Source of the DNA: Acidobacteriota bacterium
GTDB lineage: Bacteria; Acidobacteriota; Terriglobia; Terriglobales; Acidobacteriaceae
NCBI GenBank assembly: GCA_013289795.1
Contig: JABCZH010000003.1
Coordinates: 124,001-188,000, forward strand
DNA length: 64,000 nucleotides
Reading direction: 5' to 3'
The position numbers and the translations under genes are program-made. Shown here one piece after another: positions 1 through 64,000 of the stretch; positions within the stretch are counted from its first letter, which is position 1, and every line of letters starts with the position of its first letter. The notes under the pieces are model-generated. The model had not been told where the DNA came from. It did no database searches and was given only the letters and a program-made list of their open reading frames with translations.

Positions 1-54
1 GAACAGATGCTGAAGGCGAATGCTTGAAGTGGCGTCGCCTCCAATCGCCCAGGT

Positions 55-351
55 CTAAATGGACGGTTGTTGCTCGGCAACGTGCGGGAACGGACGCACC
101 ATCGGCTGCCGATTCTTCTTTGCCCGCCAGAGGTCGTACTGGGCCTGCATGTTCATCCAGAGGTCTGGAGAGGTGCCCAGGGCGGCCGCCAGCCGAAGCG
201 CCATGTTGGCAGAGATCCCGGACTTGCCATTGAGCACTCGTGACAGCGTCACGCGGGTGACACGCAAGTGCTCTGCTGCCGCCGATACGGCCATACCGCC
301 GAGGTACTCTCGAAGTACCAAGCCGGGGGCAGGTGGATTGTGCATGCGCAT
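55..351 (-). CDS. higA: HigA-family antitoxin
   Basis: 98-aa DNA-binding antitoxin of the HigA (XRE-like) type. It should neutralise the HigB toxin encoded just upstream and repress their shared promoter. Residues about 13-66 form a helix-turn-helix (LREYLGGMAVS, then VTRVTLSRVLNGKSGIS), followed by the family-typical SPDLWMNMQAQYDLW segment. The order is toxin first, antitoxin second, with 9 nt between the toxin stop and this start, as usual for higBA. Length is normal. Family identity is clear; binding to the local operator is inferred. Confidence 0.9.
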   Translation of the reverse strand: MRMHNPPAPGLVLREYLGGMAVSAAAEHLRVTRVTLSRVLNGKSGISANMALRLAAALGTSPDLWMNMQAQYDLWRAKKNRQPMVRPFPHVAEQQPSI

Positions 352-360
352 AAAAGACTC

Positions 361-639
361 CTAGTGATAGTCCAAGTAATCAACGAGGATCGCGTCCTCG
401 CCTTCGAACTTGAAAGTTAGCCGCCAGTTTCCGCTGACGCCGATCGACCTGTGATCCCTGAGGGTCCCAGTTAAAGGATGAAGTCTCCATCCGGGCGCGT
501 TCAAATCGCCGGGGCCTTTGGCGTTGTCGAGGGCAAACAATTGCAAGCGTATTTTTTCTGCATGCTTTGCTTGTATCCCTGCCTTCGATCCGGTGCGAAA
601 AAACCTTTCGATGCCCCGGTGTCGGAAGCTCTTGATCAC
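361..639 (-). CDS. higB: HigB-family RelE-like toxin
   Basis: 92-aa RelE/ParE-superfamily toxin, known in this family as a ribosome-dependent mRNA endonuclease. The N-terminus IKSFRHRGIERFFRTGSK and the C-terminal segment GNWRLTFKFEGEDAILVDY are typical. The frame is open to an ATG at 675, but that would add about 12 unrelated residues and run through the likely promoter, so the GTG at 639 is preferred. It is followed immediately by higA. Toxicity is inferred from family membership only. Confidence 0.85.
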   Translation of the reverse strand: MIKSFRHRGIERFFRTGSKAGIQAKHAEKIRLQLFALDNAKGPGDLNAPGWRLHPLTGTLRDHRSIGVSGNWRLTFKFEGEDAILVDYLDYH

Positions 640-642
640 TAC

Positions 643-659
643 GTATAGTGTAACGATAC
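643..659. promoter_or_regulatory. Candidate higBA operator/promoter
   Basis: Imperfect palindrome with outer arms GTAT...ATAC lying 4 nt upstream of the GTG start of higB. On the minus strand it contains a -10-like TACACT/TATAC stretch. Its position fits autoregulation by HigA. Short, so only moderately convincing. Confidence 0.4.
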
Positions 660-684
660 ACGCTACACAGGTCAAGGGAGTACA

Positions 685-934
685 ATGTGGTTAGCCATGG
701 AAACCATCAACATCAGCCGTGCAAAGGCCCGACTCTTGCAATTGATTGCGAAGGCGTGCCGCGGCGAGGAGATTGTCATCACCCGCGGCTCAAAGCCCGT
801 CGTGCGTCTGGTCGCCGTCTCTCCAAGGAACCGGCCCCCGCAAACCCGGGGCCCTGAAGGGCAAACTCTTCTTTGCGCCCGATGCGTTCGCTCCGCTAAC
901 AGACGCGGAAATGGAAGATCTCGGGTTCGAGTGA
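685..934 (+). pseudogene. Phd/YefM-type antitoxin, frameshifted
   Basis: The first part reads ETINISRAKARLLQLIAKAC ... ITRGSKPVVRLVAV, the normal N-terminus of a Phd/YefM antitoxin. The conserved C-terminus (RKPGALKGK, then APDAFAPLTDAEMEDLGFE) is in the next frame. Removing one C from the run of five C at about 835-839 joins the two halves as NRPRKPGALKGK, so a one-base insertion there explains the break. The start could be the ATG at 685 or 697. No VapC/PIN or RelE toxin follows, so the antitoxin is both broken and orphaned. A sequencing or assembly error in the homopolymer is possible. Confidence 0.75.
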
Positions 935-1016
935 ACACGGTCGCCGTGACCCTCGCCCCGTTCGCCCTCCGAATTTCCCCAATCGCCGCTAATCCTAAGC
1001 CTTTCTACGGCTTACG

Positions 1017-1045
1017 TTGACCAAGATGGTTCTTTCGGGTAAGCT
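1017..1045 (+). promoter_or_regulatory. Possible promoter of ispH and the hopanoid cluster
   Basis: TTGACC at 1017-1022, a 17-nt spacer, then TAAGCT at 1040-1045. The -35 matches the sigma-70 consensus at five of six positions; the -10 is weak. It lies just upstream of the GTG start of ispH. Confidence 0.35.
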
Positions 1046-1062
1046 TTAGCAATACAAACATA

Positions 1063-2073
1063 GTGGGAAAAGTGTACCCTTACAGGAACTTTATCGTGCC
1101 TAATCAAGACGGCAAAACGCTGCTTTTATTGAAACCCCGGGGGTTCTGCGCCGGGGTGGTTCGAGCCATTGATATCGTCCGCATTGCCCTGGAAGCCTTC
1201 GGGCCGCCGATTTACGTGCGTAAGGAGATCGTCCACAACCGGTTCGTGGTGGAAGAACTTCAAGCCAAGGGCGCCATTTTTGTGGATAGCGTGGACGAAG
1301 TCCCGAACGGCGAACGCGTGATTTATAGCGCCCATGGGGTTTCACCCGAAGTGCGCGAAGCCAGCCAGACCCGCGGGCTGCGGGTGATCGATGCGACTTG
1401 CCCGCTGGTGACCAAGGTCCACGTGGAAGCCGTGAAGTTCGCGAAGGAGGGGTATTCGCTTATCCTCATCGGCCACCGCGACCACGACGAGGTGATTGGC
1501 ACCTTGGGTGAGGCTCCTCTGGTTACTCAGGTCGTGGGGTCGCCGGAGCAGGTGGAATCGCTGACCCTGCCCGATCCCGATCGGGTGGCTTATCTCACCC
1601 AAACAACGCTAAGTTTGGACGAGACTAAAGACATCATTGCCGCGCTGCGCCGCAAGTTCCCCAATATTCAGGGGCCACACGCGCAGGACATCTGCTATGC
1701 GACGGAAAACCGTCAGGTGGCGGTGAAACACGTGGCTTCCGATGCTGACTTGCTGCTGGTCGTCGGCTCCGACAACAGTTCGAATTCCAACCGGCTGGTG
1801 GAAGTCGCGCGCAACTTGGGCACCAGCTCACATCTCATCGATAGTTACCGAAACATTCAACCCGACTGGCTGGAAGGGGTAAAGACCATTGCCCTGACCG
1901 CCGGCGCCTCTGCGCCCGAGTGCTTGGTGGAGGAAGTGGTCAAGTTCCTGGCGACCAAGGGCTTCAACAATGTGAATGAAGTGGAAGTGATGCCTGAAAA
2001 CGTGCGCTTCGGCTTGCCTCCCGAGATTGTGGAGGCCATCGCCAGCGCCCCTGCAGGAGTAACTGCGGAGTAA
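1063..2073 (+). CDS. ispH: 4-hydroxy-3-methylbut-2-enyl diphosphate reductase (IspH/LytB)
   Basis: Last enzyme of the MEP pathway, reducing HMBPP to IPP and DMAPP with a [4Fe-4S] cluster. The three cluster cysteines are visible: C29 (PRGFCAGV), C113 (DATCPLV) and C211 (DICYATENRQ), with the conserved histidines H58 (EIVHNR) and H91 (SAHGVS) and the SDNSSNSNRL substrate loop. 336 aa, slightly longer than the usual 310-320 because of about 20 extra N-terminal residues. The start is GTG 1063; in-frame GTG 1072 is an alternative. It directly precedes shc (9 nt), linking precursor supply with hopanoid synthesis. Confidence 0.95.
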   Translation: MGKVYPYRNFIVPNQDGKTLLLLKPRGFCAGVVRAIDIVRIALEAFGPPIYVRKEIVHNRFVVEELQAKGAIFVDSVDEVPNGERVIYSAHGVSPEVREASQTRGLRVIDATCPLVTKVHVEAVKFAKEGYSLILIGHRDHDEVIGTLGEAPLVTQVVGSPEQVESLTLPDPDRVAYLTQTTLSLDETKDIIAALRRKFPNIQGPHAQDICYATENRQVAVKHVASDADLLLVVGSDNSSNSNRLVEVARNLGTSSHLIDSYRNIQPDWLEGVKTIALTAGASAPECLVEEVVKFLATKGFNNVNEVEVMPENVRFGLPPEIVEAIASAPAGVTAE

Positions 2074-2082
2074 CCAATTTTC

Positions 2083-4059
<1,977 letters not shown>

Positions 4060-4068
<9 letters not shown>

Positions 4069-4155
4069 CACTTGCACTTAGCATTTGGTCAACGTCAGGT
4101 TTGTTTGGGCGCCAGCACTAGCACTTCATGGCTAAATGCGAATTGCTAAGTGCTT
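4060..4155. repeat. Junction palindrome, copy A (shc/hpnH)
   Basis: Imperfect palindrome with perfect 11-bp outer arms, AGCACTTAGCA (4060-4070) and TGCTAAGTGCT (4144-4154), and further internal copies of the same word. It contains the stop codon of shc (TAG 4066-4068). It is related to the repeats at 5764-5852 and 50050-50171. No open reading frame. It would fold into a long hairpin in RNA. Confidence 0.8.
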
Positions 4156-4197
4156 AAGGTTAGCTGGGGACCGGAAATACGGATCGGATAGACAACT

Positions 4198-5319
4198 ATG
4201 GCAGTACCTATTTCACAGATGTGGACGGTGGCGACTTACGTCATCCGGCAGAAGCTGAAGGGACGCAAGCAGTATCCGCTGGTGCTGATGTTGGAGCCGC
4301 TGTTCCGCTGCAACCTGGCGTGCGCTGGGTGCGGCAAAATCCAGTATCCCGCGCACGTACTCAAGATGCAGCTCACGCCCGAGGAGTGTTTCCGGGCGGT
4401 AGATGAGTGTGGTGCGCCTGCGGTTTCAATTCCCGGTGGAGAACCGTTACTGCATCCACAAATCGGCGAAATCGTCGAAGGCTTGGTCGCGCGCAAGAAA
4501 TACATCTACCTGTGCACGAATGCGCTTCTCCTGAAGCAGAAAATTGACCTGTTCAAACCGAGCAAGTACCTGACCTTCTCTGTCCACATGGATGGGCAGC
4601 GGGAGCACCACGATTTCTCGGTGTGCCTGGAGGGTGGCTATGAGAAGGCGCGGGAGGGAATGAAAGAGGCGCTGGACCGGGGGTTTCGGGTCACTACCAA
4701 TACCACATTGTTTGACGGTGCGGATCCGAAAAGCGTGCGTGCATTCTTCGACGAAATGATGGACCTTGGCGTCGAAGGCATGATGCTGTCGCCCGGTTAC
4801 TCCTATGAGAAAGCGCCTGACCAAAGCCACTTCCTGGGTCGTGCTCGCACCCGGCGGCTGTTCCGCGGGATCTTGTCCAATCGAAAGGCGAGCTGGCATT
4901 TCAATATGTCGCCGTTGTTTCTCGAATTCTTGATGGGCAAGCGCGACTACCCCTGCACCCCTTGGGGCATGCCTACCTTCAACGTTTTCGGCTGGCAGAA
5001 GCCCTGCTACCTGTTGCAGGACGGCTACGCCGATACGTTCGCCGAGTTACTGGCCACCACCGAGTGGGAAAAATATGGCACCGAGTCGGGGAATCCGAAG
5101 TGTGCGAATTGCATGGTGCACAGCGGCTATGAAGCCTCGGCGGTGAATGACACTTTCGGATCGCTGCAGGGTTTGTGGCATACCGCGAAAGCTACGCTGT
5201 TTGGTAAGTATGATGATCCGTCTGCGCTGCACTTGCTCGACGAACCGGTTCGTCCGGTGCACGCTTTCAATCCACTCGTGCAGATCGAGTCGCCTTCGGC
5301 CGAGGAGACCACAGCGTGA
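4198..5319 (+). CDS. hpnH: Adenosyl-hopene transferase, radical SAM (HpnH)
   Basis: 373-aa radical SAM enzyme that joins a 5'-deoxyadenosyl group to hopene, the first step of C35 side-chain building. The cluster motif CxxxCxxC is C38, C42, C45 ([11 protein letters not shown]). The SPASM-like tail and overall length match HpnH. It starts at ATG 4198, about 43 nt after palindrome copy A. The stop overlaps the next gene by 4 nt (GTGA), so the two are probably translationally coupled. Confidence 0.95.
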
Positions 5320-5765
5320 GCGGTCGCGAATCAGGACGAACTCCGGCGGCTCCGCATGCTGTCATGACTGATCCCGACGTGCTGGAAGTCGCACCGGGCG
5401 CGGCACGGGAGAAGCTCCAGGGTTCCATTCCCCAACTTGCGACTCCGGAAGAGTTGTGCGCAGCGCTGGAGCAAGCCTTCGACTACCGCGGGGACGTGCT
5501 CATCACGCGCAAGGACGGCGTGAGCATCGAGGGCTATGTGTTCGATCGCCGCACCGGCCAAACGCTAGACGACTCGGTGGTTCGCCTGCTCCCGAAAAAC
5601 GGCGGCGGAAAGGTTTCCGTCCGTTACGCCGACATTGCGGCCCTCGCTTTTACCGGCCGCGACATGGCTGCCGGCAATAGTTGGGAGTCGTGGGTGCGTC
5701 AATACTGGACGAAGAAGTCGGCCGGCGAGAGCGACATTTCGTTGCAGCCGGAGAATTTGGGGTAG
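5316..5765 (+). CDS. Uncharacterised 149-aa protein in the hopanoid cluster
   Basis: Function not recognised. No signal peptide, membrane helix or cysteine motif. The middle (about residues 45-115) looks like a small beta-rich domain ([25 protein letters not shown], a short linker, then [22 protein letters not shown]), reminiscent of Sm-like/barrel folds. It begins at a GTG overlapping hpnH by 4 nt; an internal ATG at residue 17 is an alternative. The stop TAG (5763-5765) overlaps the first bases of palindrome copy B. Its position between hpnH and hpnA suggests a hopanoid-linked accessory role; this is inference. Confidence 0.7.
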
Positions 5766-5852
5766 CACTCAGCATTCAGCATTCAGCCCTGCAATTGCGC
5801 GGGATTGACACGACGCTGTACTGGCTGAATGCCGAATGCTGAGTGCTAAATG
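5764..5852. repeat. Junction palindrome, copy B (149-aa gene/hpnA)
   Basis: Near-perfect inverted repeat. The left arm 5764-5788 and right arm 5823-5847 match at 24 of 25 positions (outer word AGCACTCAGCATTC), around a 34-nt centre. The stop of the upstream gene (5763-5765) overlaps the left edge. The hpnA start ATG (5850-5852) follows the right arm by 2 nt within GCTAAATGC. No coding content. Confidence 0.85.
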
Positions 5853-6836
5853 CTTGCTTTCGTCACTGGCGCTACGGGATTTGTTGGCAGTCACGTGGCC
5901 CGCGTTCTGGCCGAGCAGGGCGCCGATCTCCGATTGCTGGTTCGAACTGGCAGTGATACTCGGAATATCGACGGGTTGCATGCGGAGAGGGTTGTCGGTG
6001 ACCTCCGCGATCCGGCGTCGATCGAGAACGCCATGGCAGGCTGCGACACCGTGTTTCACGTAGCCGCCGACTATCGGCTCTGGGTACGCGATCCCGAGCA
6101 GATGTACCGGGCGAACGTCGAAGGAACACGGACGATCTTGGATGCGGCACGCAAGAACCGCGTGCGGCGGATGGTGCATACCTCGAGCGTTGCCACCATG
6201 GGATTTACTTCAAACGGTCACCTGGCAGACGAGGATTCTCCGGTTGTTTTGGAGAGCATGATCGGACCATACAAGCGATCGAAATTCATGGCGGAGCAAT
6301 TGGCCCTTAAAGCAGGCGTAAGCGGGATGGACGTTGTGGTGGTGAATCCGACCACGCCGGTGGGTGAGCAAGACATCCGGCCCACACCGACAGGCCGCAT
6401 CGTGGTGGATTTCCTGAAGAAAAAGTTTCCCGCCTACGTGGACACAGGATTGAATCTGGTGGACGTTCGAGAGTGTGCCCGCGGGCATCTAACAGCACTG
6501 GAGAAGGGAAGAAGCGGAGAGCGCTACATTCTGGGTGGCGAGAACCTCACGCTAAAGCAGATTCTCGACAAGCTGGGGGCGATTACCGGTCTGCCCTCAC
6601 CCAAGGTGAGAGTTCCTTATGTGATGGCGCTGGCCACGGGCGTGGTGGACGAAATGGTCACAGGACGCATCCTGGGACGAGAGCCCCGCGCGACCATCGA
6701 CGCAGTGCGGATGGGACGCAAGAAGATGTTTGTTTCCTCGGCCAAGGCCGAGCGCGAACTGGGATGGAATCCGTCTCCGGTAGAAGGCGCGCTCCGTCGG
6801 GCCGTGGAATGGTTTCGAACTCACGAGTATGTATAG
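5850..6836 (+). CDS. hpnA: Hopanoid-associated NAD-dependent sugar epimerase (HpnA)
   Basis: 328-aa extended short-chain dehydrogenase/epimerase. The nucleotide-binding GATGFVG is at residues 7-13 and the catalytic YxxxK is Y141/K145 (PYKRSKF), with the TSSVATMG serine region ahead of it. HpnA is regularly found in hopanoid clusters; its exact substrate is not settled. The start ATG is the edge of palindrome copy B, with no clear Shine-Dalgarno sequence, so initiation may depend on that repeat. Only 8 nt separate it from hpnG. Confidence 0.9.
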   Translation: MLAFVTGATGFVGSHVARVLAEQGADLRLLVRTGSDTRNIDGLHAERVVGDLRDPASIENAMAGCDTVFHVAADYRLWVRDPEQMYRANVEGTRTILDAARKNRVRRMVHTSSVATMGFTSNGHLADEDSPVVLESMIGPYKRSKFMAEQLALKAGVSGMDVVVVNPTTPVGEQDIRPTPTGRIVVDFLKKKFPAYVDTGLNLVDVRECARGHLTALEKGRSGERYILGGENLTLKQILDKLGAITGLPSPKVRVPYVMALATGVVDEMVTGRILGREPRATIDAVRMGRKKMFVSSAKAERELGWNPSPVEGALRRAVEWFRTHEYV

Positions 6837-6844
6837 GAGTGCCC

Positions 6845-7522
6845 TTGTCAGAGTCGTCCAAGGTCGCAATCGTAGCCGCGCTGGAGCGCGAAGTGTGGCC
6901 GCTGGTGAAGGACTGGCCGACTACCCAGAGGCAGCACCAGGGTCGCGCGTTCAAGTTCTTCGAGCATGAAGGTGCGGTATTGGTCTGCGGAGGAGTTGGA
7001 TCTGAGGCCGCGCGTCGTGCAGCCGAGGCGATCATCGTGCTATATAAACCCGCGCGGGTAATTTCCGCAGGGTTCGCTGGAGGCCTTGACCCAACTCTCA
7101 GGGCCGGCCACGCGCTGACTCCACGCCTGGTCATTGATGCCGGCGACGGCAGTCGTACGGACTCAGGCTCGGGGGCCGGCGTGTTGGTGAGTTTTGCTGC
7201 GGTGGCTGATTCAGAACAAAAGGCTAGTCTGGCGCAGGCGTACGGGGCTGATGTGGTGGACATGGAAGCGGCGGCGGTTTCTCGTTGCGCGCGGGCACAT
7301 GGGATTCAGTTCACAGCCTGCAAGGTGGTTTCCGATTCGCGGGATCAGCGGCTGCCTCCGGCTGGCCGCTTTGTAGGGTCGGACGGGACATTTCAATCGT
7401 TCCGCTTCCTCGCGCATGTGGCGATGCGTCCTTGGCTGTGGGCTGGGGTTGGGCAGTTGGCGAGGAATAGTTCTATCGCCGCGCAGTCGCTTTGCAAGCG
7501 GCTGGCAGAGAGTACACAATGA
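6845..7522 (+). CDS. hpnG: Adenosylhopane nucleosidase/phosphorylase (HpnG)
   Basis: 225-aa nucleoside-phosphorylase-fold protein acting after HpnH to remove adenine from adenosylhopane. It shows the fold's motifs: AALEREVWPL at the N-terminus, the ISAGFAGGLDP loop and VVDMEAAAVSRCA. The frame is open far upstream, but that region overlaps hpnA. GGAG at 6836-6839 is 5 nt before TTG 6845, which decides the start; GTG 6839 is the alternative. It lies in an operon with hpnA. Confidence 0.88.
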   Translation: MSESSKVAIVAALEREVWPLVKDWPTTQRQHQGRAFKFFEHEGAVLVCGGVGSEAARRAAEAIIVLYKPARVISAGFAGGLDPTLRAGHALTPRLVIDAGDGSRTDSGSGAGVLVSFAAVADSEQKASLAQAYGADVVDMEAAAVSRCARAHGIQFTACKVVSDSRDQRLPPAGRFVGSDGTFQSFRFLAHVAMRPWLWAGVGQLARNSSIAAQSLCKRLAESTQ

Positions 7523-7538
7523 GACTAAGTATCTAACT

Positions 7539-8657
7539 ATGGCGACCGGACTCTTGACCCCGACCCAGACGAAAGCGATTCCCACCACCATGCAGGCGGC
7601 GGTGTATCGCGGCGTCGGTGACGTGCGTGTTGAGACTGTTCCTGTTCCTCAGATTGGCGCTGGAGAACTCCTCCTAAGAGTACACACTTGCGGCATATGC
7701 GGAACCGACCTCAAGAAGATTGCCACGGGATCGCATTCAGCGCCCCGCATCTTCGGTCATGAGACGTCGGGTGTAGTGGCTGCTGTGGGCGCTGACGTAT
7801 CCAAGTTCAAACCCGGTGATCGGGTAATGGTCTTCCATCACATCCCCTGCCGGAAGTGTTTCTACTGCCAGCACAAGACGTTTGCCCAGTGCGAAACCTA
7901 CAAGAAAGTCGGGTGTACCGCCGGTTTCGAACCTGCGGGCGGCGGCTTCGCGGAATACGTACGCGTCATGGACTGGATCGTCCGTGAAGGGACTGTCCCC
8001 ATCCCCGATGGCATCTCATTTGAGCAGGCATGTTTCGTGGAGCCGGTGAACACCTGCATGAAGGGTATTGATACTTTGCAACTTTCACCGGGCGAGAGTG
8101 TTCTCGTTATTGGGCAGGGACCAATCGGCATCATATTGAGTGTATTGGCCAAACGGAAGGGAACTAGGGTAATTACTTCCGATTTGTATCCCGAGAGGCT
8201 TACAATATCTACATCACTTGGTTTACAGCACATGATTGATGCTTCGCGTACCGACACCGTACAAACGGTGCGAGGGCTTACCGCGGGCCGGGGTGCCGAC
8301 GTGGCGATCCTTGCGGTAGGGGGGAATGCTTTGATCCGGACCGCACTGGATTCCGTACGTCCAGGCGGGCGGGTGCTGTTGTTTGCGCAGACTACGCGGG
8401 GCGAGGCCAGCATCGATCCAGCTGCAATCTGCGTGGATGAGAAGACTCTGATGGGGTCCTATAGCGCTTCTGTCGAGCTCCAAGAGGAGGCCGTGCAATT
8501 CGTGATGAAACGTGAGATGGACTTGGAACGATTGATCAGCCACCGTTTTCCTTTGTCCCGCAGTGTGGAAGCCTTGAACTTGGCCGCTCATCCCCAATCG
8601 GATTCGATGAAGATCGTGATTCAAACGGGCAGCGGCTGGGGAGGAAGTACAGAGTGA
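7539..8657 (+). CDS. Zinc-dependent alcohol dehydrogenase (MDR) in the hopanoid cluster, first copy
   Basis: 372-aa medium-chain dehydrogenase of the sorbitol/threonine dehydrogenase type. Catalytic zinc region CGICGTD (C54) with H74-E75 (FGHE). Structural zinc cysteines C104, C107, C110, C118. A Rossmann segment (VLVIGQGPIGIILSV) follows. The start ATG 7539 is chosen because upstream sequence overlaps hpnG. It overlaps the next dehydrogenase by 4 nt (GTGA), so they are made together and may form a heteromer or act in sequence. A role in oxidising or reducing the hopanoid side chain is inferred from position only. Confidence 0.85.
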   Translation: MATGLLTPTQTKAIPTTMQAAVYRGVGDVRVETVPVPQIGAGELLLRVHTCGICGTDLKKIATGSHSAPRIFGHETSGVVAAVGADVSKFKPGDRVMVFHHIPCRKCFYCQHKTFAQCETYKKVGCTAGFEPAGGGFAEYVRVMDWIVREGTVPIPDGISFEQACFVEPVNTCMKGIDTLQLSPGESVLVIGQGPIGIILSVLAKRKGTRVITSDLYPERLTISTSLGLQHMIDASRTDTVQTVRGLTAGRGADVAILAVGGNALIRTALDSVRPGGRVLLFAQTTRGEASIDPAAICVDEKTLMGSYSASVELQEEAVQFVMKREMDLERLISHRFPLSRSVEALNLAAHPQSDSMKIVIQTGSGWGGSTE

Positions 8658-9703
8658 ACGGCAAGATGACGGCAGCAGTCCTCTACGGCAAAGAGGACGT
8701 AAAGATCGAAAGAGTGCCCATCCCTCGTCTCGGAGAAGGCGAAGTTCTGGTCAAGGTCGAAGTCGCTCTAACCTGCGGCACCGATCTGAAGGTCTATCAG
8801 CGCGGTTATCACGCCCGCATGATTGTCCCTCCCGCTTTGTTCGGACATGAACTCGCGGGTGTGATCGAAGAAGTCGGCCCTGGAGTTCGTAGCTTCCGCA
8901 AGGGAATGCGGGTGGTGGCGCTGAACTCGGCACCGTGCCAGATGTGTTTCTATTGCTCGCGTCACCAGGAAAATTTGTGTGAAGACCTGCTTTTCAACAA
9001 CGGAGCCTATGCGGAATACATTCGCATTCCTCGCCGGATTGTTGAGACCAATATGCTCGCGATGCCCGCGGGCGTGACCTTTGAAGACGCCGCCATGGTC
9101 GAACCATTGGCTTGCGTTTTGCGCGGTTTGCACGAGACCGGAGTGGAGATTGGCGATACCGTGGCCATCATTGGTGGTGGACCCATTGGGCTGATGTTTG
9201 TGCAGGTGGCAACCGCTGTGGGCTGCAAGGTGATTTCGGTGGTGAAGCGCGATTCTCAGGTGACCGCCGCCAAACAAATGGGTGCGAAGGAAGTGGTGCA
9301 AATCACCAAGGTCAAAGACCCAGTGGACGCGGTGCGAGTGTTGTCACCGGAGAAGCGTGGTGGAGACGTGGTGATTGAGGCAGTTGGCCGTCCCGAGGCA
9401 TGGGAGTGGGCGATCGACATGGTACGTAAAGGCGGCACCGTGAACTTTTTCGGAGGATGCGCCAGCGGCACCAAAGTGCAACTCGACACCAACCGGCTGC
9501 ACTACTCTGAGGTGACGCTCAAAGCGACATTCCATCACACGCCGGAAACTGTGCGCAAGGCATTTGCGTTGATCGCCGAAAAGAAGATTCGTTCCACTGA
9601 CTACATCACCGGCGAGGCGCCACTCTCCCGGTTGCAGCAGGTGCTTCGCCACATGCTGAACCGCAATGGCGATATCAAGACCGCCATTATCCCCGGTCAC
9701 TAA
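8654..9703 (+). CDS. Zinc-dependent alcohol dehydrogenase (MDR) in the hopanoid cluster, second copy
   Basis: 349-aa paralogue of the preceding gene. C41 (LTCGTD) and H65-E66 (FGHE) supply the catalytic zinc site; C95, C98, C101 and C109 the structural zinc. The Rossmann motif VAIIGGGPIGLMFVQV is clear. It starts at a GTG overlapping the first copy by 4 nt. The pair is clearly diverged, so this is an old duplication rather than a recent one. The substrate is unknown; its location between hpnG and hpnC points to hopanoid side-chain chemistry. Confidence 0.85.
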   Translation: MNGKMTAAVLYGKEDVKIERVPIPRLGEGEVLVKVEVALTCGTDLKVYQRGYHARMIVPPALFGHELAGVIEEVGPGVRSFRKGMRVVALNSAPCQMCFYCSRHQENLCEDLLFNNGAYAEYIRIPRRIVETNMLAMPAGVTFEDAAMVEPLACVLRGLHETGVEIGDTVAIIGGGPIGLMFVQVATAVGCKVISVVKRDSQVTAAKQMGAKEVVQITKVKDPVDAVRVLSPEKRGGDVVIEAVGRPEAWEWAIDMVRKGGTVNFFGGCASGTKVQLDTNRLHYSEVTLKATFHHTPETVRKAFALIAEKKIRSTDYITGEAPLSRLQQVLRHMLNRNGDIKTAIIPGH

Positions 9704-9751
9704 GGCGGGTTTCCGATTGGCTTCTGAATCAGCCCGGGGACGAAACTGACC

Positions 9752-10705
9752 ATGGCATCCATCGCCAGCAACGATTCTCGTACCGTTCCTGCCAGCTTGG
9801 CAGGCTGGGACAGGCTTCCGGCGAGTTATGCGATCCCGGAAAGCGCTCCCACCCTGGCGGAAGCTCAGGAATATTGCCGGCGTCTGGCGCGCAGCCGTTA
9901 CGAGAATTTCTCGGTCGCGAGCTGGTTTCTGCCTCAGCGCCTGCGTCAACACTTCTTCAATGTTTATGCCTACTGCCGCATATCGGACGACCTTGGCGAT
10001 GAAGTCGGCGATCCGCCTGCGTCACTGGAATTGCTCGATCAATGGCAGGCTGAGTTGGATGCCTGTTATTCGGGCAATCCTCGGCACCCGGTGTTCGTGG
10101 CGTTGGCCGATACTGTCCGCCGCTTCGACATTCCCAGGCGGACATTTGCTGACCTCCTGACCGCGTTTCGTCAGGACCAAACCGTCACCCGCTATCCGAC
10201 CTTCGACGACTTGCTTGGCTACTGTCACAATTCGGCGAATCCCGTGGGACGCCTGGTGCTTTACGTTTGTGGCTATCGTGATGCGGGGCGTCAGCAACTT
10301 TCTGACTTCACCTGCACCGCGCTTCAGTTGGCCAATTTCTGGCAAGACGTAAGTGTGGACTATGCGAAAGGCCGAATTTATCTGCCGTTGGATGACATGC
10401 GACGCTTCGGAGTCAGTGAGGACGATCTTGCGGCGCAGAGAAACACGGCAGCCTTCTGCCATCTGATGCGCTTCGAAGTCGAGCGCGCACGGGAATGGTT
10501 CCAGCGTGGCTGGCCACTGGCTGGAAAAGTGGATCGTGCGCTGGCGCTGGACATCGAGCTGTTCAGCCGAGGTGGCCAGGAGATCCTCCGTGCGATCGGG
10601 CGCCAGGGATACGCCGTGCTGGGCCGCAGGCCGGCGATTTCCAAGTCCCGCAAGCTTGCGCTGGTGGCCCGCGCGGCATGGGGCAAGCTCGGTGGGGCAA
10701 ACTAG
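9752..10705 (+). CDS. hpnC: Squalene synthase subunit HpnC (hydroxysqualene synthase)
   Basis: 317-aa trans-isoprenyl diphosphate synthase. With HpnD and HpnE it makes squalene from two farnesyl diphosphates; HpnC is known to turn presqualene diphosphate into hydroxysqualene. Two Asp-rich motifs are present: D79-D80-LGDE and DVSVD (D199-D203). Its stop lies in a short tandem duplication at the hpnD junction. It is followed by hpnD after 14 nt. Confidence 0.93.
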   Translation: MASIASNDSRTVPASLAGWDRLPASYAIPESAPTLAEAQEYCRRLARSRYENFSVASWFLPQRLRQHFFNVYAYCRISDDLGDEVGDPPASLELLDQWQAELDACYSGNPRHPVFVALADTVRRFDIPRRTFADLLTAFRQDQTVTRYPTFDDLLGYCHNSANPVGRLVLYVCGYRDAGRQQLSDFTCTALQLANFWQDVSVDYAKGRIYLPLDDMRRFGVSEDDLAAQRNTAAFCHLMRFEVERAREWFQRGWPLAGKVDRALALDIELFSRGGQEILRAIGRQGYAVLGRRPAISKSRKLALVARAAWGKLGGAN

Positions 10706-10717
10706 GTGGGCAAACTA
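10691..10717 (+). repeat. Tandem duplication at the hpnC/hpnD junction
   Basis: Two adjacent copies of GGTGGGCAAACTA (10691-10704 with one extra G, then 10705-10717). The hpnC stop TAG is at 10703-10705. The second copy supplies the spacer before the hpnD ATG at 10720. Confidence 0.7.
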
Positions 10718-10719
10718 GT

Positions 10720-11661
10720 ATGAGCGCCGCGGTGCAGCAGGCCCCCACGCCCTTCGTGGCCACCGAGTCTCAACTGGCGGTGGCATATTCCGTATGCCGC
10801 AGCATCACCCGCTCGGCGGCCAAGAACTTCTATTACGCCTTTCTGGTATTGCCCCGGCCCAAGCGCCAGGCGTTGTGCGCGGTGTATGCGTTCATGCGAC
10901 GCTGTGACGACATTGCAGACGATCCGACGCTGCCTGCCCAAGAGCGCCGGCAAAGGCTGGCGTCTTGGCTGGACGCCGCTCACCGGGCGCTGGCCGGCTA
11001 CGCCACCGACGAGCCCGTCTTGCTCGCATTGACCGATGCTCAACGGCGCTACAACATTCCGGTCGACCTGCTGGACCAGTTGGCCTTTGGTACGGAAATG
11101 GATGTTGAAGGTGAGGACTTGTTGCTGTGCGAGACCGCCGAGGTTGGCGTGATCCGTTACCGCACGTTTGAGGATCTGCGCGTTTACTGCCATCGCGTGG
11201 CATCGGTCGTGGGGCTGGTTTGCATCCGCATTTTCGGATATCGCGACCCCACCGCGGAGCCGCTCGCCGAGAAATGCGGCCTGGCTTTTCAGTTGACCAA
11301 CATCATTCGCGATGTGAAGGAAGACGCGGCCATGGGCCGGGTCTATCTCCCGGAAGAAGACCTGGCAAAGTTCGGGATCTCGCCGGCAGAACTGGGCTCA
11401 GCTGTCGATCCCGCCAGGTTTCGCCCTTTGCTGGCGATGGAAGCGGATCGTGCGCGGCAAGACTATCGCGCGGGGGACGAACTCGTTCCGTTGATCGACG
11501 AAGACAGCCAGCCCGCGCTCTGGGTCCTGATTACCATCTATCGGCGGTTGCTGGAAAAGATCGCGCAAGCCCAATATGACGTGTTCAGCAGCAAAATCAC
11601 CCTCACCGTCAGAGAGAAACTCACAGTTCTGGCTCGGGGATTCATGAAGCGTATGGCGTGA
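10720..11661 (+). CDS. hpnD: Presqualene diphosphate synthase (HpnD)
   Basis: 313-aa squalene/phytoene synthase family enzyme condensing two farnesyl diphosphates to presqualene diphosphate. Asp-rich motifs: D63-D64-IADD (RRCDDIADD) and DVKED (D198-D202, in IIRDVKEDAAMGR). The start is ATG 10720; the longer open frame upstream overlaps hpnC. It overlaps hpnE by one base (TGATG). Confidence 0.94.
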   Translation: MSAAVQQAPTPFVATESQLAVAYSVCRSITRSAAKNFYYAFLVLPRPKRQALCAVYAFMRRCDDIADDPTLPAQERRQRLASWLDAAHRALAGYATDEPVLLALTDAQRRYNIPVDLLDQLAFGTEMDVEGEDLLLCETAEVGVIRYRTFEDLRVYCHRVASVVGLVCIRIFGYRDPTAEPLAEKCGLAFQLTNIIRDVKEDAAMGRVYLPEEDLAKFGISPAELGSAVDPARFRPLLAMEADRARQDYRAGDELVPLIDEDSQPALWVLITIYRRLLEKIAQAQYDVFSSKITLTVREKLTVLARGFMKRMA

Positions 11662-13073
11662 TGACCCCACCCGCACCGCAGAAAGCCAGGGTCGCCCTCG
11701 TCGGCGGCGGGCTGGCCGGGTTGGCTGCCAGTTGCGCCCTTGCCGACAGCGGTTTTCAAGTGACTCTGTTTGAGCGCCGTCCTTTTCTCGGAGGGCGAGC
11801 CTCTTCCTACCAGCATCCCGGTACCGGCGAAGTCGTCGATAACTGCCAGCACGTCTTGCTCGGCTGCTGCACCAATCTCATCGAGTTTTATCGCCGTCTG
11901 GGCGTGCAAGACAAGATTCGCTGGTACGATGCCCTGACGTTTCTTGAGCCGGGAGGACGGGCCTCCGTCATCGGTGCCTCGTGGCTACCAGCGCCGCTGC
12001 ACACCGCCCCGGCATTTCTCCGTGCCGCTTGCCTGGACCTGAGGGACAAGCTTGCCATCGCGACCGCTATGGCAACTTTGGCTCAGAGTTTGCCCGCCGA
12101 CAATGGCGAAACATTCTTGGCTTGGTTGCAGCGACATGGCCAGACGGAAAGAGCCATCGAGCGCTTTTGGAAGACCATCTTGATCAGTGCGCTGAACGAA
12201 GACCTGCATCGAATGTCAGTGTCGTATGCAGCTCAGGTGGTGCGGGAGTCGTTTTTGAAATCCGCGGCGGCTGGGCGCATGGGAGTGCCGACTGTGCCGC
12301 TCACCGAACTCTACGGCACCGCCGAAGCTTACATCCGAGCACGTGGCGGCGAGGTGCGCCTTCGCAATGTTGTGGAGAGTTTCCGCGCGGAGCCGGGAGA
12401 GGTGACCCTCGCGATTGGTGGAAATGACGCCGACTTCGACTTCGCGGTACTGGCGGCGTCGTTTGATGTTCTCCCACGCTTGTTGCGGCAGACTTCGGCG
12501 GCCGAGCCTTTGCGCCAAAGCCTGGGACGCTTCGAATCTTCGCCCATCACCGGCATCCATCTTTGGTTCGACCGACAAATTAGCGATCTCGATCACGCGG
12601 TGTTGCTCGATCGCACCATTCAGTGGATGTTTCACAAGTCGAGACTGCTGGACGGAACCAAGAGCGCCCCTGAGTCGACCGGAAGCTATGTGGAGTTGGT
12701 GGTTAGTTCTTCGAAGAGCCTGGTCGAGAAATCACGGCAAGAGATCATCGACCTCGCGCTTAAGGAACTTCGTGAGTTCTTTCCGGGTGCCCGCGATGCG
12801 AACCTGGTAAAGGCCACAGTGATTAAGGAAGTTCACGCGACCTATTCACCGGAGCCGGGGGTGGATGCGTATCGCCCACCGAACGAGACGGTTTGGCCCA
12901 GGGTCTTTCTGGCAGGGGACTGGACAGCCACCGGCTGGCCGGCCACCATGGAAGGCGCAGTACGTAGCGGCTATCAAGCCGCAGAGTGCATCGCGAGAGT
13001 TTCGGGCTTAAAAGATGCGGCGTTTCTCCAGCCGGACCTGCCCGCCGCAGGGTTCATGCGGTTGTTCGGGTAG
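11661..13073 (+). CDS. hpnE: Hydroxysqualene dehydroxylase, FAD-dependent (HpnE)
   Basis: 470-aa amine-oxidase/desaturase-type flavoprotein that completes squalene synthesis from hydroxysqualene. The N-terminal FAD-binding GGGLAG is at about residues 15-20, followed by LFERRPFLGGRASSY; the C-terminal FAD motif is VFLAGDWTATGWPATMEGA. The start is ATG 11661 (GTG 11658 possible). Last gene of the plus-strand hopanoid run; it ends 10 nt from the convergent transporter gene. Confidence 0.94.
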   Translation: MTPPAPQKARVALVGGGLAGLAASCALADSGFQVTLFERRPFLGGRASSYQHPGTGEVVDNCQHVLLGCCTNLIEFYRRLGVQDKIRWYDALTFLEPGGRASVIGASWLPAPLHTAPAFLRAACLDLRDKLAIATAMATLAQSLPADNGETFLAWLQRHGQTERAIERFWKTILISALNEDLHRMSVSYAAQVVRESFLKSAAAGRMGVPTVPLTELYGTAEAYIRARGGEVRLRNVVESFRAEPGEVTLAIGGNDADFDFAVLAASFDVLPRLLRQTSAAEPLRQSLGRFESSPITGIHLWFDRQISDLDHAVLLDRTIQWMFHKSRLLDGTKSAPESTGSYVELVVSSSKSLVEKSRQEIIDLALKELREFFPGARDANLVKATVIKEVHATYSPEPGVDAYRPPNETVWPRVFLAGDWTATGWPATMEGAVRSGYQAAECIARVSGLKDAAFLQPDLPAAGFMRLFG

Positions 13074-13082
13074 CGTCGCGTC

Positions 13083-13463
13083 CTACACCGCCAGCAGCAC
13101 CACTCCCCCCGCCACCAATAACGCCGCCATCCAGCGCCGTTGGTCCACACGCTCATGCAGGAAAATCCTGGCCGCTACGGCATTGGTGATGAACGTGAGA
13201 GAAGTCGAAGCAGGAACCACCAAACTCAGATCTCCCCAGGAGAGCCCGAACAGCAGGCTATAGAAGGCCGTGGCCATCGCCAGGACTCCCAGCAGGAAAT
13301 TAGGATTCTTCAAAACCCGCGCCAGAACCGCCAGCACGCCGATCCGTCGCGTCAGCTCTCCTACATCGCCAACTTGCTTCATGCCGCGGGAGAGCAATAC
13401 GTCCCCGGCGGTTGAAGTCAGCACGATCACGGCGATTGCGCCCCAGGCGTACAGCGACTTCAT
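13083..13463 (-). CDS. Small EamA/SMR-like transporter, second of a pair
   Basis: 126-aa integral membrane protein with four predicted helices and the half-EamA signature (GDLSLVVPASTSLTFITNAV, then FLHERVDQRRW). ATG 13463 overlaps the upstream partner by 4 nt, so the two are coupled. Paired four-helix proteins of this type (EmrE/ArnE-ArnF-like) usually act as heterodimers. Being downstream of hpnJ, it may flip a hopanoid or lipid-linked sugar; the substrate is inferred, not shown. Confidence 0.75.
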   Translation of the reverse strand: MKSLYAWGAIAVIVLTSTAGDVLLSRGMKQVGDVGELTRRIGVLAVLARVLKNPNFLLGVLAMATAFYSLLFGLSWGDLSLVVPASTSLTFITNAVAARIFLHERVDQRRWMAALLVAGGVVLLAV

Positions 13464-13894
13464 GGCTCCATCCTTGCTGGAAGAGGAGCGGCCACAAGAT
13501 CGCCTGACTTTTCTTTCGGTGGAGTGAAAGCCGGACCCTGAGTCACGAATCCCACCCCTGCAGAGATCAGCAAAATCCCCAGCCAGCGCGTTAGGCTGAC
13601 ATTCTCGTGCAGACCAAATTTGGCAATCAGGGTTAGCACAACGTAGCTCACTGAAGTCGCGGGCAGCACGTAGGTGAGATCGGCCCAGGAAAGCGCCGTC
13701 ATGTAACACGTGAAGAACACCAGCAGAAACAGCACGCCCAGGGCGATGACAGGATTCAGAACCACCAGGAAAATGTCAGCCAAGTGATGCAGAGAAACGT
13801 TGCCCACCTGTTTCATGCCGCGCGCGATAAGGCCATCGCCGGTGGCGGCAAAAAAGGCCACTCCCGCCAGTACCATATACCTGCGGAACGTCAC
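13460..13894 (-). CDS. Small EamA/SMR-like transporter, first of a pair
   Basis: 144-aa four-helix membrane protein parallel to its neighbour (RGMKQVGNVS near the N-terminus, SWADLTYVLPATSVSYVVLT in the middle, FGLHENVSLTRWLG near the end). RGMKQVG is shared with the partner, showing common descent. It has a short soluble tail rich in Pro/Ala. It starts 10 nt after hpnJ, making a three-gene operon hpnJ, this gene, partner. Confidence 0.75.
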   Translation of the reverse strand: MTFRRYMVLAGVAFFAATGDGLIARGMKQVGNVSLHHLADIFLVVLNPVIALGVLFLLVFFTCYMTALSWADLTYVLPATSVSYVVLTLIAKFGLHENVSLTRWLGILLISAGVGFVTQGPAFTPPKEKSGDLVAAPLPARMEP

Positions 13895-13904
13895 TGGTTA
13901 GTCC

Positions 13905-15383
13905 TTACGCTTTGGCCGGCTGGATGGCGGCAGTGGAATCATCCTTCTCACGTTTCGCCAGCACCCACTTGTGGCGCGCAGCGCGCAGCTTCATGAAGGA
14001 CTTGGCTTCTTTGTACAACCGCTTCCTATCCACACTGTTGAAGACTGCCTTCCTCAAGATGCGGAACACCGCTTTGGGGCGGAAGTAATATTCGTCGTAA
14101 AAACGGTGTACTGCTTCCATTAAGTCGTCTGCGGGCAAGCCGGGATACTGGATTTGGGCCATTTGGTGACCGCCATCATCCACCATCTTGGTGTCAGCCA
14201 CGATGAAACCATTTTTCATCGCATAGTCGTACAGCTCAGTGCCGGGATAGGCGTGGGCCACTGAAACCTGGATGGTCTCCACGTCCAATTCTTTGGCGAA
14301 CTGGATGGTATTCCGAATGGTGTCGTGAGTCTCACCCGGCAACCCCAGAATGAAGTCGCCGTGCACCACCAGGCCCAGCTTGTGGCAATCCTTGGTGAAC
14401 TGGCGCGCCCGTTCCACCGTCGCGCCTTTCTTGATGTTCTTCAAAATCTGCTGGTCGCCGGATTCGTATCCCACAATCAGCAATCTGCAGCCAGCCTCCT
14501 TCATGGCCTTGAGGGTTTCGTAATCGGTGGTCACGCGCGAAGTGCACGACCAAGTCAGACCCAGCGGTTTCAGTTTCGCACAAAGCTCGACCGTCCGCGC
14601 CTTCTGGATGTTGAAGGTATCATCGTCGAAGAAAAATTCCCTCACGTCCGGCCAGAGTTGCTTGGCCTTCGCCATCTCCCGCGCAACGTCGTCGGTAGAT
14701 CGCTTGCGCCACGGATGTCCGCTCAGAGTCTGCGGCCACAGGCAGAACGTACACTGCGCCGGGCAGCCGCGGGTGCTGTAAAGCGATACGAACGGATAAA
14801 GCAGGAACGGTACGTTGTAGCGGGTCACATCGAGATCGCGCTTGTACACGTCGGTGACGTGGGGCAGGGAATCGAGATCCTGAATCTCCGGGCGGTCAGG
14901 AGTATGCACCACCGAACCGTGCTTGCGGTATGAAATGCCAGCAATCTCTTCCAGCGGCTTGCCTTGTGCGAACTCGACCACGGTATGGTCAAATTCCTTG
15001 CGAGCCACGAAGTCAATCGCCGGGCAGTCTTTCAAGGATTTCTCCGGCAAAACTGTCACATGCGGCCCGACAAAGGCAATCTTGATGTTGGGGTTGGCCT
15101 CTTTGATCTTGGTCACCAGGCGGATGTCCCCCGGGAAGCCCGGCGTGCTGGTAAAAAGCACCAGGAACTCGTAGTCACGGGCAATGTTGATGGTTTCCTC
15201 GGCGGAGATGTGATGCGGTGGAGCATCCAGCAGGCGTGCCCCCTCCAGCATTCCGGCGGGATAGGCCAGCCAGACCGGGTACCAGTACGATTCAATCTCG
15301 CGTGTGGCGGGCCACCGCGAACTCGCTCCCCCGTCGAAGTTCTCAAACGAAGGCGGATTCAGGAACAAGGTTTTTAAAGGCAT
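13905..15383 (-). CDS. hpnJ: Hopanoid-associated radical SAM protein HpnJ
   Basis: 492-aa protein with an N-terminal B12-binding-like domain (residues about 40-150), then a radical SAM domain with C207, C211, C214 (RGCPAQCTFC). HpnJ is linked in the literature to formation of the cyclitol ether head group of composite hopanoids. HpnI and HpnK, which usually act before it, are not in this window. Upstream of the start, an AT-rich stretch (about 15390-15410) with TAATAT/TATAAG could carry the operon promoter. Confidence 0.88.
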   Translation of the reverse strand: MPLKTLFLNPPSFENFDGGASSRWPATREIESYWYPVWLAYPAGMLEGARLLDAPPHHISAEETINIARDYEFLVLFTSTPGFPGDIRLVTKIKEANPNIKIAFVGPHVTVLPEKSLKDCPAIDFVARKEFDHTVVEFAQGKPLEEIAGISYRKHGSVVHTPDRPEIQDLDSLPHVTDVYKRDLDVTRYNVPFLLYPFVSLYSTRGCPAQCTFCLWPQTLSGHPWRKRSTDDVAREMAKAKQLWPDVREFFFDDDTFNIQKARTVELCAKLKPLGLTWSCTSRVTTDYETLKAMKEAGCRLLIVGYESGDQQILKNIKKGATVERARQFTKDCHKLGLVVHGDFILGLPGETHDTIRNTIQFAKELDVETIQVSVAHAYPGTELYDYAMKNGFIVADTKMVDDGGHQMAQIQYPGLPADDLMEAVHRFYDEYYFRPKAVFRILRKAVFNSVDRKRLYKEAKSFMKLRAARHKWVLAKREKDDSTAAIQPAKA

Positions 15384-15482
15384 ATTTGTGAGTAACTTAT
15401 ATTAACATTTTTCGACTGGATTCCTCAGCCGGGGGTACATTTCCAGTACATTCCGGGCAATTCTCGCTGGTGGCGGCCAAAC

Positions 15483-16799
15483 TCACTTTTCGACTCCCAC
15501 CCAGCCCGCCAAGTCGCCGGTTTGGCGCAGCAGCGCAATGCGTGCCTGTTCCAGCTGGAACTTTGCGTCCTGCAAGGCCGCGTAGCGTTCGCTGGCCTGG
15601 GAGCGTGCGTCGTCTTCGTCGTGCAGGGTCGCGCTACCGGCGTCTATACGAACGCGAGTCGCCTCCAGATTGGACCTCGCGATCTGGTATTCCAGATCAA
15701 CGACTTCCTGTGCGGCCGCCAGTTGCCGTACTGATCGCTGCAATTTGAGGGTCTGTTCCCAGACCTGACTCTTGGCCTCCTCGGCTTCTTTCCTGGCGAC
15801 CAGCGCATCGGCGTCCGCGGCCCGTGCGCTGGCTCGCTGCGACGGATTGAAGAACGGAAACCGAATGACCACCCCCACAGTAGCATTGTGCTTCTGGAAG
15901 CTGCCTTGCCTGAAGAAGTTCTCGTAGTTATTGAAAGTGGCAAGAAGAGCGTACTGGGCGGCGAAATCCGCGGTCGGCAACATCGAGCGATGTTCACCAC
16001 GAGCGTGGAAGGCCAGCGCGTCGGAGTGCAGCGAAGCCACCTGGATGGCCGGACTCACTTCCACGGCGCGGGTCACAAGATCGTCTTCCTGCCTGACTTC
16101 CGGCAGGGCAGGAATCGACTCGGGAATGGTTTCGATGGAGGATGCGGCCAGCCCGGTGACATGGGAAAGACGATCACGCAGCACATCGATTGCCCCCTGC
16201 GCCTGGGAAATATGCAGGTACACCCGCGCGGCATTGAGGTGAACCTGGTCGCGCGCCTGGGGAGTATCCACGCCTTCCTTGATTCGTTGATTGACGACTT
16301 CCTCCATTTTGAGGGCGGCTGCGTAGTCTTCGGTCAAGTGAGCCGCAAGGGCCTCCCACTTGCTTAACTCGGCATAATTCAGGACGGCCTCCAGAATGAC
16401 TTGATCGCGCTGGTCCTTGCTGTGGATGGTGCTGCCCTGCCATTCGGCTCTCGCCTCCCGCACGAAATCTCGCAAAGCGGGATTGATCAGGGATGATTGT
16501 GCCGTGGTGTTGACGATCGAAGGCGCGGAGCCTTCCAGGCTGAGAGGGTATCCCCAGGTCGCCCCCAGTCCGGAACCGACTGTCAACGATGGTAGGTAGT
16601 GGTTCCGTGCTTCATTATAGAAAGCGAACGCCCGCTGTTCTCCCGCCATCGACATAGCTGTGGTGGTGCTGTGGCGGAGCGCCAGTTCTACCACGTGCCG
16701 CAGCGGCACCGGTTCTGCGGCCATCAGCGAAGAGATCATTGCGAAGCAAAAGCTAGCCAGAAGGGGAATGGAAACGCGCAGACGCGATGCAAGGCTCAT
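15483..16799 (-). CDS. TolC-family outer-membrane efflux protein
   Basis: 438-aa protein with a signal peptide (LLASFCFAMISSLMAAEP) and long alpha-helical repeats rich in Ala, Gln and Glu, as in OEP/TolC channels. It is the last gene of a minus-strand run adaptor, TPR protein, TolC. It would form the outer-membrane duct. No inner-membrane pump is encoded between these genes. Confidence 0.85.
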   Translation of the reverse strand: MSLASRLRVSIPLLASFCFAMISSLMAAEPVPLRHVVELALRHSTTTAMSMAGEQRAFAFYNEARNHYLPSLTVGSGLGATWGYPLSLEGSAPSIVNTTAQSSLINPALRDFVREARAEWQGSTIHSKDQRDQVILEAVLNYAELSKWEALAAHLTEDYAAALKMEEVVNQRIKEGVDTPQARDQVHLNAARVYLHISQAQGAIDVLRDRLSHVTGLAASSIETIPESIPALPEVRQEDDLVTRAVEVSPAIQVASLHSDALAFHARGEHRSMLPTADFAAQYALLATFNNYENFFRQGSFQKHNATVGVVIRFPFFNPSQRASARAADADALVARKEAEEAKSQVWEQTLKLQRSVRQLAAAQEVVDLEYQIARSNLEATRVRIDAGSATLHDEDDARSQASERYAALQDAKFQLEQARIALLRQTGDLAGWVGVEK

Positions 16800-16900
16800 G
16801 GCTCACCTCACGAAGATGAATTCAGAACTGAAACTCTAAATCGGCGAACCGGTTGCATCAAGACGCAGGTGAACGGAGATCAGCGCGGGGTTGGACACGT

Positions 16901-17878
16901 CTACCGGCGATCAATCCGCTTCAGCGCGTCTTGCGCGAGAGAGAAATCCCTCGCCAGGGACAGTGCATTCCGGTACTCCTGGGCCGCTGCTTGAGTATTG
17001 CCTTGCCGTTCCAGCAAACTCCCCAGCAGATAGTGGGCTTTGAAAGCCGGCGCATCCTCGACCGTTTCACTGGCAAGGTAACGGCGGAGCAATTCGGCGG
17101 CCGCTGGCAAATCGCGTTGGGTCTGAATCAAAACCTCCGCCGCTGCTAGCAATACATGCTGGTTCTTTTGCGCCGCAGTGGCCTGCTGAATGGCCGCCTG
17201 CATTTCGTCGAAGCGGTTGGTCCGCCGATAAAACTGGGCGAGATCCATCCAGGTTCCGGGCTTGCCACCGCTGGCCTGAATGGCAGCGCGAAACTCTCGT
17301 TCGGCAGCAGCCTGGTCATTGTCCTTCTCGGCAATCTGGGCCCTCACCAAGTGCGCCTGCGCCGGATCCAGAGCCGCCAGTTGCTGGGCTTGATTTGCAG
17401 CCTTGTTCACGCCCCCGCCCATAATCCCGGGAGCCTCCACGTAGAAATCAGCCAGGTCGGCGCGAGCTTCCACGTTGCTTGGATCAAGCCGAACTGCGGC
17501 CTCGAACTCGCTGCGCACCTTCTTAGCCAGTCCAGTCGCGGAAAAGAAGCTGGAGTGATCAGCTTTCTCGCCGTAAGCCCGCCCTAGCCACAAATGATAT
17601 TCACCATTTTCCGGTTCCAGGGCCACGGCTTTCTGGCAGGCCGCAACGCTCGCGTCCCAGTTGGTCAGGGCCAGATAAGCCCGGCATAGCAGGTTCTGAG
17701 ACTCAGCATCATTGGGCGCGGCCGTGATTCGGTTTTGCAGAGTCAAAATCGCGTCATCCACACGTCCGGCAGCCAACAATTTGGCGGGAGAAAGTTCGGC
17801 TGCCTCTAATGAAAGCGCCGGGGCCAGCACCAGCATCAGGAAAAACGCTGTCTTCTGGATTATTTGGGAACTGGACAT
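16901..17878 (-). CDS. Exported TPR protein
   Basis: 325-aa protein with an N-terminal signal peptide (FLMLVLAPALSLEAAE) and at least five tetratricopeptide-like repeats (LLAAGRVDDAILTLQNRI, NWDASVAACQKAVALEPENG, VRLDPSNVEARADLADFY and others). It starts 4 nt after the adaptor gene, so it is co-transcribed. It probably acts as a periplasmic scaffold for the export system; the precise role is unknown. Confidence 0.8.
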   Translation of the reverse strand: MSSSQIIQKTAFFLMLVLAPALSLEAAELSPAKLLAAGRVDDAILTLQNRITAAPNDAESQNLLCRAYLALTNWDASVAACQKAVALEPENGEYHLWLGRAYGEKADHSSFFSATGLAKKVRSEFEAAVRLDPSNVEARADLADFYVEAPGIMGGGVNKAANQAQQLAALDPAQAHLVRAQIAEKDNDQAAAEREFRAAIQASGGKPGTWMDLAQFYRRTNRFDEMQAAIQQATAAQKNQHVLLAAAEVLIQTQRDLPAAAELLRRYLASETVEDAPAFKAHYLLGSLLERQGNTQAAAQEYRNALSLARDFSLAQDALKRIDRR

Positions 17879-17882
17879 CGGC

Positions 17883-19133
17883 CTAATGGACCACCCTCAC
17901 CGCCAGGCCGTTGCGTAAAGGCTTGGAATTCAATGGAGCCAGGGCGACCAGCAGATTGTCCGGCAGTCCACCAGTCACTTCAACCTGGGTTAGGTTCGAG
18001 ATCGAAGTCTGCACATCCCGCCGACGCAATTCATCGTTCTGGATTTGGTAGACGTACGTCCGGCTGTCTTCCTGATGCACGGCTTCACGCGGTACGGTCA
18101 ACACATCGTGATGCTCCGCCGTGATGATTGTGATCCCCACGTTCACATTGGGAAGCAGTTTGAGATCAGGGTTGTCTACCACGCAGGTGGTTTCACCAAC
18201 GCTGCGGGTGCCATGCAGTTTGATGACCGCCGGGGTCATGGTCACCGTGCTGTGCCAAATTCGGTCTGGCAACGCGTCCCATGTGACCTCGATAGGATCT
18301 CCTCCCACCAGCCGTCCTACGTCGGGTTCATCCACGAATGCCCTTACACGAACTTTGGACAAGTCTGCTTCCTGCAATACCAGATCACCGGGATTGACGT
18401 ACGCCCCTTGCAGCACCGGGAGCGAGTAAACGATGCCACTAAACGGAGCGCGAACGTTCAATTGGCGCAAAGCGTCTTCGGCAGCCTCGTAGGCCGCCTG
18501 GGCCTCTGTCTTCTGAGCCTCCACCCGCACAATCTCGGGGGACGAGTAGCGGCCTTTCCGCTTTTGCTCTAAGAGCGTTACATCGGAGTTAGCCCGCTGC
18601 AAGTGATCCTCAGCCGCTGTTACCTCGCCGGGGGAAGCGGCCCCGTCCTTCTGCAAACGTCGCAGTGCCTCCAGGTTGCGCTGCGCCGTATCGCGCTCGG
18701 TGCGCGCTTGGGTGAGGTGGGAATCCAGAGTCAGCACTTCTTCGCGATTTCCTCCGCTTTGGACAGCACTGAGATCGGCCTGGGCGGAACGAACTTGCGC
18801 CAGCGCCCGGGCTGCCTCGCTGCGTGCTTCCACGTCATTCAGCTGTAGCAGAAGCTGCCCTTTCTGGACCCGATCGCCTTCCCTGACCAGCAACTTTGTC
18901 ACCGTTGTTCCTACGGGAGCATGCGCTTCGAAATTCTCGATTGGCTCAACCTTACCGTTGGTGGAGACCACACTGCGGATCGTGGTCCGCTGCGCCATGG
19001 CGGCACGCACCGGCACTACTTCGCCTCGCGACATGAATGAGGCCAGCAACACTACTCCCGCCACAATGCCCGCCGTCCAGACGAGCCAGCGATTGCGGTT
19101 CCAAAAGCCGCTACTGTTACCGGTCCACGACAT
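17883..19133 (-). CDS. HlyD/RND-type periplasmic adaptor
   Basis: 416-aa membrane-fusion protein. One N-terminal transmembrane helix (WLVWTAGIVAGVVLLASF), split lipoyl-like halves (APVGTTVTKLLVREGDRV and VRAPFSGIVYSLPVLQGAYV) flanking a coiled coil (about residues 110-220), then beta-barrel and membrane-proximal domains. First gene of the adaptor-TPR-TolC operon. The transporter it serves is not adjacent. Confidence 0.87.
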   Translation of the reverse strand: MSWTGNSSGFWNRNRWLVWTAGIVAGVVLLASFMSRGEVVPVRAAMAQRTTIRSVVSTNGKVEPIENFEAHAPVGTTVTKLLVREGDRVQKGQLLLQLNDVEARSEAARALAQVRSAQADLSAVQSGGNREEVLTLDSHLTQARTERDTAQRNLEALRRLQKDGAASPGEVTAAEDHLQRANSDVTLLEQKRKGRYSSPEIVRVEAQKTEAQAAYEAAEDALRQLNVRAPFSGIVYSLPVLQGAYVNPGDLVLQEADLSKVRVRAFVDEPDVGRLVGGDPIEVTWDALPDRIWHSTVTMTPAVIKLHGTRSVGETTCVVDNPDLKLLPNVNVGITIITAEHHDVLTVPREAVHQEDSRTYVYQIQNDELRRRDVQTSISNLTQVEVTGGLPDNLLVALAPLNSKPLRNGLAVRVVH

Positions 19134-19263
19134 GGGCTGACTAAAACCTACTGTACCACCGGGTGCTCAATAGATTGTACGCAGGAACCTCATCGGTTAG
19201 ATGCGGAAATATCCCCAGGGAACCGCAAAATAAGCGCAGATCTTGGGGACTTGGCCAGGTTGG

Positions 19264-19269
19264 TTACAA
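19264..19269 (+). promoter_or_regulatory. -10-like hexamer 6 nt before queF
   Basis: TACAAT ending 6 nt before ATG 19276. Such spacing would put the transcription start at or next to the ATG. The -35 region is poor. Confidence 0.45.
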
Positions 19270-19275
19270 TGAGAT

Positions 19276-19686
19276 ATGCCCAAACCGCCACGCTATACCC
19301 GGGAACACGCTGAAGCTGGCCTCGGCGCCCGCTTCCCGGAAATTGAGACTTGGCCGAACCAGTTTCCGGGATACGAAATCGTGGTGGATGACCCTGAGTT
19401 TACTTCAGTGTGTCCGAAAACAGGCTTGCCCGATTTCGGCAGGCTGACCGTACGCTATATGCCTGCCAAACACTGTCTGGAACTGAAATCGCTAAAGGAG
19501 TACTTGCAAGCGTACCGCAACCTGGGAATTTTCCAGGAGAACATCGTCAATCGCGTGCTGGAAGATGTGGTGCGCTGGGCGAAGCCGGTGTGGGCCGAGG
19601 TTAAGGGCGATTTCCGGCCGCGCGGAGGGATTTCGACGGTGGTAGTGGCAAGGTGGCCGAGGCCGAAGAAGCGGCTTGGGGTTTAG
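19276..19686 (+). CDS. queF: NADPH-dependent 7-cyano-7-deazaguanine reductase (QueF)
   Basis: 136-aa unimodal QueF that reduces preQ0 to preQ1 for queuosine in tRNA. The nucleophile is C46 (FTSVCPKTGLPDFG) with D53; the QueF motif ELKSLKEY follows. Length is normal for the short, single-domain form. No Shine-Dalgarno sequence; a -10-like box lies 6 nt upstream. No other queuosine gene is near. Confidence 0.94.
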   Translation: MPKPPRYTREHAEAGLGARFPEIETWPNQFPGYEIVVDDPEFTSVCPKTGLPDFGRLTVRYMPAKHCLELKSLKEYLQAYRNLGIFQENIVNRVLEDVVRWAKPVWAEVKGDFRPRGGISTVVVARWPRPKKRLGV

Positions 19687-19725
19687 CGTTCGCCGAAGGA
19701 CCTCTTCCCAATCTCAGCGAATCCT

Positions 19726-20844
19726 CTACCTCCCAGCGCCAAGGAATCGCCCAATCGTCTCATTCAAGAACTTTTCGTCCGCCGGGCTGCCGCCCGCGCC
19801 GGCAGTGTGTCCCCAAAGCGATGGAATCGGAACCAACGATACCTTGGGCATGAATGCGGCCTCATAGCGCGCGTCGCCGAGCGGGAAATAGAGATCGGTC
19901 TCCGAGGGCATATACAGAAACGGGACCTTGATCGAACGCAGCGCGCGCTCTACATCATCGCCAAACCCGGGTGTAGTTCCTACGTCATGCCGCTCCCAGG
20001 TGCGCATTTGCAGAATCAGATCGTTGGCGTCCGCGCCGGGAATGAAGTTGATGCGGAAGTTGTTCAACACTTGCTCGAACGTTGTGCCGGGCTTTTCGCT
20101 TTCACGCCACAGTTCCCGGCGCCACCATTCCTGGGAGAAGAGCCATGCGGTCCACACTACTGCGAATGCCTCCAGACCCTTGGTAGGAGGAGTCTTGTAA
20201 TCGCCGTTCTGGAATGCGGCGTCGGCGGTGAGTGCGGCGATCTGCCCTTCCAGGCGCACAACCCCGTGCGGGTAGGTCTTCGCCGTGCCACAGGTGGCAA
20301 CGATGCGGTCAGCGAAGTCCGGATAGCTGACCGCCCACTGGAACGCCTGCTGCGCGCCCATGGAGAAGCCAATGATCGCACGCACGTGAGTGATCTTCAG
20401 TTCCTCCGTCAGCAACCGATGCACGGCTTCAACATTGTCGCGGATGGTCGTTACCGGAAAGCGAGGACCATGGAACGGTTCCGGAGTGTTACTGGGGGAA
20501 GACGAATGGCCGTTGCCAAACAGCTCCGTCGCCACCAGGAAAAGCTGCGAAGTATCGAGAGCGTGTCCCGGCCCGCTGACCCACTCATAGCCGTGAAAGT
20601 CGGCCATGTAATGGGATGGCAGGAGCACCACATTGTCTTTGGCGGCGTTCAGATGGCCGTAGGTTCCGTACACGATGTGCGCCTGCGGGAGGATCACGCC
20701 GCTCTCGGTTTTGAAGTTCGAGATGATGTATTCATGACGTTCAGAAGGCTGGGGTTTGCTGGCGGCTGCATCTTGAGCGACGAGTGCTTGCGGAACAAGT
20801 AGCAGCAGAACAATGAATCTTTTGATGGGAAGTAGTTGTTTCAT
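19726..20844 (-). CDS. Exported alpha/beta hydrolase, MetX/homoserine acetyltransferase-like
   Basis: About 372 aa from the preferred ATG 20844, which begins a clear signal peptide (KRFIVLLLLVPQALVAQ). The frame extends to 20913, but that would spoil the signal. Catalytic serine in GFSMG (residue 161 by this start), Asp in ETDLYFP and His in WGHTAG. It resembles the MetX acyltransferase branch but is exported, so a classical homoserine acetyltransferase role is unlikely. Probably a periplasmic esterase or acyltransferase; the substrate is unknown. Confidence 0.78.
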   Translation of the reverse strand: MKQLLPIKRFIVLLLLVPQALVAQDAAASKPQPSERHEYIISNFKTESGVILPQAHIVYGTYGHLNAAKDNVVLLPSHYMADFHGYEWVSGPGHALDTSQLFLVATELFGNGHSSSPSNTPEPFHGPRFPVTTIRDNVEAVHRLLTEELKITHVRAIIGFSMGAQQAFQWAVSYPDFADRIVATCGTAKTYPHGVVRLEGQIAALTADAAFQNGDYKTPPTKGLEAFAVVWTAWLFSQEWWRRELWRESEKPGTTFEQVLNNFRINFIPGADANDLILQMRTWERHDVGTTPGFGDDVERALRSIKVPFLYMPSETDLYFPLGDARYEAAFMPKVSLVPIPSLWGHTAGAGGSPADEKFLNETIGRFLGAGR

Positions 20845-20876
20845 CAACTTGGTCTCCAGATGGTTCAAGAGCTTAC

Positions 20877-20915
20877 CGCAAAGTTCGCAAAGAAAACATC
20901 GCAAAGGTCGCAAAG
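20877..20915 (+). repeat. CGCAAAG short repeat cluster
   Basis: Four copies of CGCAAAG starting at 20877, 20886, 20900 and 20909, between the divergent hydrolase and MFS genes. From memory, similar stretches are dispersed in related genomes. Function unknown. Confidence 0.6.
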
Positions 20916-20977
20916 ACTGCTTTGCCTTCTCTGTAGCCTCCGCAGTTAAGAGCCTGTCGTGCTATATTCACCGCCAA

Positions 20978-22216
20978 GTGACCTCCAAGAAACTCTATCC
21001 CTGGACAGCGCTGGCCCTGCTTACCACGCTGAACCTACTCAACTACATTGATCGCTCTGTGCTGTTCGCGGTGCAACCGCTGGTGCAATCCGAGTTTCAT
21101 CTCAGCAATACCCAGGTCGGCTATCTCACCAGTGCTTTTCTCGGTTTCTACATGATTGCGGCGCCGTTCACCGGGCCGCTGGCCGACCGCTATTCGCGCA
21201 AGATGATCATCGTGCTGGGAGCAATCTTCTGGAGTGCGCTAACGTTGCTCACCGCCGTTACGCATACCTATTGGGAGTTGCTGGTCCGGCATACTCTGGT
21301 CGGGGTGGGCGAAGCGACCTTCGTTACCATCGCTCCCACCTTCGTCGCCGATCTTTTTCCTGAACACATGCGCGGCCGCATCTTTGGCATCTTTTATCTG
21401 GCGATTCCCGTTGGCACGGCTGCCGGCTACTTACTGGGCGGAAAACTGGGTCCGAGCATGGGATGGCGGTTCCCGTTCTATATCGCTGCCTTTCCCGGCT
21501 TCCTGTTGGCGCTCGCGATCTTGTTCGTCCCCGAGCCTCCGCGTGGACAATTCGATACGCTGAAAGAGACGCCCGAGCGGGGAACGCTACGAGGCTTGGT
21601 CCGCAACCGGGCGTTCTGGGCGGTCACGCTAGGGATGGCGGCGGGGACATTCTCGCTGGGCGGAATCCAGGTGTGGATGCCGACGTTTCTTTCCCGAACG
21701 CGTGGTTACACGCTGGAGTCGGCGAATTTGATATTTGGTGCCATCGTCGTGGTGGACGGTATTCTTGCGTCGCTGATAGGCGGCTGGTTGGGGGATCGTC
21801 TGCTGCCGCGCATGAAGGGTTCATACTACTTCGTTTCTGCGCTCAGCATGGGATTGGGTGTACCGGTGATGATTGTCGCGCTGTTCTTCCAGGGACCGAT
21901 TATGATCCCAGCTATCGCGGTGGCTGCCTTTCTGCTTCTGATTAACACCTCGCCGCTCAATACCGCTTTGGTCAACGCAGTCGGCTCCCATATCCGTGCG
22001 ACCGCCATTGCAGTCAATATCTTCATCTTTCATTTGCTCGGCGACGTGCCATCTCCAACCCTGATGGGATACGTGGCCGACCGCCGTTCGCTCCAAGCCG
22101 CATTTATTCTGCCGGTCATCGCCATGGCGGTTTCCTCCGCCGTCCTTTTCTACGGCATGCGATTTGCTCCCGCCGTGGCGCAGAATGGGGACATGGCGAA
22201 GGGCCACGCGGGATGA
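20978..22216 (+). CDS. MFS transporter (spinster-like)
   Basis: 412-aa major facilitator with about 12 helices. LNYIDRSVLFAVQPLV in helix 1 and the loop motif GPLADRYSRK are typical of the spinster/hexuronate-type branch. The frame is open from 20813, but the first 55 residues are not MFS-like and overlap the region divergent to the hydrolase. GTG 20978 is preferred; TATATT (20963-20968) lies 9 nt upstream. ATGA overlap with the next glycosyltransferase. A lipid or glycolipid substrate is possible from that context. Confidence 0.8.
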   Translation: MTSKKLYPWTALALLTTLNLLNYIDRSVLFAVQPLVQSEFHLSNTQVGYLTSAFLGFYMIAAPFTGPLADRYSRKMIIVLGAIFWSALTLLTAVTHTYWELLVRHTLVGVGEATFVTIAPTFVADLFPEHMRGRIFGIFYLAIPVGTAAGYLLGGKLGPSMGWRFPFYIAAFPGFLLALAILFVPEPPRGQFDTLKETPERGTLRGLVRNRAFWAVTLGMAAGTFSLGGIQVWMPTFLSRTRGYTLESANLIFGAIVVVDGILASLIGGWLGDRLLPRMKGSYYFVSALSMGLGVPVMIVALFFQGPIMIPAIAVAAFLLLINTSPLNTALVNAVGSHIRATAIAVNIFIFHLLGDVPSPTLMGYVADRRSLQAAFILPVIAMAVSSAVLFYGMRFAPAVAQNGDMAKGHAG

Positions 22217-23382
22217 GTTATTTCCACTGGATTGCAGGCTGCATATTGGCGCTGGTCTGGTTCTCCCGAATCGTCGATGCCGCGATCGGCATGCGGACAA
22301 TTGCCGATATCTCCCGTCCTGAATGGGACCGCTCCCCGGACAAGGGAGGTCCGAGAGTCAGCATTATTGTTCCCGCGCGTAACGAGGAGGAGCACATCGG
22401 CGAAACCCTTACCCGGCTGCTCGAACTCGACTACAAGAACTACGAAGTGATCGCCGTCAATGACCGCTCCACCGACCACACCGGTGAAGTCATGGACGGA
22501 ATTGCCACCGCGGCCAAGGCTGGCGACCGTTTGAAAGTAATTCATGTTGCCGCCCTGCCCCCCGGTTGGATGGGAAAGACCCACGCCATGTGGACCGCAG
22601 CGAAACAGGCAACCGGCGAGTGGTTGCTTTTCACCGATGCCGACGTGCTCTTTAGGCCCGATGTGCCACGCCGCGCTCTGGCTTACGCGGAAGCTGAGTC
22701 CGCCGACCACGTCGTCTTGTTTCCTCGCATGATCATGAAGACTCCTGGCGAAAGGATGATGATCGGGTTCTTCCAGACGCTGTTCGTGTTTGGGCATCGC
22801 CCCTGGAAAGTCGCCGACCCCAAGACGAAAGATCATATGGGTGTGGGCGCATTCAACCTGGTGCGCCGCCGTGTGTACGAAGCCGTCGGAAGTTATCAAG
22901 CACTACGCTTCGAAGTAGTCGATGACATGAAGCTCGGGAAAATCGTGAAGAACGCCGGATACGCGCAGCGTAACGTCTATGGAGCCGACCTGATCTCGCT
23001 CCGATGGGCGAATGGCACCATGGGTGTGGTGCGGAATCTGACCAAGAATTTCTTTGCGGTGATGTCGTTCCAGTGGTGGCGCTTATTGCTTTCCGTCGTT
23101 GCCCTGGGGTTCCTGAACCTCATGCCGTTTCTGGGGATTTGGTTTGCCCACGGATGGGAGCGCCTGCCCTACACCGTGGCCCTCGCGTCCCTGTTCGCAA
23201 TCCATGTGGGCATGGCCGGCAGATCTGGCGTTCCCGTTTACTATTTCGTTCTGCATCCCGTTGCGGCGGCCTTATTCCTTTACATCATGCTCCGGTCGAT
23301 GGCTTTGACTTTGGGCCGCGGGGGTGTGGTCTGGCGGGGAACGTTTTATCCTTTGGAAGAATTGCGGAAAGGAATGGTATAG
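22213..23382 (+). CDS. Membrane glycosyltransferase family 2, HpnB/CrtQ-like
   Basis: 389-aa GT2 enzyme. N-terminal helix, then VSIIVPARNEEEHIG, NDRSTDHT, the LPPGWMGKTHAM loop typical of the HpnB/CrtQ branch, the donor-binding FTDADV and a C-terminal membrane region of three or four helices. HpnB is a hopanoid-associated glycosyltransferase, and this window carries the rest of that pathway 7 kb away. Carotenoid glycosylation is an alternative. Coupled to the MFS gene by a 4-nt overlap. Confidence 0.75.
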   Translation: MSYFHWIAGCILALVWFSRIVDAAIGMRTIADISRPEWDRSPDKGGPRVSIIVPARNEEEHIGETLTRLLELDYKNYEVIAVNDRSTDHTGEVMDGIATAAKAGDRLKVIHVAALPPGWMGKTHAMWTAAKQATGEWLLFTDADVLFRPDVPRRALAYAEAESADHVVLFPRMIMKTPGERMMIGFFQTLFVFGHRPWKVADPKTKDHMGVGAFNLVRRRVYEAVGSYQALRFEVVDDMKLGKIVKNAGYAQRNVYGADLISLRWANGTMGVVRNLTKNFFAVMSFQWWRLLLSVVALGFLNLMPFLGIWFAHGWERLPYTVALASLFAIHVGMAGRSGVPVYYFVLHPVAAALFLYIMLRSMALTLGRGGVVWRGTFYPLEELRKGMV

Positions 23383-23394
23383 GACGGAACGTTT

Positions 23395-23895
23395 TTACTG
23401 ATCGTCCTCGGGAATCTCCGCCGGGACGGTTGGGGTCTGCTTCTTCTTCGTCGTCGCTCGCGCCGGTTTGGGATGTCTCATCGATCCGGCGCTATAGTGG
23501 CCTGACTTTTCCACGTCGTAATTCTTGGGCAGTCGAGGAATCTTCGCCCCTTCTCCACCCAACTGGCGAAGCTGGTCCAACACGATTTCGGCCCGGCCAT
23601 CGTAGGTCTTCACAGGGCCGTGGACTTCAACGACCTTGCCCGTCAGTTGCCGCACATCACCGATGTCTTTCAAATGTCCGGGAAAAACCACCACCGTGAA
23701 CGGACAGACGCGGAAGTCTTCGCAGAAGTCGAAGTAGGTCATGCCGCGGCTGCCATGCTTGAGCCCCAGGACTCTGCCGGTGACGCACTGGGTCTCGCCG
23801 ATATGATCACGGGCCTGGGTGAAGGGAATGCACTCGGCCGCAGCTAATGCGGAGAACATCCATGCGAAAGCCAGGAGTCGCAATGCCGTACCCAT
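23395..23895 (-). CDS. Exported OB-fold-like protein of unknown function
   Basis: 166 aa from ATG 23895, which begins a signal peptide (LRLLAFAWMFSALAAAE); the frame extends to 24000 without that benefit. The centre (HIGETQCVTGRVLGL ... TYFDFCEDFRVCPFTVVVF) resembles exported OB-fold domains that follow the pattern G-x-V-x-G-x-V. The C-terminal 40 residues are basic and Pro/Thr rich. Function not recognised. Confidence 0.65.
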   Translation of the reverse strand: MGTALRLLAFAWMFSALAAAECIPFTQARDHIGETQCVTGRVLGLKHGSRGMTYFDFCEDFRVCPFTVVVFPGHLKDIGDVRQLTGKVVEVHGPVKTYDGRAEIVLDQLRQLGGEGAKIPRLPKNYDVEKSGHYSAGSMRHPKPARATTKKKQTPTVPAEIPEDDQ

Positions 23896-24029
23896 TCCAA
23901 CATTGTAGGAGCCGCGCGCGACACTCCAGGGGGAGGGAAGTGAAAAATTACGAGGGTCTGTCCCGAAAGGGAAAAGGCAGACAAGGGCCGCTCGTGACAT
24001 CGAGGGCCCTCATCGCCGACCGAGGAAGT

Positions 24030-24374
24030 CTATTTGAAGGCCTTGATCGCCGATGCCTCTTCTTCCTTCACATCGAAGACGGTGTACAGCTTGGTGATCT
24101 GCAGCAGATCGTGGACCTTCTTGGTCAGATTCAGCAGTTTGAGTTCGCCACCTTGATTGCGAACCGTGGTGAAGGCGCTGACCAATTCGCCGATGCCCGA
24201 ACTGTCAATGTAGGTGACCTCGCCCAGGTTGAGCAGGATTTTCTTCTGATTCTTGGCGAGTAGGTCGCGCACTGCGTCGCGCAGAATTACGCTGCCTTCA
24301 CCGAGAGTGATGCGGCCGCTGCAATCCATGATCGTTACTCCATCCACCTGACGAGTATTGGTTTTCATGCTCAC
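24030..24374 (-). CDS. STAS-domain anti-sigma factor antagonist
   Basis: 114-aa SpoIIAA/RsbV-type protein. The phosphorylated serine region is YIDSSGIGEL (S58/S59). It partners the kinase encoded just upstream, with a 4-nt GTGA overlap; ATG 24368 is an alternative start. In this family, the unphosphorylated form releases a sigma factor from its anti-sigma kinase. No sigma factor or PP2C phosphatase is adjacent, so its target lies elsewhere. Confidence 0.88.
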   Translation of the reverse strand: MSMKTNTRQVDGVTIMDCSGRITLGEGSVILRDAVRDLLAKNQKKILLNLGEVTYIDSSGIGELVSAFTTVRNQGGELKLLNLTKKVHDLLQITKLYTVFDVKEEEASAIKAFK

Positions 24375-24817
24375 TGGGAAGCCTCCTTGGCGTCCCCGGA
24401 CGATCCGGGAACGTGTTTAACGAGTTTGATTTCGGTGCCCGTTTGCGAAGGATGAATTTGTACTTCATCCATGAACGAACGTATAAGAAAAATTCCCCGG
24501 CCTGAGGTCTTCATCAGGTTCTCTGGGGCTAAAGGATCGGGAATCTTGGCCGGATCCAGGCCTTTTCCCTGATCCCGAATGGTGATGACCAGGTCGCGGC
24601 CGGTGGTCTCAAATTCCAGCTTCACTTTCTTTCCCGGATCATAAGCGTTGCCGTGGAGTACGGCATTGACCGCGGCCTCGCGCACTGCCATGGAAATCTG
24701 CATGACCTCGTCGTCACCGAAACCGGCTTCGACCGCGATCCGAGTCGCGGTGGTTTCGGCACTGTCGACGGTTTCCAGAGTCGAATCCAGTGTGTAAGAG
24801 ACCCGGTGGTCGGTCAT
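24371..24817 (-). CDS. Anti-sigma factor serine kinase (RsbW/SpoIIAB-like)
   Basis: 148-aa GHKL ATPase. N-box REAAVNAVLHGN (E47, N51), G1 box DQGKGLDP and G2 box SGRGIFLIRSF are intact. It would phosphorylate the STAS protein and bind a sigma factor. Normal length with a slightly long C-terminal tail. Two-gene operon with the STAS partner. Confidence 0.88.
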   Translation of the reverse strand: MTDHRVSYTLDSTLETVDSAETTATRIAVEAGFGDDEVMQISMAVREAAVNAVLHGNAYDPGKKVKLEFETTGRDLVITIRDQGKGLDPAKIPDPLAPENLMKTSGRGIFLIRSFMDEVQIHPSQTGTEIKLVKHVPGSSGDAKEASQ

Positions 24818-24990
24818 GGCTAAAGTTTATGAAGACTCGGGTTACCCTCCAGGCTGGCGCCGCATTGACGCGGGCGGCTGCCGCACGTGGGAACCCCCGT
24901 AGGACGAAGTCGCTAGTTTCGCCTTTCCCCTGTGCAAATGTCAACGCGGTCGCACCGCGGGCTCAAAAATTCTGTCATCAAGCCTCGAGA

Positions 24991-25055
24991 GGAGGGCTAG
25001 GTGCTCCCGCTACAAAACCGGATCCTCCCGGGCTGTATTAGACACCGGAGGAGCC
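24991..25055 (+). promoter_or_regulatory. Candidate SD-sequestering leader of the PRC-MgtE_N-CBS gene
   Basis: The ribosome-binding GGAGGAG (25047-25053), 6 nt before ATG 25060, can pair with CCTCC at 25024-25028, with flanking pairs extending the stem on both sides and a 13-nt loop. An upstream GGAGG (24991-24995) can pair with the same CCTCC, which would free the ribosome site. This is a hand-folded model; a known riboswitch consensus was not recognised. Confidence 0.4.
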
Positions 25056-25059
25056 AAAG

Positions 25060-26388
25060 ATGGGTCAGACATGGCGTACGGACGCGATGGCCTGTACTGG
25101 CAACGCATCTCACTGGATTCCGCTCCCGGACTTGAGTATGCTCTCAGCCATGCCGACCGTCACCCTCAGCGAACTGCTTGGCTCGCCAGTATCTGATCCG
25201 GGCGGGCGCTGCGGGCGGGTGCGTGAACTGGCGGTTTCCCCTCAGGAAGATCCGGCGCGTATCGCCATTCTCGTGGTTCGCACCAAGTCTGGCGACCGCG
25301 TTCTGCCTTTCAGTGCGGTGACCTCCATCAACGGAGGGCTCTGCACAGCGACCTCAGCCTCCACATGGACTGCAGCGGATGAACCCGAAGGCCTGCTGCT
25401 GCTGTCGCGCGACTTGCTGGATCAGCAGATCATTGATGTGCACGGACGCAAGGTGGTTCGCGTCAACGACGTGGACCTGCACCAGGACACCAGCAACAGC
25501 CATCCCACGCTAAGAGTGTCCGCCGTGGACGTCGGTGCGCGCGGTGCGGTGAGACGGCTACTCAAGGGCGTAGTACCGTGGGGGCCTCTGCGAGCCTTGC
25601 TACGCCAGATTCCGGAGCGCATTATCCCCTGGGAGTTTGTGGATGTAATTGAAACCGATCCTGCGCGGCGGGTGAAACTGAAGATTTCTCACGAGCGCCT
25701 GGCCCGGCTCCATCCCGCCGATATTGCCGACATCGTCGAAGATCTGGCTCCCGACGAACGCGAAGCAGTCTTTGAAACCCTCGACGAAGGAGTCGCCGCC
25801 GACGCTTTGGAGGAAGTCGATCCCAAGGTGCAAAAGTCGATCGTCGAGTCGCTTGATTCGGATCGCGCGGCTGAGATCGTGGAGGAGATGGATCCCGACG
25901 CCGCTGCTGACCTGCTGGCCGACCTCTCGGAAGAGCGCACCTCGGAAATTCTGCTGGAGATGGCGCCGGAAGAACGCAAGGAGGTGTCCGATCTTCTCGA
26001 GTTCAAGGAAAACACGGCTGCAGGGCGGATGAACACGCAGTATATTGCCTTAAACGTAATTGCCGCAGCCCGCGATGCGGTCGAAGCCCTGCGCCATTTC
26101 GAAGGCGGCATCGAGACAGTGAGCACGATTTATCTGACGGACTCACGCGGGACGCTGGCCGGAGCCGTGCCCCTGGCGAAACTCGTGCTGGCCACGCCCC
26201 AGACCCCGTTGCTATCGCTGACCCAGGAACCGCTGATCTCCTGCCACGCCGGGGCGGGCGAGAAAGCCGTCGCCGAACTCTTCGACAAGTACAACCTGCT
26301 GACCCTGCCGGTGGTGGACGACCACAACAAGCTGACCGGCGTTATCACTTCCGACGACATTATCAGCATGCTGCGGGCGAAGCTGTAG
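25060..26388 (+). CDS. Soluble PRC-barrel / MgtE_N / CBS protein
   Basis: 442 aa with no membrane helix. Two PRC-barrel-like parts (about residues 30-100 and 110-205), then an MgtE N-terminal superhelix with its repeating EEMDPDAAADLLADL pattern (about 210-330), then a CBS pair (about 330-440). MgtE channels carry the N and CBS domains before a membrane pore; here the pore is missing and an Nramp-type carrier follows. It probably senses magnesium and controls that carrier; inference from domains and synteny. Well-spaced GGAGGAG before ATG 25060. Confidence 0.82.
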   Translation: MGQTWRTDAMACTGNASHWIPLPDLSMLSAMPTVTLSELLGSPVSDPGGRCGRVRELAVSPQEDPARIAILVVRTKSGDRVLPFSAVTSINGGLCTATSASTWTAADEPEGLLLLSRDLLDQQIIDVHGRKVVRVNDVDLHQDTSNSHPTLRVSAVDVGARGAVRRLLKGVVPWGPLRALLRQIPERIIPWEFVDVIETDPARRVKLKISHERLARLHPADIADIVEDLAPDEREAVFETLDEGVAADALEEVDPKVQKSIVESLDSDRAAEIVEEMDPDAAADLLADLSEERTSEILLEMAPEERKEVSDLLEFKENTAAGRMNTQYIALNVIAAARDAVEALRHFEGGIETVSTIYLTDSRGTLAGAVPLAKLVLATPQTPLLSLTQEPLISCHAGAGEKAVAELFDKYNLLTLPVVDDHNKLTGVITSDDIISMLRAKL

Positions 26389-26496
26389 GCACGCGACCGA
26401 ACCCATCATAATTTCTCCAACTTTTCCTGTTCAGATCCTTGCGCTCCGTTTATTCTGTTCCATCGTCTTGCCATTAAGCATTTATGCTGGCGCACT

Positions 26497-27756
26497 GTGC
26501 CCATGAAATTTCTGAAAAGCTGGAAAGCCCGGATCCTGCTGTTCTTCGCCGTTGTCGGACCCGGCTTCATTACCGCCAACGTCGACAATGATGCCAATGG
26601 CATCTACACCTACTCGGCTGCCGGCGCACAGTTTGGGCATTTGCTGTTGTGGACCCTGATCCCGGTCACCGTGGCCCTGATCGTAGTGCAGGAAATCTGT
26701 GCGCGCATGGGCGCGGTTACCGGCAAGGGCCTCAGCGATCTGATCCGCGAGGAATTCGGCTTTCGCATCACCTTCTTCATGATGATCGGAATTCTGATCA
26801 TCAACTTCGGCAACGTGGTCGGTGAGTTTGCCGGCATTGCGGGCAGTCTGGAGCTTTTCGGCCTCTCCAAGTACGTCACCGTGCCGATTTGCGCGGTCAT
26901 CGTGTGGTTGATCCCGGTCAAGGGCCACTACAAGAGCGTGGAGAAAGTCTTTCTCGCGGCATCGTTCTTTTATGTGACCTACATCATTGCCGGATTTTTT
27001 GCCAAACCGGCGTGGATCGATGCACTGGTTCTCACTGTTAAACCGCCGCCCCGCGCGGCCTTTATGCTGCCCGGCTACCTCTACATGGCGATCGCCGTGG
27101 TGGGAACGACCATCGCTCCCTGGATGCAGTTTTACTTGCAGTCGTCCATTGTGGAGAAGGGCGTCACCAAGCGGCAGTACAAAGCCTCCCAGATTGACGT
27201 GATCGCAGGTTGCGTCTTTACCGACATAGTGGCCTGGTTCATCATCGTGGCCTGCGCCGCCACTCTGTACGTCCACGGTTATCACAACATTGCAGATGCC
27301 AAAGACGCCGCCCAGGCGTTGCGTCCGCTCGCGGGAGACTACGCCTACATCCTGTTTGCCGTGGGATTGTTCAACGCCTCTCTGTTTGCGGCGTCGATCC
27401 TGCCACTTTCTACCGCCTACACCGTTTGCGAAGGGCTGGGATTCGAGTCCGGGGTGGGAAAGAAGTTCAGTGAAGCGCCAGTATTCTACTGGCTCTATAC
27501 GATCTTGATCATGGCTGGCGCTGGCTTCATTCTGTTCCCCGACCTGCCGCTGGTGAAAATATCGATTCTTTCTCAGGTGATCAACGGAATCGCCATCCCG
27601 CCGGTGCTGATTTTCATGCTCCTGCTGGTGAATAAGAAGGAACTGATGGGCGATTTCGTCAACTCCCGCATTTACAACGCGGTTGCCTGGACCACCACAG
27701 TGGTGATGACCGTCCTGGCTTTGGCCTATTGTTGGACCTTGCGCTCAGGCGGGTAG
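26497..27756 (+). CDS. Nramp-family divalent metal carrier, atypical (possible Mg2+ type)
   Basis: 419-aa LeuT-fold carrier with 10-11 helices. In helix 1 the usual DPGN metal motif is replaced by DNDAN (residues 30-34, NVDNDANGIYTY), and in helix 6 the usual MPH-type metal-binding segment reads GTTIAPWMQFYLQS. This pattern is unlike manganese/iron Nramps and recalls the Nramp-related magnesium transporters. The MgtE-domain gene upstream supports magnesium. Start GTG 26497 or ATG 26503. Confidence 0.82.
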   Translation: MPMKFLKSWKARILLFFAVVGPGFITANVDNDANGIYTYSAAGAQFGHLLLWTLIPVTVALIVVQEICARMGAVTGKGLSDLIREEFGFRITFFMMIGILIINFGNVVGEFAGIAGSLELFGLSKYVTVPICAVIVWLIPVKGHYKSVEKVFLAASFFYVTYIIAGFFAKPAWIDALVLTVKPPPRAAFMLPGYLYMAIAVVGTTIAPWMQFYLQSSIVEKGVTKRQYKASQIDVIAGCVFTDIVAWFIIVACAATLYVHGYHNIADAKDAAQALRPLAGDYAYILFAVGLFNASLFAASILPLSTAYTVCEGLGFESGVGKKFSEAPVFYWLYTILIMAGAGFILFPDLPLVKISILSQVINGIAIPPVLIFMLLLVNKKELMGDFVNSRIYNAVAWTTTVVMTVLALAYCWTLRSGG

Positions 27757-27862
27757 ACAGTTCTGAACGGGAGCCAATAGGGACTTTGGTCTCATCTCCG
27801 ACCTGAAAATAGAGGAACATCATTCTGCACGGATAACTCTTTCGCCTGCCCCCGCTTCTGTC

Positions 27863-27868
27863 TATAAT
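27863..27868 (+). promoter_or_regulatory. -10 box of the M48 peptidase gene
   Basis: Perfect TATAAT at 27863-27868, 22 nt before ATG 27891. The -35 position (27840-27845) is weak. Confidence 0.5.
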
Positions 27869-27890
27869 GAAGCTAATTCTGGGGTAGCGC

Positions 27891-28952
27891 ATGCGCAGTC
27901 TCCCAATCTTCCTGGCTTCCTCTCTGCTACTCACTACCTCGTCCCTCGCGCAGAACGCCACGGTATTGCCTTTGCCGACTGCTGCAAGCCCCCCGGTCAG
28001 GGCCTATCACGATGGCAGCATCCGGGACATTGATGCCATCGGCAACCGCAAAATCGGTTGCGATCGTGGCCTAGGGAACTGGTACAGCCTGGAAAAACAG
28101 ATCGAGATGGGGCGCGGGTACGCCCAGCAGATGGAAACTGCGGCCAAACTCATCCGAGACCCGGTCATCACCGAGTACGTCAACCGCATCGGGCAAAACC
28201 TGGTGAGAAACTCGGACGCGCAGGTCCCGTTCACCATCAAGGTCATTGACACCGACGACGTCAACGCCTTCGCGCTGCCTGGCGGATTCTTCTATGTGGA
28301 CTCGGGTCTGATTCTGGCGGCCGACAACGAGGCGGAACTTGCCGGGGTAATGTCGCACGAGATTGCCCACGTGGCCGCCTGCCACGTAGCCCGCGAGAAC
28401 ACTCGGGGCCAACTGATGAACCTGGCATCCATTCCGCTGATTTTTGTAGGTGGGGGGATCGGGTTCGCGGCGCGGAACCTGATGGGGCTGGCGGTGCCCA
28501 TGGGTTTTCTGCAGTTCAGCCGCGGCTTTGAGGCTGAAGCTGACTTTCTGGGCATCGAATACATGTACAAGGCGGGCTACGACCCCCAGGCGCTGACTTC
28601 TTTCTTTGAGAAGGTGAAGGCGCTCGAGAAGCACAAGCCCGGCACCATCGCCAAAGCTTTTGACACGCATCCTCAAACTCCGGATCGTATTCAAAAAACA
28701 CAACAGGAAATCAATACACTTCTACCGCCGGAACCTGAGTACAAAGTCGATACTTCAGAGTTTGCCGATGTGCGGGCGCGGTTGTTTGAACTGCAAAACC
28801 GGCGTCCAACGGGCGATGGCAAGCTTGGGAATCGTCCCACGTTGCGCCGCCCTAGCCATACTCCCGCTGGCGATGACAGCGGGGCCGACACTGATTCCGG
28901 CGATGACCGTCCGAAGCTGTCCCGCCGCGGCGGTCCGCAACCGCCCGACTAG
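27891..28952 (+). CDS. M48-family exported zinc metallopeptidase
   Basis: 353 aa. Signal peptide (IFLASSLLLTTSSLAQ), zinc motif HEIAH (H156, E157, H160) and the third ligand region FEAEAD (about residue 214-216). This is the BepA/Oma1-like branch that handles misfolded outer-membrane proteins in other bacteria. It lacks the C-terminal TPR domain of BepA; the last 50 residues are low-complexity Arg/Asp/Pro instead. Confidence 0.88.
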   Translation: MRSLPIFLASSLLLTTSSLAQNATVLPLPTAASPPVRAYHDGSIRDIDAIGNRKIGCDRGLGNWYSLEKQIEMGRGYAQQMETAAKLIRDPVITEYVNRIGQNLVRNSDAQVPFTIKVIDTDDVNAFALPGGFFYVDSGLILAADNEAELAGVMSHEIAHVAACHVARENTRGQLMNLASIPLIFVGGGIGFAARNLMGLAVPMGFLQFSRGFEAEADFLGIEYMYKAGYDPQALTSFFEKVKALEKHKPGTIAKAFDTHPQTPDRIQKTQQEINTLLPPEPEYKVDTSEFADVRARLFELQNRRPTGDGKLGNRPTLRRPSHTPAGDDSGADTDSGDDRPKLSRRGGPQPPD

Positions 28953-28975
28953 AGTGGATCCTCCGCAATCCGCGG

Positions 28976-29368
28976 CTAGACAATCTTGCCTTCCGCCAGA
29001 TCCTTTACCAGTTTTACGTCGGCCTCCAGGAAGTCGTAGGTGGGCAACTCAGAACGCGTCGCCCAGCGGATGTCACGAAAAATTCGGTTCTCGATCGTCC
29101 CCGCGTACTCCCTTACCACGTAGAAGCGCAGTTCCACTGAGCTTCCGGTCTTGTACTGGTGGCGAATGCGCATGACTTCTTCGCCGATGGTAGCGTTGAT
29201 GCCCAACTCCTCATCCAGTTCGCGGCGCAACGCATCGCGGGGTTGCTCGCCGGTTTCGATCTTACCACCGGGGAACTCCCACTTCAGCGGCATGGTTTGG
29301 TGGCGGGTGCGTTGGCACACGAGAACCTTGTCGCCCTTGATGATCACCGCTGCTACAACCTGTTTCAT
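28976..29368 (-). CDS. MutT-like Nudix hydrolase
   Basis: 130-aa Nudix protein with a full box: G35, E41, R49-E50-L51, E53-E54, G56 (FPGGKIETGEQPRDALRREL). The N-terminus KQVVAAVIIKGDKVLVCQR is typical of MutT/8-oxo-dGTP diphosphatases. Likely cleans oxidised nucleotides; the substrate is not proven. Confidence 0.88.
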   Translation of the reverse strand: MKQVVAAVIIKGDKVLVCQRTRHQTMPLKWEFPGGKIETGEQPRDALRRELDEELGINATIGEEVMRIRHQYKTGSSVELRFYVVREYAGTIENRIFRDIRWATRSELPTYDFLEADVKLVKDLAEGKIV

Positions 29369-29415
29369 GGAAGTACCGGGACTCGGGACGGCGCTTGCTC
29401 GATTATGTCAGGTTG

Positions 29416-29889
29416 CTATTGGGAAGACTTTTCCAGGCTTGCGCCCACCAGGCTGGCACAGTATTCCACTAGAGTGCGATCTTCGTCTTTGAAGGCTGCG
29501 GGGAAATGGCTGTCGATATCGAGTTCTCCCACCACCTTGCCGTGGGCGAACACCGGAACCACGATTTCCGACTTGGTCTCCAGCGAGCACGCCAGATAAC
29601 GAGGATCAAGGTTGACGTCATCCACCACGACGGTCTTGCGAGTGGACGCCGCCGCGCCGCAGATTCCCTGATGCAGGGGGATGTGCGTATGCGGGGTCAT
29701 GGCCCCTTGAAATGAACCCAGCACAAGCATGGGCGGCCGGGCTGCTTCCAGCATGTAAAAACCAACCCAGTTATATTTCAACATGCGTTGGTGCAAAAGC
29801 TCGACCATCCGTGTCATGAGGTCTTGTGCAGACTTCGCCTGCAGTGCGAGTTGCGCCATTTCTGCATGCACATCCTTAGCCGTGGACAT
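29416..29889 (-). CDS. GAF-domain protein, free methionine-R-sulfoxide reductase-like
   Basis: 157-aa single GAF domain close to fRMsr (YNWVGFYMLE, GICGAAAST, ETKSEIVVPV, GELDIDSH). Two cysteines, C77 and C101, match two of the family's redox cysteines. The position about ten residues before C77, usually a third Cys, is His67 (alignment by eye). Probably active with two cysteines, but a sensory GAF role is possible. TAGTAT lies 7 nt upstream of the ATG. Confidence 0.78.
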   Translation of the reverse strand: MSTAKDVHAEMAQLALQAKSAQDLMTRMVELLHQRMLKYNWVGFYMLEAARPPMLVLGSFQGAMTPHTHIPLHQGICGAAASTRKTVVVDDVNLDPRYLACSLETKSEIVVPVFAHGKVVGELDIDSHFPAAFKDEDRTLVEYCASLVGASLEKSSQ

Positions 29890-29896
29890 AGGGGAG

Positions 29897-29902
29897 ATAC
29901 TA
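29897..29902 (-). promoter_or_regulatory. -10-like hexamer 7 nt before the GAF/fRMsr gene
   Basis: TAGTAT on the minus strand, ending 7 nt before ATG 29889. No Shine-Dalgarno sequence in between. Confidence 0.4.
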
Positions 29903-29911
29903 TCTCAGGCG

Positions 29912-30739
29912 CTAGTAGCTGTGCACAGCTATGTTGGTAATACATTTGAGACCTGAGACATGCGGAAAACTCTCAGGATGAATGGCCACAGCCAGGGCGT
30001 GCAGTCCCCGGACAAGGGTAGGTGCTGGCGTGTTCAAGAATTCATCGGGAATGCAGTAGACGCGGTTTTGCTGTGCGGCCCGCATCCCGGTCCAGCCGCG
30101 GTCGCGGAGAATCTTTTCGAGCGGCACCCGGTTGCCAGCCCCGCACCATGCGGCTACAAGTACATCAGGATCTTCGCGCAAGATGGCATCCGCTGATGTT
30201 TCTGCTCCCGGCACTCCCACGAGGGTGCCGCCAGCCGCGTACACCAACTCTGCGACCCACGGCTGCGACGTGATCAGTGGTTTACCCCATTCTTCACAGA
30301 ACACTCGCCGCCGCGCCTTGCCGGCGGTCTGCTGGCTGACGGTCTCGATCTCACGCTGCATCGTGGCGATTACTTCCTCGCCGCGATCTGACGCACCCAT
30401 GATCCCGGAGATGGCCGCGATGTCGGTGTAGATATCGGCAAGCGTCTTGGGTGCCAGACCCAGAAAACGCGCGCCGGTTTTCAGAATCTCAGTGACTGCC
30501 TTTTCTTGATAGGGGACGGCAGCGATCACTAAATCAGGCTGAGCGGCAGCAATCTGGTTGGTGTCGGCGGTCCAGGAATCGCGTACGATGGCGAGTTTTC
30601 GCTCGCGAACCTCTGGAGACACATCTACGCAATATTTCGTACACGCCACCAGACGATCCAGTTTGCCAATAGCCGCGAGGATCGCGGTTGCACTGGGCTG
30701 AAGGGAGACGATTCGCTGGGGAGTGTGATCGAGCGGCAC
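29912..30739 (-). CDS. Cobalamin/iron-type substrate-binding fold protein without signal peptide
   Basis: 275-aa BtuF-like periplasmic-binding fold (RIVSLQPSATAILAAIG, QPDLVIAAVPY, FCEEWGKPLITSQPWVAEL). There is no signal peptide or lipobox and no adjacent ABC permease or TonB receptor. The start is GTG 30739. It may be a cytoplasmic family member or have an upstream start missed here. The ligand is unknown. Confidence 0.7.
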   Translation of the reverse strand: MPLDHTPQRIVSLQPSATAILAAIGKLDRLVACTKYCVDVSPEVRERKLAIVRDSWTADTNQIAAAQPDLVIAAVPYQEKAVTEILKTGARFLGLAPKTLADIYTDIAAISGIMGASDRGEEVIATMQREIETVSQQTAGKARRRVFCEEWGKPLITSQPWVAELVYAAGGTLVGVPGAETSADAILREDPDVLVAAWCGAGNRVPLEKILRDRGWTGMRAAQQNRVYCIPDEFLNTPAPTLVRGLHALAVAIHPESFPHVSGLKCITNIAVHSY

Positions 30740-30813
30740 GGTAACGTCATCTTACAGCCGGTGGGCCACGGAGGCGAGGCGTTCAGAGCAACTCCTATAC
30801 CACCGTGACACGC

Positions 30814-30819
30814 TACAAT
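30814..30819 (+). promoter_or_regulatory. -10-like hexamer 7 nt before the IscU-like gene
   Basis: TACAAT ending 7 nt before ATG 30827; the sequence between shows no Shine-Dalgarno site. Confidence 0.45.
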
Positions 30820-30826
30820 TCTTGCG

Positions 30827-31186
30827 ATGTATTCCGCTCAAGTCCTCGACCACTTTCAAAACCCTCGGAACCCAGGGACAGTGGCCAACCCCGACGCCGT
30901 CGCACAGCTGGACAACCCCGCGTGTGGCGACGTCCTGAAGCTGACCTTAAGAATTGAGAATGGCCACGTCGCGGAGATCCAGTTCCTTGCCAAAGGCTGT
31001 GTTCCCGCCATCGCCTGCGGGTCAGCATTGACGGAGTTGGTGCAGGGAAGAACAGTTGAAGGGGCGCGCACACTGAAGCGAGAAGAACTAGTCGATGCGG
31101 TGGGTGGCCTGCCTGAAGCCTCCAACCACGCCAGCCATCTGGCGATGGACACTCTGGCAAAGGCATTAGGCGAAATCGAGAGCTAG
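30827..31186 (+). CDS. IscU/NifU-N-like iron-sulfur scaffold, variant
   Basis: 119-aa IscU-fold protein (MYSAQVLDHFQNPRNPGT, NPACGD, FLAKGCVPAIACGSAL). Cysteines are C33, C58 and C64. The canonical third cluster Cys, in an HCS motif near the C-terminus, is replaced: residues 101-103 read H-A-S. Whether C64 takes over is unknown. It is not linked here to iscS, which lies 18 kb away. Its stop overlaps the convergent HAD gene by 4 nt. Confidence 0.8.
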   Translation: MYSAQVLDHFQNPRNPGTVANPDAVAQLDNPACGDVLKLTLRIENGHVAEIQFLAKGCVPAIACGSALTELVQGRTVEGARTLKREELVDAVGGLPEASNHASHLAMDTLAKALGEIES

Positions 31187-31881
31187 CCACGGATCTTGTC
31201 TGGCCGGTAAACAGTCCAGCCGCGCTCGCGGGCGGTTTTCTCTAGATCAGGATTCGGATTCACCGCGAACCCATTGCGGCCAATAGCGAGCATCTCCGTG
31301 TCCCAGCGGGAATTGCCGAAAGCGGCATCCGGTTCTTTCCCGATTACTTCGTGAATGGCTGCGGGCTTACCTGCACCGGTCGGCACCCGCACCAGACGGT
31401 CGGTAACCATGCCATTCTCAATCGCGACCGCCGCGGCCAGAATTCGGTTGTCCGCAATCCCGCAATACTTCATTCCGGCACGGATTACCCATTCGTTAGT
31501 CGAGGACACTGCCCAGACGTCACAGCCTGACGCTCGCAGGCGGTTCACCAGTTCGCGCATCTCGGGGAATATCTGCGAGACGAAATTCTCCTCGAAGAAT
31601 CGATTGGCCGCTTGCTGCACCTGAGCTTCGGTCAGCCCGCGATGCATGGTCACCATTTCGCCGCACATGTCGTCCTCAATGACCTTCCCGGCACGATAAT
31701 CGGCGTAGCGTGGGCGTGCCCAACGCACGACCTCGTCGGAAACCACGCGTTGCCTCAGTTCCCAATCGAAGAATTCTTCTCCGGCGTCGCCTGCCCACAG
31801 CGTACCGTCGCAGTCGAACACGGCAAGGCGGGGCTGAAGGTGGAGCACCGTCTCAATGAAAGCGGCAGCTTTGGGCGTCAT
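31183..31881 (-). CDS. HAD-superfamily phosphatase, phosphoserine phosphatase-like
   Basis: 232 aa from ATG 31881. Motif I FDCDGTLW (D23, D25), motif II VSSTN, and motif III/IV region GNSRWDTEML, where the usual GDS/GNSxxD pattern is kept. A four-helix cap (residues about 30-110) fits the PSP branch. The frame extends to 31956, but that would overlap the MocA-like gene. It is in a row with the XdhC and MocA-like genes; the substrate is unknown. Confidence 0.8.
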   Translation of the reverse strand: MTPKAAAFIETVLHLQPRLAVFDCDGTLWAGDAGEEFFDWELRQRVVSDEVVRWARPRYADYRAGKVIEDDMCGEMVTMHRGLTEAQVQQAANRFFEENFVSQIFPEMRELVNRLRASGCDVWAVSSTNEWVIRAGMKYCGIADNRILAAAVAIENGMVTDRLVRVPTGAGKPAAIHEVIGKEPDAAFGNSRWDTEMLAIGRNGFAVNPNPDLEKTARERGWTVYRPDKIRG

Positions 31882-31903
31882 GGGTGGGGCCAAGGAGTTT
31901 ATC

Positions 31904-32542
31904 TCAAGCACGGGGTGTCGAGGACAAAGCCGAGTAGTCCTGCGGCGTGTCCACATTCAGCGTAACAGCGGGGTCATCGACTCGGACATAGGAAATGTGT
32001 TGCCGATTCTGGTGCTCGATCTCGCGCGCGGTGGAAATTGGGGAGGCTCTCAGGAAAACTTCCATCATCTCTCGTCCGATCAAAAATGGATGTCCGTGCT
32101 TGCCCCCGAATTCGGGAATCAAGGCCCAAGTCTCATCTGGACGTGACATGAATGCCGCACACAGTGTTTGCAATGTCGCAAGGCGCGCGGGCGGCCGATC
32201 CACGAGGGTAACCATAGCGGCATCGCGTCCCCGATTCAGGACCTCCTGCAAGCCTACCCGGAGCGAACTGAACTGCCCATTGTCGGGCGCCGGATTTCTC
32301 ACCAGAGACGCGCCGTTGGAATACACAACCGGAGCAAGATTAGCTTCATTCTTTCCCGCGACCACGATCACTAGCTCGTTAAAAGGGAGCAGAGACAGGA
32401 TGGCCGAAGAAAGAAACGTGGTGTTGTCGGAGAGCGTTCCTGGAGCACCTGGTGGCCAGGGTAGCAAGGCTTTGTCCGTGCCCATGCGAGTCGAGTCGCC
32501 GGCGGCGAGAATCACCCCGCATAGACTTGATGCGCTGGCCAT
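31904..32542 (-). CDS. MocA/MobA-like nucleotidyltransferase
   Basis: 212-aa NTP transferase. LCGVILAAGDSTRMGTDKALLPW is the GTP/CTP-binding signature; LVDRPP takes the place of the usual DQP/DMP metal motif. With the neighbouring XdhC it suggests maturation of a molybdenum hydroxylase cofactor. No xanthine-dehydrogenase-type structural gene is in the window. Confidence 0.82.
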   Translation of the reverse strand: MASASSLCGVILAAGDSTRMGTDKALLPWPPGAPGTLSDNTTFLSSAILSLLPFNELVIVVAGKNEANLAPVVYSNGASLVRNPAPDNGQFSSLRVGLQEVLNRGRDAAMVTLVDRPPARLATLQTLCAAFMSRPDETWALIPEFGGKHGHPFLIGREMMEVFLRASPISTAREIEHQNRQHISYVRVDDPAVTLNVDTPQDYSALSSTPRA

Positions 32543-32593
32543 GCAGTGAAGATAGCAGAAAGCCAGGACTCAAGGTCAGAGCTGATCTTCGTC

Positions 32594-33457
32594 TCAGAGC
32601 TTTTCGTTTGGATCTTCGAGTACGGTGATGGGCTCATCCGCGTTCTGAACATGCGTCTTGAACCAGCTCATGTGGGGCAAGGCGCGCTCGGAGCGCCGGC
32701 GTACAGCGATCAACTCGGCTGTAATTGCCACCGCAATCTCTTCCGGGGTGATGGCTCCAATGTCCAGACCAACGGGCGCATGCACGCGTTCGAACAGATG
32801 CACGGGAAGCCCTTCTTTTATGAGTTCGCGGAAGATAGTAATGGTCTTGCGCTTGGAGCCGATCATTCCAACATAGCGCGCCCGGGTCTGCACCGCCCAG
32901 CGCAACACCCGCATATCATCACGATGGCCGCGCGTCACAATGACGATGTGCGACGACTCCTGCGGCGTGATCTTCGCCATCGCCTGTTCGAAGTCTTCTG
33001 CAATCACTTCTTTTGCGTCGGGAAAGCGTTCGCGGCTGGCGTAAGCGGCGCGGTCGTCCACTACGGTTACATCAAACCCTGCGCCACGGGCGACCTTATA
33101 AAGATTTACTGATACGTGACCTGCACCGAATACATAGAGCAATGCTGGAGGTAGAACGGGCTCGATGAAGATATCCAGAGTTCCACCGCAGACTAGGCCA
33201 GTATCGTACTTGGGATTTTCATTCAGGTTGAAAGTCAGGGTGCGCGGTTTCTCGCATTCCATGACTTCGCGGGCGGCCTGCCAGACCTCGGCCTCGACGC
33301 ATCCGCCGCCAATGGTGCCAGCAATCGAACCGTCGTCACGTACCAACATCTTGGCGGTCTCAAACGAGGGAATGGAGCCGCGCACGTTGACGATAGTAGC
33401 CACTGCCCCCCGCCGGCCTTCGTGCCGCAGCTTCACTATTTCCTCGTAGATGTCCAC
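32594..33457 (-). CDS. XdhC-family molybdenum enzyme accessory protein
   Basis: About 287 aa from GTG 33457, matching the usual family N-terminus (DIYEEIVKLRHEGRRGAVAT); the frame is open to 33514. The XdhC N-domain has NVRGSIPSFETAKMLV and GTIGGGCVEAEVW; the Rossmann C-domain has LYVFGAGHVSVNLYKVA and GMIGSKRK. Family members insert the sulfurated molybdenum cofactor into xanthine dehydrogenase-like enzymes. It heads a run XdhC, MocA-like, HAD. Confidence 0.87.
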   Translation of the reverse strand: MDIYEEIVKLRHEGRRGAVATIVNVRGSIPSFETAKMLVRDDGSIAGTIGGGCVEAEVWQAAREVMECEKPRTLTFNLNENPKYDTGLVCGGTLDIFIEPVLPPALLYVFGAGHVSVNLYKVARGAGFDVTVVDDRAAYASRERFPDAKEVIAEDFEQAMAKITPQESSHIVIVTRGHRDDMRVLRWAVQTRARYVGMIGSKRKTITIFRELIKEGLPVHLFERVHAPVGLDIGAITPEEIAVAITAELIAVRRRSERALPHMSWFKTHVQNADEPITVLEDPNEKL

Positions 33458-33557
33458 AGCTTGATTATTCTTCGGTAAACAGGGGAAGTCAATCAAAAGG
33501 ACGGTCGGCCGCATCTCCGGGGTGCTGTGATAAGTTTGGGCAAGGAGAGTCCGCGAT

Positions 33558-34580
33558 ATGAAAGCTGTTCGCCTCCACGAATTCGGCGGGCCGGAGGTTC
33601 TTCGTTATGAAGACGTCCCTGACCCAAAGCCACGCAAGGACCAGGTGCTGGTACGGGTTCGCGCGTGCTCGCTGAATCATCTGGACATCTGGGTACGCAA
33701 GGGACTTCCCGGGGTGAAGCTCCCGCACATTCTGGGTAGTGACATTGCGGGAGAGATCGCCGAAGTCGGCGAGTACGTCACCGGGTTCAAAGCCGGACAG
33801 CGGGTGCTACTTGCCCCCATGGTTTTCTGCAACCACTGCGCGAAGTGTGTTGCCGGGTTGCAAAACCAATGCCGGGAATTCGCAGTGCTCGGGAACGGCG
33901 TGGACGGCGGCAACTGCGAGCTCATAGCCGTGCCGGCGGTGAATGTCATCCCGATTCCCGAGAGCTTGGACTTTAACCAAGCCGGCAGCGTGCCTTTGGT
34001 GTTTCTGACCGCTTGGCACATGCTGGTGGGACGGGCACGCATTCGTCAGGGGCAAACCGTGCTGGTGCTCGGGGGAGGGTCGGGGGTTGGCATCGCTGCC
34101 ATTCAGATTGCCAAGCTGTTCCACGCACGCGCAATCACAACTGCGGGAGACGAAGCCAAGCTGGAGAAAGCCCGCGCGCTGGGTGCCGATTATGGCATCA
34201 ATCACTACCAGCAGAAGATATCGGAAGAGGTGCGCAAAATCACCAGCAAAGAAGGCGTGGACATCGTAGTGGAGCACGTGGGCACGGCCACGTGGGAAGA
34301 GAGTATGAAGTCGCTCAAGGCCGGAGGCACCATTGTGACCTGCGGCGCGACTACGGGCTTCGATGCCAAGTTCGATCTGCGGTTTCTCTTTGCGCGGCAG
34401 CTTTCCTTCATGGGTTCCTATATGGGCACCATGGGCGATTTGCACGACGTGCTCGGGCATGTTTTTGCCGGACGACTGAACCCGGTCGTCGACAAAGCTT
34501 TTGCTTTGGAAGACGCACGCGCGGCCCACGAATACATGGAATCGAGCCACATGTTTGGGAAGATCGTGCTGAATCCGTAG
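33558..34580 (+). CDS. Zinc-binding alcohol dehydrogenase/quinone oxidoreductase family protein
   Basis: 340-aa MDR enzyme. N-terminus VRLHEFGGPEVLRYEDVPDP, structural zinc cysteines in FCNHCAKCVAGLQNQC, and a Rossmann segment VLVLGGGSGVGIAAIQIA. The catalytic zinc site is degenerate: the first ligand region reads SLNHLD rather than CGTD. AAGGAG lies ahead of ATG 33558. Substrate unknown. Confidence 0.82.
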   Translation: MKAVRLHEFGGPEVLRYEDVPDPKPRKDQVLVRVRACSLNHLDIWVRKGLPGVKLPHILGSDIAGEIAEVGEYVTGFKAGQRVLLAPMVFCNHCAKCVAGLQNQCREFAVLGNGVDGGNCELIAVPAVNVIPIPESLDFNQAGSVPLVFLTAWHMLVGRARIRQGQTVLVLGGGSGVGIAAIQIAKLFHARAITTAGDEAKLEKARALGADYGINHYQQKISEEVRKITSKEGVDIVVEHVGTATWEESMKSLKAGGTIVTCGATTGFDAKFDLRFLFARQLSFMGSYMGTMGDLHDVLGHVFAGRLNPVVDKAFALEDARAAHEYMESSHMFGKIVLNP

Positions 34581-34616
34581 CAGCCTTTCCCTGCTGGGCC
34601 GTTCGGGAGTGGGGAG

Positions 34617-34622
34617 TACAAT
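34617..34622 (+). promoter_or_regulatory. -10-like hexamer 6 nt before the 79-aa gene
   Basis: TACAAT ending 6 nt before GTG 34629. No Shine-Dalgarno site between them. Confidence 0.45.
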
Positions 34623-34628
34623 CAGCCC

Positions 34629-34868
34629 GTGTTCTTCAAGGTACCTGGCCGAATTCTAGATATTGAGACGATCGCCTCGGGCAAAGGCGTCCGCGAGAGC
34701 CGCCGGTTACGAAAGCTCTATGGCGGTCGCCGCTGGAGGAAGCTGAAAGGAACGGCGACGGTCAAGCTGGCGGATGGTACGATGTGTCATGCCGAAGTGC
34801 ACTGGTACGAGGCACACGGCGTTGGCACGAGAGAGCTCAAGATCAAGCGAATTCTGGAAATCCAATGA
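34629..34868 (+). CDS. Small basic protein of unknown function
   Basis: 79 aa, strongly basic in the centre (SRRLRKLYGGRRWRKLKGTA), ending in a short beta-like part (AEVHWYEAHGVGTRELKIKR). I recall similar short proteins as uncharacterised and widely scattered. GTG start; a -10-like TACAAT lies 6 nt upstream. It overlaps the next small gene by 4 nt (ATGA). The size, charge and pairing resemble a toxin-antitoxin module, but no family match was made. Confidence 0.6.
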   Translation: MFFKVPGRILDIETIASGKGVRESRRLRKLYGGRRWRKLKGTATVKLADGTMCHAEVHWYEAHGVGTRELKIKRILEIQ

Positions 34869-35104
34869 AGCGAAGCGAATTGCGGTTCGTTGTCTGCGTC
34901 AAGAACAAAGACTATGGCGCCTCCCTTGAATTGCGGAAGCTCTATCAGGTCGTTGCGGATGAAACCGCTTCCAAACTCCACCAGATCCGTGTCATTGATG
35001 AGTCAGGTGAAGACTATCTTTATCCCGAAGAATACTTCATCCCAGTTCAGTTGCCCCAGTCGGCGGAGAAGGCTGTGCGACGTGCAGCGAACATCAGAGG
35101 ATGA
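34865..35104 (+). CDS. Small acidic-tailed protein of unknown function
   Basis: 79 aa: ELRFVVCVKNKDYGASLEL, then LYQVVADETASKLHQIRVID and EDYLYPEEYFIPVQLP. It looks like one compact SH3-like/beta domain of the kind seen in small uncharacterised cytosolic proteins. Translationally coupled to the previous gene. Function not recognised. Confidence 0.6.
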   Translation: MKRSELRFVVCVKNKDYGASLELRKLYQVVADETASKLHQIRVIDESGEDYLYPEEYFIPVQLPQSAEKAVRRAANIRG

Positions 35105-35116
35105 GTTGATTTCGAC

Positions 35117-35476
35117 ATGTCTCTCTTCAGGATTGCTGACTCAATCTACCTTGGAGTCCTCGACGTAGCTGCTGCTTCTGCCTGGTACATCGACAAGCTC
35201 GGCCTTCAGCCGGTGGTTTCAATGGAAGATGGGGAGGGTTGTCTCTCGCTAGGATTCTCCAAGAAAGACGTGACCGTGATTACGCTCGGCCCTCGGAACC
35301 GTGTCACCGACGCAACCACCCCAATGCTCTACTCATCAAGTGTTGAGAAGGCACGAGAGAGGTTGATCGCTCGCGGGGTGAGCCTCGGACCGATCGAAGA
35401 GGATCGCCAAGGGGCGCACTATTTCGTGATGACGGACCTAGACGGCAACCAGATTGAGGTTACGAAGGAACCTTGA
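35117..35476 (+). CDS. VOC/glyoxalase-superfamily protein
   Basis: 119 aa with one VOC unit (LGVLDVAAASAWYIDKLGLQPV at the start, HYFVMTDLDGNQIEVT at the end). It could be a metal-dependent lyase/dioxygenase or a resistance-type binding protein; residues are too few to say which. 12 nt after the previous small gene, possibly in one transcript. Confidence 0.75.
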   Translation: MSLFRIADSIYLGVLDVAAASAWYIDKLGLQPVVSMEDGEGCLSLGFSKKDVTVITLGPRNRVTDATTPMLYSSSVEKARERLIARGVSLGPIEEDRQGAHYFVMTDLDGNQIEVTKEP

Positions 35477-35504
35477 GCTAGTCCATCCCAAGCGACCTGC
35501 AACC

Positions 35505-35837
35505 TCAGAGACCCTGCCATACGCGACTGTCAAGCGTGTTTACGCTGGGATCATCTGAACGGTAGCGGACAGTAATCCGTTGATGCCGGTGGAACTTCCC
35601 CTTAGCGTTTTGCATTCTCTTCATGGAAGGAAACAGCGGACGCCAGAATGACTCTCCGGTTTATGGGCCGTCGTTGCCCACGGAAAACTCGTAAGCGATT
35701 GCCAAACGGATTGTGTCCGAGTTGGTGTTACCGCGATGTCCGATACGCTCAATTGTCACCTCGGTTACCTCGCCCTCGACGAGCGGCCATCGCCAACTCC
35801 AGACCCTCGAAATTGCGTCGTACAAATCCTCGAACAC
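35505..35837 (-). pseudogene. DUF3592-like gene with a premature stop
   Basis: Translating the minus strand from GTG 35837 gives FEDLYDAISRVWSWRWPLVE, EVTIERIGHRGNTNSDTIRL and AIAYEFSVGNDGP, then a TAA (35663-35661). Reading on in the same frame gives TGESFWRPL, then ITVRYRSDDPSVNTLDSRVW and a TGA at 35507-35505. The second half keeps the family-typical end, and Tyr is expected where the TAA stands, so a single TAC-to-TAA change explains it. A TGA lies just upstream of the GTG, so the N-terminus may also be lost. It fills the otherwise empty gap before nuoB. Confidence 0.72.
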
Positions 35838-35868
35838 GAGTGGCCGATATCATAACTCCAAGGTGGGT

Positions 35869-35874
35869 TAGAAT
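35869..35874 (+). promoter_or_regulatory. -10-like hexamer 6 nt before nuoB
   Basis: TAGAAT ending 6 nt before ATG 35881. The -35 region is weak. Confidence 0.4.
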
Positions 35875-35880
35875 AAATAC

Positions 35881-36441
35881 ATGTCCGACAACCTCAGCTT
35901 CGGGCCCTACGTCACCGTTGAACACGGCAAGAGGGTGGTCAAGGAGCTTACCTACGGCAACCACACGCCGGAAGGCGTCGTGCTCACCACCATGGACAAC
36001 GCGGTCAACTGGATGCGCAAGAATTCCATTTGGCCGATGACGTTCGGTTTGGCATGCTGTGCCATCGAAATGATGTCCATGGGTGCGTCGCGTTTTGACA
36101 TCGCGCGCTTCGGCGCTGAAGTATTTCGTCCGTCGCCGCGTCAATCCGACTTGATCATCATTGCCGGCCGCGTCTCCAACAAGATGGCTCCCGTGATCCG
36201 GCAACTTTGGGAACAAATGCCGGAACCCAAGTGGGTCATCTCCATGGGCGCGTGCGCGACTTCCGGCGGCGTGTTCAACAACTATGCCTTGGTGCAAAGC
36301 GTGAACCAGGTGATTCCGGTGGATGTCTACGTGCCGGGATGCCCGCCTCGTCCCGAGCAACTGATCTACGCCATCACTCTGCTGCAAGAGAAGATTCAAA
36401 AAGAGCGCGGCACCATCAAGCGCGCCTTCAACATCAGCTAA
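35881..36441 (+). CDS. nuoB: NADH-quinone oxidoreductase subunit B
   Basis: 186-aa subunit of respiratory complex I that carries iron-sulfur cluster N2 next to the quinone site. Cluster cysteines are in [16 protein letters not shown] and PGCPPRPEQ. It stands alone: none of the other nuo genes are within the window, although nuoB normally sits in a nuoA-N run. Could be a unit split from the main operon or a second copy. Confidence 0.92.
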
Positions 36442-36471
36442 ATTCGCTTGCTCCTGCTTTTACTGCATGTA

Positions 36472-36492
36472 TTAACACTGCAAGTGTAAAAT
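36472..36492 (+). promoter_or_regulatory. -10-like box and palindrome before the PLP decarboxylase
   Basis: TTAACACT (36472-36479), GCA, AGTGTAAA (36483-36490) form an imperfect inverted repeat with one mismatch per arm. It overlaps TAAAAT (36487-36492), which ends 8 nt before ATG 36501. Good operator candidate. Confidence 0.45.
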
Positions 36493-36500
36493 CGCGCAGC

Positions 36501-37913
36501 ATGAGATCGTTAAGCATTGCCCCGGAAGCCTTCCGCCGGCTTGCGGACGAAATCGCCGATCTTACCGCGAACTATCTTGCTACTCTGGACTCGCGATCAA
36601 CCTTCCCGCCCACCAGCGGCGCTCGGACTGAGCAACTCTTTCATCATCCGCTAAACGAACAGGGCCTGGGCGCGGACGCGCTTAAGGCGCTGCACGATGT
36701 GGTCGAGAACTCCCGCGTGCAGAACGGACGGTTTTTCGGTTACGTGCTGGGTTCGGGGGAGCCAGTCGCAGCTCTTGCCGATCTGTTGGCCAGCGTGCTC
36801 AATCAGAATGTTACTGCGTGGCGCTCCGGCCCTGCTGCCGTTGCCATTGAACACACGGTAGTCAACTGGCTGGCGAGCGCGATTGGTTGTGCGGGATTTC
36901 ACGGTCACCTGACTGGCGGCGGATCCTCCGCCAACTTGATGGCGCTGGCGATGGCTCGCGAAGCCAGGACACCGGTTAATGAATCGGGGATGAAGGACGC
37001 GTCGCAGGGAGTGGTTTACGCCTCCGACGAAGCCCACATGTCCATCGCCAAAAGCGTAGCGCTGCTGGGAATTGGACGGCGTAACCTGCAATTGATTCCT
37101 ACGGACTCGAATTTTCGCCTGATCCCTTCGCAACTGGAAAAAGCCATTCGACGCGACCAGGCCGCAGGGAAGATTCCGTTGGCGGTTGTAGCAAACGCCG
37201 GCACTGTGAATACCGGAGCCATTGACCCCTTGCCGGAGATTGCTGCCATCGCCCGCGCAAACGAGCTCTGGCTGCATGTCGATGGCGCCTATGGTGCTCT
37301 TGCATCGACAGCAGCGCCCGCCATCTTCGCCGGCCTTGATCTCTCGGATTCCTTATCGCTCGATCCCCACAAGTGGCTGTATCAGCCGCTGGACTGCGGC
37401 TGCCTGCTGTATCGCGACCCAACGCACGCCCGCAAGGCCTTTGCGCACACTGGCGAATATGCCAGGGCGCTTAGCAACGATCCTGTCGAAGGGTTTGCAT
37501 TCTTCGAAGAATCAATGGAATTATCGCGGCGTTTCCGGGCTCTCCGGCTGTGGCTATCGCTGCGCTATCATGGACTGCAAGCCTTCCGTGCTTCCATCCA
37601 GGAAGATCTCAATCTGGCTCAGCGCCTCGCCTCCGCCATTGCACAACACCCTAGGCTCGAACTGCTGGCGCCGGTCGGATTGAGCGCGGTCTGCTTCCGC
37701 TATCTCGCAGACACATCCAAGACAGACGAGCAACTCAACCTGCAGAATGCCGAGATTCTCAAGCGCGTGCTGCAACGCGGTCGTGTGTATTTATCCAATG
37801 CGTCGCTGCGCGGCAAGTTCTGCCTGCGGGCCTGCATCGTCAATCATCGGACCACAGAGGCCGATGTAGACTCAGTGATTGCAGAAGTGTTGGAGGCGGC
37901 TGGAGGTCTGTAG
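36501..37913 (+). CDS. PLP-dependent group II amino-acid decarboxylase
   Basis: 470-aa fold-type I decarboxylase of the aromatic-amino-acid/glutamate family. Cofactor lysine in SLDPHKWLYQPLDCG; phosphate-binding GHLTGGGSSANLMAL; PLP-stacking region YASDEAHMSIAKS; HVDGAYGAL carries the Asp that binds the ring nitrogen. The frame is open from 36207 but overlaps nuoB, so ATG 36501 is used. Substrate (Tyr, Trp, DOPA or other) cannot be read from sequence. A palindrome overlaps its -10-like box. Confidence 0.85.
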   Translation: MRSLSIAPEAFRRLADEIADLTANYLATLDSRSTFPPTSGARTEQLFHHPLNEQGLGADALKALHDVVENSRVQNGRFFGYVLGSGEPVAALADLLASVLNQNVTAWRSGPAAVAIEHTVVNWLASAIGCAGFHGHLTGGGSSANLMALAMAREARTPVNESGMKDASQGVVYASDEAHMSIAKSVALLGIGRRNLQLIPTDSNFRLIPSQLEKAIRRDQAAGKIPLAVVANAGTVNTGAIDPLPEIAAIARANELWLHVDGAYGALASTAAPAIFAGLDLSDSLSLDPHKWLYQPLDCGCLLYRDPTHARKAFAHTGEYARALSNDPVEGFAFFEESMELSRRFRALRLWLSLRYHGLQAFRASIQEDLNLAQRLASAIAQHPRLELLAPVGLSAVCFRYLADTSKTDEQLNLQNAEILKRVLQRGRVYLSNASLRGKFCLRACIVNHRTTEADVDSVIAEVLEAAGGL

Positions 37914-37955
37914 CGCGGTAAACTCGTTGGACAACGCGATGCCAAGGATCTCGCT

Positions 37956-38966
37956 TTGAACTCGACCATTGTGGTCCATGCCCCCTGCCGTGCTGATCTG
38001 GCCGGCGGCACCATCGATCTGTGGCCGCTGTACCTGTTCCATCCCGGAGCACTCACGCTCAACTTCGCTCTCAACATTCAAACGACGTGCCGAATCACAC
38101 CGCTGAAAAGCAAGCGCATCCTGGTGCGTTCGCTCGACACCAGAAGAGAAGAGTCATTCACAAGCTTCGATACCCTGCGCAATACTCGTCGCTTTCGGCT
38201 GCCCTTGGCCGCACGACTGTTGCAGTTCTTTGCTCCGAGAGAAGGACTTCTGATCGAAACCAATTCTGAATCGCCAGCCGGTGCGGGCATCTCTGGTTCT
38301 TCGGCCTTGATGATTGCCACCACTGCTGCCCTGGCCCGATTTACCGGCCGCAAGCTCGGCCTCGAACAGATGCGTGTCATTGCGCAGAATGTCGAGGCCC
38401 AAATCATCGAGGTGCCGACCGGCTGCCAGGACTATTATCCGGCGCTATACGGTGGCGTCAGCGCCATCCACCTCGACGCCGACGGGATTCACCGTGAAGC
38501 AGTCGCGGTTGCTCCGGAAGAAATCGAATCGCGCTTTGTGCTTGCCTATACGGGAGTACCGCGCAAGTCCGGAATCAACAATTGGGAAGTCTTCAAGTCA
38601 CACATCGACGGTGACCCGCGGGTGTTTCGGAACTTTGAGAAGATTTCGCACATCGCCCGCTCTATGCACCAAGCCCTGCTCAGCCGGAACTGGGACGAGG
38701 TCGCCCGCCTGTTGCGGGAGGAATGGAAGCTCCGCCGCACCAACGCACCCGGCATCACCACACCTCTGATTGACAAACTGATTGCCGTCGCTGCCAAGCA
38801 CGGGGGAAGGGCGGCGAAGGTTTGCGGCGCCGGCGGCGGAGGCTGTGTGATTTTCCTGGTCGAAGACGGTGCCGCCCGGCGGGTGGCCAACGCCATCGGC
38901 GAAAATGGCGGCCAGGTTCTGCCGCTGCAGGTGGCGCGCGAGGGACTGACCGTATCCGAAGCGTAA
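37956..38966 (+). CDS. GHMP-family sugar kinase
   Basis: 336-aa GHMP kinase. APCRADLAGGTIDL at the N-terminus, the ATP loop SPAGAGISGSSAL, and the C-terminal KVCGAGGGGCVIFL. The R-x-D-x-x-G-G-x-x-D start is typical of the D-glycero-D-manno-heptose 7-phosphate or fucose kinase branch rather than mevalonate kinase. The start TTG 37956 is uncertain. Single gene; the sugar is not determined. Confidence 0.8.
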   Translation: MNSTIVVHAPCRADLAGGTIDLWPLYLFHPGALTLNFALNIQTTCRITPLKSKRILVRSLDTRREESFTSFDTLRNTRRFRLPLAARLLQFFAPREGLLIETNSESPAGAGISGSSALMIATTAALARFTGRKLGLEQMRVIAQNVEAQIIEVPTGCQDYYPALYGGVSAIHLDADGIHREAVAVAPEEIESRFVLAYTGVPRKSGINNWEVFKSHIDGDPRVFRNFEKISHIARSMHQALLSRNWDEVARLLREEWKLRRTNAPGITTPLIDKLIAVAAKHGGRAAKVCGAGGGGCVIFLVEDGAARRVANAIGENGGQVLPLQVAREGLTVSEA

Positions 38967-39065
38967 GTCGGATCGACGCTATAGGCTGGCTGCCGAGGCT
39001 CAAACGGCCTTGGTTGGAGTCAATCCCGAGCTCTCGGTTTCCCTTCCAAAACGCCCATTCGGCGC

Positions 39066-39071
39066 TATAAT
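39066..39071 (+). promoter_or_regulatory. -10 box upstream of the 348-aa exported protein
   Basis: Perfect TATAAT, 27 nt before ATG 39099. TTCCAA at 39044-39049 is a weak -35 with a 16-nt spacer. Confidence 0.45.
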
Positions 39072-39098
39072 CGCCCTTAGTGCCTGTTGGGGTGTTCC

Positions 39099-40145
39099 AT
39101 GAAGCCACGCCATGCTGCGTTCGTCCTGCTTTCCCTGCTAATGCTGAGCGTGGCCCATGCCAGCGCCTCTGACCAGCAGCCTGCCAGCCAGAAATCTTCT
39201 CCGCCGCGGCGCATGACCTCGCACACTCGCATGGAGACGATCCGCGCATTCGAGTCTGAATTGGTATACATCCGTACGCTGTTTCCCATGGGCAAGAAAG
39301 GTTTGACGCTTAAGAACGGCACCATCTCGCCCAGCGGCGTGGATTTGCAGAGACTGATCGTCACCTGGGGACCTTCGGTCAAACCCGGCGACCAGGCACG
39401 CATTACCAGCATTTCGGTGAAGGAGAGCCGTATTCATTTCGAAATCAATGGCGGCCCGGTCAAGAAGCAGAAGTGGTACGAACGCATCGAGATCGATGGC
39501 CCGGGAGGGACTGCCGCTCCCAGCGATGCCAATGCCAACCCGCGCGGGTCGTACGTCGATCTGGTCTTTGACCACTACATTCCGGAGATGGATGCGCCGC
39601 AACTTAAGCAACTACTCCGCCCGGTTTTCGACTTTGACTCCAAGTCGGCAGTCGAGGCCTACCTGGAAACCGTCCCCCCCAAGGTCAAGGAAGCCATCAA
39701 GAACCATCAGGTGCTGGTGGGGATGAATCGTGAAATGGTGATTTACTCCAAGGGCCGGGCTCCGAAGAAGATTCGCGAAAAGGACGGAGAGGCGGAGTAC
39801 GAAGATTGGATCTATGGCGAACCACCGCAAGACGTGGACTTTGTGCGTTTCATGGGTGATGAAGTAACCCGGGTTGAGACCATGAAAGTGACGGGGGAAA
39901 AGGTCGTTCGCGTGGAGAAGGAAGTCGAACTGAATCACCCGACCGTGGCAGCGGCTTCGCCAACCTCGCAGCCGGCTAACGCGCCCAGTCTGCGGCGTCC
40001 TGGAGAGGACCTCCCGGTCCCACCGACGACGACATCAACCCGGCCTCTCGCTCCCCCGCCAACCGGACCGCCTCCCAGCGATCCCGGTTCCAAGCAGCCT
40101 GACTTTGCGCCTTCTGAGATTGCACAAGCCGACTTGCCCCGGTGA
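39099..40145 (+). CDS. Exported protein of unknown function
   Basis: 348 aa from ATG 39099 (a TTG 4 codons earlier is also open). Signal peptide AFVLLSLLMLSVAHASA. The middle (residues 40-190) is beta-rich with a repeated pattern of charged surface residues; residues about 185-270 (FDFDSKSAVEAYLETVPPKV, then KNHQVLVGMNREMVIYSKG) look like a small helical-plus-beta module. The last 70 residues are Pro/Ala/Thr-rich and probably disordered. No family recognised. Confidence 0.7.
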   Translation: MKPRHAAFVLLSLLMLSVAHASASDQQPASQKSSPPRRMTSHTRMETIRAFESELVYIRTLFPMGKKGLTLKNGTISPSGVDLQRLIVTWGPSVKPGDQARITSISVKESRIHFEINGGPVKKQKWYERIEIDGPGGTAAPSDANANPRGSYVDLVFDHYIPEMDAPQLKQLLRPVFDFDSKSAVEAYLETVPPKVKEAIKNHQVLVGMNREMVIYSKGRAPKKIREKDGEAEYEDWIYGEPPQDVDFVRFMGDEVTRVETMKVTGEKVVRVEKEVELNHPTVAAASPTSQPANAPSLRRPGEDLPVPPTTTSTRPLAPPPTGPPPSDPGSKQPDFAPSEIAQADLPR

Positions 40146-40146
40146 C

Positions 40147-40175
40147 TTGGCGGCGCTCGCCCTCGCCTTTACACT
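40147..40175 (+). promoter_or_regulatory. Promoter-like site with the -10 box 6 nt before nadE
   Basis: TTGGCG (40147-40152), a 17-nt spacer, TACACT (40170-40175), then 6 nt to GTG 40182. The best-formed of the start-proximal promoters in this window. Confidence 0.5.
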
Positions 40176-40181
40176 GGAAGT

Positions 40182-41822
40182 GTGAAGATTGCGCTGGGGC
40201 AGATCAATCCCACGGTCGGGGATTTCAAAGGCAATGGCGGGAAGATCATCGACTTTTCCGGCCGCGCCAAGTCGGCCGGCGCTGGGCTGATCCTTTTCCC
40301 CGAACTCTCCGTGTGCGGCTACCCTCCGCGTGACCTTGTGGAACGCCCTTCGTTTGTTGCGCGCAACAGCGAAACCCTCGAACACATCGCTGCTGAGACT
40401 CGCGGAATCGCGGTCATCTGCGGAGTCGTAACTCCCGCTCACGCGGAAACCGGCAAGTCTGTGATGAACTCGGCGGCGCTGCTTCAGGATGGCAAAATAG
40501 CGTTCCTGCAATCCAAGATGTTGCTGCCCACCTACGATGTGTTCGACGAAGTACGCAACTTTGCCCCGGCTGCGCGCCAACACCTTTTTCCGTTTTGCGG
40601 CAAACAGATGGCTTTGACCATCTGCGAGGATGCCTGGAATGACAAGCATTTCTGGAACAAGCGACTTTATACCTTTGACCCCGTCGAGGCCTTGGTTAAG
40701 TCAGGCGGGACGTTCGTGCTGAACATTTCTGCTTCACCCTTTTGGCTGGGGAAGCGCGAGTTCCGCCGCGAGATGCTGGCTTCAATCGCCCGCACTCAAC
40801 GCGTTCCCGTGGCCATGGTCAATCAGGTGGGCGGGAATGACAGCCTGGTGTTCGACGGTTCCAGCCTTGTGCTCAATCCCACCGGCGAGGTCATCGCACA
40901 AGGTAAGTCGTTCGAGGAAGACCTGGTTTATTTTGACTCGGACCGCCTCACCGGAGAAGTGCATCCCCAGTTGGATGGGGAGGAAGCCAGCGCGTACGCT
41001 GCGCTGGTGCTGGGCACGCGGGACTACGTGAGCAAGTGCGGTTTTCAGAGAGTGATCGTCGGTCTCAGTGGAGGCATTGACTCTGCCCTTACGGCAGTTA
41101 TTGCCACCGACGCGGTCGGCGCGGAAAATGTGATCGGCGTAGGTATGCCGGGACCCTATTCGTCTCAAGGCTCGGTCGACGATGCCCGTGCGCTGGCTCA
41201 CAATCTCGGCATCCGCTTTGAATTGCTCTCTATCGACGACGTTTTTTCAAGTTACAGCCAGGCGTTGCAACCCGTTTTTCGCGGCTTGAACCCAGATGCG
41301 ACCGAGGAAAACATTCAGTCGCGTGCTCGCGGAATACTCTTGATGGCGCTCTCCAACAAGCTCGGCGCGATCGTCCTCAGCACAGGAAACAAGAGCGAAC
41401 TGGGGGTTGGATACTGCACCCTCTATGGCGACATGGTCGGTGGCTTGGCGGTCATCTCCGACGTGCCCAAGACCATGGTTTACCGCTTGAGCCACTACGT
41501 GAATTCCCGTCGCGCGGTGATTCCGCAGGCCAGCCTTGAAAAGCCGCCTTCAGCTGAATTGCGGCCCGATCAAAAGGACAGCGATACGCTGCCTCCCTAC
41601 GAGGTACTGGACGCGATCCTGGAAGACTACGTGGAAGAGTCTCGCACTGCCGAACAGATTGCCTCCGGGCGGGGCTTCGATGTTACTCTAGTCCGGCGCG
41701 TGATTCGCATGGTGGAGCGCACCGAGTACAAGCGGCAGCAGGCTGCTCCCGGACTGAAAATTTCCGCTAAGGCTTTTGGCTACGGACGCCGTTTCCCGAT
41801 CGCCGCAAAATCGGATACCTAG
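40182..41822 (+). CDS. nadE: Glutamine-dependent NAD+ synthetase
   Basis: 546-aa two-domain enzyme making NAD+ from deamido-NAD+, ATP and glutamine. N-terminal nitrilase-type glutaminase with the triad E41 (FPELSVCGYP), K112 (LQSKMLLPTYDVFDE) and C148 (LTICEDAWN). C-terminal synthetase with the P-loop VGLSGGIDSALT and STGNKSELGVGY. GTG start, no leader. Length matches the bacterial glutamine-dependent form. Confidence 0.94.
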   Translation: MKIALGQINPTVGDFKGNGGKIIDFSGRAKSAGAGLILFPELSVCGYPPRDLVERPSFVARNSETLEHIAAETRGIAVICGVVTPAHAETGKSVMNSAALLQDGKIAFLQSKMLLPTYDVFDEVRNFAPAARQHLFPFCGKQMALTICEDAWNDKHFWNKRLYTFDPVEALVKSGGTFVLNISASPFWLGKREFRREMLASIARTQRVPVAMVNQVGGNDSLVFDGSSLVLNPTGEVIAQGKSFEEDLVYFDSDRLTGEVHPQLDGEEASAYAALVLGTRDYVSKCGFQRVIVGLSGGIDSALTAVIATDAVGAENVIGVGMPGPYSSQGSVDDARALAHNLGIRFELLSIDDVFSSYSQALQPVFRGLNPDATEENIQSRARGILLMALSNKLGAIVLSTGNKSELGVGYCTLYGDMVGGLAVISDVPKTMVYRLSHYVNSRRAVIPQASLEKPPSAELRPDQKDSDTLPPYEVLDAILEDYVEESRTAEQIASGRGFDVTLVRRVIRMVERTEYKRQQAAPGLKISAKAFGYGRRFPIAAKSDT

Positions 41823-41832
41823 AAAGGAATTC

Positions 41833-42726
41833 ATGTTTCGTCATCTAACCTCTTGCTCTGTCGTGCTGCTGGCAGTTCTCGCGGTGGCCCAGCAAAAATC
41901 CGCGCTCAAGTCGGCGTCCTCCACCAAACCGGTCGCCGCTCCAGTTCTGCCGTCGGAAGAGGTAGTGAGCGCGTTCATGCAGCAAACCCTGGGATATGAT
42001 TCTGCGTTTAGCTGGAAAATTGTGAGCATCAAACCGGCGGCGGCCGAGGGACTGGCCGAAGTGGATGTCACCGTCACCACTTCCCAAGGTTCGCAGATCC
42101 AGAAATTCTACGTTACTCCGGACGGCACCCATGCCATTATCGGAGAGATACTGCCGTTCGGCGCCCATCCCTTTGATGCTGAGCGTGACCAACTGCAGAA
42201 GGGAATCAACGGGCCTTCGCATGGCGCGGATGTAGCCCCAGTCACGGTGGTTGAGTTCAGCGACCTGCAGTGTCCCCATTGCAAGGATGCCCAACCGGTC
42301 CTCGATCGCCTGGCTGCGGAGGACAAGAATGCTCGCGTGGTCTTCCAGAACTTTCCTCTGCCCATGCACGACTGGGCAATGAAAGCTGCCAGCTATGCCG
42401 ACTGCGTGGGGCGGTCTTCGCCGGACGGCTTCTGGAAGTTTATTCAGAGCATCTACGGCGCCCAGTCGGACCTCACTGCCTCCAATGCCGACGAGAAGCT
42501 GACTGGTTTCGCCGATGCTGCCGGAGTCAAGGGCAGTGACGTGGCTGCCTGCGCCGCCAAACCAGAAACCACCACACGGGTGCAACACTCCATAGATCTG
42601 GGCAAGTCACTGGATGTCAACAGCACTCCCACGATCTTCATCAATGGCCGGAAACTCAGTGCTGGAGGGCTTCCTTACGAGGTGTTGCAGAAACTCGTGG
42701 ACTTCGCCGCCAGTAACGGGAAATAG
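41833..42726 (+). CDS. Exported DsbA-like thioredoxin-fold protein
   Basis: 297 aa. Signal peptide SCSVVLLAVLAVAQ, a 100-residue N-terminal domain, then a DsbA/DsbG-type thioredoxin fold (VVEFSDLQCPHCKDAQPVL) with active site CPHC and the cis-proline segment STPTIFINGR. Probably a periplasmic disulfide oxidant or isomerase. AGGAA precedes ATG 41833; 10 nt after nadE. Confidence 0.87.
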   Translation: MFRHLTSCSVVLLAVLAVAQQKSALKSASSTKPVAAPVLPSEEVVSAFMQQTLGYDSAFSWKIVSIKPAAAEGLAEVDVTVTTSQGSQIQKFYVTPDGTHAIIGEILPFGAHPFDAERDQLQKGINGPSHGADVAPVTVVEFSDLQCPHCKDAQPVLDRLAAEDKNARVVFQNFPLPMHDWAMKAASYADCVGRSSPDGFWKFIQSIYGAQSDLTASNADEKLTGFADAAGVKGSDVAACAAKPETTTRVQHSIDLGKSLDVNSTPTIFINGRKLSAGGLPYEVLQKLVDFAASNGK

Positions 42727-42729
42727 CGG

Positions 42730-44559
42730 TTATCTCGGCAGCCACAACTCCGTGTCCTGGGTCGTCCCCAAGTTCAACACGTGAGGTGTGATCACCACCA
42801 GGATCTCATCGTCTTCCGCAGTCTTGTTGTTGGTGGTCGCGATTTTGTTCAGCACCGGGATCGAATTCAGCCCGGGGAGTCCCATCATGCTGTATTGCTC
42901 GCTGCGGGTCACCGACGACGCCACCGCAGCTGGTTCTCCGTCTTCCAGATTGATGCTGCCCTTGTACTGACGGTTGGCGATCACCGGGACTCCGTTCACG
43001 CTCGTACCGGCCAGCGTGCGCAGCTGCATCTCTAGATCGAGTCCCACATGTACACCGCCAGAGACTACCGGCTTGGCCTTTATGTCCAGCCCAAGGTCTT
43101 CGTAGCTGATCGAAGGCACTGGCGCCTGAAAGCTGCCGTTTTGCAGCACCTGCGAAATCGCGGCGGTATTGACAATCGGCGAGAAACTGGCGTTGACCAC
43201 GGGGTATCGCTGACCCAGGCGGAAGGTTGTGCTGTTGCCCTGCGCCGCCCGCAAGGTGGCGTGGTCCAAATGTTTCACCCAACTCTCGTTGAGCGACAAT
43301 TGTCCTGCTAGGTGATCGAGACTCAATCCCATGAAGGTAAGACCGCCGCCGAAGGTGGCCAGAGGCTGGCTGAAAATTCCGCTTTGTCCCTGCCCCTGCA
43401 GTTGAGCGAGCAGCCCGGAAATGGCGGTCTGATTTGCCTGGTTGATGCCGCCACCCGAGATCAACTGGTTAATCAAACTCTGGATGCTCGCCCCGCTCGC
43501 CGCCAGCAAAGCCGCGGCGGGAATGTTGAACAGATTGAAAGTGTCGGGAATGTGCAGGCCGATGTTGCGGGTCAACTGGTGATCGATCTCATAGACTTCA
43601 ATGTCCAAGAGCACCTGTGGACGCGCATCGCCGAGATTCTCCAGTACCTTACTGACGGCATCGATCACCGCCATGGGAGCGCGCACTACCAGGGACCCGC
43701 TTTGCGGATGCTGCAGCAGGAAGCGGATTTCAAATACCGAACGCAGCATGCTCACCACCTCGTTCACATCCTGCGGGGTGGCGGTGGAGCTCAGGTAGAA
43801 TGTGCGCAAGCCCATGCGATCGTAAAGCCGGTGATTCTCTGTCGATTCCTTGGCGAGGAGAATCTGCTTGTCGGAAAGCGATGTCCAGAAAGTCCCGGTC
43901 ACATCACACGCCGCCTGCATGGCAGCGGGGAAGTCAGCTTCGTCGAGGTCGAAATGGACACGGCGGGAGGCGACGGAGTCGTCCAGTTCGGCGGTGACCC
44001 CGTAGCTGTGCGCTACCTCGGCCAAGAGGGTTTTTGAGTCACCGCGAAAATGGAAAGCATGATGGTCGGGACTGGGGGCAGCCTGCAAGGGGACGCCATC
44101 TTCGGCGGCTCGCAAGATAGCGGTCGTTGGCGGCGCCCACTGACCAAAGGATTCCTGCAAACGCTGTCGGGCAAATTGGTCGTCGGGATCGAGGCTCAAG
44201 GCGCCTCGAAATTCAGCCTGCGCTTCGATGTCCTGCCCATTGTTCAGATCAGCGTTGCCCCGCTGTTCATGGTTGAAGACCAACTCTTCACGGGTAAGGG
44301 CGAGGGCCGTCAGGTAGCTGACATTGTTGGGAACCAGGCGTGCGGCGGTGTCGAACTCTTGATAAGCTTCGTCGAGGTGCTTGGCCTTTTCCAGCTTCAG
44401 CGCCCGGGAAAAGGCAGCGTGAGCTTGCTTGCGATCAGACTTGGAAGGGCTGCAGGGGGCAGCGCCCGGCGCGCAAGGCCCAGGGACAAGGGTCTGTGGC
44501 GTGTCAGCGGCGAGGGCCGTTCCACACCACATCACCGCGATAAAAAGCCGCCAGCGCAT
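42730..44559 (-). CDS. Secretin-domain protein with N-terminal TPRs
   Basis: About 609 aa. GGAGG lies 6 nt before ATG 44559, which begins a signal sequence (WRLFIAVMWCGTALAA); the frame is open to 44757. TPR-like region (residues about 45-150), an STN/secretin N-domain (about 165-235), then a secretin core ending KPVVSGGVHVGLDLEMQLR and DDEILVVITPHVL. Resembles GspD/PilQ-like proteins of Acidobacteriota. No type II, III or IV pilus genes adjoin it, so its machine is not evident. Confidence 0.82.
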   Translation of the reverse strand: MRWRLFIAVMWCGTALAADTPQTLVPGPCAPGAAPCSPSKSDRKQAHAAFSRALKLEKAKHLDEAYQEFDTAARLVPNNVSYLTALALTREELVFNHEQRGNADLNNGQDIEAQAEFRGALSLDPDDQFARQRLQESFGQWAPPTTAILRAAEDGVPLQAAPSPDHHAFHFRGDSKTLLAEVAHSYGVTAELDDSVASRRVHFDLDEADFPAAMQAACDVTGTFWTSLSDKQILLAKESTENHRLYDRMGLRTFYLSSTATPQDVNEVVSMLRSVFEIRFLLQHPQSGSLVVRAPMAVIDAVSKVLENLGDARPQVLLDIEVYEIDHQLTRNIGLHIPDTFNLFNIPAAALLAASGASIQSLINQLISGGGINQANQTAISGLLAQLQGQGQSGIFSQPLATFGGGLTFMGLSLDHLAGQLSLNESWVKHLDHATLRAAQGNSTTFRLGQRYPVVNASFSPIVNTAAISQVLQNGSFQAPVPSISYEDLGLDIKAKPVVSGGVHVGLDLEMQLRTLAGTSVNGVPVIANRQYKGSINLEDGEPAAVASSVTRSEQYSMMGLPGLNSIPVLNKIATTNNKTAEDDEILVVITPHVLNLGTTQDTELWLPR

Positions 44560-44839
44560 GCGCATCCTCCGATTGTAACCGGGAAGTCTAAAGAAGCGGC
44601 CATCCCCGGCAGGGTCGTGTACCTTCGGTAACTCTCTGGAACGCTTCTTGAGGCGGTTCTTGCCGATAAAGAAATCTACGGGAGCGCGCCCCGAACGGGA
44701 CTTGCCCGCGTCCAGACTAGCATCATCGAGCGCCTGCGCGGATGGAAACTTCCGCAATTTTGGCGTATAAAAGTTAGTTGTGGCGTACTCCCTCCGCGCC
44801 GCAACAATCTAAAATTTGAGAAGGTTTGAGTCCGACGCC

Positions 44840-45982
44840 ATGTCCAGCATATCCGCCGCGCAAGCCCCAAAAGGTCTCGAGGGAGTGGTCGCAACCACCT
44901 CCAGTATCTGCTACATCGACGGCGAACAAGGCGTCCTGGCCTACCGTGGTATTGATATTCATGAACTGGCCGACAATTCTACCTTCGAAGAGACTTGCTA
45001 TCTGTTGTGGTTTGGCAAACTCCCCGCGCGCGATGAACTAAAGGGATTGCGCGACCGCCTCGCCCAGGAGCGCAAGCTTGATCCCGCGATCATTAACTTG
45101 CTGCGCACCGCACCCAAAGAGTCCCTGCCCATGGATGTCCTGCGCACGGCGGTTTCAGCGCTGAGTTTTTACGATCGTGACGACAAGAAAAACGATCATG
45201 AAGCGAATGTGAACAAGGCCATCCGCCTGACTTCGCAAATTGCTATGATCGTGGCCGCCTATGACCGAATCCGCAAGGGGCAGGCGGTGGTCGAACCCGA
45301 CAAGTCGCTCTCGCATTCCGGCAATTTCCTGCTTCAGTTGAATGGCGCCAAACCGTCACAGACCGCGGAACGTGCTTTGGATATTGCGCTGATTCTGCAT
45401 GCCGATCACGAACTCAACGCTTCCACATTCGCCGCCCGGGTGACGGCCGCGACGCTTTCCGACATGCATTCTGCGGTTACCTCCGCCGTCGGATGCCTCA
45501 AAGGGCCGCTGCATGGAGGCGCCAACGAAGCCGTATTTCACATCCTGGAAGCGATAGACCGCGCCGGCGCCGATCCCGTCGAGCACATCAAGACGATGCT
45601 GGCGCAGAAGCAGAAAGTTCCCGGCTTCGGCCATCGCGTTTACCACACCGAAGATCCGCGAGCGACGCACCTCCGCAAGATGTCCCATAACCTGGGCAAG
45701 TCGAGCGGGCAAGCGAAGTGGTTCGACATGTCGGAAAAGATTGAGAAGTTCATCAAGGCGGAAAAGAAGCTCAACGCCAACGTGGACTTCTATTCGGCCT
45801 CGACTTACCACATCCTCGGCATCGGCGTGGACCTGTTTACTCCGGTCTTCGCAGTCTCCCGCATCAGCGGCTGGACCGCACACGTAATCGAACAACTCGA
45901 TGACAATCGGCTGATCCGCCCGCGCGCCGACTACATTGGCCCCGCCTATCCGCAACGCTATATTCCCATGGAACGAAGATAA
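44840..45982 (+). CDS. Citrate synthase (or 2-methylcitrate synthase)
   Basis: 380 aa. Catalytic regions: HADHELNASTF, GPLHGGANE (His) and KVPGFGHRVY (His), plus an Asp in NVDFYSASTYHILGI. The length and the short type fit bacterial type I/methylcitrate-type citrate synthases, so the symbol gltA or prpC is not forced. ATG 44840 chosen; TAAAAT (44810-44815) is 24 nt upstream. Confidence 0.9.
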   Translation: MSSISAAQAPKGLEGVVATTSSICYIDGEQGVLAYRGIDIHELADNSTFEETCYLLWFGKLPARDELKGLRDRLAQERKLDPAIINLLRTAPKESLPMDVLRTAVSALSFYDRDDKKNDHEANVNKAIRLTSQIAMIVAAYDRIRKGQAVVEPDKSLSHSGNFLLQLNGAKPSQTAERALDIALILHADHELNASTFAARVTAATLSDMHSAVTSAVGCLKGPLHGGANEAVFHILEAIDRAGADPVEHIKTMLAQKQKVPGFGHRVYHTEDPRATHLRKMSHNLGKSSGQAKWFDMSEKIEKFIKAEKKLNANVDFYSASTYHILGIGVDLFTPVFAVSRISGWTAHVIEQLDDNRLIRPRADYIGPAYPQRYIPMERR

Positions 45983-46005
45983 GCAAGTCTCCGTATTAGG
46001 AGACT

Positions 46006-46839
46006 ATGAATATTTTCGACCTCAAGATCTCCATCACCCCACTGCTTTGCCTGATCGCTGCTTCCAGCGTTGCCCAGACCAATTCGCCCTCTACACCGCC
46101 CGCCGCAGCCAAGGCTCACGTACTGGTGCTAGGCACATTTCACATGGCCAACCCAGGACGGGACGTTCTGAACATGCAGGTGGATGACATGCTTGCGCCC
46201 AAGCGGCAGGGGGAAATCGAGCAATTCGTCGCTGCTCTCGAACAATTTCGTCCCACCAAAATCGCGGTGGAGGTTGAGCCTGCGAACAAGGAGTTCGCCC
46301 AGAGATATCAGGATTACTTGGCGGGAAAGTATTCCCTTAAAGCCGGCGAGGTTGACCAGATCGGCCTTCGTATGGCCAAGCGGCTGGGCCATAAGCAGGT
46401 GTATCCCATAAATATCATGGCCGATTTTCCGTTCGAGGCAATGCAAGCATTTGTGCAAAAACACCACCAGGAACAGATCCTGAATGACGACTTTGCTACA
46501 ACGCAAAAGGAACTGGACATCTGGTTGAAAATCCTGAAAGAAGGTACGGTCGGACAGACTCTGGTCGCCATCAATCGCGATGACGAGGTCCGGGACGGCC
46601 AGGCGGTCTACATGGACTTTGCGCGCTTTGCAGGCGATGGTGAATATCCCGGCCCTGATCTGCTGGCCGCGTGGTATGGCCGCAATGCACGCATCTTCGG
46701 GAATCTGCGCAACGTGATTGACTCGCCCAACGATCGCGTGCTGGTGATCTATGGATCAGGCCACGAATTCTGGCTGCAACAGAACGTTTTGCAATCGAAG
46801 GATCTGGTGCTGGAGCGCCTGGCGGACTACGTTCACTGA
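46006..46839 (+). CDS. Exported DUF5694/TraB-like protein
   Basis: 277 aa. Signal peptide (TPLLCLIAASSVAQ) and the motif pair VLVLGTFHMANPG and VIYGSGHEFWLQ, which place it in the DUF5694 group related to EreA/TraB (metal-dependent hydrolase-like folds). AGGAG precedes ATG 46006. Activity unknown. Confidence 0.8.
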   Translation: MNIFDLKISITPLLCLIAASSVAQTNSPSTPPAAAKAHVLVLGTFHMANPGRDVLNMQVDDMLAPKRQGEIEQFVAALEQFRPTKIAVEVEPANKEFAQRYQDYLAGKYSLKAGEVDQIGLRMAKRLGHKQVYPINIMADFPFEAMQAFVQKHHQEQILNDDFATTQKELDIWLKILKEGTVGQTLVAINRDDEVRDGQAVYMDFARFAGDGEYPGPDLLAAWYGRNARIFGNLRNVIDSPNDRVLVIYGSGHEFWLQQNVLQSKDLVLERLADYVH

Positions 46840-46843
46840 AGCG

Positions 46844-47701
46844 TCAATCCGCCGCGAACGAGTATTCCACGCGCGGCGTAACCAACTTCCGGAATGCTCC
46901 GGGGCTCATGCCGGTAATTCGGAGAAAAGCGCGGGTGAAATGACTCTGGTCTGCGAATCCGGTCACGAGACCGATTTCGGCCAGCGACCTCTGGGGCGCG
47001 AGCATCTGTTCGCAGGCTGCCCGAATTCGCAGGCGATGAACGTACTCGCCGATGCCCTCGCCTTCATATCTCCGGAAGACACGAGAAAGATGCACGGGAT
47101 GAACTCCCGCCTCCCGCGCGAGCTCTTCCAGAGTGAGCCGTTCGCAGTATTGGGTCTTCATCTTGTCCACAACGCGGCCTAGCCATTGCGGGGCGTCCCT
47201 GGAGGTTCCCCGAGGTATTCGCGCGACGGCGCCCACCAATTCGGCCAGCAGGCTTTCGAGGCGCAGATCCGGCTCTTCCTGCAGTCCGCGGGTTGCACGA
47301 AACAGCTTCATCGCCAGCCATAACAGCTCTCCGCCGCCGTACTCGTCGTGTGGAGTGTCGAGGCCTCCACTGCAGTCCTGTATTCGCTTTCGCCAGATGG
47401 GCCGAATCTCGATCTCGAAGAAGCGCACGCCGCGCGGTCCGATTTCATCCTGATGAGGAACCCCGGCGGGGCGGAACGCGATCGTGAAGGGGCCGAACTG
47501 CTTATGCTGGCGCCCGTAGCGCTCGCCGTAGTCGCCCTCCAGCAGGACGGCGAAAAACGGCAGCTCATGGGCGTGTTCGGGGAGCTTCCGGGGAGAGGAA
47601 TGCTGTAGATCGGTAAAGATGGCACCGCACTGTTCGCGCCGCTGTTGGACAGCACCGTAGAAACTCCCGCCCAGCATTACCGGCGCAATACTTTCAGCCA
47701 C
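46844..47701 (-). CDS. AraC-family transcriptional regulator
   Basis: 285 aa. N-terminal cupin-like sensor (PEHAHELPFFAVLLEGDYGE), then a C-terminal double HTH (LTLEELAREAGVHPVHLSRV and LVTGFADQSHFTRAF). It faces away from the cytochrome P460 gene, which it may regulate. Effector unknown. Confidence 0.88.
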   Translation of the reverse strand: MAESIAPVMLGGSFYGAVQQRREQCGAIFTDLQHSSPRKLPEHAHELPFFAVLLEGDYGERYGRQHKQFGPFTIAFRPAGVPHQDEIGPRGVRFFEIEIRPIWRKRIQDCSGGLDTPHDEYGGGELLWLAMKLFRATRGLQEEPDLRLESLLAELVGAVARIPRGTSRDAPQWLGRVVDKMKTQYCERLTLEELAREAGVHPVHLSRVFRRYEGEGIGEYVHRLRIRAACEQMLAPQRSLAEIGLVTGFADQSHFTRAFLRITGMSPGAFRKLVTPRVEYSFAAD

Positions 47702-47801
47702 GGGGCCCTCACTCAGAGGTTGTATTTCTTCAAGACAACCCCTCTACTCGAACTGTTAGACTTCACCATCGAAAATTCGTTACCCCAGCGAGGTGCGTTT
47801 C

Positions 47802-48428
47802 ATGCGTATTTTGACCCTGGTTTGCTTCTTTCTGTTGCAACAGTACAGTACCGCGCCGGCTACTGCTCCGGCTGCCGGCAAGGGTTCTGCGTCACAGACA
47901 CCCACCTATACGGCGGATGGCCGCCTGGTGTTCCCAGCGAAGTACCGCGAGTGGATTTACCTGAGCTCGGGCGTGGATATGAGCTATTCCCCCAACGCCA
48001 TGGCGATGGACCACTCCATGTTCGACAACGTCTTCGTCAATCCCGATGCCTACAAAGCTTTTCTAGACATCGGCACCTGGCCTGACAAGACGATGCTGGT
48101 GCTGGAAGTCCGCACCGCCGGAACCAACGGGTCCATCAACAAGAGTGGACACTTCCAAACCACGGGAACGATGGGTCATGAGGTCCACGTGAAGGACGAG
48201 GCCCGCTTCCCCGGCAAATGGGCCTTCTTCGGCTTCGACGATTCCGACACCGCCAAGATGGTTCCAACCACGGCCGCCTGCTATTCGTGCCATTCCCAGC
48301 ATGCCGCAGTGGATACGACCTTCGTGCAGTTCTATCCCACACTGATCGATCTGGCGAAGGCCAAGGGCACACTGAGCGCCAATTACTTGAAGGACGAAAC
48401 GGAGGCGGCCAAAGCGCCGAAAAAGTAG
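47802..48428 (+). CDS. Cytochrome P460-family protein
   Basis: 208 aa from ATG 47802; GAGG lies 8 nt upstream (a GTG at 47793 is also open). Signal peptide (LTLVCFFLLQQ). The heme-c motif CYSCH (C160, C163, H164) near the C-terminus is followed by the typical DTTFVQFYPTL. Known P460 enzymes oxidise hydroxylamine or have peroxidase-like roles; the substrate here is not evident. Divergent to the AraC gene. Confidence 0.85.
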   Translation: MRILTLVCFFLLQQYSTAPATAPAAGKGSASQTPTYTADGRLVFPAKYREWIYLSSGVDMSYSPNAMAMDHSMFDNVFVNPDAYKAFLDIGTWPDKTMLVLEVRTAGTNGSINKSGHFQTTGTMGHEVHVKDEARFPGKWAFFGFDDSDTAKMVPTTAACYSCHSQHAAVDTTFVQFYPTLIDLAKAKGTLSANYLKDETEAAKAPKK

Positions 48429-48474
48429 GAACAGGGATTTTGGCTCGCTTGGTTCCTGATGTAACTTGGACGCA

Positions 48475-48660
48475 ATGAAAGTCCGCGATATCATAAAGCT
48501 GTTGGAGCGGGATGGCTGGTACCTTGAGACTACGAAGGGCAGCCATCGGCAGTACAAGCATCCAGGCAAGCCCGGACGAGTAACGCTGCCAGGCCACCCG
48601 AATGACGATCTTCCGCCCGGCACGCTAAGCAGTGTGTTAAAACAAGCGGGGCTCAAATGA
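48475..48660 (+). CDS. hicA: HicA-family mRNA interferase toxin
   Basis: 61-aa HicA (double-stranded RNA-binding fold). KVRDIIKLLERDGWYLETTK, GSHRQYKHP (the catalytic His) and PPGTLSSVLKQAGL are diagnostic. ATG 48475 preferred to the TTG at 48466; TAACTT lies 7 nt upstream. It overlaps hicB by 4 nt. Confidence 0.92.
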   Translation: MKVRDIIKLLERDGWYLETTKGSHRQYKHPGKPGRVTLPGHPNDDLPPGTLSSVLKQAGLK

Positions 48661-48869
48661 CCCAGTATGTCGTCGTTTACGAGAAGTCGGAGACCGGTTG
48701 GAGCGCATATGTCCCCGATTTGCCAGGCGTCATTACAACCGGGCGGACCAAAGAAGAAACCCAACATCTCATCCGCGAAGCCATCGAGTTCCACCTAGAA
48801 GGACTCCGCGAGGACAATTTGCCGGTTCCAACGCCCACCGCTTCAGCGGAGGTCGTTTCGGTCGGGTAG
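48657..48869 (+). CDS. hicB: HicB-family antitoxin
   Basis: 70-aa HicB N-domain (VVVYEKSETGWSAYVPDLPG, TGRTKEETQHLIREAIEFHL). It lacks an obvious C-terminal DNA-binding HTH/RHH, so regulation of the operon may be weak. Coupled to hicA. Confidence 0.9.
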   Translation: MTQYVVVYEKSETGWSAYVPDLPGVITTGRTKEETQHLIREAIEFHLEGLREDNLPVPTPTASAEVVSVG

Positions 48870-48885
48870 CTTCTTCCCCAAGGCG

Positions 48886-48891
48886 TAAAAT
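48886..48891 (+). promoter_or_regulatory. -10-like hexamer 7 nt before the cysteine desulfurase
   Basis: TAAAAT ending 7 nt before ATG 48899. No Shine-Dalgarno site; the -35 is weak. Confidence 0.45.
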
Positions 48892-48898
48892 AGCCTTG

Positions 48899-50065
48899 AT
48901 GCGCCGCGTTTACCTCGACAACAACGCCACCACCCCGATCTTGCCGGAAGTGTTTGAGGCCATGCGGCCTTACTTTGCCGAGCGCTTCGGCAATGCCTCT
49001 TCCATCCACCATCATGGGCAGGAGACGCGCGCGGCCGTGGAGCGGTCGCGAGAATCGGTCGCGGCCTTACTCGGATGCCGGGCTTCGGAGATCGTGTTCA
49101 CCAGTGGCGGCACAGAGGGCGACAACCTGGCCATTCTTGGGTTGGTCCGCGAAGGCGATCACGTCATCAGTTCGACCATCGAACATCACGCCGTGCTGAA
49201 TTCGTGCAAGCATCTCGAAACCGCCGGATGCGAAGTCACCTATGTTCCTGTCGATGGCAACGGGTTGGTCGATCCTAATGACGTTCGCCGCGCGTTGCGC
49301 GCCAACACCAAGTTGATCTCGATCATGATGGCCAATAACGAGACCGGAGTATTGCAGCCAGTCGAAGAGATCGGCAAAGTTGCTGCCGAAGCAGACGTAT
49401 ATTTCCACACCGACGGTGTGCAGGCGGCGGGAAAGGTCCCAATCGACGTGCACCGCATTGCGTGCGACCTGCTCTCGATTTCCGGCCACAAGATGCATGC
49501 ACCTCAGGGTGTTGGATCTCTCTATGTGCGCAAGGGAACAATTCTACAGCCCATGCTTTACGGCGGAAGTCATGAGCGCTCGCGTCGCGCCGGCACGGAA
49601 AATGTTCCGGGAATCATCGGTTTGGGCAAGGCTGCGGAGATCGCGAAAGAGGCATTGGATCGCGGCGATCTAGCGCAGATGGCAGCCATGCGTGATTGTT
49701 TGCAGGAAGGGATCCTTGCCGAAGTGGAAACCATCGGCGTCAACGGAACAGGCGCGCCGCGTGTGCCCAATACCACCAACATTCATTTCGACTACATCGA
49801 AGGCGAAGCCCTGGTTATCGCGCTAGATCTCAAGGGGCTGGCCGTCTCCACCGGCGCAGCTTGCTCGTCTGGCGCGATTGAGCCTTCGCATGTGCTCACG
49901 GCGATGGGATTGCCTCCCGACCAAGCCCGCGCCAGCCTCCGCTTCAGCCTGGGTAAACAAAACACGCCAGAGGACGTGGAATTCGCTCTCAGCCTGATTC
50001 CGTCGACCGTGGCCCGCCTGCGCGAGCTCTCGCCGGTTTACAATAAGGCAGCACTTAGCACTTAG
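48899..50065 (+). CDS. Cysteine desulfurase (IscS/NifS-type)
   Basis: 388-aa PLP enzyme removing sulfur from cysteine. YLDNNATTP start, cofactor lysine in SGHKMHAPQG, and active-site Cys in STGAACSSG. The longer open frame upstream overlaps hicB. Downstream mnmA uses such sulfur for tRNA, so the two form a thiolation pair. The last residues A-L-S-T and the stop (TAG 50063-50065) are encoded by palindrome copy C. Confidence 0.93.
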   Translation: MRRVYLDNNATTPILPEVFEAMRPYFAERFGNASSIHHHGQETRAAVERSRESVAALLGCRASEIVFTSGGTEGDNLAILGLVREGDHVISSTIEHHAVLNSCKHLETAGCEVTYVPVDGNGLVDPNDVRRALRANTKLISIMMANNETGVLQPVEEIGKVAAEADVYFHTDGVQAAGKVPIDVHRIACDLLSISGHKMHAPQGVGSLYVRKGTILQPMLYGGSHERSRRAGTENVPGIIGLGKAAEIAKEALDRGDLAQMAAMRDCLQEGILAEVETIGVNGTGAPRVPNTTNIHFDYIEGEALVIALDLKGLAVSTGAACSSGAIEPSHVLTAMGLPPDQARASLRFSLGKQNTPEDVEFALSLIPSTVARLRELSPVYNKAALST

Positions 50066-50171
50066 CATTTGGCCCCTTGAGGCCGTGCTAGATTGCCATC
50101 GATCTGAAGCGAAGTTCGTGAGGCTTGCCATCGACGTCCTCGCTAAATGCTAAGTGCCAATTGCTAAATGC
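50050..50171. repeat. Junction palindrome, copy C (desulfurase/mnmA)
   Basis: Imperfect palindrome with several copies of the word AGCACTTAGCATTT or its complement. 50058-50070 and 50145-50157 pair perfectly over 13 bp. It contains the stop of the cysteine desulfurase (50063-50065) and the ATG of mnmA (50168-50170, in GCTAAATGC). Same family as 4060-4155 and 5764-5852. Confidence 0.85.
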
Positions 50172-51280
50172 CGGTTTCTCGAACCATCGCCGTCGCCATG
50201 TCCGGTGGAGTCGACTCTTCCACCGTAGCGGCCATGCTGCGCGCTGAGGGGCATGCGGTCATCGGCTTGACCATGCAACTATGGAACCAGCGGCGGCTGT
50301 CCGGGCGTCCGGGAATGCCGGAGGCCGTCCGGGGACGTTGCTGTTCGCTCGACGACGTTTACGATGCCCGCCGGGTCGCGGAAGCGCTTGGAATTCCGTA
50401 TTACGTTGTGAATCACGAGGAGCGGTTCGAGCGTGATGTGGTGCGGCCTTTCGTGGAGGAGTATCTTTCGGGACGCACGCCGATCCCCTGCAGCCTCTGC
50501 AACAATCACTTGAAGTTTGATCAGCTGTTGATTGTCGCGCAGCAGATTGGAGCGGATGCTCTCGCCACTGGCCACTACGCCCGCCTGGAATACGATGAGG
50601 GCCGCGGGCGCTGGCTGCTAAAGCGGGCCACCGACACTTCCAAGGATCAGACCTACTTCCTGTTCGGCTTGAGCCAGGAGCAGCTTAGCCGGACCATTTT
50701 TCCGCTGGGAGGAATGACCAAACCGGCGGTGCGGGAGTTGGCGCGAGATCATGGTCTGGCTCTGGCGGAAAAGCCCGATTCGCAAGAGATCTGTTTCGTC
50801 CCTGGAGGCGACTATAAGAAGTTTCTCGACGCTTATCTGGCGGATCAGGGTGAAGCTCTTCCGGACACCTCCGGCGAACTGGTGACTGCGGGTGGGGAAG
50901 TGGTGGGTGAGCACAGTGGCATCCATAATTTCACCGTGGGCCAGCGTAAGGGCTTGGGGGTGGCGACAGGTTCGCCGCTCTACGTGATTCAAATCAATGG
51001 GGACAAGCGCCAGGTGGTAGTTGGCGGCCAGGAGCAACTCTATTCGCGCACGCTGCGTACCCACCGGGTGAATTTTATTTCCATCGGTGACCTGCACGAG
51101 CCTAGGCGCGTCGCGGTGAAGATTCGCCATCGCCACGAAGCTGCGCCGGCCACCATTGAGAAGTCAGGCGCAGACGAAGTACTGGTAACCTTCGACGATC
51201 CGCAACGCGCGATTACTCCCGGCCAGGCGGCAGTGTTCTATGACGGAGAGATCGTGGTGGGTGGCGGCTGGATCATTTAA
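50168..51280 (+). CDS. mnmA: tRNA-specific 2-thiouridylase MnmA
   Basis: 370-aa ATP-pyrophosphatase that thiolates U34 of Lys/Glu/Gln tRNAs. AMSGGVDSSTVA is the P-loop; catalytic cysteines are C108 (IPCSLCNNHLKF) and C209 (EICFVPGG). The ATG lies inside the palindrome. Likely fed by the desulfurase upstream. A clear hairpin follows the stop. Confidence 0.95.
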   Translation: MPVSRTIAVAMSGGVDSSTVAAMLRAEGHAVIGLTMQLWNQRRLSGRPGMPEAVRGRCCSLDDVYDARRVAEALGIPYYVVNHEERFERDVVRPFVEEYLSGRTPIPCSLCNNHLKFDQLLIVAQQIGADALATGHYARLEYDEGRGRWLLKRATDTSKDQTYFLFGLSQEQLSRTIFPLGGMTKPAVRELARDHGLALAEKPDSQEICFVPGGDYKKFLDAYLADQGEALPDTSGELVTAGGEVVGEHSGIHNFTVGQRKGLGVATGSPLYVIQINGDKRQVVVGGQEQLYSRTLRTHRVNFISIGDLHEPRRVAVKIRHRHEAAPATIEKSGADEVLVTFDDPQRAITPGQAAVFYDGEIVVGGGWII

Positions 51281-51292
51281 CACAAACACAAA

Positions 51293-51314
51293 CGGCAGCG
51301 CTTTAGCGCTGCCG
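51293..51314 (+). terminator. Hairpin after mnmA
   Basis: Perfect 9-bp stem CGGCAGCGC / GCGCTGCCG around TTTA, 12 nt after the mnmA stop. No strong U-run on the plus side, so a weak or bidirectional terminator between convergent genes. Confidence 0.55.
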
Positions 51315-51333
51315 TCCTTCACAATCTCTGTAT

Positions 51334-51831
51334 CTAGATAAACATCTCGTCTTGCACGGTACCATCTCGCGACCTTCGCCTTCCCGAGAAGAAGAACTCT
51401 AATCCAGCTGTCAGGCCCTGAAGCAGGCCCGAAACCTGTCGCACCGGGGATACCACAGTCTTATTGACCAGGTCGCCCGTCTCTTCCACTCGATCCAGAG
51501 CCCTGCTCACCAGTTCGTCGGCACGAATCACTTGCAGGCGGGCACGATCAAGTAAATCACTCATGGTCGCGTCGAGGCGCTCCATCTGGTGGCGCGCCAT
51601 TGCGCTCGAATCATTGAAATTGTTGACGATGCTTTCTACCTTCGGGCGCAGATCCGCAAGCATTGACTGCGCCATTTCCACCGTCGGCAAAACCTTGGTT
51701 CGCACTTCGCTGGCCAGGGCCTCGGTGCGTGCGGTGGTCTGGCGGACGGCCAGATACATGGCCACAAGAATTCCGGCTTGAATCACTACCGCCGCCGAAG
51801 TCACGGCAATGAAGATAGTCAAGGTATCCAT
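51334..51831 (-). CDS. Membrane-anchored DUF948-like protein
   Basis: 165 aa. One N-terminal helix (IFIAVTSAAVVIQAGILVAMYL) and a long coiled-coil region. It resembles DUF948 general-stress/cell-envelope proteins, often next to YtxH proteins, as here. GGAGG precedes ATG 51831. Likely co-transcribed after the YtxH gene. Confidence 0.68.
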   Translation of the reverse strand: MDTLTIFIAVTSAAVVIQAGILVAMYLAVRQTTARTEALASEVRTKVLPTVEMAQSMLADLRPKVESIVNNFNDSSAMARHQMERLDATMSDLLDRARLQVIRADELVSRALDRVEETGDLVNKTVVSPVRQVSGLLQGLTAGLEFFFSGRRRSRDGTVQDEMFI

Positions 51832-51877
51832 AAGTTCCTCCGCTGCAGGCGACGGTGCTCACACTGCGGAGAAGCGC

Positions 51878-52189
51878 CTACTGGTTCGGAACGTCTCCGC
51901 TTTCCGGATGCGCCGTCTCCTGATAGGCCTGCCGGCCGGCCTCATAGGCAGAGCGGAATTGCTCCTTCTGCTGATTCAACACTTCGCGGCCGCGCTCGGC
52001 CCAGCCCGCAGCTTGTTCACGGGCCTGGCGGCTCCGGTCGCGTACAAAATCGCGGCCTTCTTCTGCTTTGGACCGCAAAGCTTCACGGGTTTCGTTGCCC
52101 GCGCGCGGGGCATACAAAATTCCCGCAATCGCGCCGAACCCCAACCCTGCCAGAAACCAAAGAAAACTATTGCTATCGCTGTCTGCCAT
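51878..52189 (-). CDS. YtxH-domain protein
   Basis: 103 aa from ATG 52189; GGAGG lies 5 nt upstream. One membrane helix (FLWFLAGLGFGAIAGILYAP, with the YtxH-typical GxxxGxLYAP) and an amphipathic, charged C-terminal helix. Envelope/stress-associated family; the mechanism is unknown. Confidence 0.82.
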   Translation of the reverse strand: MADSDSNSFLWFLAGLGFGAIAGILYAPRAGNETREALRSKAEEGRDFVRDRSRQAREQAAGWAERGREVLNQQKEQFRSAYEAGRQAYQETAHPESGDVPNQ

Positions 52190-52365
52190 AACTACCTCCA
52201 ACTCTCTCAACCTGTTCGGATGGTAGCACCCAGCATGGGGAATTACAATTCATTGCCGGTCAAGCTTGACGCGCACAAGATTGTATCTTCAACCAGACAA
52301 TTTGCGGCTGACGACTTGCGGCAATGCCTCCGGCGAGAGACAATGTCAGCCCATCAGGAGGTCAC

Positions 52366-52794
52366 GTGGCGAAGTACCGCCAGCACGGATACCAGGACTC
52401 AGGTGAAAAGCGGGAAAAGCAGCCATCTTCGGAACGTGGAGAGCGGCCTGCTAAGAAAGACACCTTTGGTCCGCGTCCGGTACAGATGCCGGGCACCCAC
52501 GCGGTTTCCCGCTGCGCCCAGTGCGGCACTCTACTGCCCACTGGAATTGAGTCTGCCGGCCAGTGCCCCAAGTGCGGGACGGCAATTCACTCTTGCCGCC
52601 AATGCACATATTTTGACACCTCCAGCCGGTTCGAATGCAGCCAAGCCATTGCGGAGAGGATTCCGCGCAAGGACGAACGCAACGATTGTACGTTCTACTC
52701 CATGCGGGTAAGGGTCGAGAAAGAAACATCCACCCCCAAGGCGGCCCGCCCCCAGGATGCCCGCCAAGCCTTCGAGAATCTTTTCAAGAAGTAG
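52366..52794 (+). CDS. Zinc-ribbon protein of unknown function
   Basis: 142 aa. AGGAGG at 52356-52361 sits 4 nt before GTG 52366, which decides the start over the ATG at 52324. A basic, disordered N-terminus, then two CxxC pairs (RCAQCG and QCPKCG), a third (SCRQC) and two more cysteines (FECSQ, DCTF). Possibly a four- to six-cysteine metal site. Function not known. Confidence 0.72.
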   Translation: MAKYRQHGYQDSGEKREKQPSSERGERPAKKDTFGPRPVQMPGTHAVSRCAQCGTLLPTGIESAGQCPKCGTAIHSCRQCTYFDTSSRFECSQAIAERIPRKDERNDCTFYSMRVRVEKETSTPKAARPQDARQAFENLFKK

Positions 52795-52802
52795 CAAGTT
52801 CT

Positions 52803-53531
52803 TCACGGTTTCTGCGTGGGCCGCAGGAGTACCTCGCTAATGAACGATTGTGGCGCTTGGGTCACGAGCATGGCCACCGCGTGTGCGACATCGTCCGGCT
52901 GCAGCATCTTCGCCGGGTCCTTGCCCGCGTGCGGACTCAATTCCGTGTTCACTGATCCGGGACAAACCACCGAAACCCGGATGTTGTGCGCCCGCAGCTC
53001 TTCTGCCACCGAATAACTCAAGCCATTGAGTCCCCATTTCGAGGCAGCATAGGCAGCGCCGTTGGGCAAAGCGTTCTTTCCCGCCAGGGATGAAATGTTC
53101 ACAATGTGTCCGGCCCCCGCCTTAATCATCATCGGCGCAAAGGCACGGATGCAGTAGAAAACTCCCCGCAGGTTCGTGTTCAGCACTTGGTCCCACGCTT
53201 CCGGGGGCATCCGGTGCAAGGGGCCGCCAAATCCTCCGATGCCGGCGTTGTTCACCAGAATGTCCACTCTTCCAAACTTATGGCTAATGTTTGCCGTCAG
53301 CACGTCAATCGACTGCTGGTTAATTACGTCGCACTCCAAGGCCTCAGCCTGTCCGCCCGCTGTGGTTATGGCGGCCGCCGTCGAGTCCAGTGGGGCGCGG
53401 CCGCGCCCGCAAAGCACGGCCACGGCCCCCAACCCGGCCAGCTTTCGGCCGACGGCGGCACCGATCCCTCGTCCTCCGCCTGTAATCACTGCAACTTGGC
53501 CTGTCAGGCCCGATCCTGCGTGGTCGGTCAT
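52803..53531 (-). CDS. SDR-family oxidoreductase
   Basis: 242-aa classical short-chain dehydrogenase. Cofactor motif TGGGRGIG, NNAG, active-site Ser in ISSLAGKN, and YxxxK in AAYAASKWGL. ATG 53531 is used; the open frame up to 53591 carries a Trp-rich extension unlike the family. Probably acts on 3-oxo substrates; not determined. Confidence 0.87.
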   Translation of the reverse strand: MTDHAGSGLTGQVAVITGGGRGIGAAVGRKLAGLGAVAVLCGRGRAPLDSTAAAITTAGGQAEALECDVINQQSIDVLTANISHKFGRVDILVNNAGIGGFGGPLHRMPPEAWDQVLNTNLRGVFYCIRAFAPMMIKAGAGHIVNISSLAGKNALPNGAAYAASKWGLNGLSYSVAEELRAHNIRVSVVCPGSVNTELSPHAGKDPAKMLQPDDVAHAVAMLVTQAPQSFISEVLLRPTQKP

Positions 53532-53627
53532 AGAACCTTTCACCTCTTTTGTACCGCCATCGAACCACCAGAGTGGCTTCCATCGCATCATAACAACGCA
53601 GGGCTGTGCTTTGGGGGGTGCGTCAGC

Positions 53628-53656
53628 TTGCCATAGTCGGTTTACATACTTATAAT
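53628..53656 (+). promoter_or_regulatory. Strong sigma-70-like promoter with long leader
   Basis: TTGCCA (53628-53633), a 17-nt spacer, TATAAT (53651-53656). The predicted start near 53663 leaves a leader of about 170 nt before the gene at 53837. The leader can form a small hairpin (GCTGG/CCAGC); no known regulatory RNA was recognised. Confidence 0.6.
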
Positions 53657-53836
53657 CCGGCTCACCGGAATATTTTCCTGCGGGTGCTGCGACCAGGCCT
53701 TAGGTCTTCCGGGTGTGGGCTGGGTGGCGCAACCAGCGATCTGAACGAACCTGGGCGAGCCGTGCTTGGATAGCCTGGGCAAGATGCCGTCGCATTTTCA
53801 AGTAGCATTTCCCCAAATCCTAAGGAGCCATTTCAC

Positions 53837-55126
53837 ATGAAGACGAGTCTAGTGGCGATTGTGCTAATGTTTGCTGGGTTAGCCTCGGGTCAGCAGACCA
53901 CCACGCAACCGCCAGCCCAACCGGCGGCCTCACCCCAAGCCGCGCCGCAAGCCCAGCCGCAAAAGAAGGAAATCAAAGATCCGGCCGAGTACAACGCATA
54001 CGTGGGAGCGGTTCAGCAGCAGGACGCGGCCGCCAGAGTCAGCGGCCTGGAGGCCTTCCTGGCACAGTATCCCAATAGCGTGATGAAAGAGGACGCACTG
54101 GAAGCCCTAATGGTGGCCTACCAACAGTCTGGAAGTCCCAAGGTGATGGATACCGCCAATCGGCTCCTGGCTGCCAATCCCAATAATGTCCGCGCCCTGG
54201 TTCTGCTGGCCTATAACGAACGCGCTGCACAAAAATGGGCCGACGCCAAGGGCCACGCTGAGCGCGGCCTCCAGGCCCTGCCCAACATGCCCAAGCCCGA
54301 TGGCGTCTCCGACGCGGACTTTGCCAAGCAAAAAGACCAGTTTGCGGTTGCCTTGGAGACCTTTGCTGGATTTTCTGCCTTGCAAATGAAAGACAACGCG
54401 ACCGCCGAGAAGGATCTAAGGGCGGCCGTAGAAGCCGATCCCAGCAACGTCGACAACGTCTATCCCTTGGCACTGGCGTACCTGACGGCCACGCCTGAAG
54501 ACGACGTGAACGGACTATTCTTCATCGCTCGCGCCGCCAATTTGGCCAAGGACCAGGCATTTAAGACCCAAACCACAAAATTCGGACGTAGCAAGTATGT
54601 GAAGTACCACGGTTCTGACGAGGGCTGGAACGATCTGCTGACGCTGACCGCAACCACGCCGTTGCCACCGGCAGGTTTCACAGTGAAGCAATACGTGCCC
54701 CCGACCCCGGCTGAACAGGCGCATGACCTGGTCAAAGATAAGACGCCGGCTGACCTCAAGAAGCTGAGCTTTGCCGAATGGGAACTGGTACTCTCCGCCG
54801 GCTCACCCGAGGATGCCGACAAAGTGTGGAGCGTTATCAAGGGAGTGGCCTTGCAAATGGAAGCTACGGTGCTGAAGCCTGGCGCCACCGAATTGCAAAT
54901 TGCTGCCAGCCAGGACGACATCGACGCCAAGCGGGCCGATATCATACTTACCATGACCGGGACCATTCCTCCCAAGCTAATGCCAGCGGAGGGATCGACG
55001 CTCGACTTCGAAGGAACGCCGGTGTCCTACACCGCCAGCCCCTTTGTCATGACCATGGAAAAAGGCGCTCTGTTGACCAAGGCAGCGCCCAAGAAGCCGC
55101 CCGTTCACCACAAACCGACACACTGA
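53837..55126 (+). CDS. Exported TPR-like protein of unknown function
   Basis: 429 aa. Signal peptide (SLVAIVLMFAGLASGQQ), a 25-residue Pro/Ala/Gln linker, TPR-like repeats (residues about 45-220), then a conserved-looking C-terminal domain (EGSTLDFEGTPVSYTASPFV near the end) and a basic tail. AAGGAG precedes ATG 53837. From memory, similar proteins occur in Acidobacteriota without assigned function. A strong promoter and terminator suggest a well-expressed single gene. Confidence 0.75.
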   Translation: MKTSLVAIVLMFAGLASGQQTTTQPPAQPAASPQAAPQAQPQKKEIKDPAEYNAYVGAVQQQDAAARVSGLEAFLAQYPNSVMKEDALEALMVAYQQSGSPKVMDTANRLLAANPNNVRALVLLAYNERAAQKWADAKGHAERGLQALPNMPKPDGVSDADFAKQKDQFAVALETFAGFSALQMKDNATAEKDLRAAVEADPSNVDNVYPLALAYLTATPEDDVNGLFFIARAANLAKDQAFKTQTTKFGRSKYVKYHGSDEGWNDLLTLTATTPLPPAGFTVKQYVPPTPAEQAHDLVKDKTPADLKKLSFAEWELVLSAGSPEDADKVWSVIKGVALQMEATVLKPGATELQIAASQDDIDAKRADIILTMTGTIPPKLMPAEGSTLDFEGTPVSYTASPFVMTMEKGALLTKAAPKKPPVHHKPTH

Positions 55127-55135
55127 TCGGTCGAT

Positions 55136-55170
55136 AAAACAAGGGCAGCGTTCGACGCTGCCCTTGTTTT
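55136..55170. terminator. Bidirectional Rho-independent terminator
   Basis: 15-bp perfect stem (55136-55150 with 55156-55170; core AAGGGCAGCG/CGCTGCCCTT) around a 5-nt loop. U-rich on the right, with A-rich sequence on the left that serves the opposite strand. It lies between convergent genes ending at 55126 and 55188. Confidence 0.88.
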
Positions 55171-55187
55171 TTGTCTGGAGAAAGGGG

Positions 55188-55508
55188 TCAGCGAACCACT
55201 TTTCTCTCGTAGGGGACAGGCCGCGCGCTGCGCGGCGGTCGCTTGATCCCCGCGCGCAGTTGCCGCACGTCAATCTTCAATTCCGAAATCGTCCGGCTCA
55301 AGGTATTGCGGTGCATCCCCAATTGGCGGGCGGCGCGGCACTGATTGCCCTTGTTCTCCTGCAGCACAGTCAGGATGAACCGCTTCTTGAATTCGCGTAC
55401 TGCTTCGGAATAAAGAATATTGCTGCGGTACATCTGCATGATGAGTGCTTCGAGCTGATCTCTCACGGCATCTCTCTTTCCTGGAAGAGCCTCAATCCCA
55501 CTCTTCAC
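55188..55508 (-). CDS. Fis-type helix-turn-helix protein
   Basis: 106 aa. Central region SEAVREFKKRFILTVLQENK, NQCRAARQLGMHRNTLSRTI is the Fis/NtrC-type C-terminal HTH without an attached ATPase. A short basic tail follows. Probably a nucleoid-associated or small transcription factor. Confidence 0.85.
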   Translation of the reverse strand: MKSGIEALPGKRDAVRDQLEALIMQMYRSNILYSEAVREFKKRFILTVLQENKGNQCRAARQLGMHRNTLSRTISELKIDVRQLRAGIKRPPRSARPVPYERKVVR

Positions 55509-55544
55509 CTGTTTGCCAGATACTGCTCGACGTGCAGTTTATGG

Positions 55545-56060
55545 TCAGTGTGGGGCGCGGTGCAGCAAATCTAATCCCTGATAGAAGCGCATCCGTAATT
55601 CCGAAGGCGCTACCCATACCGCAGCCCGTCCCACCACCAAGAAATATGGCGCCCACTGCGATCCCTGTAGCCACTTCGAGGTGGGCGTGAACGCCGCCAT
55701 GCTGGTTAGCACAATGGCGACCACCAAACATCCTCGCAATAGCCCCAGAGCCCCGCCCAGAACTCGATCCACTACTCTCAGCCCCGCTTCTTTCATGGCC
55801 CAGCTTGCGATCCGCCCGGCGATTCCCGCCAGCAACATCACGCCGAGGAAGATGATCAAGAAAGCAGCAATCTCCGCCATCCAGACCGACGAAATATTCG
55901 GGGAAAACCAAACCGCCAGCCGATGATAGTTCCACGCGGCCAGCAAATATCCAAACACCAGTCCGCCGATTCCAAAGGCTTCCTGGAAAAACCCGGCGCT
56001 CGCTGCCTGCAACACAGACAGCAGAATCACCAACGCGATGATCCAGTCAGTGGCAGTCAA
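55545..56060 (-). CDS. CvpA-family membrane protein
   Basis: 171 aa from TTG 56060 (GGAG nearby), beginning TATDWIIALVILLSVLQAAS. Four helices, typical of CvpA/colicin V production proteins. The frame extends to 56195 but would overlap purC. It lies 23 nt after the purC stop on the same strand, echoing the known link of cvpA with purine genes. Confidence 0.8.
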   Translation of the reverse strand: MTATDWIIALVILLSVLQAASAGFFQEAFGIGGLVFGYLLAAWNYHRLAVWFSPNISSVWMAEIAAFLIIFLGVMLLAGIAGRIASWAMKEAGLRVVDRVLGGALGLLRGCLVVAIVLTSMAAFTPTSKWLQGSQWAPYFLVVGRAAVWVAPSELRMRFYQGLDLLHRAPH

Positions 56061-56083
56061 CGCCTTCTCCAGTCGGTTCTCTG

Positions 56084-56995
56084 CTAAACATCCAGCTCGT
56101 GTCCGGTGAGCTGGTGATATGCCTCCACATATTTCTCGCTGGTCTTGCGAGCCACTTCCGGGGGGAGGGCTGGCGCAGGCGGTTGTTTGTTCCACCGAAT
56201 TTCTTCCAGATAGTCACGAACATACTGCTTGTCATACGAATCCTGAGCGCGTCCCGGCTGATACTTATCCGCCGGCCAGAAGCGCGAGGAATCGGGCGTC
56301 AGGACTTCGTCCGCCAGCGTGATCCCCTTGGACGTGATCCCAAACTCGAATTTTGTATCCGCGATAATGATGCCCTTGGTGCGGGCGTAATCCGCGGCCT
56401 TGGTGTAAATCTTCAGCGTGATGTCCCGCAGCGTCTCGCTGCGTTCCCGGCCCACGACGCGAATCATTTCTTCAAAAGGGATATTCTCGTCGTGCCCGGT
56501 AGTGGCCTTGGTCGAAGGTGTGAAAATCGGTTCCGGCAGCTTATCCGATTCTCTCAATCCCTTGGGCAGTTCGATCCCGCAGACCCTGCCGGTAGCTTTG
56601 TACTCCTTCCAGGCCGAGCCGGAGATATAGCCTCTTACGACGCACTCCACCGGCACCATTTCAGCCCGCATCACCAGCATGGATCGCCCACGCAACTGAT
56701 CGGTATGGGAGCGCAGACTCGCGGGATAGCTTTCGACATCGGCCGTCACCATGTGGTTGGGGACAACCTCGCGCAGAAACTCAAACCAGAACAACGAAAT
56801 CTGGGTCAGCACCCGACCCTTGTGCGGAATGCCAGTGGCCAAAACGTAGTCGAACGCGGAGATGCGGTCCGTGGCCACGAATAACAACTGTTCACTGCCG
56901 AGACGGTACACGTCGCGCACCTTGCCGCTGGCGTGAAGTTCCAGTTCTGGAAAGTCTGTACGAAGCAGGACGGGATCGAGAAGTTGGGGGCTCAT
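56084..56995 (-). CDS. purC: SAICAR synthase (PurC)
   Basis: 303-aa purine enzyme joining CAIR and aspartate. [39 protein letters not shown], and [17 protein letters not shown] are family signatures. The length fits the eukaryote-like/long bacterial form. Two promoter candidates lie upstream; one would give a leaderless transcript. Confidence 0.95.
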
Positions 56996-57001
56996 GAAAT
57001 A

Positions 57002-57007
57002 ATTTTA
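57002..57007 (-). promoter_or_regulatory. -10-like hexamer 6 nt before purC
   Basis: TAAAAT on the minus strand, ending 6 nt before ATG 56995. No good -35. Confidence 0.4.
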
Positions 57008-57026
57008 CAGTGGGAAAACGTCGCGT

Positions 57027-57055
57027 ATTCTGAACCCACAGGAAATTTTTGTCAA
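57027..57055 (-). promoter_or_regulatory. Promoter of purC
   Basis: On the minus strand: perfect TTGACA (57050-57055), a 17-nt spacer and CAGAAT (57027-57032). It would give a short leader of about 25 nt. Confidence 0.55.
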
Positions 57056-57253
57056 CCGCTTATATCGGAGTTTGCCGCGCGGGCCGCAAGCCACTCGCGG
57101 AAAAAGAGTTGACAAAGGCGCTAGGCTCGAAAACACTTGCCCAGCAAGGCTTTCAGCGGTAACGGTTGTGGAAAAACTGAGGATGCTGGAGGATAACCGG
57201 AAACCAGGAAACTTCGTGGTTCCGAAGCCATACGGACTTTATTGGCCAACGGA

Positions 57254-60200
57254 CTACGCCACTTGGTTTTTCACTTGTTCGGCAGTCGCCCCCAACTGCA
57301 CTGACACCAACTTTGAAACTCCTGGCTCCTGCATCGTGACCCCGTACAACACGGGTGCAATACTCATGGTTTTCTTGCTGTGGGTAATGAGCACGAACTG
57401 GGTGTGCACACTCATCTCTTTGACAAGATCGGTGAAACGCCCAATGTTGGCCTCGTCCAGCGGCGCGTCCACCTCGTCCAGGATGCAGAACGGGCTGGGC
57501 TGATACTGGAAGATGCCAACCAGCAGGGCCAGTGCTGTAAGCGCCTTTTCGCCGCCCGAGAGCAGCAGGACATTTTGTAGCTTCTTTCCCGGAGGCGAAG
57601 CCACCACGTCAATGCCGCTCTCCATGTTGTTTTCTTCATCCGTCAAACGCATGAACGCATGGCCGCCGCCGAAGAGTTTCTTGAAGGTGGCCTGGAAATT
57701 CTCGTTGATCCGGGCAAACGCCTCCGCGAATTTCTGCCTTGAGAAGGTATCGATCTCGGCAATCGTGGCCTGCGTATTGGCGATTGAGTCGAGCAAGTCC
57801 TTCCGTTGAGTATCCAGGAAAGCATGACGCTCGGTGGTCTCTTTGTATTCCTCGAGGGCCATCATGTTGACCGGCCCCATGGCATCGAGCCGCGCCCGAA
57901 TTTCGCGCTGGGCCCGGTCTTCCGCCGCCAGCTGTTCGCCAGCCACCATCGTAATCGTCACGTCGGCCATAAGCTCAGGACGTTGAATCCCGAGTTCGTT
58001 CAGGCAGGTTTCCGCCATGTATTGCGCATCCGATTGCAGTTTCGCCACTGCGGCTGCCAGCTCACCTCTACGATCGCGGGCGTGGTCGAGCAACTGTCGC
58101 CCACTGCGCAGGGCGTCGTCAATCTCGGTAATCCGGGCGCGTACTTGGTCCGACTCAAACTGTAAGAGCCCCTCGCGGGCTTCGCCGGCGTTGCGCTCCG
58201 CCGCCAAATCATCCAGCAACACCGCCAGTTGCCGGTTCTCAGTCTCGCGCTGCAGTCGTTCCGTAGCTGCGGATTCGATCTCCCGCTGAACTGCACTTAC
58301 CCGCTCGCTCATGTCGGCAATCAACGATCCGATACGCTCCAGCACCGCTGCTGCCGCACGATGCCGCTCCTCCAAGGTTGCCACCCGCGCCAGGTGCTGA
58401 GACGCACTCTGCGCCGCCTGATCGCGGCCTTCACGCAAGGCCGCCAGATCTTCGTTCGCAGCCGAGGCCATGCGCTCCAACTCGTCCCGGCGCTGTTGCA
58501 GTTCCGCCAGTTCAGCTTGCCGCAGGGACATGAGGTTGATTTGTTCTTCACGGTCCACGCCCAGACGCTGCAATTCCCCGTGACACGTCTCCAGTCGTTC
58601 GGCCATACGAGTCATTTCCAATTGCAGTTGCTGCAGCATGTGGCCGGAGGTCATGGCGTGCTTTTCCGCCTCCCGTTTCTCCCCCTCCAGTCGGTCGAGC
58701 AGGGAAGTGAGATCTTTAATCTCTCGCCCCAACCGCAGCACCTTGGTTTCTTCGTCGCGCAGCGCAGACTCCAGTTCGCCGAGCATTCGCTGGACGTCGC
58801 GCAGCTCGCGCTTCATCGAGAGCGGCCCTTCCGCCCGCTGCTTTCCCCCCGTTACTGTCACGTTGTGGAAGCATTCCCCAGATTGCGCCAGGAAAAATGC
58901 ATCCGGATTCGACAAAGCCAGTTCACGGGCAAATGCAGGATCGGATGCGATGTAACCATCGCGCAGCTTGGGAAGAATGACTTCGAGCGATCGGCCGAAG
59001 CCATTGAGCACGCGGATGGCATGCTTCAGCGGCACCACCGACTGGCTGGGCGATAGCGCACGCGAGGCTTCGTCCACAGCAAAAGAAAACTTCGCCTGCG
59101 AATCCTCGGGATGCACCAGGAAGGTCGCGCGCCCATCAACATCAGACCGCAACAGGCGCAGACCTTCATCTGCGGCATCCCACGACTTCACCACAATGTA
59201 GTTCAGTTCATCCCGTAGAAAGTCCTCGACCACACCTTCGTATTGCGCCTCGACCTCGAGGAAGTCGGCCAAAACGCCCACCGGAGCCAACCCGCCGTTC
59301 ATCGCTCCGGACTGGAAGAGCCGGCGGACCGATTCCGTCGAATAACCATGTTCTGCGACCAGCGCCTCGAGCGAGGCCTTCTTGCCGATGGCCGACGCGA
59401 ACTCCGCGCGCAGACTGTCCAGCCGATTCTTGCCGTCGGATTCTTCGCGCCGCTTCGACTCCAGCGATCGGCGCGCATGGACGATCTCCTCCTCCAGGCC
59501 GGTTACACGCTGCGAAACCGTCTCGAACTCCAGCGCCAGTTGCCCGCGCTGCCCATCGAAAGCCTCCACCTGCGAGTTGGCGGTTGCCATCTCGGCATGC
59601 AGGCGGTGGGTCTCGCGATCCACCGCCGCGAGGCGATCTTCAGTTTGGGTAAGCTGGTTGCGCAGATTGGACGCCGAAGCCACTGCCTCCAGAATCGCGC
59701 TACGCGACGCTTCCTGCCGTCGCTCAAACTCCGCCAGCGCGTCAGCTGCAGCCGCAGAGGCTAGCTGGCGCTCGGCCAGTTCCTGTTGCGCCCCTGACAA
59801 ATCGGCGGCTGCCGAGTCCATGATTTGCCGGTTCGAGTCGCGTTCCGCCTCGAGAGCGGCCAGCCGACTCCGGGCCTGCGTCAACTCAGATTCCGAAACT
59901 GCGGCCCGCGCCGTCAATTCCGTACAGCGCTCTTCATTGTGATGCCGCTGCACCACCGCGCGATTGCCCTCGATCTTGATCTGGTTCAAGCGTTCACGGT
60001 TTTCGCGAATCTCGCTCTCAATCGCGTATCCCCGCTGCGTGCGCTCCGCGTGCTCCGATTCCAATTGCTGAACTCTCTCGCCCTGTTGCTGTATTTCCTC
60101 GGATATGGCATTGATCTGTCCATCCAGGGTCGCGTTTTCCTGCTCCAGTTGCGCAAACTTGCTGGCCAGCACCACACGCAGCTTCGCCCGCAGCTCTTCC

Positions 60201-61150
60201 CGCAGTTTGGCATAGCGCTCGGCCTTCGACGCCTGCCGCTTCAGCGAGTTCATCTGGCGCGTGACTTCTTCGAAAATGTCATGCACGCGCGCCAGGTTTA
60301 GCTTGGCATCTTCCAGACGAGCTTCCGCCAGACGCTTCTTGGTTTTGAACTTGGTGATCCCCGCCGCTTCTTCGATGATCGCCCGGCGGTCAGTAGGGCG
60401 GCTGCTCAATATTTGTCCAATGCGTCCTTGTTCGATCAGCGCATAGGATTCCGGTCCGAGGCCCGTGCCCATGAACAATTCCTGGATGTCGCGCAAGCGG
60501 CACAACTTGCCGTTCAGAAGATACTCGCTATCGCCGGAACGGAACAGCCGCCGCGTGACCACGATCTCACCCGCTCGGAATTGTTGCTGAAACTTCCGTC
60601 GCCGGATTTTCAGCACCACTTGCGGCCCAAGACTCGGACAGGCCAACGGAGTGGCAGTCTTGATGGGTGGATTCGGGTTCACGAAAACTGCGAATAGTGG
60701 CTCATCTTCTACATCGTCCTGCGCCAGAGCCTCGACTTTCCCCGGCTGCGCTTCTTCTGTGCGCTGCTCCACTTCTTCGGCCGCCTTGGCCCGGAGTTCA
60801 GCCTCATCCCAATCGGCAGTCGGCATCTCATCCTGGATTTCGATCTCTGTGGGATTCGCCACATCAGAGCCGCCGTACACCTCAGGATCGATCAGCGTAA
60901 GCGCCACTTCGGCCATGCCAGTCGGCTTGCGGTCGCGCGTGCCGGCAAAGATCACGTCCTCCATGCGCGAGCCGCGCAAGGTCTTGGCCGACTGCTCGCC
61001 CAGCACCCAGGAAATGGCGTCGGCAATGTTCGACTTGCCGCAGCCGTTCGGCCCGATGATGGCCGCGACTCCATCCCCGTGAAACTTGAGTTCGGTGCGG
61101 TCGCAAAAGGATTTGAACCCGAGAATCTGAAGCTTTTTCAGTTTGAGCAA
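57254..61150 (-). CDS. smc: Chromosome segregation ATPase SMC
   Basis: 1298-aa condensin subunit that organises chromosomal DNA. Walker A GPNGCGKS (33-40), two coiled coils flanking a hinge (about residues 640-780), signature LSGGEKALTAL (about 1195) and Walker B CILDEVDAPLD. The start TTG 61150 follows AAGGAG by 7 nt. It is about 100 residues longer than usual because of an acidic insertion at about 92-190 inside the N-terminal head, before TRRLFRSGDSEYLLNG. ScpA/ScpB are not in the window. Confidence 0.95.
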   Translation of the reverse strand: MLKLKKLQILGFKSFCDRTELKFHGDGVAAIIGPNGCGKSNIADAISWVLGEQSAKTLRGSRMEDVIFAGTRDRKPTGMAEVALTLIDPEVYGGSDVANPTEIEIQDEMPTADWDEAELRAKAAEEVEQRTEEAQPGKVEALAQDDVEDEPLFAVFVNPNPPIKTATPLACPSLGPQVVLKIRRRKFQQQFRAGEIVVTRRLFRSGDSEYLLNGKLCRLRDIQELFMGTGLGPESYALIEQGRIGQILSSRPTDRRAIIEEAAGITKFKTKKRLAEARLEDAKLNLARVHDIFEEVTRQMNSLKRQASKAERYAKLREELRAKLRVVLASKFAQLEQENATLDGQINAISEEIQQQGERVQQLESEHAERTQRGYAIESEIRENRERLNQIKIEGNRAVVQRHHNEERCTELTARAAVSESELTQARSRLAALEAERDSNRQIMDSAAADLSGAQQELAERQLASAAAADALAEFERRQEASRSAILEAVASASNLRNQLTQTEDRLAAVDRETHRLHAEMATANSQVEAFDGQRGQLALEFETVSQRVTGLEEEIVHARRSLESKRREESDGKNRLDSLRAEFASAIGKKASLEALVAEHGYSTESVRRLFQSGAMNGGLAPVGVLADFLEVEAQYEGVVEDFLRDELNYIVVKSWDAADEGLRLLRSDVDGRATFLVHPEDSQAKFSFAVDEASRALSPSQSVVPLKHAIRVLNGFGRSLEVILPKLRDGYIASDPAFARELALSNPDAFFLAQSGECFHNVTVTGGKQRAEGPLSMKRELRDVQRMLGELESALRDEETKVLRLGREIKDLTSLLDRLEGEKREAEKHAMTSGHMLQQLQLEMTRMAERLETCHGELQRLGVDREEQINLMSLRQAELAELQQRRDELERMASAANEDLAALREGRDQAAQSASQHLARVATLEERHRAAAAVLERIGSLIADMSERVSAVQREIESAATERLQRETENRQLAVLLDDLAAERNAGEAREGLLQFESDQVRARITEIDDALRSGRQLLDHARDRRGELAAAVAKLQSDAQYMAETCLNELGIQRPELMADVTITMVAGEQLAAEDRAQREIRARLDAMGPVNMMALEEYKETTERHAFLDTQRKDLLDSIANTQATIAEIDTFSRQKFAEAFARINENFQATFKKLFGGGHAFMRLTDEENNMESGIDVVASPPGKKLQNVLLLSGGEKALTALALLVGIFQYQPSPFCILDEVDAPLDEANIGRFTDLVKEMSVHTQFVLITHSKKTMSIAPVLYGVTMQEPGVSKLVSVQLGATAEQVKNQVA

Positions 61151-61299
61151 CGTGTACTCCTTGGTCGTACCAGCCTGACTTCTCGCTCCTTCATCCCGAG
61201 CGAAGTCGATGAACCTGCCTGTTTACCAATCAGATGCTCACGCCTGCGGTTGGGCCGAAACTCACCTTGACCCAGCTGCGACGAGCACAAATCAGAGCT

Positions 61300-61329
61300 A
61301 ATGTAACGGTCAAATTGCGCCGGGGTCAA
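61300..61329 (-). promoter_or_regulatory. Possible smc promoter
   Basis: On the minus strand: TTGACC (61324-61329), an 18-nt spacer and TACATT (61300-61305), about 150 nt before the smc start. The 61151-61566 interval has no believable gene; it holds this site and the hairpin at 61520-61541. Confidence 0.4.
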
Positions 61330-61519
61330 GCAAGAAAACACTATATCTTGTAGGGCCCTTCGCATAACCACCTTATTTTGCACACACAATGCAGCAACTA
61401 GTGGTCAAAACGGTGGAAAACGTTAGAAGGAAGGGAGAATCGCGAGAGCAAGCTAATGGTATCGCAGGTAAGACGTCGAAGCAAAGGAAAGAAAGACTAT
61501 GTTCGATCGGAAGTGAGTT

Positions 61520-61541
61520 GGACGGGCGAGGACGCCCGTCC
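61520..61541. terminator. Hairpin after the dipeptidase gene
   Basis: Perfect 9-bp stem GGACGGGCG / CGCCCGTCC around AGGA, 25 nt past the dipeptidase stop. There is no U-run, so it may instead be a dispersed structural repeat. Confidence 0.45.
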
Positions 61542-61566
61542 ATTCACAAGCTGGTTGCGATGGGTC

Positions 61567-62940
61567 TTATCCGCCCAGCTTCTCAAAGAACAAACAGATC
61601 GATTCGATCCCACGATAAAAATTCGGGATATGGAACTTCTCGTTAGGAGCGTGCAGATTGTCGTCAGGCAAGCCGAAGCCCATCATCACGCTGGGAATCT
61701 TCAGCACGTCCTGAAAGTCGGTCACAATCGGAATCGAACCACCGGAGCGAATGAAGACCGTGTCTTTGTTGAACACTTCGTGCATAGCCTCGGTCGATGC
61801 TTTAACGTATTTGTTGTCTGTACCCACCACGCACGCCGGGCCCTTGCTCCATACTTTGATCTTGGTCTCGATCCCTTTGGGCGTCAGTTTCTTCACAAAT
61901 GCCGTATAGCGCTTCAGGATGTCGTCTGGATCCTGGTTGGGAACCATACGCATGGAAACCTTCGCCGCGGCCTTGGCCGGAATCACGGTCTTGGCGCCGG
62001 GGGCGATGAATCCGCCCGGCATGCCGTGAACTTCCAGCGTCGGACGCGCCCAAGTGCGGTACAGCACCGAAAATCCCGGCTCCCCCGTCAGGACCTTGGA
62101 GCCAACTTCAGTCTTGCGGTAGTGCTCTTCGTTGAAGGGCAGCCGCTTCCACGCCTTCAGTTCATCTTTGCTCGGAGCCTTCACGTTCTTGTAGAAGCCA
62201 GGGATCAAGACCTTGCCCTTGGAGTCTTTCAGTTTGCTGATGATCTCGATCAACGCGAAGAAGGGGTTGGGTGCCGCGCCGCCGTACATGCCGGAGTGCA
62301 AATCTGTCTTGGCTCCGAAGGCTTCGATCTCGGTGTACACCAGGCCGCGCAGTCCTACACACAACGTTGGAAGGTCAGGGGCAAACAATTCTGTATCGCA
62401 AACCAACGCGAAGTCGGCCTTCAGCTTGGCCTTCTGCTTGCGCACGTATTCGGCAATCGACTCGCCGCCGACTTCCTCTTCCCCCTCGATGATGAACTTC
62501 ACATTCAGCGGCAGCTTGCCGCCATGGCCCTTCATCAACGCTTCGATCGCCTTGATCTCCATCCACAGCTGGCCTTTGTCGTCCACCGCTCCGCGCGCGT
62601 AGATGTTGTTGTTGCGCTCGGTTGGCTCAAACGGCGGACTGATCCATTCGTCGAGAGGCTCTGCGGGCTGCACGTCGTAGTGCGCGTAACACAGCACAGT
62701 CGGTTTGCCGGAAGCATGCAGCCAGTCGGCGTAAATCAGCGGATGGCCCTTGGTGGCGATGACTTCCACGTTGTCCATGCCAATGCGCCGCAGTTCATTG
62801 GCCACGACATCGGCTGCCTTTTGCACGTCGGACTTGTGTTCAGGTGCAGTGCTGACGCTGGGGATACGAAGCAAATCTTTGAGTTCGTTTAAAAAGCGTT
62901 GCTGGTTCTGCCGGGCGTAATCGATTGCAGGTGAAGCCAT
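61567..62940 (-). CDS. M20-family dipeptidase
   Basis: 457-aa zinc metallopeptidase of the M20/carnosinase-like group. Metal and catalytic residues: H87 and D89 (CYAHYDVQP), D120/D121 (GAVDDKGQ), E154/E155 (IEGEEEVGG), with a lid/dimerisation domain in the middle (about 210-320). GAGG precedes ATG 62940. No signal peptide, so probably cytoplasmic. The peptide preference is unknown. Confidence 0.9.
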   Translation of the reverse strand: MASPAIDYARQNQQRFLNELKDLLRIPSVSTAPEHKSDVQKAADVVANELRRIGMDNVEVIATKGHPLIYADWLHASGKPTVLCYAHYDVQPAEPLDEWISPPFEPTERNNNIYARGAVDDKGQLWMEIKAIEALMKGHGGKLPLNVKFIIEGEEEVGGESIAEYVRKQKAKLKADFALVCDTELFAPDLPTLCVGLRGLVYTEIEAFGAKTDLHSGMYGGAAPNPFFALIEIISKLKDSKGKVLIPGFYKNVKAPSKDELKAWKRLPFNEEHYRKTEVGSKVLTGEPGFSVLYRTWARPTLEVHGMPGGFIAPGAKTVIPAKAAAKVSMRMVPNQDPDDILKRYTAFVKKLTPKGIETKIKVWSKGPACVVGTDNKYVKASTEAMHEVFNKDTVFIRSGGSIPIVTDFQDVLKIPSVMMGFGLPDDNLHAPNEKFHIPNFYRGIESICLFFEKLGG

Positions 62941-63143
62941 AGGGCGATCCTCATTTCTCGCGCGGGAAACGCGATTCCGACTGGGGTCTGATGGATAAAA
63001 CGATTAAGTATACCTGACCGCCGGGCCTGACTTCCCTGAGCGGCCGCCTCCTTGGGCGCCCGTCATGCTACCCTCTTGGGTTGCGTACCGTCTTAATACT
63101 TGGCCGTACGGTTACATTGCCGGGGCCCTTTTGGAGTTTATCG

Positions 63144-64000
63144 ATGAAATCCATATCTAGATCCTTGTTTTCTTCTTGGGTGTGCGCCATTTTCGCGCTC
63201 AGCAGTCTTTCTTCAGTTCTTATGCGCGCCCAGGATGCGCCGCAGCCGGCTATTCACGGCATCGCTGTCGCCAACATGGATCGCTCGGCCAGGCCCGGCG
63301 ATGACTTTTATGAATACGCCAACGGCGACTGGATCAAGCGAACCGAAATTCCGCCGGACCGCGGCCGCATCGGCGTTTTTACCGCCCTGTCTGAACTCAG
63401 CGACAAGCGCACCGCTGGCTTGATTGAAGAAACTGCCAAGGGCGGATCACCGGCCGGCTTTAGCGCCCGTAAGATCGCAGATCTTTACAACTCCTACGTG
63501 GACGAGACCACCATCGAGTCCCGTGGCCTCACTCCCCTCGAACCCCATCTCAAAGCTATTAAGGCCATCCGCAACAAGCAGGAGTTGGCCCATGCCCTCG
63601 GGGAAGGCCTGCGCGCTGACGTCGACGCTCTCAACAACACCAACTTCCATACCGCGAACCTGTTTGGCCTGTGGGTCGCTCCCGGTTTCAACGATTCCGA
63701 TCACTACGCGGCCTTCCTGTTGCAAGGCGGCCTCGAACTGCCCGACCGCGAGTATTACATCGCGGACAGCGATCGTATGCGTGATCTCCGCGGCAAGTAT
63801 CAAACTCATGTCTCCACCATGCTCAAGCTGGCTGTATTCACGGACCCAGACGCTCGCGCCGCACGGATCGTGGAACTGGAGCACGCCATCGCGCAAACCC
63901 ATCTCAGCCTGGCCGATAACGAAGACATCCACAAAGCCAATAATACCTGGCAGCAGGCTGATTTCGCGGCCAAGGCCCCCGGCCTTGACTGGGCCGAATA
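63144..64000 (+). CDS. M13-family metallopeptidase (PepO/neprilysin-like), 5' part
   Basis: 285 complete codons, cut by the window end. Signal peptide (VCAIFALSSLSSVLMRAQ), then the M13 N-domain opening DRSARPGDDFYEYANGDWIK and LFGLWVAPGFNDSDHYAAFL ... GLELPDREYY. The zinc motif HExxH lies beyond the window. An exported or periplasmic oligopeptidase. TTGGAG is 6-12 nt upstream of ATG 63144. Confidence 0.9.
   Translation, partial: MKSISRSLFSSWVCAIFALSSLSSVLMRAQDAPQPAIHGIAVANMDRSARPGDDFYEYANGDWIKRTEIPPDRGRIGVFTALSELSDKRTAGLIEETAKGGSPAGFSARKIADLYNSYVDETTIESRGLTPLEPHLKAIKAIRNKQELAHALGEGLRADVDALNNTNFHTANLFGLWVAPGFNDSDHYAAFLLQGGLELPDREYYIADSDRMRDLRGKYQTHVSTMLKLAVFTDPDARAARIVELEHAIAQTHLSLADNEDIHKANNTWQQADFAAKAPGLDWAE

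Follow-up and report, generated by a model that had tools for sequence, protein, structure and literature searches.

We identified, in an Acidobacteriota genome, a two-gene locus in which a predicted soluble, poreless homologue of the MgtE cytosolic domain precedes an Nramp-related magnesium transporter (NRMT), both genes being assigned by sequence comparison. We lean towards a reading in which the carrier imports Mg2+, and possibly Mn2+, while the MgtE-like protein would act as its dedicated, dissociable regulatory subunit and restrain uptake by feedback. The arrangement itself has been known since 2014, when Shin et al. named NrmT and reported that most members of the group have a neighbouring gene homologous to the N-terminal cytoplasmic domain of MgtE (PMC4072509), and the locus described here adds another case. 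New in our analysis are an exact co-occurrence of carrier and sensor in 45 genomes, the scarcity of MgtE pores among these genomes, and a linked co-fold of the two proteins, which lead to a direct question about a soluble sensor gating a LeuT-fold transporter. The interest lies in making the role of the partner testable rather than in the novelty of the pair. If our reading is true, feedback control of Mg uptake would be modular across unrelated folds.

The locus and its published precedents

The window, that is, the whole stretch of 64,000 nucleotides analysed, comes from a genome of 4.67 Mb in 33 contigs, for which completeness is given as 99.91%. A check of the open reading frames placed both genes on the + strand, gene 1 at 25060..26388 and gene 2 at 26497..27756, separated by a gap of 108 bases (26389..26496). 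Both starts are uncertain: relatives of gene 1 align only from about residue 27-34, and an ATG at 26503 is a possible start of gene 2. Among named records, the closest carriers belong to Terriglobia/Terriglobales metagenome genomes (86-90% identity). The gap contains no + strand terminator-like site and no Rfam match, and promoter- and terminator-like sites at the locus are at chance level. Rfam returned no riboswitch at gathering score in the 64-kb window and none at E <=1 in positions 24500-26600; the M-box riboswitch, a mark of the riboswitch-regulated NrmT subset, was not found upstream of the pair.

Shin et al. described pairs in Clostridium acetobutylicum (Ca_c0685) and Acidobacterium capsulatum in which, as here, a homologue of the MgtE N-terminal domain adjoins NrmT. 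In A. capsulatum the MgtE-like gene lies upstream of the carrier and a riboswitch is lacking (PMC4072509), both of which hold for our locus. The species differ, and a PRC region, which we describe below, is not mentioned in the available sections of PMC4072509. We compared A. capsulatum through a relative, Acidobacterium sp. S8 (L083), whose carrier is 66% identical to gene 2 and carries the helix-1 motif D-P-N-G. A literature search, with most subscription journals outside its reach, showed no evident later work on the MgtE-like partner of NRMT among the papers listed.

Gene 1 as a soluble relative of MgtE

Gene 1 encodes a protein of 442 aa, characterized by its reading frame, profile matches and hydropathy. 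An earlier, sequence-only reading of the window had assigned PRC, MgtE_N and CBS domains to it and no membrane helices. The latter domains hold up, with MgtE_N matched at 98 bits (residues 217-318; 25708..26013, + strand) and CBS at 36 bits (residues 389-438), both above the Pfam cut-offs. Hydropathy indicated no membrane helix, the highest 19-residue mean being 1.17. The PRC assignment stands at the level of the family, where 30 of 32 relatives are matched at E <=1 (best 7.7e-14), and falls short in the protein itself (E 0.029, 14.8 bits against a cut-off of 21.2); MgtE_N and CBS were both matched in all 32 relatives at E <=1. Pfam missed the first CBS repeat, which the predicted fold and the alignment to Thermus MgtE both include, so that the CBS pair is placed at residues 319-438 (26014..26373, + strand).

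The MgtE pore domain (PF01769) is absent from the profile matches of gene 1. Against TIGR00400, which has 450 positions, residues 210-439 align with positions 23-252 at 152 bits, below the cut-off of 232.75, and the protein aligns with residues ~21-255 of Thermus MgtE, ending where the plug helix would come next. Foldseek matched the sensor half of the linked model described below to MgtE. Ahead of these domains lie the PRC region and a linker, at about residues 33-200 (25156..25659, + strand) as judged from conservation and predicted fold. A large share of the family's most conserved positions falls in residues 115-137 and 159-191, which belong to the second segment of PRC and to the linker, a part that MgtE is without. 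On these comparisons, gene 1 is best described as a putative soluble, poreless homologue of the MgtE cytosolic domain.

In MgtE, D91 and D247 bridge the N and CBS domains, and D226 and D250 lie at the CBS dimer. By alignment, D280, D284, D433 and D248 of gene 1 are the equivalents of Thermus MgtE D91, D95, D247 and E59, whereas the D226 and D250 positions are occupied by N412 and S436. Gene 1 has other residues at the ATP site as named in PMC5529423, and it has no plug helix. Of 92 sensor rows, 90 have aspartate at the D95 position, 66 at the D91 position and 68 at the D247 position; the set contains some loci twice and several copies of the window's own gene. In MgtE, Mg bound to the cytoplasmic domain shuts the pore via the plug helices (PMC8104411), and closure is impaired by mutating D91/D247, D226/D250, D95, E59, or E258 or D259 of the plug helix (PMC5882242). 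Gene 1 is therefore predicted to keep part of the Mg-sensing residues of MgtE and to have lost the plug helix. Because D226/D250, the ATP pocket and the plug helix are gone, the MgtE gate is not transferable to the pair unchanged. Compared with Thermus thermophilus MgtE (2yvy/2yvx), the MgtE_N domain, the CBS pair and the D91, D95 and D247 equivalents are common to both, and the differences are that gene 1 encodes a separate protein, has an added PRC region, and lacks the pore.

Gene 2 as an NRMT-type carrier

Gene 2 encodes 419 aa and was identified from its reading frame, profile, phylogeny and fold. It matches the Nramp family (PF01566) at 326 bits and has 10 hydrophobic segments. The closest solved structure is EleNRMT of Eggerthella lenta (PDB 7qia), at 364 bits compared with 107 for DraNramp. 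In a structural alignment (VIA-align), whose rows mainly cover the carrier half of the linked model, this half was superposed on EleNRMT with Z 51.0 (rmsd 2.5, 392-395 residues) and on DraNramp with Z 47.5. The Nramp topology proposed from sequence is borne out by these results.

The sequence-only reading had given the helix-1 metal motif as DNDAN instead of DPGN. The departure from DPGN was right and the register was not: aligned with canonical D-P-G-N, the motif reads D32-A33-N34-G35 (26590..26601, + strand). Helix 6 reads T204-T-I-A207 (27106..27117, + strand) where canonical carriers show A/CxxM, and the methionine ligand is missing, as had been noted of the MPH-type ligand. Gene 2 thus departs from the canonical Nramp (MntH/SLC11) signature of DxxN with A/CxxM. 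The NRMT signature pairs a helix-1 DxxG with a helix-6 TxxA/T (PMC8806188); D-A-N-G and T-T-I-A fit this pattern, so gene 2 carries the NRMT signature. EleNRMT shares the DxxG-TxxA site and the Nramp fold with gene 2, and in helix 1 it reads N-D-A-G-G where gene 2 reads N-D-A-N-G. Among acidobacterial carriers, the glycine that closes the motif is mostly preceded by G or N.

In a tree of 40 rows, canonical Nramps split off with support of 100/100, and the window carrier, EleNRMT and the acidobacterial class-A carriers share one branch with moderate support (82/84). A grouping with canonical Mn/Fe Nramps, which the sequence-only reading had named as evidence against its proposal, is not seen. 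DraNramp, a canonical Nramp/MntH, has the fold and PF01566 in common with gene 2, which differs from it in lacking DPGN and the helix-6 methionine and in its place in the tree. Motif, phylogeny and predicted fold together identify gene 2 as a probable NRMT, separate from the canonical Nramps.

Distribution of the pair

We searched a sample of 199 genomes drawn from Acidobacteriota. Class-A carriers, scoring 364 bits or more with the next match at 244, were present in 45, and sensors of at least 180 bits (next 155) in the same 45, without exception. The score cuts defining these 45 were placed at gaps seen in the match lists, and the 45/45 count leaves aside sensors below 180 bits and carriers below 364 bits, which form a second class (carriers of 200-245 bits, with sensors in 11 genomes). 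The pair genomes span 12 families, and 20 of them belong to the window's own family. The sequence-only reading had treated uniqueness of the pair to this genome as evidence against its proposal; the pair is shared by these genomes and by plasmids of three other phyla.

In 20 of the 45 pair genomes the genes lie at most 400 bases apart on the same strand, with the sensor first. Elsewhere the spacing is 0.4-2.5 kb (7 genomes), 2.5-10 kb (5) or more than 10 kb (1), and in 12 the genes are on different contigs, a count on which the draft state of the assemblies bears. In 7 of these 12, at least 1.5 kb of carrier flank is free of a sensor (L085, L087, L088, L100, L102, L160, L162). One genus is represented by nine genomes, seven of which have both genes; in the other two, G141 and G189, a carrier match is missing and the matches listed include no sensor.

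In the second class, the sensor lies downstream in 11 genomes, as judged by coordinates, and the eight read in detail have the motif N-D-A-G. Of the 58 genomes whose carrier scores 200 bits or more, 56 by hand count also contain a sensor match extending into the PRC part, and the other 141 genomes show no PRC-reaching sensor among the matches listed (at least ~88 bits). The two exceptions, G009 and G095, have carriers of 200-245 bits and no sensor among the matches listed; the motif in G095 reads D-D-D-P-S. Distances between sensors and between carriers correlate across 26 loci (Spearman 0.81), which we do not count as evidence because shared ancestry explains the correlation. The sensor tree shows no clean split by carrier class (2 changes), and a long-branch row (L145) may lie behind this. 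Frames of 1147 and 947 aa (L109, L110) were considered as natural gene fusions and rejected, since the sensor is matched in a different frame.

Outside the phylum, the pair is annotated as adjacent genes on plasmids of Alicyclobacillus, Pseudarthrobacter and Citrobacter (Bacillota, Actinomycetota and Pseudomonadota). Among the matches listed, carrier and sensor also lie close by coordinates in Leifsonia, Serratia, Cellulomonas, Arthrobacter, Mycolicibacterium and Streptomyces. The two lists behind these matches cover 40 of 168 and 40 of 72 records and yield no rate. MgtE_N-CBS proteins encoded on plasmids of Peptoclostridium and Tsukamurella have no annotated carrier within 2.5 kb, in a gene table that is incomplete.

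Co-folding and proposed mechanism

Two halves without a fixed relation would give a pTM of about 0.5 by its formula, and to reach 0.80 the mean error between the halves must be about 6 A. We co-folded genes 1 and 2 as a single chain by reading in frame through the stop codon and the natural gap of 36 codons. The model reached a mean pLDDT of 87.4 and a pTM of 0.80, with a disordered linker, and its scores are consistent with physical docking of the sensor on the carrier. A second co-fold, of a class-B pair with the opposite gene order (L155), gave a pTM of 0.61 and an unfolded N-terminal part of the sensor on a faulty alignment, in which 71-83 residues of each of 38 sensor rows were aligned to the carrier; this run serves as neither clean negative nor control.

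In the mechanism that we propose, the Nramp-fold carrier would bring Mg2+, possibly Mn2+, into the cell, and gene 1 would supply a Mg2+-sensing module (MgtE_N and CBS) behind a PRC region, which together with the linker may dock on the cytoplasmic face of the carrier. At high cytosolic Mg2+ (or Mn2+), ions on D280, D284 and D433 would lock a compact N/CBS state and the carrier would be kept inactive; at low metal the sensor would relax and uptake would go on. We infer the docking, the inhibitory sign of the regulation and the metal sensed.

Recruitment of the sensor as a separate subunit, as the sequence-only reading had proposed, is supported by the strict co-occurrence and by the one linked co-fold. 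The further claim that the MgtE-like domains gate transport finds no support in published work, in which Shin et al. tested the A. capsulatum pair (Acp2976/Acp2977) and found that co-expression of the MgtE-like partner gave no better Mg rescue (PMC4072509), an improvement that a negative regulator would not have to bring. Clostridial NrmT carriers are functional without the partner (PMC4072509). Shin et al. speculated that the partner might serve in feedback regulation or as a chaperone, and left the matter undecided (PMC4072509); the main text on EleNRMT (PMC8806188) does not use the words CBS, operon, subunit or riboswitch.

Substrate and role of the pair

Other importers bear on the substrate. 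The MgtE pore is found in 8 of the 45 pair genomes and in 109 of the 154 others (Fisher 2e-10, with ancestry ignored); within the pair genomes it occurs in 1 of 20 from the window's own family and in 7 of 25 elsewhere. A corresponding exclusion of CorA was tested and not seen (26/45 pair genomes, 101/154 others). In the host genome, neither the MgtE pore nor CorA is matched and no MgtA exceeds the cut-off; a CNNM family protein is present. Sixteen other pair genomes are without both the MgtE pore and CorA, and 12 of these also lack MgtA over the cut-off. All three importers are thus absent from 13 of 45 pair genomes, compared with 8 of 143 pairless genomes, three of which (G031, G080, G127) are less than 80% complete. 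In the importer-less pair genomes, no candidate for Mg import other than NRMT is recognised, a point in favour of Mg. An NRMT transports Mg2+ without proton coupling, and the lack of other recognised importers bears on this trait only indirectly. The 8 pairless genomes that are also importer-less show that missing known importers alone does not indicate NRMT.

A preference for Mg over Mn as the substrate is not supported by published work, the A. capsulatum carrier having behaved mainly as a Mn importer (PMC4072509), and an alternative is that the acidobacterial pair serves primarily Mn uptake, with the carrier importing Mn2+ and the MgtE-like subunit sensing Mn2+. We consider this rather unlikely. 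It draws on the finding that the A. capsulatum carrier fully rescued a Mn-import mutant and rescued a Mg-import mutant only at low millimolar Mg (PMC4072509), and on the ability of EleNRMT to carry both Mg and Mn (PMC8806188). The host genome, moreover, has no canonical Nramp among its three family members and no ZnuA-family binding protein, which leaves room for a Mn role. However, the main substrate of a Mg carrier is not revealed by its rescue of a Mn mutant, and gene 2 lacks the helix-6 methionine ligand. The MgtE pore is missing from 37 of the 45 pair genomes, and if the pair served Mn, the host and the 12 other pair genomes without MgtE pore, CorA and MgtA over the cut-off would need another Mg importer.

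Import of Mg2+ by a carrier with a bound regulatory subunit, our preferred reading, has also to be weighed against two alternatives that concern gene 1. The MgtE-like protein could belong to the same pathway without binding the carrier, as a general Mg sensor, a metallochaperone or a scaffold for other membrane proteins. The Tsukamurella sensor gene with no carrier beside it, the 12 of 45 genomes with the two genes on different contigs, and the chaperone role offered by Shin et al. (PMC4072509) are in keeping with this. We nevertheless find it improbable, as all 56 genomes with a PRC-reaching sensor among the matches listed also carry a carrier of at least 200 bits, and the pTM of the linked co-fold is high. 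Finally, gene 1 could be a functionless, decayed remnant of an MgtE channel minus its pore, as might be suggested by an alignment that stops where the plug helix would enter the membrane. This is very hard to reconcile with a sensor present in 45 of 199 genomes and 12 families, with the addition of a conserved PRC and linker part that MgtE lacks, and with retention of the sensor where it is unlinked to the carrier, a conservation that contradicts decay.

A more general form of our reading, which we put forward tentatively and hold to be possible, is that PRC-MgtE_N-CBS proteins are obligate, dissociable Mg2+ sensors that replace the MgtE gate and would gate an unrelated LeuT-fold carrier in Acidobacteriota lineages devoid of the MgtE pore and serve DUF1003 membrane proteins in some Actinomycetota. 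One regulatory module would then be traded among unrelated membrane proteins. On the Tsukamurella plasmid, the PRC-MgtE_N-CBS gene overlaps a DUF1003 gene.

Besides the carrier of the sensor-carrier pair, two further Nramp-family carriers (loci L002 and L003) are encoded on contig C1 of the same genome, and both are non-canonical; one combines N-D-A-G-A with T-T-I-A-P-W-Q, and the other E-N-D-G-P-S with A-T-V-T-P-W. Inspection of 1.5 kb flanks revealed no sensor gene beside either carrier. Upstream of the sensor gene in the window, and divergent from it, Pfam matches identify a STAS protein and an HATPase_c_2 protein (24030-24817, minus strand), which can be read as an anti-sigma/antagonist pair.

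The sensor-carrier pair also occurs on plasmids. In Alicyclobacillus fastidiosus (L144, 1709-7178), it lies between a recombinase gene on one side and transposase genes on the other, which suggests that the pair is mobile. On the Citrobacter freundii plasmid pPSV (L172, 1-4218), typed as conjugative and IncHI1B, a carrier-sensor pair is adjoined by genes for a heavy-metal P-type ATPase and an ArsR-type regulator. A Tsukamurella tyrosinosolvens plasmid (L171, 1940-3753) carries PRC-MgtE_N-CBS and DUF1003 genes that overlap, and no annotated Nramp carrier was found within 2.5 kb; the PRC-MgtE_N-CBS module, shared with the NRMT pairs, may here serve a different membrane protein.

At L168 (668-2590, minus strand), a canonical Nramp (DPGN, MPH) has a universal stress protein (Usp) domain fused to its C terminus. 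Distant Nramp matches in other Acidobacteriota recurrently fell in open frames of about 620-780 aa in the carrier search of 199 genomes. In several genomes (e.g. G149, G157, G173 and G032), both with and without the pair, the open frame that matches the MgtE pore is only about 350-380 aa long and may encode an MgtE protein consisting of the pore alone.
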